Shown here: piece after piece, positions 1 to 24,815 of the stretch
Layout of the letters: every line of letters starts with the position of its first letter
Numbering within the stretch: position 1 is the first letter of the stretch
IMG/VR virus record: IMGVR_UViG_3300005936_000016
Coordinates: 1-24,815 of that record
From: a virus
Strand: one strand, 5' to 3'
Length of the DNA stretch: 24,815 nucleotides
Program-made: the position numbers and the translations under genes
The notes under the pieces: generated by a model
The model's input: only the letters and a program-made list of their open reading frames with translations
The model's database searches: none
What the model was told of the DNA's origin: nothing

Positions 1-125
1 AATTTGATATAACTCAGAAGGTTTGATTAACGCGACATTTCCCGATTTAGCTTGATATACCCTGATTTCCAAGGGTTTACGGCCCGAACGCCGACAGCGA
101 GGAGGTTTGAGCAACTTCCGGCTTA
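1..125. other. Non-coding left edge with short direct repeats; possible prophage-end region
   Basis: This stretch lies beyond the last gene of the leftward operon and is visibly more AT-rich than the rest. It holds two copies of TTGATATA (4-11 and 52-59) and copies of a GAGGTTTGAGCAACT-type repeat (102-116, with a diverged relative at 17-31). A perfect second copy sits inside the adjacent gene at 142-156. Repeated short sites next to the outermost early gene would fit transposase-binding sites at a Mu-like phage end. The phage terminus and host junction cannot be located from this window, so that role is a guess. Confidence 0.3.
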
Positions 126-156
126 TCAGGGCCGATAATCAGAGGTTTGAGCAACT
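102..156. repeat. 15-bp direct repeat, two perfect copies 40 bp apart
   Basis: GAGGTTTGAGCAACT occurs at 102-116 and again, identical, at 142-156. A degenerate third copy lies at 17-31. The second copy overlaps the 3' end of the GemA-like gene. The function is unknown; a transposase or regulator binding site is possible. Confidence 0.6.
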
Positions 157-620
157 CTTTCGGTTCGCTGCACTTTCGTTGCAGCGCCTCTGAACCGGGA
201 ATGCAGGTCTCGGTTTTTTGACCGATTGACCGCGGTGGCGAGGAGTTTTGGCAGCTCCTCGGAATTTAGCTCGGGGTAGCTCTTTTTGAAAACGTCCTGG
301 GCAATGTCGTCCAGGTAAGGAATCGGAGCCCGCTCTTCGCACTTGAAACGGAGGCGGCGGCAACGGCCGGCTTCGATCTCTGCCTGGCGCTCGGATTCTG
401 TGGTTACGAAGTCCGGTCCCTCTGCGAGGATCCGGCGCATGAGGCGGAAGACGATGTCGAACTCCGCATGGCTCAGATCCTTGGCGCTGGCCGGACGGCC
501 GATCGCTACCTCGGTAACACGGTGCCGGAAATCGTCGCGGATGGGGGTGGCGATGCCCCACCGTTTCCAGATTTGCGACCAGAGACGGAAGTAGCCGCCG
601 AGTTCGTTCTTGCTGCTCAT
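126..620 (-). CDS. GemA-like (Mu gp16/DUF1018-like) small early protein
   Basis: This is the last gene of the leftward early operon and encodes 164 aa. Residues about 10-70 contain an aromatic, basic segment (FRLWSQIWKRWG) followed by SAKDLSHAEFDIVFRLMRRI. That resembles the 'S-x-x-x-L-(T/S)-x-x-E' helical region of Mu GemA/gp16-type proteins, which are implicated in modulating host and phage gene expression after infection. A second helical part (PYLDDIAQDVFKK) follows. It starts 3 bp after the stop of the upstream gene. The extreme C-terminus is encoded by a 15-bp repeat that may be a phage-end element. The family call rests on motif resemblance and operon position only. Confidence 0.45.
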   Translation of the reverse strand: MSSKNELGGYFRLWSQIWKRWGIATPIRDDFRHRVTEVAIGRPASAKDLSHAEFDIVFRLMRRILAEGPDFVTTESERQAEIEAGRCRRLRFKCEERAPIPYLDDIAQDVFKKSYPELNSEELPKLLATAVNRSKNRDLHSRFRGAATKVQRTERVAQTSDYRP

Positions 621-622
621 TT

Positions 623-952
623 CTATGCGTCTCGAATGATATTATCGCGTTCTTGCTGGGGGAGTGATGCCCACCACTCGCGCATTTCGTGTTGCGCGGG
701 GTGATCGTCCTCGTGCCATGAGGCTGGGAATGCGTTGGTTAGGTATTCGCCGTCGAGCGTCAACACCACAAGCGAGGTGCAGGGGCCGGAGGCATCTTCG
801 AAGTATCGAACGACGGTGCCCTCTTTCCGTGGCAATTTGGAATCCCAGTATACCTCGTTTTTATAGTAGAGACCATAGGGTCGAACGTATGCAAAAACTG
901 CGTTTTCGCAGTCCGCACGGAATCCATCAAAATCCATATTATTCGTGCTCAT
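623..952 (-). CDS. Hypothetical early protein (109 aa)
   Basis: The ORF begins at an ATG that overlaps the stop of the upstream winged-helix gene (ATGA, 949-952), so it is probably translationally coupled. No known domain was recognised. The protein is acidic and aromatic-rich, with a tryptophan pair near the C-terminus (REWWASLPQQERDNI) and no signal peptide or membrane segment. It lies among small accessory genes downstream of Gam, a place where Mu-like phages carry variable host-takeover genes. No function is assigned. Confidence 0.7.
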   Translation of the reverse strand: MSTNNMDFDGFRADCENAVFAYVRPYGLYYKNEVYWDSKLPRKEGTVVRYFEDASGPCTSLVVLTLDGEYLTNAFPASWHEDDHPAQHEMREWWASLPQQERDNIIRDA

Positions 953-1266
953 ATAGAGAGATATTGCTGGGAGTCCTTCGCTGCGCGGACCATGTCCTGG
1001 TAGTGGTCCATGGTTTGTTGGATGCTCGCTGCCCGATAGGTGCCGCTGTGCCCGTCGCGCTGGTCGGCCAGGACGACGAACCCAAGCTGGTAGAGTTCGG
1101 TCGTCCTGGGGCGGAGGGTCAGGATTGAGATGCCGCTACGTTCCGCCAGTTCCTCAGTCGTGCAAGGGCCGTGCTGTTGCCATGCCTCATACACGGTTTC
1201 GCGGAGGCCGGAAAGCCGGTCTTGGATATCCTGCCAGCTCGCGTTTCTGTAGTCGACGGGTTTCAT
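949..1266 (-). CDS. Winged-helix DNA-binding protein (105 aa)
   Basis: Residues about 22-80 read as a winged helix. The segment RETVYEAWQQHGPCTTEELAER gives helices 1 and 2, SGISILTLRPRTTELYQLG is the likely recognition helix, and FVVLADQRDGHSGTYRA forms the wing. This pattern is typical of MarR/replication-terminator-like wHTH proteins used as transcription factors. A partial Shine-Dalgarno sequence (AAGGA) lies about 8 nt before the ATG. The gene sits 3 bp after the preceding gene and overlaps the next by ATGA. A regulatory role in the early/middle switch is plausible; its target is unknown. Confidence 0.65.
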   Translation of the reverse strand: MKPVDYRNASWQDIQDRLSGLRETVYEAWQQHGPCTTEELAERSGISILTLRPRTTELYQLGFVVLADQRDGHSGTYRAASIQQTMDHYQDMVRAAKDSQQYLSI

Positions 1267-1269
1267 GGC

Positions 1270-1494
1270 TTAGTCCTTTATCCCCAGGACTTCTTTGCGG
1301 AGTTTGATGAGATCCAGGCCGGTAAGGGCAGCTGCCGATTCCGTGAGGAGCGAGAAGCTCTCGGTGCCATAGCCCATGCAAGCAGCTATATCCGGTTCGC
1401 GGTGAATACGCCGGAGTATATGGAAGATGGCTTTCTCCGCCTGCTTAGTTGGTGCCATATTCTCCATTTGCTTATTTTCAAGTAGCTCATCCAT
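1270..1494 (-). CDS. Hypothetical early protein (74 aa)
   Basis: The frame is open from 1524, but ATG 1494 is preferred. A full AAGGAGG Shine-Dalgarno lies 9 nt before it, and this start places the gene just after the Gam stop (1496) without overlap. The predicted protein (MDELLENKQMENMAPTKQ...) is helical, with no signal peptide, membrane segment or recognised domain. It is one of the few genes in the window with a perfect Shine-Dalgarno, so it may be well translated. Function unknown. Confidence 0.65.
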   Translation of the reverse strand: MDELLENKQMENMAPTKQAEKAIFHILRRIHREPDIAACMGYGTESFSLLTESAAALTGLDLIKLRKEVLGIKD

Positions 1495-1495
1495 C

Positions 1496-2029
1496 TTACG
1501 CGGCCTCCTTATTTTGCTTGGCATCGTCTTTGAGGAGTTGGGAGACTAGCTTGTCCACGTCGTCGTGGGCTGATTTTACCAGGGGGGCGTCGCTGTCCTC
1601 GGAGACGGTGAGACCTAGTTTGCGGGCTTCGGCCACGGAGAGTTTGTTGAGCGCGGCGCGGATGGGCTTTTCGTCAGTCTTTACGAGGTCGTCAAACCGT
1701 TCCGGATAGTGCTTGCGGATGGCTTTTACCAGGGCCTGTGCGTTGTCCCAGGAAACGGAGCCCTTTTGTTTTTGGAGTCCGAGTTTGATCCCGGCGAGCG
1801 TGATGGTGCGCGGCTTCGTGAATGCCTCGGGGTTGGCCTCGATGATGGCGATTAGACCGTCGCGGGTTTCGCGGGCACGGGAGGCAGCGTTGCGGATTCC
1901 GGGGAGGTAGCGGCGCTTGACCGCCTCTAATTCGGTGTGGAGATTCGCGACGCGATCGGAGAGAGTGTCGCGTTCGTGGGCGTGAGCCCGCGCGGCTGCG
2001 GTCAGTTGGGCTGTGAGTTCTTCGTTCAT
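1496..2029 (-). CDS. gam: Mu Gam-like host-nuclease inhibitor
   Basis: The 177-aa protein matches the Gam layout. An N-terminal helical/coiled region (residues 1-45) is followed by a middle section TRDGLIAIIEANPEAF-TKPRTITLAGIKLGLQKQKG. Then comes the SWDNAQALVKAIRKHYPE segment, a KPIRAALNKLSVAEARKLGL segment and a charged tail. Gam of Mu binds linear double-stranded DNA ends like bacterial Ku and blocks exonucleases, protecting phage DNA during transposition. The start overlaps the upstream stop by ATGA (2026-2029). Length and position after MuA and MuB agree with Mu. This is a confident family assignment from sequence pattern and synteny. Confidence 0.85.
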   Translation of the reverse strand: MNEELTAQLTAAARAHAHERDTLSDRVANLHTELEAVKRRYLPGIRNAASRARETRDGLIAIIEANPEAFTKPRTITLAGIKLGLQKQKGSVSWDNAQALVKAIRKHYPERFDDLVKTDEKPIRAALNKLSVAEARKLGLTVSEDSDAPLVKSAHDDVDKLVSQLLKDDAKQNKEAA

Positions 2030-2292
2030 TTTTTTATGGTGGTGTTTGTCGCGGCTAGGTCGTCGCGGATTTGTTTGAGAGTCTTGCCGAGGTCGTCGAC
2101 TTTGTTGCGGTGCTTGCGGAGGCGCTCTAGCATTTCGTCGGCGGTGTTGATGGTTTGGCGTCGCAGCATGAGGCCGAACTCCTTGAACCCGGCGTTCAGG
2201 GCGGCGGCATCGGTGGCCAACAGGTGGAGCTCGGAGGAGAGCCGAACGGCTTTGGCGCGTAGTTCCGGGGGCGCTGGAGGGTGGTCGCTCAT
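2026..2292 (-). CDS. Small coiled-coil protein (88 aa) upstream of gam
   Basis: The frame is open to 2394, but ATG 2292 is chosen because it overlaps the upstream stop as ATGA (2289-2292). Extending further would translate REP-like palindromes. The protein MSDHPPAPPELRAKAVRL... is almost entirely helical, with heptad-like hydrophobics through DEMLERLRKHRNKVDDLGKTLKQI, suggesting a coiled coil. It has no membrane segment. It ends in ATGA overlap with gam, so the two are translationally coupled. A role as a DNA-transaction accessory is guessed from position only. Confidence 0.65.
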   Translation of the reverse strand: MSDHPPAPPELRAKAVRLSSELHLLATDAAALNAGFKEFGLMLRRQTINTADEMLERLRKHRNKVDDLGKTLKQIRDDLAATNTTIKK

Positions 2293-2597
2293 CGGTGGTA
2301 AATCTGGATGGGGATGGGGCGGCGGGTTACGCCGGAGCAGAGGGTTTTTGGGGCAGGTGGAGGCGGCTTGCCTTTCCAGCCGCGCGGGCTCCACCCGCCG
2401 TGGGGATGGCGGCCCGGGAAGTCTGGCTGCGGGCGGTCATCCGCCTGGCGGCGGATGCTACTGGCTTGAGGCGCGGGGTCATCCGCCTCACGGCGGATGC
2501 TACGAAATCCCAGGAAAATCCCGAGGAGGCCGCCTATTATGATAGGTGCCATAATGTAGGCGGCGAGGATGAGGGTGTTTTGTAGGTCTGTGGTCAT
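2289..2597 (-). CDS. Small membrane protein with a REP-derived C-terminal tail (102 aa)
   Basis: Residues about 8-31 form one strongly hydrophobic helix (LILAAYIMAPIIIGGLLGIF), so this is a single-span inner-membrane protein. From residue 33 onward the sequence is low-complexity, arginine/proline-rich, and encoded almost wholly by palindromic repeats. SIRREADD (33-40) and SIRRQADD (47-54) are translations of two GTAG-type REP elements. The following part covers a further hairpin (2357-2394). The ORF overlaps muB by ATGA (2594-2597) and the next gene by ATGA (2289-2292), so its frame is preserved through the repeats. The core function is unknown; the tail is probably acquired. Confidence 0.6.
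   Translation of the reverse strand: MTTDLQNTLILAAYIMAPIIIGGLLGIFLGFRSIRREADDPAPQASSIRRQADDRPQPDFPGRHPHGGWSPRGWKGKPPPPAPKTLCSGVTRRPIPIQIYHR
2357..2394. repeat. Imperfect palindrome inside the membrane-protein ORF
   Basis: The arms GTGGAG+GCGGCT and AGCCGC+CTCCAC surround a 9-nt loop, with a 5-nt bulge in the right arm, and would form a long hairpin. It lies next to two GTAG-type REPs and is translated as part of the proline/tryptophan-rich tail of the 102-aa ORF. Confidence 0.6.
2436..2461 (-). repeat. GTAG-type REP palindrome, copy 1
   Basis: On the minus strand this reads GTAGCATCCGCC, a 4-nt loop, then GGCGGATGAC. Compared with copies at 6690, 10349 and 19024 the stem carries compensating changes (CCGCC/GGCGG instead of CGGTC/GACCG), which indicates that the hairpin is conserved. 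GTAG followed by a hairpin is the signature of REP sequences mobilised by REP-associated tyrosine transposases (RAYT). No RAYT gene is in this window. Confidence 0.8.
2478..2503 (-). repeat. GTAG-type REP palindrome, copy 2
   Basis: This has the same architecture as the copy at 2436-2461, with a different loop (GTGA rather than GCCA in minus-strand orientation). It is offset by exactly 42 bp, so both copies are read in the same frame and encode nearly the same octapeptide of the 102-aa membrane protein. Confidence 0.8.
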
Positions 2598-3637
2598 GAC
2601 TGGAGGGTTTCGAGTTTGCGGAGGGAGTCGTGGGAGCGGATGACTTGATCCCAGTCCATAGGCAGGTCTTTCCGGTGGCAGCGGCCTGCGGTCATCCGCA
2701 GGAGCATGAGCCAGACGCCGAGGGCCTGGTCGCGGATGACGTGGGTCTGCACCTCGAGGGCCTCGCCTTCGGCGGGCGGGAGCGCGTAGGCGGCGGCGAA
2801 TGTTTCCAGGTCCGCTTTGGTGGGATGGTTGGGCAGCTGGAGGGCGCAGAGTCGGCGGCGGCTGAGCTGAGAGAGGACCCCCGATTGGCGACCGGTGTCG
2901 ATCTCATCGCGGAAGACATTTGTCGCGCTGATAACGAGGCCGCATTTGGTGCGGTCGTGTAGCTCGCGCAGAAACTCATAGATGACGGTGTTGTAGTCTC
3001 TGCCGTTTCGCTTCGAGGTCCGCATGGCCTGGTGTGCCTCGTCGATGATGAGGAGCATGCGGGAGTCGAAGGCCCGGATGATTCGGCGCTTGAGGTCGGA
3101 GGTGGTGAGGCGGGAGGAGATGCGGAGTTTGTCGGCCATCTCCCGCAGGAAGTCGGCTACGAGCCCGCCGGCTGGCATGGTGATCATAATGGTCTCACCG
3201 TGGTTATGGGTTTGCTGATACTGTTCGAGCGCGGTGGTTTTGCCGATCTGCGAGTCGCCAAAAATGAATGCGATGCGCTGGTAGACCAGGGCGTTTTCGC
3301 AGACCTGCCAAATCTGTTTGGAGAGGCGGGTCTCTATATAGGAGAGCGCGTCGGTCCCGGCGCGGGCGGCTACGGTTTGGCGTAGCTTGTCGATCTCGGC
3401 TGCGATGGAGGCTTTGCCCGCCTGGTGGCGACCGGTCCACACCTGGTAGAGAGTGTTGGCTTCGCGGCGGATCGCTTTGGCGGCCTCGTCGATTGTCCAT
3501 CCCTGGTCGAGCGCGTGAGAGTGCAGCCAGCGGATGGCTGAGCGCTGTTTGTCCGGCAGGTCGGAGGTGGCCTGATTCACGGTGTCGCCGGGGACGCTTA
3601 GGCTGGGTTGGTTGGGCTGTTGTTTTGCGGGTGTCAT
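2594..3637 (-). CDS. MuB-like AAA+ ATPase, transposition target-capture protein
   Basis: This 347-aa ATPase has a Walker A motif GDSQIGKTT (residues 127-135), a Walker B motif LLIIDE (195-200) followed by AHQA, and a sensor-type VISATN (235-240). An N-terminal HTH-like segment (residues about 36-70, DEAAKAIRREANTLYQVWTG) resembles the Mu B/IstB-class N-domain. MuB forms ATP-dependent filaments on target DNA, captures targets and stimulates MuA. The start lies 12 bp after the muA stop and lacks a Shine-Dalgarno sequence, with an A-rich leader instead. The stop overlaps the following gene by ATGA. The assignment is robust from motifs and synteny. Confidence 0.9.
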   Translation of the reverse strand: MTPAKQQPNQPSLSVPGDTVNQATSDLPDKQRSAIRWLHSHALDQGWTIDEAAKAIRREANTLYQVWTGRHQAGKASIAAEIDKLRQTVAARAGTDALSYIETRLSKQIWQVCENALVYQRIAFIFGDSQIGKTTALEQYQQTHNHGETIMITMPAGGLVADFLREMADKLRISSRLTTSDLKRRIIRAFDSRMLLIIDEAHQAMRTSKRNGRDYNTVIYEFLRELHDRTKCGLVISATNVFRDEIDTGRQSGVLSQLSRRRLCALQLPNHPTKADLETFAAAYALPPAEGEALEVQTHVIRDQALGVWLMLLRMTAGRCHRKDLPMDWDQVIRSHDSLRKLETLQS

Positions 3638-3648
3638 TTTTTTATCGA

Positions 3649-5868
3649 TTAGAAGAGGTCGATCTCGTCGTCCTCTTGATTTGGTTGGTTGCCACCTGTT
3701 TGGGCTGGCACGAAAAATTCATCTGGGTCGACGTCGCGGGCGCGGCGGTCCATGCGGCGTTCACGCTGTTTCTCACGGGCTTGCTCTTCGCGGGCTTTGG
3801 AAAATTCGCCAGCCACTCCTCCGCGTTCTTCTTCTGCGATGCGTAGGGCTTCTTCGTTATTCGCCAGGCGATTCGAGAAGCGGGACTCCTGATCGCCGAG
3901 GAAGCTGCGGACATGGTTGAGGCGGTCCTCTTGCCAGCGGTGCACTTCGCCGGCGCGTTTGCCGATCGCATCTGCGTCGGTGATGTCCGTGTTGCCTTTG
4001 CGCGGGAGGGTGGCGAGGTAGGATCCGGTTTTGCGATCTGCGATGACGCAATGCGTGTGATCGTCGGCGATGTAGGCGAGGACGGCGGCCTTTGCCCGGT
4101 CGTATTTACCGAGGCCCTCGACATCCGCGGGGCCGAAGAGCATCGTTTGCTCCTCGAGAGTGTGATCAGCGATGGAAATATTACCCTCGCGAAGAGTTGC
4201 GGGGCGCTTGTCCGCATAGAGGGCGTAAAGGGTATCCGGAGAGAGCTGAGACCACTGCTCTGCATAGGGTTTTCCGAGGCGCTGAAAGCGCTCTGCAGGG
4301 GCCTCCATGCGGGGATGCAGCTGGATGCCTGCACGATCCTCGGCGGGGATACTGACGAGAGCGGACTCCGGCCGCCAACGGCCTGCGGAGTCGCGCCACT
4401 CGAAGACGCGATCGAAGCCCTGGAGGCGGTGATCGGTGCGCCAGTTCAGCGCGTCGACGATTTCACCGACGACCTGGTTGACCTCATCGACAGTGAGGGT
4501 TGGGAAATTGAGTTGCTCGAACAGCGGCTGGTCTGGAGAGAGAGGGCCGTCGATCACTTTCTCGGCGCGCTTGATAAGGTCGGTGGTATATTTGATGCGT
4601 GCTGGCTGATCGCCGCGGGAGAGGTCGAAGCGGCGGCCCGTTGTTCCTTCGAGGTGATTGAGGTGAGTATGGAGCAGGCGGAAATAGGATTCGATCCAGC
4701 CTTTCATTCCGGGCCTCCCCCATTCTTCGGAGAATCCGCTCTTGAGGAGCTGCCCCCGGCCCATGCCGGTGTAGTCGGTTTTGAGACGGTCGCCGAGGAG
4801 TCGGAGGAAGGCTTCCTCGTCGGCACCGGTCAGCTTCCCCGTGGCCATTTCCATCAGCCATGTCATTTGGTATGGCGGTAAGCCCTTGGTTTGTAGAACC
4901 TCGAGAAATAGATGTCGCACGTCCGCACCATTGATGCTCATGCGGGTGCCTTCGGCGCGGCCCTTCTCGGTATCTTTGCCTCGAAGCGCTCGCCCCTTGA
5001 GACCATAGGCGAGGATGGTGCCGGTGCCCACGTCGAGCGCGAAGATCGCGTCGATATAGACGACCTGCCAACGGCCATCGACATACATCCGCGCCTGGAG
5101 GTCGAGCCGCACGTCGTCGATGGTGAGGAGCTGCATGGGGAGGAGCTTGGATCGATCGCGGAGGAGTTTTTCGCCCCACGAAGTCCGGAGGCGGTTTGTC
5201 TGCCCCTGGGCGGCTTGGCGTTGCGCTTTGGTTGGCAGAGCCTTTTTCACGTGGCGCCAGAGGTTGGGCCGACTCCAGCTGGGCGGGCGATCCGCCTTGC
5301 GGAGTATACGACCGCTCGGCACGGGAAGGCCGTGGGCCGGATACCACTCGCTCTTGCGACCGTAACCGGGGATTTCCTGATCGGCCATCCAATCGCGCAA
5401 CAATCTCGCGTGGCAGCCAGCCCAGGCATCGCCATTGCGGGTCGTCTCCGAGTAGAGGGTTACGAGGTGGGCGACAAACTCGCGGGAAAGGTCTTCGCCG
5501 CCGTTTGTGTATTGGCGGACCAAGACCCGCCAATCGCGGGGAGCGAAGCGATGTCCGCTCTTGCGCCCGTCGGAGCCAGGCTTTTGCCCACCCTTGCGCC
5601 AGAGATCGTATTTGGCGCGGATACGCCCGGGTGACATTCCACGAAGTTCGGGATACATTCCGCGGACTTCGCGGGAAACCCGGCTGGCCGTGTGCCCGAC
5701 CTTGCCGGGGCCTGCCTCGTCGAGACGGCGAAAGATGTCGAGATGCAGCAATACATAGCTACGCTCATCGCTGGGTAGACGGAGGAAAACCGCCCAATCG
5801 GGTGCCGCGATCTGGTCGCGCAAGGCGATATCTCCCATGCCGTCGATGACTGAGAGGGAGCCGCTCAT
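3649..5868 (-). CDS. MuA-like transposase
   Basis: The 739-aa protein is slightly longer than Mu A. N-terminal DNA-binding modules (about 30-240, basic) precede an RNase H-fold core. The first catalytic aspartate lies in LTIDDVRLDLQ (D251/D252) with the following strand FALDVGTGTILAYG. The last acidic residue is in GRPGMKGWIESYF (E393), matching the KxxxE motif of MuA. The middle acid seems to be E340 in TWLMEMATGKL rather than aspartate. The C-terminal region (about 640-739) is highly charged and helical, as in MuA domain III, which contacts MuB and ClpX. A perfect AAGGAGG lies 6 nt before the ATG, inside the end of the ParB-like gene, with which it also overlaps by ATGA. It catalyses strand transfer for integration and replication. 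Confidence 0.9.
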   Translation of the reverse strand: MSGSLSVIDGMGDIALRDQIAAPDWAVFLRLPSDERSYVLLHLDIFRRLDEAGPGKVGHTASRVSREVRGMYPELRGMSPGRIRAKYDLWRKGGQKPGSDGRKSGHRFAPRDWRVLVRQYTNGGEDLSREFVAHLVTLYSETTRNGDAWAGCHARLLRDWMADQEIPGYGRKSEWYPAHGLPVPSGRILRKADRPPSWSRPNLWRHVKKALPTKAQRQAAQGQTNRLRTSWGEKLLRDRSKLLPMQLLTIDDVRLDLQARMYVDGRWQVVYIDAIFALDVGTGTILAYGLKGRALRGKDTEKGRAEGTRMSINGADVRHLFLEVLQTKGLPPYQMTWLMEMATGKLTGADEEAFLRLLGDRLKTDYTGMGRGQLLKSGFSEEWGRPGMKGWIESYFRLLHTHLNHLEGTTGRRFDLSRGDQPARIKYTTDLIKRAEKVIDGPLSPDQPLFEQLNFPTLTVDEVNQVVGEIVDALNWRTDHRLQGFDRVFEWRDSAGRWRPESALVSIPAEDRAGIQLHPRMEAPAERFQRLGKPYAEQWSQLSPDTLYALYADKRPATLREGNISIADHTLEEQTMLFGPADVEGLGKYDRAKAAVLAYIADDHTHCVIADRKTGSYLATLPRKGNTDITDADAIGKRAGEVHRWQEDRLNHVRSFLGDQESRFSNRLANNEEALRIAEEERGGVAGEFSKAREEQAREKQRERRMDRRARDVDPDEFFVPAQTGGNQPNQEDDEIDLF

Positions 5869-6746
5869 ACCGAGCCTCCTTTGCGTATGTCGGCCTGGCC
5901 GCTCCGGATGGCCTTGGCGAGGCTGCGCATCTCTCGGGCTTCGTTGGCGAGCGCCTCGGCGGTAGACTCCAGCTCCTCGGCGGCCCGATCGGGTTCGGCG
6001 ATCATCTTCTCGCCGAAGAATTGATTAGTGCGGCAACGCTCGATCGAGCCGATATATTCGCTGAGGTCTGAGCGGAAAACATTCCAGAAATCGACTTGTC
6101 CACCGGGGGGCGTCTCGGGGAGTTTTCGGGATTTCCCGTCTCTGCCGACTCGGGAACTGGGGAAATTCCCCAGTTCCTCTCGTCGCGCCCCAACGGTCTT
6201 GTGATCAACCTTGCAAATATCCGAGATGGCCCGGTCGCTTTGGTCGGGCCATTTGGCGAGGGCGGCGGTTACGGCCTTGCGCTTGTCTGCGTTGGTGCGG
6301 CGGAGGCCGTGGGCGGCATTGGCCCCGCAAGCGTGGCGGAATGCGGCTTCGACCCCACCGGGGCGGACGATGGCGCGGACGGTCTTCCGACCGCGCATAC
6401 CCTGCTGGGCGAAGACGCGGTGCCAGCCATCGCCTATATAATAGGTGCCGGAGACGTCGGCGGCGAATAGCACGATGGGAGGCACGGCCGCCCCGGCCTC
6501 GTAGGCCTCGCGGAGATTGTCGATCTGATCGCCATCGCCGGCGCCTTCGCGGAGCTGGGTGGATCGGTCGTGGAGGACGATCTCGTCGAGGGGAATTTCC
6601 GATGGAGATGGCGAAGGGCTAATAGCGGATGGCGAATGGGGGTCGCTCTTGGTGTTGGGGCCTCTGGCGAACATGCCCTGGGCTGGCTGGTCATCGGTCT
6701 TGGCGACCGATGCTACGGGCGGTGTTTTTTTTGTTTTGGTGGGCAT
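5865..6746 (-). CDS. ParB/Srx-fold DNA-binding protein upstream of muA
   Basis: Residues about 50-120 form a ParB N-terminal-like domain. IPLDEIVLHDRS leads in, and YYIGDGWHRVFAQQ (GDGWHR at 105-110) corresponds to the ParB box I-x-D-G-x-x-R. A helix-turn-helix follows (SDRAISDICKVDHKTVGARREE, about 170-192), then a helical tail. ParB-like proteins bind and spread on DNA and use CTP in the classic family; here the gene replaces the Ner position of Mu. Residues 11-20 (VASVAKTDDQ) are encoded by a REP palindrome, and residues 38-50 are a Ser/Pro linker. It is preceded by an eight-unit octamer array instead of a Shine-Dalgarno, and overlaps muA by ATGA. Confidence 0.75.
   Translation of the reverse strand: MPTKTKKTPPVASVAKTDDQPAQGMFARGPNTKSDPHSPSAISPSPSPSEIPLDEIVLHDRSTQLREGAGDGDQIDNLREAYEAGAAVPPIVLFAADVSGTYYIGDGWHRVFAQQGMRGRKTVRAIVRPGGVEAAFRHACGANAAHGLRRTNADKRKAVTAALAKWPDQSDRAISDICKVDHKTVGARREELGNFPSSRVGRDGKSRKLPETPPGGQVDFWNVFRSDLSEYIGSIERCRTNQFFGEKMIAEPDRAAEELESTAEALANEAREMRSLAKAIRSGQADIRKGGSV
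6690..6717 (-). repeat. GTAG-type REP palindrome, copy 3, in the ParB-like ORF
   Basis: On the minus strand this reads GTAGCATCGGTC, loop, GACCGATGAC. It lies inside the first 20 codons of the ParB-like gene and is translated as VASVAKTDDQ. The stem sequence matches the copies at 10349 and 19024. Confidence 0.8.
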
Positions 6747-6750
6747 AAGG

Positions 6751-6814
6751 AGGAAGTTGGGAGGTTTAGACGTTGAGACGTTGAGAGGTTTAGAGGTTTA
6801 GAGGTTTAGAGGTT
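6751..6814 (-). repeat. Tandem octamer array (AACCTCTA)8 in the leader of the ParB-like gene
   Basis: Eight consecutive 8-bp units run from just before the start codon of the ParB-like gene. On the coding (minus) strand they vary around AACCTCTA, AACCTCTC and AACGTCTC. There is no purine-rich Shine-Dalgarno; the last bases before ATG are CCTCCTT. The same pyrimidine-rich, coding-strand-oriented array occurs before several plus-strand phage genes. Confidence 0.8.
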
Positions 6815-6834
6815 GGGGAACTTGAGGTTGTCGT

Positions 6835-7167
6835 TCATACCCGCACCCCTTTTGATTTTAAGTGTTTCGTCAGTTCCTGGTGCCAGCGGATTAGGCTTTG
6901 GGTGGGCATGTGGCGGATGGGGCTTACTGCAAACTCACAGGTCATGGAGCGGAGGACGAAGTCGCGGAAGGACTCGACCGGGATCCGCGCCGCCATGCGG
7001 GATTGGCCTTTGCCGATGTTCACGGCCGCGAGCTCATCGGCTGCGATCAGGTCGCTCACATGCTGCCTTGTGCAGTGGAGCCGCTCCGCTACCTCGCGCA
7101 CCGTCAGCACGCTCTTGCCGTGCATATCGAGCAAGGCGAAGGGGAGTTCCTGTTGGACGGTTGGCAT
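6835..7167 (-). CDS. Excisionase/MerR-type helix-turn-helix regulator (110 aa)
   Basis: The frame is open to 7419, but ATG 7167 is chosen. It is preceded by the octamer-type leader seen before other starts, and upstream translation would run through that leader and another gene. Residues 20-45 (VLTVREVAERLHCTRQHVSDLI) are a classic DNA-binding HTH_17/excisionase-type helix-turn-helix, followed by a basic wing-like segment (NIGKGQSRMAARIPVESF). The C-terminal half is basic. It lies immediately upstream of the ParB-like and muA genes in the early operon, so control of transposition or of early transcription is plausible. The target is unknown. Confidence 0.75.
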   Translation of the reverse strand: MPTVQQELPFALLDMHGKSVLTVREVAERLHCTRQHVSDLIAADELAAVNIGKGQSRMAARIPVESFRDFVLRSMTCEFAVSPIRHMPTQSLIRWHQELTKHLKSKGVRV

Positions 7168-7213
7168 TGAAGATTGTTGGAGATGTTGAGAGGTTAAGAA
7201 GTTGAGAGGTTGC
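7168..7213 (-). repeat. Octamer-type leader array before the HTH gene
   Basis: On the coding strand the leader contains AACCTCTC, AACTTCTT and AACCTCTC followed by less regular AACATCTCC and AACAATCTTC, directly abutting ATG 7167. No Shine-Dalgarno is visible. The array overlaps the 3' end of the BRO-N fragment. Confidence 0.6.
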
Positions 7214-7397
7214 GGTAGCTCAAGCCGGGATGGATGTAGTAGCCTTTGAGGCGGATCTCTCGGATCACTTCGCAAACCCAGCGACGGAAACGCTTGGCGG
7301 CCTCGGTGCGAGAGCGGAAAATTAGCTCGTAGAGTCCAATTTCGGTAACGCAGGCTATCTCGCGAATCTGTCCACCTGATGTATCTTTTAGATACAC
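7194..7397 (-). CDS. Truncated BRO-N (phage antirepressor) domain protein
   Basis: The 67-aa ORF contains the C-terminal half of a BRO-N domain: VTEIGLYELIFRSRTEAAKRF followed by RRWVCEVIREIRLKGYY, the highly characteristic GLY-x-L-I-x-RS...A-x-x-FRRWV signature. The N-terminal half of the domain (the usual WF-x-x-x-DV region) is absent, and no second antirepressor domain follows. The start is a GTG inside the 3' end of the DUF551 gene (10-bp overlap). The 3' end consists of octamer-leader repeat. It could be a remnant of a larger antirepressor or a functional mini-protein; a remnant seems likelier. Confidence 0.55.
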   Translation of the reverse strand: MYLKDTSGGQIREIACVTEIGLYELIFRSRTEAAKRFRRWVCEVIREIRLKGYYIHPGLSYRNLSTS

Positions 7398-7669
7398 AGG
7401 TCTCGCGGATCGAGTTCAACTTGGCGGTTCGGTGGAGAAGGGAAGTCGGCCCAGTGGGTCACGAATGTCCCCTCACCCTGTTCGACCGGATCGGCGGAGA
7501 CGTAGCGCCACTCGCCATCTTCGCGGAATCCCGTCCAAACCTCTCCATCATTGAGGGCTATAAGGACGGTCATTTCTTCATCTGGGAGATCCGTGGTTGC
7601 GTTGATCCAAGACACCGAACAAGGCGCTGGAGAGGAACCGCCATTAGCGGTGTTGTTTCGGAGTGACAT
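7388..7669 (-). CDS. DUF551-domain protein (93 aa)
   Basis: The C-terminal two thirds fit DUF551: WINATTDLPDEEMTVLIALN, then a W-x-GFREDGEWRYVS segment, then VTHWADFPSPP, matching the family's W-x-x-x-x-x-x-LP...VTHW-x-x-x-P-x-PP ends. DUF551 proteins are small, common in phages, and of unknown function. The ATG at 7669 is 5 bp after the preceding (interrupted) ORF. A short palindrome (GTATCT-TTT-AGATAC, 7381-7395) covers its stop codon and the start of the BRO-N fragment. Confidence 0.75.
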   Translation of the reverse strand: MSLRNNTANGGSSPAPCSVSWINATTDLPDEEMTVLIALNDGEVWTGFREDGEWRYVSADPVEQGEGTFVTHWADFPSPPNRQVELDPRDLCI

Positions 7670-7674
7670 GGTAG

Positions 7675-7860
7675 TTAGGATGTTTGTTTTGGATTCGACG
7701 TGGCGCTCTCATGGCGGTCCCTCAGCTCAGCGTTCTTTTCGATCTTTTGGATCTTGGCGTCGGTGGACTTGAGGTCGTTTTACAGGTCTGCTTTGATGGC
7801 CTGCAGACGCGCGATCTCCGGTTTTTCGGTTTGCGATTGGCTGGTTTTGTTCTGCTTCAT
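7675..7860 (-). pseudogene. Small coiled-coil ORF interrupted by an in-frame TAA
   Basis: From ATG 7860 the frame reads MKQNKTSQSQTEKPEIARLQ, continues AIKADL, then meets TAA at 7782-7780 (codon 27). It then stays open in the same frame for 34 more codons (NDLKSTDAKIQKIEKNAELR...) to TAA at 7675. The two halves together make a continuous charged helix with coiled-coil character, and the flanking genes abut both ends (12 bp and 5 bp). A CAA-to-TAA change would explain it. No internal ATG, GTG or TTG was seen for re-initiation. It could also simply be a 26-aa peptide. Confidence 0.5.
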
Positions 7861-7872
7861 TTTTCTTGGTGG

Positions 7873-8058
7873 TTATTTGGCGGTGGTTAGGCGAACGCCT
7901 CGGAGTTCCCATTCAGGAATCTTCGCGGCTAGAGAAAACCGGACAATGTCGGAGCTTTTCACTCCATGAATCCGGGCAAGTTGTTCCACCCGTCTCCGGG
8001 TCTCCGCGTCTACCCGCAGATTTAGTGGAGTGTTAAGAGTGCGGCATCGTTGCTTCAT
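7873..8058 (-). CDS. Ribbon-helix-helix regulator, first gene of the leftward early operon
   Basis: This 61-aa protein is essentially one RHH (CopG/Arc-like) domain. The beta strand TPLNLRVDAETRRRVEQLAR leads to the turn HGVKSSDIVRFSLAAKI. RHH proteins dimerise and insert the beta ribbon into the major groove, binding repeated short operators. Over 30 aligned residues it shares 15 identities with the divergent RHH protein at 8158-8355, so the two look paralogous. The promoter is TTGACA-18-TACAAC with the start only about 4 nt after the predicted transcript start. As the leading gene of the lytic-type operon it may act like Cro or Ner. Confidence 0.8.
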   Translation of the reverse strand: MKQRCRTLNTPLNLRVDAETRRRVEQLARIHGVKSSDIVRFSLAAKIPEWELRGVRLTTAK

Positions 8059-8060
8059 GA

Positions 8061-8089
8061 TGCGTTACGTTGTAGCGCAATGTAACGCA
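8061..8089. promoter_or_regulatory. Operator cluster: three TGCGYTAC half-sites
   Basis: TGCGTTAC at 8061-8068 and its inverted copy GTAACGCA at 8082-8089 flank an 8-bp GTAGCGCA (8072-8079, TGCGCTAC on the minus strand). The three half-sites cover the -10 box and start of the leftward promoter. Another TGCGCTAC lies over the rightward -10 (8139-8146). Such short repeated sites next to an RHH gene are the expected operator form for RHH dimers. Which protein binds is not visible. Confidence 0.65.
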
Positions 8090-8098
8090 GACTGTCAA
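8069..8098 (-). promoter_or_regulatory. Leftward early promoter
   Basis: The minus strand has a perfect -35 TTGACA (8098-8093), an 18-bp spacer and -10 TACAAC (8074-8069). The predicted start near 8062 leaves a leader of about 4 nt before ATG 8058. The -10 lies inside the 12-bp element GTTGTAGCGCAA, which recurs inverted at the opposing promoter. Confidence 0.6.
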
Positions 8099-8119
8099 CT
8101 CCTCTTTTCTCGAAAAAAG

Positions 8120-8149
8120 TTGATTTGTCTAAAATTTTTGCGCTACAAC
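8120..8149 (+). promoter_or_regulatory. Rightward promoter of the second RHH gene
   Basis: The -35-like TTGATT (8120-8125), an 18-bp spacer and -10 TACAAC (8144-8149) mirror the leftward promoter exactly in geometry. The -10 lies in TTGCGCTACAAC (8138-8149), the inverted perfect copy of the element at 8069-8080. The predicted start is at about 8156-8157, so the mRNA would be leaderless or nearly so for ATG 8158. Confidence 0.5.
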
Positions 8150-8157
8150 TGATCCCA

Positions 8158-8355
8158 ATGGGGCTCGCAAATGGAATCACGGTGCGCTTGGACGAGGAAA
8201 CTCGTGCCCGGCTGGAGAGGCTTGCCGATCAGTCTGGGATCAAGAGTAGCGCATTGATTCGCCACGCATTGCAGGATTATCTCGATAGAGTTGAGAAGAC
8301 CGGACGCCTAGAAATATTAGTAGGCTCGGCCCCGAAACCCCGAAAGACGGCGTGA
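8158..8355 (+). CDS. Ribbon-helix-helix regulator, candidate lysogeny repressor
   Basis: The 65-aa protein is an RHH domain (NGITVRLDEETRARLERLAD, then SGIKSSALIRHALQDYL) plus a short basic tail. ATG 8158 is preferred to the TTG at 8125, because that codon lies in the promoter and the domain begins just after the ATG. It is divergent from and similar to the RHH gene at 7873-8058, with overlapping operators between them. It is the only regulator on the right-hand transcript, which also encodes a membrane protein and then terminates. That is the layout expected for a repressor expressed in the lysogen; this role is inferred. Confidence 0.75.
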   Translation: MGLANGITVRLDEETRARLERLADQSGIKSSALIRHALQDYLDRVEKTGRLEILVGSAPKPRKTA

Positions 8356-8380
8356 TTGTGCCGTTTGAACCGAAAAACCC

Positions 8381-8872
8381 ATGAGGAAGAAATCAGAAGG
8401 CATCGCCGGATACACAGGCCCCGGCGGATATAATCCGAAGCCCCCGAAACTCCCAAATCCTGACAAGAAGGCGGAGCCTATGTCCACTGTCATTACTGCG
8501 GGGATTGTGGTTGTGGTCATGCTCTTTATTTTTATTCAGCTATCCAGCCCGTCGGGCGGGAACAAGGTAGTTGGAAGCGAAAGAAAAGAGGCAGCGCGGA
8601 GCCAAGACACCGAGTCCATGGCCTATACTATGACGCAGGTCTTTACCGAGCGGCATCTGCTGGCCCCGGCGAGTGCGGATTGGCCTTGGTCGGAGTGGCG
8701 CGCGCAAAAGCAGCCGGACGGCAGCTGGGTAGTGCTGGCTCAGGTAGACAGTCAAAACGCTTTTGGAGCGCAGATCCGCAATCAGGTAAATGCGGTGGTC
8801 GAGTATACCGGAGGAGACGATTGGAAATGCCGCTACCTCAGTATCGGCGGGCAGGTTATGATTGGGCAATGA
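8381..8872 (+). CDS. Membrane-anchored protein, possible lysogenic conversion/exclusion factor
   Basis: The 163-aa protein has a Gly/Pro-rich N-terminus (GGYNPKPPKLPNPD), one transmembrane helix (about 37-55) and a soluble domain. The domain (SMAYTMTQVFTERHLLAP...W...VDSQNAFGAQIRNQ...VVEYTG) resembles a widespread small domain found behind zinc-ribbon or membrane anchors in many bacteria, of unknown function. It follows the RHH gene by 25 bp and is followed by a terminator, so the two form one short transcript. A membrane protein cotranscribed with a putative repressor suggests superinfection exclusion, but this is inferred from context only. Confidence 0.7.
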   Translation: MRKKSEGIAGYTGPGGYNPKPPKLPNPDKKAEPMSTVITAGIVVVVMLFIFIQLSSPSGGNKVVGSERKEAARSQDTESMAYTMTQVFTERHLLAPASADWPWSEWRAQKQPDGSWVVLAQVDSQNAFGAQIRNQVNAVVEYTGGDDWKCRYLSIGGQVMIGQ

Positions 8873-8893
8873 TCTGATCATCTCGCAACCCCC

Positions 8894-8929
8894 CACAAAA
8901 AAGCCCCGCAAACGCGGGGCTTTTTTGTG
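8894..8929. terminator. Strong bidirectional intrinsic terminator
   Basis: The 7-bp stem GCCCCGC/GCGGGGC (8903-8909 and 8914-8920) with loop AAAC is flanked by a run of A on the left and a run of six T on the right, extended by CAC/GTG pairing. It closes the RHH/membrane-protein transcript and separates it from the late region. Confidence 0.9.
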
Positions 8930-9017
8930 CCTAAAAGCGAAAAAACCGCAATAGAAGCAATGGTGGTAATGGGGCGTTAGGCCCTTATGCTTTGGGCTGG
9001 TAGGCTGTGCGACGTCA

Positions 9018-9359
9018 ATGCCACCCACATCCGAAAGCTACCTGCGCGCCGTCGCGAAAGTCGAGCCCAAATCAAGGTCGACGATCACCTCGCAGGTGCA
9101 TTGCATCGCGGTGAGCCGCACGCTGCGGCACAATGGCAAGCCGAAGGTGGACTCCCCGGTGGCGGTCCTCAACTCGGTCGATGCGGGACATTACTTTCGA
9201 CTGGTCTATTCGCCGGGTATGGCCGCCACGCTCGCCACGCAGTTGCTGCTCTGCCTCCCGGATGCCGAGAGGGCTCTTATCATGACCCAGGTCATTGATG
9301 GGATGAGGGGGAAGGCGGGCGCTAAAGCAACCCACCCACGGCAGGAGGTGTCGGCATGA
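9018..9359 (+). CDS. Hypothetical protein (113 aa), first gene of the late region
   Basis: The ORF begins at ATG 9018 without a visible Shine-Dalgarno. No known domain was recognised. The central segment SPVAVLNSVDAGHYFRLVYS and a helical part (MAATLATQLLLCLPDAERALI) suggest a small alpha/beta fold. Its last codons contain AGGAGGT (9345-9351), followed 6 nt later by an ATG (9356) that overlaps its stop as ATGA, so it is coupled to a downstream frame. It could encode a late activator or accessory protein, but the sequence does not show this. Confidence 0.6.
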   Translation: MPPTSESYLRAVAKVEPKSRSTITSQVHCIAVSRTLRHNGKPKVDSPVAVLNSVDAGHYFRLVYSPGMAATLATQLLLCLPDAERALIMTQVIDGMRGKAGAKATHPRQEVSA

Positions 9360-9360
9360 G

Positions 9361-9409
9361 TTTTTATCTTTCATCTTTCATTGGGCATTTGTCATTTTTC
9401 ATTTTCCCA
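9361..9409. repeat. Heptamer array (CTTTCAT)n
   Basis: Consecutive 7-bp units ending in CAT or TAT run through the stretch: TTTTTAT, CTTTCAT, CTTTCAT, TGGGCAT, TTGTCAT, TTTTCAT, and a final 8-bp unit. They begin 2 bp after the stop of the 113-aa ORF. This is a different repeat family from the AACCTCTA octamers. Confidence 0.7.
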
Positions 9410-9584
9410 TCCGTTGTGAGCGGGGTTTTGGTATTCATTTCCCCCCGCCGGGCCAACACCTTCCTTGCTGACACAAGTGGCTCAAAGCGTATCGGGGGAG
9501 GATCACCCCTGAGCGGATGGAACCTTTTACGGTCGATAGCCGCGCGGCAGGACCGCAGAGGCTCGGCCCAAGCCCGCCGCCCCC

Positions 9585-9610
9585 TCATCGGTCTGCGCGC
9601 CCGATGCTAC
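9585..9610 (-). repeat. Degenerate GTAG-type REP palindrome, copy 4
   Basis: On the minus strand this starts GTAGCATCGG and ends GACCGATGA like the other copies, but the stem is imperfect (GGGC opposite GACC). It lies in the repeat island. Confidence 0.6.
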
Positions 9611-9949
9611 GCCCCCGGAGTTAATGGGTCCGGGACCGCCCCTTGTGGGAATACTATCGGCGGGCTTACTTTCTACCGCCGCCGTGCACAATTATTCATT
9701 GCCTGGATCTATGGGGTAGGTTCCCAGGCGTGCGCGGTGGCGACCATTTTGCGGCGGAGCCGCAATGCTCGATGCGCTTCGCGCGGATGCTCGATGCATG
9801 ATGCTGGATTGAATTTCCAAAAAGGCCCAAGGGACTCCGGGGGCGGCTACGGCTCTGCAGGCCGCGCCCCCGGTGTGGCTTTATGTAACACCAACCAGAA
9901 GGCTGGTAGGGGTTGTCCAGGAGCGTCTTGTTCGTCCTCTTTCGTGCGG

Positions 9950-10393
9950 ATGTTCAAGCCGCAATTCGCGGGACTCGTGGAGCGCGGAGAGAAGACGCAA
10001 ACGGTGCGGCCTACACCGAAACGGATGCCGAAAACTGGCGACCACATCAGCCTCCGCGCATGGTCTGACAAGCCGTATCGCAGTAAGCAAAAGATGCTGG
10101 CAGAGGGGATAATCACGCATGTGGATCGCATCGAAATCACCAACGATGGGGTGACGCTACTGCCGGAATCGTCGGTCAATCTCCGCGTGCAAGTTCCGCG
10201 AGGATCGTTCGCGGTGGCTGATGGCTTCTCATGCTGGGAAGATATGCGGCAATGGTTCGAGCACCAACACGGGCTGCCGTTTTCTGGCGTGTTGATCCGT
10301 TGGACGAACGCGCGTCCGCCCGCCCATGAGGATGGCCCCGGCGGTAGGGTCATCGGTCTGGCGACCGATGCTACGGAGGAGAAGGTTATATGA
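9950..10393 (+). CDS. ASCH-like domain protein (147 aa)
   Basis: The conserved part starts MFKPQFAGLVERGEKTQTVR, the typical opening of small phage ASCH-type proteins (F-K-P-x-F...G-x-K-x-x-T-x-R). It continues through GDHISLRAWSDKPYR, a strand-rich middle, and ends CWEDMRQWFEHQHGLPFSGV with LIRWT. ASCH domains are RNA-binding folds related to PUA. ATG 9950 is chosen by domain boundaries; GTG 9944 is possible. An alternative with better translation signals is ATG 9356, giving a 345-aa protein whose first 198 residues are repeat-encoded. The last 14 residues are encoded by a REP. The stop overlaps the next gene by ATGA. Confidence 0.65.
   Translation: MFKPQFAGLVERGEKTQTVRPTPKRMPKTGDHISLRAWSDKPYRSKQKMLAEGIITHVDRIEITNDGVTLLPESSVNLRVQVPRGSFAVADGFSCWEDMRQWFEHQHGLPFSGVLIRWTNARPPAHEDGPGGRVIGLATDATEEKVI
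10349..10376 (-). repeat. GTAG-type REP palindrome, copy 5, at the ASCH 3' end
   Basis: On the minus strand this reads GTAGCATCGGTC, loop, GACCGATGAC. It is translated on the plus strand as VIGLATDATE at the end of the ASCH-like protein. It ends where the Shine-Dalgarno (GGAGGAG) of the following hydrolase-like gene begins. Confidence 0.8.
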
Positions 10394-11040
10394 CGGGGAA
10401 GCCAATAGAGGCTTGGATGTTTACCATCTCCGGTTTTACGGAGGGGCTGGGAGAGCACTCGGGGACCATCTCTCTCTGGCGCAAGCTGCGCCGATACAGT
10501 TCCGAGGTGGTTTGCGTGCAGACGCCTCGGGTCTGGGATGACCGGTGGGACGAGATCGCCGCAATGGTCGACCGCGAGAGTGCGCCCGATGTCCGCATCC
10601 TGGTATGCGCCTATAGTTGGGGAGCTGGGCATGGTTTTATCAAGCTTGCACGGGCTCTGCATCGCCTCGGCAGGCGCATTGAAACGGCGGTGCTTTGTGA
10701 TCCGGTTTACCGCTCCTACACCATTTTTGGCCGATGGCTGGTTCTTGTGCCCGGACTCAAGATCCGCGTGCCCGCCAACGTCGACGATGTCTTTTGGCTG
10801 CGCCAGGACGGCAACCGCCCGCGGGCTCATGAGCCCGTAACCGAGATGCGCTACTCTGAAACGCCTGGCGATCCGCTCGAGGCGATCACCGAGATCCATG
10901 CCGGCATCTACGTGCCCGGCACGGTCCACTGCACGATCGACGACTCTGTTTCTTACCACGGGCTCGCCCTCAAGGAGGCGAGGCGAATTACCTCCGAACC
11001 GCCCCGCAATGAGCAGCTCGGTCCCATCCTCCACAACTGA
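10390..11040 (+). CDS. Alpha/beta-hydrolase-like protein (216 aa)
   Basis: A strand followed by CAYSWGAGHGF forms a nucleophile-elbow-like motif (A-x-S-x-G, S76). An acidic residue lies in VLCDPVYRS (D104), and a histidine lies in VPGTVHCTIDD (H180) or SYHG (H190). This order and spacing fit a Ser-Asp-His hydrolase. The start has a good Shine-Dalgarno (GGAGGAGAAGG) and overlaps the ASCH stop by ATGA. Mu-like phages usually carry lysis genes between the early region and the DUF2730/terminase block; here no muramidase is seen, so this may be a lysis esterase or lipase. Function is inferred, and the enzyme class is moderately supported. Confidence 0.6.
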   Translation: MTGKPIEAWMFTISGFTEGLGEHSGTISLWRKLRRYSSEVVCVQTPRVWDDRWDEIAAMVDRESAPDVRILVCAYSWGAGHGFIKLARALHRLGRRIETAVLCDPVYRSYTIFGRWLVLVPGLKIRVPANVDDVFWLRQDGNRPRAHEPVTEMRYSETPGDPLEAITEIHAGIYVPGTVHCTIDDSVSYHGLALKEARRITSEPPRNEQLGPILHN

Positions 11041-11047
11041 TACCAAA

Positions 11048-11674
11048 ATGGCAAACCGCTACCCACGCCCTCCTGTCGTCAAGCCGCTCCTACGGGGCGG
11101 ACTGAAGTCCGCGCTCCTTTTTATCCCTATCCTTTTGTTTACCGGCTGCCAGACAGGCTTTGACCGCTCGATGGACTATAAGGACTCCGCTCTCAATGCC
11201 CGCAAGGACACGGCGATCCTCTCGCTCGGCGGGGAGATCACTGAGACAACCTCGACCGCCCCTGATAAAACCGTAACGGTGACGAAAACCACGCGGCTTG
11301 GTGTCGGAGGGGCCGCGGGTAGTGGTAGCATCGTCACCCTGGAGCCCGGAGCCCGTGTCGAGTTTGGCACCTTTGTGCGCAACGCCGGGGCCGTGCCGGT
11401 CGACATCGATCCGCAGCGCTTCGCCGCTGGCGGGGGAGACCGCCGCGTCGCTGAGACCGAGAAGCTCGCCCTCCTGGAAAGCTACTGGGGCGAGACTGGC
11501 AACTTCATGCCCAAGTCCGCCTACGAGCAGACCCTCGGCATAGCTGCAAGAGTCGCCCTCGGCTACTTCATCTACGACGCCGGGAAGGCCGTGATCGAGA
11601 GCAACAACAACATCGCGAGCCAAGCTCTGAGCACTCCGCCGACCATCGTCGAGCCGACCGTAATCATCCCCTGA
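11048..11674 (+). CDS. Predicted lipoprotein (208 aa)
   Basis: The N-terminus has basic residues, a hydrophobic core (SALLFIPILLF) and a lipobox FTGC with the cysteine at residue 34, so the product should be lipidated. Residues about 15-24, covering the basic part and the start of the hydrophobic core, are encoded by a palindrome (11097-11112). The mature part is mostly polar, with beta-rich middle (TVTVTKTTRLGVGGAAGSGS) and a possible second hydrophobic helix near residues 160-172 (GIAARVALGYFIYDAG). It begins 7 bp after the hydrolase-like gene. An outer-membrane or periplasmic role, possibly in lysis, is plausible from position. No family was recognised. Confidence 0.65.
   Translation: MANRYPRPPVVKPLLRGGLKSALLFIPILLFTGCQTGFDRSMDYKDSALNARKDTAILSLGGEITETTSTAPDKTVTVTKTTRLGVGGAAGSGSIVTLEPGARVEFGTFVRNAGAVPVDIDPQRFAAGGGDRRVAETEKLALLESYWGETGNFMPKSAYEQTLGIAARVALGYFIYDAGKAVIESNNNIASQALSTPPTIVEPTVIIP
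11097..11112. repeat. Palindrome GCGGACTGAAGTCCGC inside the lipoprotein signal sequence
   Basis: The palindrome has arms GCGGACT/AGTCCGC and a 2-nt centre, flanked by CTCC-containing arms (GCTCCTAC before and GCTCC after). Its architecture suggests a second REP-like family. It is translated as part of the signal peptide. Confidence 0.7.
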
Positions 11675-11680
11675 TCCAAC

Positions 11681-11709
11681 CAAACCTCTGAACCTCTAAA
11701 CCTCCCTCC
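11681..11709 (+). repeat. Octamer leader array
   Basis: The units CTCTGAAC, CTCTAAAC and CTCCCTCC follow AACCAAAC and abut ATG 11710. No Shine-Dalgarno is present. This is the same family and orientation as the array before the ParB-like gene. Confidence 0.65.
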
Positions 11710-12102
11710 ATGCCAGACTTTATCAACAACGCCGACACCATCGCCGCTTTCCTCTTCGGGCTGGGTGCGTGCTTGTGGATCTACAACGGAATCATGAGAG
11801 CATTCGGCAAGGATCGAAACCCACAGCCCTTCTCGGTCGAGGCGGTGAAGCGCTTTGTGGAGAGGAGCGACTACGAGAAGGATCACGGGCTACTCGATGC
11901 CCGCCTGACGGGGGCCGCCCGCTCGCGCAAAGAGATCCACGAAGATGTGGAGAAGCAGGCCTCGCGCATCTCCCGGCTGGAGGTGCAGAGCAAGGCGCAG
12001 ACCGATGCCGCCAACCTCCTCGGTGCCGACTTCCGCGAGTTCGCCCGCGAGCAACGCGCCGTAAACAAGGAACTCCTCAAAGGACTCAGAAGCCATGACT
12101 AG
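11710..12102 (+). CDS. DUF2730-like membrane-anchored coiled-coil protein
   Basis: The 130-aa protein has one transmembrane helix near the N-terminus (about 8-30, TIAAFLFGLGACLWIYNGIM). A long charged helix with coiled-coil character follows (residues about 75-120, including EIHEDVEKQASRISRLEVQS). This two-part layout and its location just before the terminase genes match the Mu gp25/DUF2730 group, whose role is not established. It overlaps the next gene by 8 bp. A spanin-like lysis protein would have a similar shape, so that is the main alternative. Confidence 0.6.
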   Translation: MPDFINNADTIAAFLFGLGACLWIYNGIMRAFGKDRNPQPFSVEAVKRFVERSDYEKDHGLLDARLTGAARSRKEIHEDVEKQASRISRLEVQSKAQTDAANLLGADFREFAREQRAVNKELLKGLRSHD

Positions 12103-12349
12103 CCGCCAATTCTTAATCCGCCGTGCTCTGCTCAAGGGGCTGCTGAACAGCAAGCCTTACGTGGTCCTCGGCGCTCACCTGCAGTCGAGCCTGGCGCTCG
12201 ACGTGCCCCGCCTGACTCCTACTGAGTTTGATGCGGAGATCGCCGCCTGTGAGCAGGACCGGTACATCCTCTCCGTGCAACAAGACCGGGGACTCTCCTA
12301 CACGATCCGAGTCGAGGGCGAAGCCTGGCTCCTCAACAACGCCGCCTAA
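12095..12349 (+). CDS. Small protein in the Mu gp26 position (84 aa)
   Basis: The start overlaps the preceding gene (ATGACTAG), which supports coupling. The protein is basic at the N-terminus (SRQFLIRRALLKGLL) and then follows a helix-helix-strand pattern (TPTEFDAEIAACEQDRYILS, YTIRVEGEAWLL) reminiscent of a small winged-helix fold. No family was firmly recognised. It lies between the DUF2730-like and small terminase genes, equivalent to Mu gp26. Function unknown. Confidence 0.6.
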   Translation: MTSRQFLIRRALLKGLLNSKPYVVLGAHLQSSLALDVPRLTPTEFDAEIAACEQDRYILSVQQDRGLSYTIRVEGEAWLLNNAA

Positions 12350-12357
12350 TCACAACC

Positions 12358-12894
12358 ATGGCCCGCAAACCCAGAAGCGACGCGAAGCTCCGCAACCTCC
12401 CGCCCGATCAGCGCACGGCGTTGACGGATTGGTTGGTCGACGAGGGGATCTCCTACGAGGCCGCGAAGAAGCGCCTCAAGTCGGAGTTTGGCGTGTCGAC
12501 CTCCTACGGAGCGGTTGCCGACTTCTGGCAGAAGGAGTGCTTCTCCCTGCGCTTCCGCAAGGCCCGCGGGGTAGCTGAGGAGATCGTCGGCGTGATGCGC
12601 GAGAGCGAGAACGACTTCGACGAGGCCACGCTGACGGCCATCGGCCAACGGGCCTTTAACCTCGCTGTCGCCAAGGATGCGGATGTGGGCGAACTAGTGA
12701 ATCTGGTCAAGGTCATCGGGGAGTCCAAGAAACTTCAATTGCAGTCGGATAAACTCAGCCTCGAAAAGCGCCGGGTGCGTATGCTGGAAAAGAAAGCCGC
12801 GAAACTGGACCAGCTCACAAATGATCTCGATACCGACGACGGGCTGACCCCTGAAGAGCGCCTTCAGAAGATCAGGGAGGGCTTGCTGATATGA
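12358..12894 (+). CDS. Small terminase subunit-like protein (Mu gp27/DUF3486-like)
   Basis: This 178-aa protein begins with LRNLPPDQRTALTDWLVDEG and an HTH-like segment ISYEAAKKRLKSEFGVSTSY. That resembles the Mu gp27/DUF3486 start, with L-P-x-x-x-R followed by a DNA-binding helix-turn-helix. The middle is helical, and the C-terminus is a charged coiled coil (LQLQSDKLSLEKRRVRMLEK). In Mu, gp27 acts with the gp28 ATPase in packaging initiation. Its stop overlaps the large terminase start by ATGA, consistent with stoichiometric coupling. Confidence 0.75.
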   Translation: MARKPRSDAKLRNLPPDQRTALTDWLVDEGISYEAAKKRLKSEFGVSTSYGAVADFWQKECFSLRFRKARGVAEEIVGVMRESENDFDEATLTAIGQRAFNLAVAKDADVGELVNLVKVIGESKKLQLQSDKLSLEKRRVRMLEKKAAKLDQLTNDLDTDDGLTPEERLQKIREGLLI

Positions 12895-14345
12895 GTAAGA
12901 CCGCGACAGCCGGAGCCTTTGGGCGCGCCAAGTGCATTCCGCACCATCCGGAGCGGATGCTCTTGCACTACCAGGAAGCATGGCGCGGCGACCGTTCCCG
13001 CCTCAAGGTGGGTGAGAAGAGCCGCCAGATCGGCTGGACCTGGTCGGACGCGCTCGACTCGATGGAGCAGACCTTCCTCGGCCCGAACGATTGCTGGGTC
13101 TCCAGCCGCGACGAGTTACAGGCCAAGCTCTACCTCGATGACTGCCGCTTCTGGGCATCCTACTACCAGCGCGGCTCGCAGGCGCTCGGCCTCCAGGACA
13201 TCACCGACGACAAGGGCGGGAAGCATTCCGCCTACGTGCAGCGGTTCGACAACGGCCACACAATCAATTCCCTATCCTCCAACCCGGATGCCCAGGCGGG
13301 CAAGCGTGGCACCCGCAAGCTCGACGAGTTTGCCCTGCACAAAGACCCGAAACTTCTCTACGAGATTGCCTACCCCGGTATCACTTGGGGCGGGCAGATG
13401 GCGATCTTCTCGACCCACCGGGGTCGTCAAAATTTCTTCAACAAACTCATTGAAGAGGTTCGCGACGGGGGTAACCCCAAGGGCATCTCCCTGCACAGCG
13501 TCACCCTGGAGGATGCTCTCGACCAGGGTCTTCTCTACAAGCTGCAACAGCGCCTCCCCGCTGGCGACGAGCGACTGGAGATGGACGAGCAAGACTACTT
13601 CGAATTTATCCGCGCCGGTAGTGCCTCGGAGGATTCCTTCCAACAGGAGTACATGTGCGTGCCGTCGGACGATGCCAGCGCCTTCCTCCCCTACGAGCTG
13701 ATCGATGGTTGCACCTACCCGATCAGCGAGGCATGGGAGCGATCCCTGGCCGACTTGCAGGACTCGCAGAGCGAGCTCTACCTCGGTGTCGACATCGGGC
13801 GGAAGAAAGACCTCACGGTATTCTACCTCGTCGAGCGCACGGGCGGGATGGCCTTCACGCGGCGCATTGAGGTTTTGCAAAACATGCCCTTCTCGCGCCA
13901 GGAGGAAATCCTTTACCGGATCTTGAGTCTTCCGCGCATGCGGCGTTGTTGCATCGATTCGACTGGCCTCGGAATGCAGTTCGCCGAGCGGGCGCAGGAA
14001 CGCTTTGGCACCTATCGGGTGGAGGCAGTGCGGTTTAGTGGTCCCGTGAAGGAAGAGCTGGCCTATCCGGTGCGCAAGGCCTTCGAGGACCGCTCGATCC
14101 GCATCCCCCGCGATGCGGATCTGGAGGCCGACCTGCGCAAGATCCGCAAGGAAACCACTTCCGCGGGAAATATCCGCTTCACGGCCGAGTCGGACGATAG
14201 TGGCCACAGTGACCGTTTCTGGGCGCTTGCACTGGCTTTGCATGCCGGGAAAAGCAGCGCCCCCTTTGCCGCCGCCAGCCCGGCTGTTTCCCGCTCAACC
14301 CACATTGACCCCCTTTCCGGTCGCAACACGGCCATCCTCCTCTGA
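12891..14345 (+). CDS. Large terminase subunit (Mu gp28-like)
   Basis: The 484-aa protein has both expected activities. The ATPase part carries an adenine/Walker A-like EKSRQIGWTW (residues 42-51) and a Walker B-like KLDEF (143-147). The C-terminal RNase H-like nuclease has YLGVDIGRKKDLTVFYLV, CIDSTGLGMQF and HSDRFWALALA, giving three spaced acidic residues. Large terminases pump DNA into the prohead and cut it; Mu-like enzymes package by headful into host DNA. Its neighbours, the small subunit before and portal after, confirm the packaging module. Length is normal and no defect is seen. Confidence 0.92.
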   Translation: MSKTATAGAFGRAKCIPHHPERMLLHYQEAWRGDRSRLKVGEKSRQIGWTWSDALDSMEQTFLGPNDCWVSSRDELQAKLYLDDCRFWASYYQRGSQALGLQDITDDKGGKHSAYVQRFDNGHTINSLSSNPDAQAGKRGTRKLDEFALHKDPKLLYEIAYPGITWGGQMAIFSTHRGRQNFFNKLIEEVRDGGNPKGISLHSVTLEDALDQGLLYKLQQRLPAGDERLEMDEQDYFEFIRAGSASEDSFQQEYMCVPSDDASAFLPYELIDGCTYPISEAWERSLADLQDSQSELYLGVDIGRKKDLTVFYLVERTGGMAFTRRIEVLQNMPFSRQEEILYRILSLPRMRRCCIDSTGLGMQFAERAQERFGTYRVEAVRFSGPVKEELAYPVRKAFEDRSIRIPRDADLEADLRKIRKETTSAGNIRFTAESDDSGHSDRFWALALALHAGKSSAPFAAASPAVSRSTHIDPLSGRNTAILL

Positions 14346-14348
14346 GCC

Positions 14349-15920
14349 ATGCCCACTGATAAAACAGAGTCCATCCTCGCCGCAGAGTCTATCGCTCACG
14401 CCAAGCGCACCCGGTTCAACCCGATCCGGGGGCTTACGCCGCGCAAGCTCTCCGGCTATATCGATGCCTGGCGCGTCGGCCGTCTCCGGGACTTTGCCAA
14501 CGTGGCGCAGGAGATCGAGGAGCGCGACGACACCCTCATGTCGGTCGCCCCGAAGCGGAAGAAGAAAATCGGCTCCTACAGTTGGGAGATCGTCCAGGTC
14601 GATACCGACCGCACCAAGGAGGCCGCACGGCACGCGGAAGTCCTGGAGGGCTTTTTCAACAACGTCCACGCCGAGAATGCCTGGGAGCCGGAAGAGCGCG
14701 GAGGCTGGGCGATGCTCTGCCGCCAGATGCTCGACGCCGTGGGGAAGAAGAGGGCCGTGCATGAAATCATCTGGCACCCGGAGCCGGGCCGTATCCGTGC
14801 GACCTTTCGCTTTGTCCCCCTTTGGTTCTTCGAGATGACGACCGGTCGCCTCCGTTTCTCACTCAACGGCACGGAGGCCGGGGCGCAGCCTCTGGAAGAG
14901 GGCGGCTGGATGATCACGACGGGCGATGGCATCATGGTCGCTTGCTCGATCCTCTACATGTTCAAAAGCCTGCCGATGCGGGACTGGGTGAACTACACCG
15001 AGAAGTTCGGCTTCCCCCTCCCGCACCTGGGAGTCAATGCTTCCCCTGACTCAAAAGAGTGGCAGGCCGCCGCCGCCGCGCTCTCGGGCATCGTCAATAA
15101 TTCCTCCTTCCTCTACAACAACAACGGCGGGGCTGTCTTCGGCGTCGAGTCATTTGGCTCTACCGGGCAGCTGCCCTTTGAGGCTTTGATCGACCGCTGC
15201 GATCGCCGCATGGCCGCCCTCTGGCGTGGGAGTGATCTCTCGACCTTCTCGGCCAAGGATTCAGTGGGAGCGGAGAACCAGAAAGGGGAAGAGGAAATCC
15301 ACGAGGCCGACGATGCCATGGCGATCCAAGAGGCCCTCGAGCACTACGTCTCGAATCATGTGCTCGACTGGCATTTCGGAGTCGGCACCGAGCCGCTCGC
15401 ATACATCAAGGTAAAGACGGGTGACCGCACCAACGCCATCGCCGAACAGACGAAGCTCGATAAGGCCATCGACAAAGGCGTGCCGGTCGCCGTCCGCGAT
15501 TATCGCGAGACCCTCGCCATCCCCACTCCCGAGCTGGGCTCTCCACTCGTAGGCGGGGGCACCTTCGCCGGGGATGAAACTCCGCCCACCCCGACGAACC
15601 CCAAACCCGAACCAGATCCGGAACTTGATCCGGAGACTGCGGCCAATGCCTCCGACCCGGAGGAGCTGGCGGAGTATATCGCCGAGGGGGAACGGATGAT
15701 CGGCGAGCGTCTCATGCGCTCTCATGAGCAATTTCTTCTCCGCCTTGCCGGAGCCGCCGCGATCGAGGATGCCGCCGAGCGCGAATCCGCCCTCGCCGAG
15801 TTAAGGGCCGGCCTCGCCGATGAATTTTCCACGGGCTTCGCCGCCCTCACCGACATTTTTGAAGCGATCGAGGGCACCGCCCTAGTCGAAGGAGCCATCC
15901 AGGGAGAAATCGAACGATGA
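14349..15920 (+). CDS. Portal protein (Mu gp29-like, DUF935)
   Basis: The 523-aa product has the DUF935 pattern: GLTPRKLSGYIDAWRVGRL near the start, EEIEERD-type DTLMSVAPKRKKKI, then the conserved VPLWFFEMTTGRLRF and the WVNYTEKFGFPLPHLGV segment. The C-terminal quarter is a proline-rich linker (TPPTPTNPKPEPDPELDPE) and a helical tail. The portal ring is the DNA entry vertex and terminase docking site. It starts 3 bp after the terminase stop, and its own stop overlaps the protease gene by ATGA. No disruption is visible. Confidence 0.92.
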   Translation: MPTDKTESILAAESIAHAKRTRFNPIRGLTPRKLSGYIDAWRVGRLRDFANVAQEIEERDDTLMSVAPKRKKKIGSYSWEIVQVDTDRTKEAARHAEVLEGFFNNVHAENAWEPEERGGWAMLCRQMLDAVGKKRAVHEIIWHPEPGRIRATFRFVPLWFFEMTTGRLRFSLNGTEAGAQPLEEGGWMITTGDGIMVACSILYMFKSLPMRDWVNYTEKFGFPLPHLGVNASPDSKEWQAAAAALSGIVNNSSFLYNNNGGAVFGVESFGSTGQLPFEALIDRCDRRMAALWRGSDLSTFSAKDSVGAENQKGEEEIHEADDAMAIQEALEHYVSNHVLDWHFGVGTEPLAYIKVKTGDRTNAIAEQTKLDKAIDKGVPVAVRDYRETLAIPTPELGSPLVGGGTFAGDETPPTPTNPKPEPDPELDPETAANASDPEELAEYIAEGERMIGERLMRSHEQFLLRLAGAAAIEDAAERESALAELRAGLADEFSTGFAALTDIFEAIEGTALVEGAIQGEIER

Positions 15921-17293
15921 AAAAACTGCCGAGAAAGGCCGCTAAGGGCGAAAAGGGTATCAACACACCAACCAGCCCCTTTGGACCAAAATGCAACGGG
16001 TTTGCGCTTGAATGCAACGCTACCGGGTTTTTCACCTCGCCTGCATTTTTGCTTTCCGCTGCGGCAAACTCCGAAAATCCCCCCCCCGGCGAACAAACCG
16101 AGCAATTTTCGGCGCCCTCCGCGGCGAATGCGATCGCCGTCGAACTCGTGGACCCGGCCGATGGCTGGATGCGTCTCTCACGCTACGGCCGTCATCCGCA
16201 TGCCGGGGTGCGCAAGGTGCAGATCTTCGAGAAAGCCCAGGCGGAAACTCTCGTCTCCGCCTTCCGGTCGACTCTCACCCGACTAAAGCAGCGCCTCCTC
16301 GGAGCGGGCAACCCAGTATTCGAGCGCCGCCTGCGGCTGCCGATCTACGAAGGCCATCCCGATGCTCCCGGCTTTGCCGGAGAGCCAGGGCATGACGATC
16401 ACACGCCCTACGGTCACGTCGAGGATCTACAGGCCCGCGACGACGGCCTCTATGCCAAGATCGAGTGGACGGCAGCCGGCAACGCTCTGCGCGCCGCCGG
16501 TCGCAAGCTCTACTTCTCGCCCTACTGGACCCTCTTCTCCCGCAAAGAGAACCCCGGCCAAGCTTACCCCATGCGCCTCCTCTCGGTGGGCATGCACGAG
16601 CGGGTCAACATTTCCGGCAGCGCGGCCAACGCCGCAACGCCGCCTCACCACCAGAACCCACAACCCAACAAAACCATGCTTAAAAAGCTACTCATTGCCC
16701 TCGGCTTTGCCGAGGCACAAGCCGAGGCGGCCGCCAACGGCGGGGAGGGCGCACCCTCCGAGACTGAAGCCGTCGCCTCGATCTCCGCCCTGCGCGATCG
16801 CTCGAACGATACGGACCAACTGCGCAACGATCTGGCTACGGCCAACGCCCGCGTAACTAGTGAGCGCACGGCCCACGATAAAACGCGCCACAGCCTCGCC
16901 GCCGCCAACACCTCGGTCGAAGCCGAACGCACCGCCCGTGCGGACCTAGTTCTCGACCGCGCGGTCTCCGAAGGCCGCCTCCCCGAGGCCGAACGCACCG
17001 CCGAGCGCACTACGCTGATCGGAGCCGAAGACTTCGCCGCCGCGGCCAACGCCGTGCTCGAGAAGAAGCCAAAGCTCAAAACGAAAGCCGCCGCTAATGT
17101 CGAAGGCCAACGCGAAGCCGGCGAGCGCCTCTCTGCCGCGAATGCCAGCGTCTCTCTCCGCGAGAAAGCCCGCACCATCTTCGCAGCTAATGGCCGCAAG
17201 AACTGGGACGCCTCCTGGAACCAGGCCAAGCGGGAAAACCCCGAACTCGTAGCCGCCATGGCCGCTGCAGATGAAGAGGAGGGCGGCGAATAG
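15917..17293 (+). CDS. Prohead protease/scaffold fusion (Mu gpI-like)
   Basis: Residues about 70-235 match the gpI protease: LVDPADGWMRLSRYGRHPH, then RLRLPIYEGHPD, VEDLQARDDGLYAKIEWTAA and KLYFSPYWTLF. The histidine in GHPD and the serine in FSP or in LLSVGMHERVNI are catalytic candidates. After a Pro/Gln/Asn linker (about 240-253) comes a scaffold part (about 254-458) that is Ala/Glu-rich and helical. Residues 1-65 are atypical and Pro/Ser-rich, and include a tract of nine C (16079-16087). The order differs from Mu in that no F-like gene separates portal and protease. Confidence 0.85.
   Translation: MKKLPRKAAKGEKGINTPTSPFGPKCNGFALECNATGFFTSPAFLLSAAANSENPPPGEQTEQFSAPSAANAIAVELVDPADGWMRLSRYGRHPHAGVRKVQIFEKAQAETLVSAFRSTLTRLKQRLLGAGNPVFERRLRLPIYEGHPDAPGFAGEPGHDDHTPYGHVEDLQARDDGLYAKIEWTAAGNALRAAGRKLYFSPYWTLFSRKENPGQAYPMRLLSVGMHERVNISGSAANAATPPHHQNPQPNKTMLKKLLIALGFAEAQAEAAANGGEGAPSETEAVASISALRDRSNDTDQLRNDLATANARVTSERTAHDKTRHSLAAANTSVEAERTARADLVLDRAVSEGRLPEAERTAERTTLIGAEDFAAAANAVLEKKPKLKTKAAANVEGQREAGERLSAANASVSLREKARTIFAANGRKNWDASWNQAKRENPELVAAMAAADEEEGGE
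16676..17293 (+). CDS. Possible internally initiated scaffold protein (Mu gpZ-like), nested
   Basis: An in-frame ATG at 16676 (MLKKLLIALGFAEAQAEAAA...) follows a CA-rich stretch (ACCCACAACCCAACAAAACC) resembling the leaders before other genes in this window. Initiation there would give a 205-aa scaffold without the protease. In Mu, gpI includes an internally started scaffold (gpZ), so a nested product is expected. The start site is inferred, and the usual Shine-Dalgarno is absent. Confidence 0.5.
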   Translation: MLKKLLIALGFAEAQAEAAANGGEGAPSETEAVASISALRDRSNDTDQLRNDLATANARVTSERTAHDKTRHSLAAANTSVEAERTARADLVLDRAVSEGRLPEAERTAERTTLIGAEDFAAAANAVLEKKPKLKTKAAANVEGQREAGERLSAANASVSLREKARTIFAANGRKNWDASWNQAKRENPELVAAMAAADEEEGGE

Positions 17294-17352
17294 TCCAGCT
17301 CCTCTCAACCTCTCAACGTCTCAAAATCTAAACAACCAACATCCAAATCACC
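17294..17352 (+). repeat. Octamer leader array
   Basis: Near-perfect 8-bp steps include AACCTCTC, AACGTCTC, AAAATCTA, AACAACCA and ACATCCAA, and end in ATCACC before ATG 17353. No Shine-Dalgarno is present. Confidence 0.65.
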
Positions 17353-17871
17353 ATGCATACCGCATTTCTAATCATCGCCGCGATGTTTCTCGCACTGGGA
17401 TTCTTCGCTTTCCTCTTAATCCGGTCGGCCCGCAGCGGGTTCGACATCCTCGTCGCCGCCAACGTAGGCGCCGGCACTCATACCCAGCTCAGCCGCCTCT
17501 CCGAGAGCGCTCTCACCGTCCGACACCTCCTGGTCAAACAGGGCACCGAGGACAACGAATGCGACATCTGCGGGGCGGAGGAGAAACCACTCGGCCCCGT
17601 GCCGGATATCGTAGAAACCGCTGATCTGGGGAGCGACCCAAAGGCGGTCGAGCTGCTCGGCATCTCGCCGAGCACTCTGCTGATGGTCACCGGAGCCGCC
17701 ATTGACGCGGATGTCGACCTCTACACCGCCGCTGCAGGAAAAGTGCAGGAGCTGCCGGTCGCTGCGGGCACCTACTATAAAGTGGGCACCTCCGTTTCCT
17801 CTTCGGGTGGCGATGGCGACTTGATCGAAGTCGCTCACCACGCCCCGGTTGCGGTCACCGTCACCGAGTAA
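17353..17871 (+). CDS. Capsid decoration-like protein with an N-terminal hydrophobic helix
   Basis: The 172-aa protein lies between protease and capsid, the usual place for a decoration or head-stabilisation protein. Its C-terminal 130 residues fit one: a repetitive beta pattern, GTYYKVGTSVSSSGGDGD and EVAHHAPVAVTV. A CDIC motif occurs near residue 75. Unusually, residues 4-24 form a transmembrane-type helix (AFLIIAAMFLALGFFAFLLI). The octamer leader abutting ATG 17353 supports this start; a later start would have to be non-ATG. The hydrophobic part could be a membrane-targeting addition or may be removed during head maturation. Confidence 0.6.
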   Translation: MHTAFLIIAAMFLALGFFAFLLIRSARSGFDILVAANVGAGTHTQLSRLSESALTVRHLLVKQGTEDNECDICGAEEKPLGPVPDIVETADLGSDPKAVELLGISPSTLLMVTGAAIDADVDLYTAAAGKVQELPVAAGTYYKVGTSVSSSGGDGDLIEVAHHAPVAVTVTE

Positions 17872-17910
17872 TCTCACCCTCCATCTCCAACACCTAAACG
17901 ACAACTACAC

Positions 17911-18909
17911 ATGTCCAAGAAATCAATCAATCCGTTGGCAGTCGCCAACGCCCTAGCAGTCCTCGCCGTAGACAATGGGAGCCTTACTCCCGGTGTCATC
18001 GCCGCGGCCAATGCCGCCTCCCGCTTCGAAGCGGATAACTTAAACGAAGAGCTCACCGCTTACGGTGTCGGATACTTTGAGGAAAACGACTTGTTCGCGC
18101 TCCTCGAATCCATTGCTCCCGGAGTTCCCACCCCGATGCGTTTCAGCTTCCGTCGAGGAACCAATTCCGAGTTCTTCCTCTCGGACTCCGACGACGTCCG
18201 CGCCGTGGGTGCGGACTTCAAGCGGGTCCAATACTCGGGAGACGAACAGGAAAGCCGCCTCCACAACAAGGGGCTGACCGTCCGCCTCGACCACGATGCA
18301 GAGGGAGCGAGCGAAGCGAAGCTGCAGCGCACCGTGCGTCTGCTCATCAACCGCCTCCTCCGGAGCGAGCTACGCCGGTCGGTCGCACTCCTTGAGGCGA
18401 ACGATACCAACGCAAACCGCACCTGGAACCCAGCTGCGGATCCGCTGCTCAACCCCTACGCTCACCTCCGCGAGGACGTGCAATCATTCCAGACCGCAGT
18501 CGGTATCTACCCGAACGTGCAAGTCTGGGGCCGCACGGCATGGAACTACCTGCAGGACCTCGTCGAGGCCCATGACGGTGCGATCGGTGGCATGTCTCCC
18601 ACGCCGGAAAACGTGGCCAACCGCCTCGGCCTCGAGCGCATCATCCTCGTCGACCCCGTCTACACGACGGCCTCCGGCAAGGCCAAAATCCTCGGCAGCG
18701 GGATCTTCACCTACTACGCCATGCAGGATCCGGAGATGGATGACCCATCCTCGATCAAGCGTTTCGTTAGCGAAGAACTCGGCGACGGCGGCCTGCGCGT
18801 CTACATCGAAGAGCACGCGAAATACACGGACGTATCCGTCGAGCACTACTCGCGCCAGATCGCTACGAGCGCCGATGGCATCCGTAAGAGCACCGCGGCC
18901 AACAGCTAA
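17911..18909 (+). CDS. Major capsid protein
   Basis: The 332-aa protein has the position and length of a HK97-fold major head protein of Mu-like phages. Recognisable segments are an N-terminal helical arm, FEENDLFALLESIAPGVPTP, RLHNKGLTVRLDHDAEGASE, a helix LLINRLLRSELRRSVALLEA, and the NVQVWGRTAWNYLQDL and IILVDPVYTT segments of the A-domain. The family is likely but cannot be proven by eye. It is followed by a strong hairpin (18941-19010), consistent with an abundant transcript ending or being buffered here. The start has a CA-rich leader and no Shine-Dalgarno. Confidence 0.85.
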   Translation: MSKKSINPLAVANALAVLAVDNGSLTPGVIAAANAASRFEADNLNEELTAYGVGYFEENDLFALLESIAPGVPTPMRFSFRRGTNSEFFLSDSDDVRAVGADFKRVQYSGDEQESRLHNKGLTVRLDHDAEGASEAKLQRTVRLLINRLLRSELRRSVALLEANDTNANRTWNPAADPLLNPYAHLREDVQSFQTAVGIYPNVQVWGRTAWNYLQDLVEAHDGAIGGMSPTPENVANRLGLERIILVDPVYTTASGKAKILGSGIFTYYAMQDPEMDDPSSIKRFVSEELGDGGLRVYIEEHAKYTDVSVEHYSRQIATSADGIRKSTAANS

Positions 18910-18940
18910 GGTTTAGTCCGAACCAATAGTTCAACCCAAT

Positions 18941-19020
18941 GACACCCCGGACCGATAGCCCAACCGCCTCGACGCTCCCCCACGCAGGGGAGCGATCGGG
19001 CCGGGGTGTCTTTACTTTCT
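18941..19020 (+). terminator. Large stem-loop downstream of the capsid gene
   Basis: The outer arms GACACCCCGG (18941-18950) and CCGGGGTGTC (19001-19010) are perfectly complementary. They enclose an inner hairpin with CGCTCCCC and GGGGAGCG arms plus a CCGAT/ATCGG pairing, followed by TTTACTTTCTT. It resembles an intrinsic terminator or a 3' stability element limiting read-through after the capsid gene. Confidence 0.65.
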
Positions 19021-19023
19021 TCC

Positions 19024-19049
19024 GTAGCATCGGTCGTGAGACCGATGAC
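19024..19049 (+). repeat. GTAG-type REP palindrome, copy 6
   Basis: Reads GTAGCATCGGTC, loop GTGA, GACCGATGAC on the plus strand. It is intergenic and immediately follows the capsid stem-loop. It is the only copy in this orientation. Confidence 0.8.
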
Positions 19050-19063
19050 TTCCCGCCTTTCCC

Positions 19064-19525
19064 ATGTGGATCACCATAACCATCGCCGACCTCGAAGACC
19101 GCCTCGTCGGAGCCCAGATCGCCGCCTTGCGCACGGCCGCTCTTGCCACCGGGCAGGATGATCCGGTAGCGCAGTCGATTGCGGACATTACCCGCGAGAT
19201 CCGCACCCGTGTCGCACAGTGCAAAAGCAACCGGCTCTCGGCCACCACGACCACCATTCCACCCGTCCTGAAGCGGCACGCCTGTGCCCTGATCATTGAG
19301 GAGTCCCAGATGCGAATCCAGGCCCTCGAACTCACCGACGCGCAAGTCCGCATGGCCAACAACGCCCGCAAGGTTCTCGACCAGGTATCCAGCTGCAAGT
19401 TCGACGTCGAGATGCCTGACGACCCGATCTCCACAGCCGCCGACATCCAGCAGACCGGCGGCGTACAACTCATCACCGACCGCACCCGCCAATACGACCG
19501 CCGCGGCACCGACGGCCTCCTGTAA
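19064..19525 (+). CDS. Head-tail connector-like protein (Mu gp36/DUF1320-like)
   Basis: The 153-aa protein begins with MWITITIADLEDRLVGAQIA and continues with an SIADITREIRTRV helix. A further part (IPPVLKRHACALIIEESQMR) fits the gp36/DUF1320 scheme in which a short domain lists helices and a central P-x-x-L-x-R. This group sits right after the capsid gene in Mu and is thought to be an adaptor in the head-tail joint. No Shine-Dalgarno is obvious. The family call is moderate. Confidence 0.6.
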   Translation: MWITITIADLEDRLVGAQIAALRTAALATGQDDPVAQSIADITREIRTRVAQCKSNRLSATTTTIPPVLKRHACALIIEESQMRIQALELTDAQVRMANNARKVLDQVSSCKFDVEMPDDPISTAADIQQTGGVQLITDRTRQYDRRGTDGLL

Positions 19526-19607
19526 GAAGTTAAGACGTTAAGACGTTAAAAAGTTTCAATCACCCAACCTCAACACCTCTAAACCTCTCAACAAAAATCC
19601 CAACCAA
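19526..19607. repeat. Octamer array with inverted halves
   Basis: The first half (19526-19556) runs as AAGAAGTT, AAGACGTT, AAGACGTT, AAAAAGTT. The second half (about 19565-19590) runs in the opposite sense with AACCTCAA and AACCTCTC units. The two halves could pair as an RNA stem between the connector-like and F-like genes. Confidence 0.6.
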
Positions 19608-20834
19608 ATGATCCTCAACACAGCCAGACCCTACGCCGAGGCCCTCGAAAGCCGCGAGGCCAAGAGCATCCTCCCGACCCAGCTCCGGACGAAGGATCTG
19701 GCCCGGCTCTCGCCGGCAGTGCGCGAGCGGGCGATGTTCTCGGCCGCCGTCACCGACGTGCGCTTTTTGGAAGAGGCCGATGGGCTGATCGACGGACTCA
19801 TCCGCGGTGAGACTGACCTCGCCAGCTCCCGACTCAAGCTCGACCAGTATCTTGACTCCGTGGGCTACGATGGCGAAACCTTCTCGCCCGACCTCACCGA
19901 CCTCCGATCGCTCGCCCGGAAGAACGTCCTCCTCGAGACCAACGTCGGCCTTGCTCGCGGCTACGGCCAATGGAAGCAGGGGCAGGATCCCGTAGACCTT
20001 AACCTCTGGCCCGCGCAGGAGTTGATCCGCGTAGAGAACCGGCGGGAACCCCGGCAAAACTGGCGCGAGCGCTTCCTCGCCGCCGGAGGCACACAATGGC
20101 AAGACCGCCTCATCGCGCTGACCAACTCCCCCGTATGGCCCACGCTCAGCCGATTCGGCTATCCGTATCCACCGTTCGACTTCCAATCCGGCATGGGGCT
20201 CCGCTCTGTGCGCCGGGCCGATGCCATAGCAGCCGGGCTCCTCTCGGAGGCCGATGACATGATCCCCGAGACCCGCGGGCTCGACGAGGAGACGAAGCTC
20301 TCCCTGCCGATCCGCCAGGCCACACTTCGGCGGGCCATCGCCGAACAGCTCGCTGGCATTGCCGAGTTTGAAGGAGACGACATGGTCAAGCTCGCTCCGG
20401 ACTTTTCCCGCAGCGCCGCGAGCCTCGGGCTGGCTAAGCTCAAGGATCTTCGCGCCCCTCTGCCGGATCCACCGATCACAGACCCCGCCGCGGCCATCGC
20501 CCGCCTGCAAGCTGGTGTGGAGATCGAGGACGTGACCGGCCGCACCCTGGTCCTCAACGACGAGACCCTCTCGCACTGGTCGGGCAAGTCGGACGAGCTC
20601 CAGCGGGCATCCTACCTCGCCCGCGCCGAGGCCACTCTGACCAACCCGATAGAGGTATGGGATCAAGGCACCCAGCGGGCATTCTTCAATACCTTCGCCA
20701 CAGCGACCGGAGGCGTGCGCGGGTTCGTCGTTTTCGCCCGCCCCTCGGGCGTCGTCGATAACTTCTTCACCAGCAAATTCAACCAACTCGAAAAAGCCCG
20801 CCGGGGCAAGGAGCGCACCTATGCTGCCGAGTAA
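19608..20834 (+). CDS. Mu F-like head morphogenesis protein with a C-terminal nuclease-like domain
   Basis: The 408-aa protein has an F/SPP1 gp7-type core: SLARKNVLLETNVGLARGYG, LIRVENRREPRQNW and YPYPPFDFQSGMGLRSVRRA, the last corresponding to the conserved 'PPx-F-x-C-x-C' region. Residues about 303-408 form a separate module. LSHWSGKSDELQRASYLARA leads to TLTNPIEVWDQG, GFVVFARPSGVVDNFFTSKF and RRGKERTY. This fits the phage Barnase-EndoU-ColicinE5/D-RelE-like nuclease (PBECR) class found at the ends of phage-injected proteins. F-type proteins are minor head components that may be delivered with DNA. Confidence 0.75.
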   Translation: MILNTARPYAEALESREAKSILPTQLRTKDLARLSPAVRERAMFSAAVTDVRFLEEADGLIDGLIRGETDLASSRLKLDQYLDSVGYDGETFSPDLTDLRSLARKNVLLETNVGLARGYGQWKQGQDPVDLNLWPAQELIRVENRREPRQNWRERFLAAGGTQWQDRLIALTNSPVWPTLSRFGYPYPPFDFQSGMGLRSVRRADAIAAGLLSEADDMIPETRGLDEETKLSLPIRQATLRRAIAEQLAGIAEFEGDDMVKLAPDFSRSAASLGLAKLKDLRAPLPDPPITDPAAAIARLQAGVEIEDVTGRTLVLNDETLSHWSGKSDELQRASYLARAEATLTNPIEVWDQGTQRAFFNTFATATGGVRGFVVFARPSGVVDNFFTSKFNQLEKARRGKERTYAAE

Positions 20835-20843
20835 CTATAAAGA

Positions 20844-20871
20844 GGCCGGGCACCCGGCTAAAAGCCCGGCC
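20844..20871. repeat. GC-rich inverted repeat after the F-like gene
   Basis: GGCCGGGC (20844-20851) and GCCCGGCC (20864-20871) are perfect complements with a 12-nt loop. A second possible stem (GCCGGG/CCCGGC) competes with it. There is no T-run, so a terminator is doubtful. The rest of 20872-20957 shows no feature. Confidence 0.5.
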
Positions 20872-20957
20872 CCGGCCCGTGTTTCCCGCGGAGTATATCT
20901 CCACTGGAACCCACAATGCAACACACCTGCACAATCCGTGCAATCTCATTCTGTAAG

Positions 20958-21028
20958 CCTCCCAACCTCTAAATCCCGCTAAGCGGGACCAGCAAGCTGG
21001 CCAACCTCTAAACCTCTCAAACTTCCCA
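20958..21028 (+). repeat. Octamer leader interrupted by two small palindromes
   Basis: Octamer-type units (CCCAACCT, CCAACCTCTAAACCTCTC) flank CCCGCT-A-AGCGGG (20977-20989) and CCAGC-AA-GCTGG (20991-21002). The array abuts ATG 21029 without a Shine-Dalgarno. The palindromes appear to have been inserted into an existing octamer array. Confidence 0.6.
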
Positions 21029-21652
21029 ATGTCCCTCTCCGTAAGCATAGACTCCAACTCCGACGAAATCCGGAGTCGCCTCCGGGCCATCGCCGAAAAG
21101 GCGAAGCCCGGCCGCGATCTGCATCGCGCGTTGGCGGGGGGTGTGCGCCAGGAGGTGCGTGAGCACTTCCTGTCGCTCGCTCTCACCCGCAACTCCTCCG
21201 GAGGCGCGGGCGGGCGTAAAGCGTTCTACGCCCAGGCCAGGGATGCCACCCGCTCCGTCGCCAGCGAGACGGAGGCCCGCGTCGAAGTCACCGGCCCCCG
21301 CGGGATCCGTCAGCGCCTTCTCGGTGGCACCATCGAAGCCAAAGACGGAGGATTCCTCGCCATTCCCGTGGTCGACGAGCTTAAAGGGATCCGCGCTGCC
21401 GAGGTTTACGAGAGCCTCCAGCTCCGGGCCATCGTCAACCGCCGCAAGGGCACCGGCGTTATGTATAGCGAGCTCGAATACCCGGATGGGGTGGAGCCCG
21501 GCCAGAAAGTCCGCGTCCTCTACGCCCTGGTGGAGAAGGTTACCCAGAAAGCCGACCGCACCGTCTTGCCGAGCGATGACGACCTTCTCACAGCCGCCGC
21601 CGATGCCGGAGAAGACTACATCAACCTCATGATCAGCCGCGAACTCAACTAA
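21029..21652 (+). CDS. Virion morphogenesis/tail completion protein (Mu gpG-like)
   Basis: The 207-aa protein matches the gpG/P2 gpS-type virion morphogenesis group. An N-terminal SIDSNSDEIRSRLRAIAEKA and ALAGGVRQEVREHFLSLALT helix precede a basic GRKAFYAQARDATRS part. A conserved RQRLLGGTIEAKDGGFLAIP strand segment follows. These proteins act at the head-tail interface. The stop overlaps the next start as TAATG. The gene is preceded by an octamer leader, not by a Shine-Dalgarno. Confidence 0.7.
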   Translation: MSLSVSIDSNSDEIRSRLRAIAEKAKPGRDLHRALAGGVRQEVREHFLSLALTRNSSGGAGGRKAFYAQARDATRSVASETEARVEVTGPRGIRQRLLGGTIEAKDGGFLAIPVVDELKGIRAAEVYESLQLRAIVNRRKGTGVMYSELEYPDGVEPGQKVRVLYALVEKVTQKADRTVLPSDDDLLTAAADAGEDYINLMISRELN

Positions 21653-22092
21653 TGCCCTCGATCGATACAGACCTCTTCGAGACCGCCGATATTATCGCTG
21701 CAAAGTGCGATACCATCTCCGGGTTTGACACCCTGCGCACTGTCGTGAACCGCGATAAGGACCTGGAGACCGAGATCAACGCTGGCATCGGCAAGGGCGA
21801 GGGCGGCGTCCTCATTGTCGACATCCTGCAGGGCCGCCCCACCGAGCCTGGAGTTCTCTCTCTCGACAGCGAGTATCTACTCTCGATCTGGACTGTGCCA
21901 CTCCTGCGCGCCTCTGCGGGCAACCCCCTCGGCTCCACGTTGATGGTCTCGCTCATCCGCTCCATCAACCTCTTCAAACCCCGCCAGCGCCCCGACGCCA
22001 GCGCCCGCCTCGAATTTACCGGCTGGGACAAAACCCCCAGCAAAACCTACAACATCCTAGCTGTCACATTCCGCCTCAAAGAACACTTATGA
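21652..22092 (+). CDS. Tail terminator-like protein (Mu gp37 position, 146 aa)
   Basis: It starts inside the stop of the gpG-like gene (TAATG), so the two are coupled. The pattern of a helical N-terminus, GGVLIVDILQGRPTEPGVLS and SEYLLSIWTVPLL resembles small alpha/beta tail terminator proteins that cap the tail and join it to the head. No family signature is certain. It is upstream of the probable tail tube gene, which supports this assignment. Confidence 0.5.
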   Translation: MPSIDTDLFETADIIAAKCDTISGFDTLRTVVNRDKDLETEINAGIGKGEGGVLIVDILQGRPTEPGVLSLDSEYLLSIWTVPLLRASAGNPLGSTLMVSLIRSINLFKPRQRPDASARLEFTGWDKTPSKTYNILAVTFRLKEHL

Positions 22093-22240
22093 AGTTAACA
22101 CGTTCAGAAGTTAAGGGGTTAAGGGGTTAAAGAAGTCCCAACCTCAACACCTCTGAACTTCCCAACCTCTAAACCTCAGCACCTCCAAACCTCTAAACCA
22201 TCTCCCTTCCAACCTCTCAACCATCCAAACCTAAATAATC
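22091..22240. repeat. 150-bp octamer array with inverted halves
   Basis: The interval keeps an 8-bp step almost throughout. The left part (22091-22136) contains AAGGGGTT-type units (two identical tandem copies). From 22137 the sense is reversed, with repeated CCCAACCT, CTAAACCT, CCAAACCT and AACCTCTC units up to AAATAATC before ATG 22241. This is the longest such leader in the window and can fold on itself. Confidence 0.75.
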
Positions 22241-22777
22241 ATGATCCAACTACCTATCATCGGCTGTCATGCCTTTATCGCCCTCTCTGGCGAAATCATC
22301 GACAGCATCACCGTCTCCAAATCGGCCAAGCCGGACAACGATCCCGAGGCCAACTGGACGAACCTCGGCGTCATCGAGCAAGCCGCCACGAGTCCCTCCT
22401 ACGAGGGCGAGACCAAGCACTATGCCCCCACCCCCGGAGGCTACAAGCCCCGCCGCTCGACCATCGAGAGCACCAGCGTCTCCATCGCGCTCACCTGCCA
22501 GGACATGGATGACTTCATCCTCGCCCTCGCCATGGGAGCCAACCAGCCCGATGCCCAGGGCAACTACATCCCCGGCTCCCAGAGCCAGAAGCAGCAAGGC
22601 TGGCTCAAGGTCCAACAATACAACGCCGCAGACGATCAGCTCGTGAACGTCTTCGACGTATGGTGCGAGTTCACGGTGGCAGACATGACCGCGAGCAAAA
22701 GCGTCACCAAGCCAGTCCTCACCGCCATGATCCTCCAGAGCGACCTCAACGTCGGTAGGTTCTCAAACCTGAGTTAA
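22241..22777 (+). CDS. Tail tube-like structural protein (178 aa)
   Basis: The 178-aa protein is beta-rich with no signal peptide, and lies just downstream of the terminator-like gene. The segments IIDSITVSKSAKP, GVIEQAATSPSYEG and ESTSVSIALTCQDMDDFILA follow a tail tube scheme of a repeated sandwich with a helix in the middle. Its long octamer leader suggests an independent translational unit, as expected for an abundant tail protein. No sheath gene is seen beside it, so the tail type (contractile or not) is undecided from this window. Confidence 0.5.
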   Translation: MIQLPIIGCHAFIALSGEIIDSITVSKSAKPDNDPEANWTNLGVIEQAATSPSYEGETKHYAPTPGGYKPRRSTIESTSVSIALTCQDMDDFILALAMGANQPDAQGNYIPGSQSQKQQGWLKVQQYNAADDQLVNVFDVWCEFTVADMTASKSVTKPVLTAMILQSDLNVGRFSNLS

Positions 22778-22797
22778 AACCGTTCCCGGCTATCGAC

Positions 22798-22856
22798 TCC
22801 TCCCCTGCGTGCAGGGGAGGGGGACCGGCGCCAGCCGGTGGAGGGGTTCCCCTCTA
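22798..22856. repeat. Cluster of GC-rich palindromes
   Basis: CTCCCCTGC-GT-GCAGGGGAG is followed by ACCGGC-GCCA-GCCGGT and a GAGGGG-TT-CCCCTC stem. The three hairpins in tandem form a dense interspersed-repeat element between two tail genes. It can act as terminator-like structure but lacks a T-run. Confidence 0.65.
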
Positions 22857-22865
22857 GCTGTATCC

Positions 22866-22900
22866 ATCTCCTAACTTCTAACTCCTAAATCCTAATTCCC
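22866..22900 (+). repeat. Heptamer leader array (TAACTCC)n
   Basis: TAACTTC, TAACTCC, TAAATCC and TAATTCC follow one another in exact 7-bp steps, and ATG 22901 comes one base later. No Shine-Dalgarno is present. Confidence 0.75.
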
Positions 22901-23332
22901 ATGCCTGATCCAATCACACCTCCCGGCTCTGGAGTCTCGACTCCTGACGCTCCCATATCCATCGCCGTGACCGGTGCGGCCGCCGTGCCGGTCGAGACCG
23001 TTGCCCGCTACGGAGATCCCGACAACATCAACCTCGATCTCGCCGGAGCACTCACCGCCCGCATCCGCGCAGGTGCGGCAGCCAGCCTCGCCACCCTCAC
23101 GCTCTTCGCCGCCGGAGCGGGGCTGACCTTCGCCGAGCTCGTCATCCCCAGCGCTGTAGACTCCCTCGTCCTCGGTGCCGGTTGTGCCCAGGGCGACTGG
23201 GTCGATCAGATCATCGCCGCCCTCCCGGATCGATCCTCCCCCGACGACGGCGAATACACCGACACCGAGACCCTCCTAACCGCCGGGCAAATCACCGCCC
23301 TCGAGGCGAAAGGATTCACCGCTTCCGCTTAG
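22901..23332 (+). CDS. Hypothetical tail-region protein (143 aa)
   Basis: The N-terminus is Pro/Ser-rich and the rest acidic, with alanine-rich amphipathic stretches (ALTARIRAGAAASLATLTLF). No known domain was recognised. The ATG directly follows a heptamer array. It lies between the tail tube-like gene and another unknown tail-region gene, so a tail-associated or assembly-chaperone role is possible. It is too small to be a tape measure protein. Confidence 0.6.
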   Translation: MPDPITPPGSGVSTPDAPISIAVTGAAAVPVETVARYGDPDNINLDLAGALTARIRAGAAASLATLTLFAAGAGLTFAELVIPSAVDSLVLGAGCAQGDWVDQIIAALPDRSSPDDGEYTDTETLLTAGQITALEAKGFTASA

Positions 23333-23361
23333 CCGGGTCCGCGTGTTGATCGGGCAAGAAG

Positions 23362-23436
23362 TCCAAACCTCCCAACCTCTCAACAATCTCCCTCTCAACT
23401 CCTGTCTCCTAACTCCTGTCTCCTGCCTCCTAAAAA
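23362..23436 (+). repeat. Mixed octamer and heptamer leader array
   Basis: CCAAACCT, CCCAACCT and CTCAACAA octamers are followed by 7-bp units CAACTCC, TGTCTCC, TAACTCC, TGTCTCC, TGCCTCC and TAAAAA before ATG 23437. Both repeat families are joined in a single leader. Confidence 0.7.
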
Positions 23437-24000
23437 ATGGCCCACGAATCCACATTCTCGATCAGCTTCGGCGGGGTGACCCTTGTCAGCAAGGGTGACC
23501 TCGTGGAGTCGGAGCCGGGATCGCGCCGGACGCCCGTGCAACCGAACGTCTCGAGGCCGATCGGGGCCAGCGCCGCCAAGCTCTACGGGGGCAAAGGGCT
23601 GTCTCACTCCTTGTCCTGGGTGATCCGCCGGGAGTTTTCGACACTGGCTCTGGCGCGGACTTATCAATGGACGCGACCCACGGAACTCCCGCTCGGCGGT
23701 CAGACCCTAACCATCGTCGACAGCGGCATCACGACCACGCTGATCAACGCCCACCTCGTCGATTTCGGTCTCCAGCATGTCCCCGATTGTGCCTGCACCA
23801 TCATGGAGACCGTCTCGGTTGTCGGCGGGGCTTACAGCAATGCCGGATCCACGGTCGGAATCCCGACGCCTGCCACTCCGTCCGAACCCGATGAGCTGTC
23901 GACGACCGGCTTCGACCCCGCGACCTTCCTCCTCCTCGACCAGGGCGGCTTCCTCCGGCTCGACTGGACCGGCGAACCTCTCCGACTTGATCACAACTAA
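23437..24000 (+). CDS. Hypothetical tail-region protein (187 aa)
   Basis: The protein is beta-rich with no membrane part: FSISFGGVTLVSKGDLVESE, SLSWVIRREFSTLALARTYQ, then a strand-rich middle. The C-terminal 50 residues are acidic and end in LRLDWTGEPLRLDHN. Nothing is diagnostic. Position suggests a tail or baseplate-associated protein. The ATG follows a repeat leader lacking a Shine-Dalgarno. Confidence 0.6.
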   Translation: MAHESTFSISFGGVTLVSKGDLVESEPGSRRTPVQPNVSRPIGASAAKLYGGKGLSHSLSWVIRREFSTLALARTYQWTRPTELPLGGQTLTIVDSGITTTLINAHLVDFGLQHVPDCACTIMETVSVVGGAYSNAGSTVGIPTPATPSEPDELSTTGFDPATFLLLDQGGFLRLDWTGEPLRLDHN

Positions 24001-24009
24001 TTACCGACC

Positions 24010-24300
24010 ATGGCCGATAGCAAACTCCAGCAACTCACTCTCCGCACCGGACCGACCGCAACGGACCTGGTCTACCTTGTCATCCCCGGCGATGCCGATC
24101 CCGACCGCCGGGTGACCCTCGCCACCCTCGCCGCCGCCCTCCACGCATTTCTTGAGGTAGAGACAGCCCCCGAGGCCAACGACTCCCCCGGCACGTCAGG
24201 CCAGTGGTATTACGACGCCGCCAACAACATCAAATACGAGTGCATCGCGACCGACACATGGATCCAGATCCTCCCGACCGACACTTTCGATAATAGCTGA
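24010..24300 (+). CDS. Hypothetical phage protein (96 aa), likely fibre-associated
   Basis: The short acidic protein begins LQQLTLRTGPTATDLVYLVI and contains a GQWYYDAANNIKYECIATDTW segment reminiscent of short beta modules in fibre proteins (W-Y-x-D...W). It starts 9 bp after the previous stop and precedes a fibre-type gene. Function unknown. Confidence 0.55.
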   Translation: MADSKLQQLTLRTGPTATDLVYLVIPGDADPDRRVTLATLAAALHAFLEVETAPEANDSPGTSGQWYYDAANNIKYECIATDTWIQILPTDTFDNS

Positions 24301-24338
24301 CGCCAGTTCCCAATTAACCCGTTTTCAGTTTTTAAGTT

Positions 24339-24815
24339 ATGAAAAATCCAATACATCTCTCCCTCTTCCGTAGGGGGTTGGCTTTAGCCGCCCCCCTCTG
24401 CCTCTCGGCCCTGCTCCCTGCCTGCGCCACCGCCGCTGAGCACGACATCCGCGTGCCCTCTGAAAACGCCTCGGGCGGCACCGAGATCCGCACCATCAAC
24501 ATCACTCCGGAAGCCGAGACCATCCTCGACGACGCAACCATCGCGGCCATGCGGGCCACCCTCGGCCTGGTGATCGGCACGGATGTCCTAGCACCAACAG
24601 GCGATGGGTCCGGGCTGACGGGTGTTTTAATTACGGATGATGTCATCACTGGGGACGGGGGAGTGCAGTTGGGAGGCAATGCCTCCGCAACCTTTGGCGG
24701 AGCCGTAGGGGTTTACGCATCCGCAACCTCTGGGGGTGCGGTCGGAGATAGTGCGGAAACCACCAGCGGAGGTGCGGTCGGCACTGGTGCGGAAACCACC
24801 TCTGGCGGTGCTGTC
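24339..24815 (+). CDS. Secreted repeat-rich fibre/adhesin-like protein, 5' part (runs off the window)
   Basis: The first 159 codons are present. The N-terminus has basic residues and a hydrophobic core (GLALAAPLCLSALLPACATA) ending in a lipobox-like LPAC or a signal peptidase I-type site, which is unusual for a virion protein. Residues about 80-100 contain GDGSGLTGV, a motif often seen in phage fibres. From base 24696 exact 12-residue units begin: GGAVGVYASATS, GGAVGDSAETTS, GGAVGTGAETTS, then GGAV. This resembles the head repeats of trimeric autotransporters (YadA/Hep_Hag). It may be a tail fibre or a lysogen surface adhesin. Confidence 0.65.
   Translation, partial: MKNPIHLSLFRRGLALAAPLCLSALLPACATAAEHDIRVPSENASGGTEIRTINITPEAETILDDATIAAMRATLGLVIGTDVLAPTGDGSGLTGVLITDDVITGDGGVQLGGNASATFGGAVGVYASATSGGAVGDSAETTSGGAVGTGAETTSGGAV
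24696..24815 (+). repeat. 36-bp coding tandem repeat in the fibre-like gene
   Basis: Complete units lie at 24696-24731, 24732-24767 and 24768-24803, with a partial unit to the edge. Each encodes GGAVG-x-x-A-x-(A/T)-TS. The second and third copies are more alike than the first, suggesting recent local duplication. Confidence 0.85.

Follow-up and report, generated by a model that had tools for sequence, protein, structure and literature searches.

Homologous ribbon-helix-helix genes at the probable switch between lysogeny and lytic growth in a B3-like transposable phage

The textbook lysogeny switches, those of lambda, P22 immC, and Mu, are made of helix-turn-helix (HTH) regulators, and in Mu the c repressor gene is transcribed away from the first early gene, a small one. 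P22 carries a known ribbon-helix-helix (RHH) pair in a side module, immI, in which mnt is read leftward and arc rightward from a 90-bp gap and ant follows arc; the order in Edno5 is the same. The roles of P22 Arc and Mnt have been described (PMC7549136). In Pseudomonas phage B3, the HTH gene ORF17 heads a leftward operon containing A and B, and the P22 c2-like repressor gene ORF18 is read rightward from the other side of an 85-bp gap. In the beetrevirus Fc02, strand-specific RNA-seq and a thermosensitive repressor identified the forward-strand gene as the repressor, transcribed in the lysogen, while the reverse-strand operon, with ner first, turns on at induction; the gap between them is 106 bp (PMC9936078). 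Searches of an open-access literature library turned up no description of an RHH/RHH switch for any Mu-like phage.

Gene order around the divergent pair

The stretch analyzed here (the window) covers the 24,815 nucleotides of IMG/VR record IMGVR_UViG_3300005936_000016, an incomplete virus fragment. A 99-bp gap at 8059 to 8157 separates RHH-L (7873 to 8058, minus strand; 61 amino acids), the first gene of a leftward early (transposition) operon, from RHH-R (ATG at 8158, to 8355, plus strand; 65 amino acids), which agrees in coordinates and sequence with the first-pass annotation. This unstranded, divergent intergenic region lies at the place of the 85-bp gap between B3 ORF17 and ORF18. Leftward from the gap, all on the minus strand, RHH-L is followed by a DUF551 gene identified by profile match (7388 to 7669), a Bro-N remnant, an HTH_17/excisionase-like gene (HTH17; 6835 to 7167, with the reading frame open from 7419 and the L092 homologue matching only from about residue 101), a ParB-like gene (5865 to 6746; phrog_1033, E value of 3e-12), A, a divergent Mu-type transposase (3649 to 5868; 55% identity to the L092 protein), B, a MuB-like ATPase (2594 to 3637; phrog_296, E value of 1e-25), and a Gam-like end protection gene (1496 to 2029; phrog_491, E value of 2e-11). 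The Bro-N remnant, which sits behind the DUF551 gene, is the C-terminal half of an antirepressor-type domain (7194 to 7397; Pfam Bro-N, E value of 7e-9, profile positions 59 to 94 of 96). Rightward from the gap, RHH-R is followed by a phrog_13160 gene and then by the late genes for a Mu gp27-like small terminase and a B3-type large terminase (12358 to 14345, plus strand; profile matches).

The A protein is very divergent: its PHROG match (phrog_310) has an E value of only 0.003, and single-sequence searches (tblastn, 1e-5) of viral_contigs and the phage collection recovered no relatives. A MuB pattern search of genome_contigs gave no match. Where the record is cut off (24600 to 24815), a coding stretch repeated in GGTGCGGTCGG-like units is probably part of a tail-fibre gene. 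The host is probably a member of the Verrucomicrobiota, because related terminases have hosts mostly in Verrucomicrobiota and Lentisphaerota.

As in B3 and Mu, a divergent regulator pair heads the A-B operon, but both regulators are RHH proteins and not members of the known HTH families. RHH-R matches Pfam RHH_1 directly (E value of 7e-8). RHH-L alone is below threshold in Pfam, and its membership in the superfamily follows from its L169 orthologue, which reaches RHH_1 at an E value of 8e-4, and from its homology to RHH-R. The kinship of the two proteins noted earlier held up, with 15 of 32 domain residues identical by eye and the RHH-L reading frame found at an E value of 2e-6 with RHH-R as the query. 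Orthologues of RHH-L occur in L092 (60 to 69% identity) and L169, as do those of RHH-R (57% in L092), and a single-sequence search of phages with RHH-R recovered no relative. Structure models of moderate confidence (pLDDT 64 to 65; 64 for the AlphaFold model of RHH-L) have CopG, PutA-RHH, and Arc-type chains as best matches, with no Foldseek E value below 0.1; the closest chains to RHH-L, of CopG, antitoxin, and Arc type, are likewise not significant.

RHH-R also matches RelB/CopG antitoxin models, below the cutoff, which would fit two autoregulated antitoxin-type genes that form no phage switch. We consider this very improbable: the two genes share operators at both promoters, nine counterparts exist in Mu-like phages, and neither RHH-L nor RHH-R has a toxin gene next to it in the window. 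For lack of an adjacent toxin gene, a type II toxin-antitoxin system was rejected.

The position shared with B3 and Fc02 points to RHH-R as the putative lysogenic repressor and to RHH-L as the putative Ner/Cro equivalent. Two further phages, L091 and L096, have B proteins 72 to 73% identical to that of the window, as close as that of L092, yet carry other regulators at the switch position; in L096 this is an HTH_3 gene, and the small early gene that faces it is also present in L091. By sequence comparison, the immunity part is swapped between otherwise similar phages, as expected. If the roles of the two RHH proteins were reversed, or if both were early regulators, a third factor such as HTH17 or the ParB-like protein would hold lysogeny, and both of these genes are conserved in L092. 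This arrangement is improbable, because both genes are part of the early operon and so would be silent in a lysogen, leaving RHH-R as the only candidate transcribed away from it, and because L091 and L096 keep a ParB-like gene although their switch genes differ, so that it is not an exchangeable immunity part.

Candidate promoters and operators in the gap

Both regulator genes are preceded by predicted outward promoters of like geometry, as the first-pass annotation had described. The leftward promoter, PE (8069 to 8098, minus strand), has TTGACA (8098 to 8093) and TACAAC (8074 to 8069) with an 18-bp spacer, and the ATG of RHH-L lies 10 nt past the -10 element; the rightward promoter, PR (8120 to 8149, plus strand), has TTGATT (8120 to 8125), the same spacer length, and TACAAC (8144 to 8149), with the ATG of RHH-R 8 nt past it. 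Neither was listed in a consensus promoter scan of the window, because the scan demands a T at the last -10 position. No Shine-Dalgarno sequence precedes RHH-L or RHH-R, and with the -10 elements only 8 to 10 nt from the start codons, both mRNAs should be leaderless or nearly so; that from PR would be leaderless if transcription starts about 7 nt downstream of the -10 element.

The window has exactly two copies of the 12-bp word TTGCGCTACAAC, one at 8138 to 8149 (plus strand) and an inverted one at 8069 to 8080 (minus strand), and each copy carries a TACAAC -10 element, as reported earlier; the next-best match in the window has two mismatches. The half-site TGCGYTAC matches eight times in the window, compared with 0.7 expected, a count reached in none of 100 shuffles. 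Four of the matches fall inside the gap (8061+, 8072-, 8082-, and 8139+; P of about 3e-9, Poisson, with the rate outside the gap). Three half-sites (8061 to 8068, plus; 8072 to 8079, minus; 8082 to 8089, minus), among them the two extra TGCGTTAC half-sites noted earlier at the leftward promoter, make up a near-palindromic, unstranded 29-bp candidate operator, OE (8061 to 8089). Their centres are 11 and 10 bp apart, or one helical turn, a distance familiar from the operators of Arc and other RHH proteins. The second candidate operator, OR (8138 to 8149, plus strand), is the rightward copy of TTGCGCTACAAC and combines a single half-site, TGCGCTAC (8139 to 8146), with the -10 element of PR. A further inverted match, between 8139 to 8157 and 8235 to 8253 (16 of 19 positions identical, TGCGCTACnnnTGATCCCA), was considered as a second operator inside RHH-R and rejected, because neither the TGATCCCA extension nor the internal copy is conserved in L092.

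The description of the region as a mirror image was only partly right. The same word does lie on both -10 elements, but PE combines three half-sites with a near-consensus -35 element (5 to 6 of 6 positions), whereas PR has one half-site and a weak -35 element (4 of 6). The asymmetry of the -35 elements holds in the window, L092, and L169, with that of PR weak in all three.

Conservation in these two relatives argues that the shared word is functional. The 34-kb IMG/VR record L092 is a true relative with the same gene order, in which B is 73%, A 55%, and the ParB-like protein 43% identical to those of the window. The RHH proteins are 60% (RHH-L) and 57% (RHH-R) identical, and third codon positions are only 38% and 31% identical, respectively (dN of about 0.34; dS above 2 or saturated). 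Over this distance the operator block TGCGTTACGTTGTAGCGCAAyGTAACGCA (OE) is identical at 28 of 29 positions, including an exact inverted copy of TTGCGCTACAAC, and TTTTGCGCTACAA ahead of RHH-R is identical at 13 of 13. The operator-to-ATG distances are unchanged on both sides, and divergence is seen in the central part of the gap. PE of L092 reads TTGACG-18-TACAAC, with the ATG 10 nt after the -10 element, and the corresponding distance at PR is 8 nt. L169, a 3.6-kb contig from a genome of the phylum of Luteolibacter, carries orthologues of both RHH genes, with the -10 elements in TTGTGCTACAAC at the leftward and TTGCGCTACAAG at the rightward promoter; its PE is TTGACA-16-TACAAC, with a leader, and at its PR the ATG comes 6 nt after the -10 element. 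Within 2.9 Mb of related, partly overlapping loci, TTGYGCTACAA has six matches, and all six lie at PE or PR of the window, L092, and L169. Because the operators are conserved while the flanking third codon positions have diverged, the comparative evidence makes these gap elements functional candidate operators. A chance resemblance of the two promoters is next to impossible in view of this conservation and of four half-sites within 99 bp.

Beyond L092, the pattern GCGYTACNNNGTARCGCANNGTARCGC was found in viral_contigs only in L164 and L165, inside a coding gene with no RHH neighbours, and these matches were set aside as unrelated. The GTTAC/GTAAC half-site cluster there (L164, 5230 to 5290; L165, 880 to 940) lies within a gene resembling a replication protein and is possibly an iteron origin.

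Divergent RHH pairs in other transposable phages

An RHH pair in a Mu-like phage had appeared unusual, and the first-pass annotation had suggested a search for further examples. When an RHH-domain profile was run over the loci surrounding B3-type terminase genes and the MuB genes of Verrucomicrobiota, divergent RHH pairs were found in nine other records, near MuB or B3-type TerL, so that the window is not singular; elsewhere, P22 arc/mnt is a precedent. Beyond the window, L092, and L169, the pairs are those of L029, L087/L020, L088/L021, L089/L036, L133/L205, L195, and L219, so that at least seven other such viruses have different-looking versions of the pair. L133/L205 is a prophage region of Luteolibacter marinus NBU1238. 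The pairs score 61 to 121, compared with at most 20 for the best unrelated phage pair. Known arc/mnt pairs score lower (Edno5, 53; P22, 17, within noise), and because the profile misses such remote pairs, the count is a lower bound. Other B3-terminase phages have single RHH genes close to their early region, at L085 876 to 1112 (StopSmel), where the gene adjoins an annotated c repressor/Ner pair, and at L106 3857 to 4126.

By similarity, the pairs fall into four families: the window with L092 and L169; L029, L087, L133, L195, and L219, with longer repressor-side proteins; L088; and L089, whose pair belongs to the Arc family by Pfam. In L029 the repressor-side RHH domain (4878 to 5516, plus strand) is fused to a LexA-type S24 domain (E value of 3e-12) in which the Ala-Gly, Ser, and Lys motifs known from self-cleaving repressors can be picked out by eye, and the protein is predicted to be an SOS-cleavable RHH repressor. 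Since such a domain is expected of a prophage repressor, the fusion counts in favor of the switch reading.

Early and repressor members are more alike within pairs than across pairs (permutation P value of 0.0004), a pattern consistent either with several head-to-head duplications or with selection that maintains a single operator. When every gap was tested for repeats against Markov sequences, the outcome was clear for L092, L195, L219, L087, and L088, and for L133 by direct repeats; it was borderline for the window (4 of 100) and not clear for L029, L089, and L169. The L195 gap holds a perfect palindrome with 11-bp arms and the L133 gap two 10-bp direct repeats, the words differing from that of the window. 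The evidence for shared operators therefore does not extend to every pair. We tentatively suggest, with somewhat less than even confidence, that transposable phages, mainly those of Verrucomicrobiota, arrived at their primary switch on several occasions by head-to-head duplication of one RHH gene, so that repressor and anti-repressor would inherit, and compete for, one operator word, and that a LexA-type self-cleaving domain was later acquired in at least one lineage (L029), where it would couple the RHH repressor to the SOS response.

The proposed switch and its relation to known systems

The locus probably serves a B3-like transposable phage as its primary switch for lysogeny, with two RHH proteins of common descent as the regulators. 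In a lysogen, RHH-R would be made from PR as a leaderless mRNA and would bind cooperatively to the three half-sites of OE, which lie in helical phase, covering the -10 element and start site of PE and so keeping the early operon (RHH-L, HTH17, the ParB-like gene, A, B, and Gam) off. At higher concentration it may fill the single OR half-site on its own -10 element and limit itself. After induction, RHH-L, as the first product of the early operon, would read the same word, shut PR, and later tone down PE. Here the assignment of proteins to sites and their order, the leaderless starts, and the lysogenic role are what we infer from the arrangement.

Some observations count against a primary switch. 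RHH proteins usually bind two half-sites, and OR has one; RHH-R is without an inducer domain; and the distance between OE and OR is not kept, at 57 bp in the window and 53 bp in L092. A search of the window and of the 34-kb L092 record gave no HTH_3 repressor above the cutoff, though the window record is incomplete and a further repressor could lie outside it. Of the original proposal of a lysogeny switch made of two related RHH regulators, the homologous pair, the conserved shared word, and the B3-like repressor/ner position stand, whereas mirror symmetry and singularity do not.

A secondary immunity module like P22 immI, in which the RHH pair would control a Bro-N antirepressor gene and the true repressor would lie elsewhere, is a less probable, indeed unlikely, explanation. 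Its appeal lies in the gene order shared with P22 and Edno5 and in the complete Bro-N gene of L092 (3642 to 4301, plus strand; E value of 2e-21), directly after RHH-L, of which the window retains the second half. Bro-N is absent at L169, however, the records of five other pairs yielded none, and the window copy is truncated. Moreover, the operon also contains A, B, and Gam, so that the whole transposition operon has RHH-L at its head; the pair sits where B3 and Fc02 have their repressor/ner switch; and the HTH_3 search recovered no other repressor in the window or L092.

If a primary RHH/RHH switch does recur in transposable phages, it would be the logic of the switch that is conserved and not the fold. 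It would also offer a minimal system of two proteins and three plus one half-sites in which to see how sister repressors divide one operator. In poorly annotated Verrucomicrobiota prophages, an RHH pair would mark the switch locus.

Among described systems, P22 immI shares with the window two related, divergent RHH proteins over a short operator region of about 90 bp. In L092, as in P22, the arc-like member is followed by an antirepressor-type gene, which is halved in the window and absent at L169. P22 immI differs in that the window pair heads a Mu-like transposition operon at the place of B3's primary switch, and in its operators, since in the window one word lies on both -10 elements. The sequence families differ as well: the pairs described here are CopG-like, except that of L089, and the window proteins match RHH_1, not the Arc family (PF03869) of the P22 module. 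In Mu, the repressor gene is likewise read away from the small gene that comes first in the early region, but c and Ner have other folds and are unrelated to each other, and the orientation of the early operon relative to the late genes is different. The repressor-ner switch of B3 and Fc02 (Beetrevirus) resembles the window in where it lies, how it is oriented, the size of its gap (85 and 106 bp), and the operons downstream; the B3 regulators are HTH proteins, whereas those of the window are both RHH proteins and homologous to each other.
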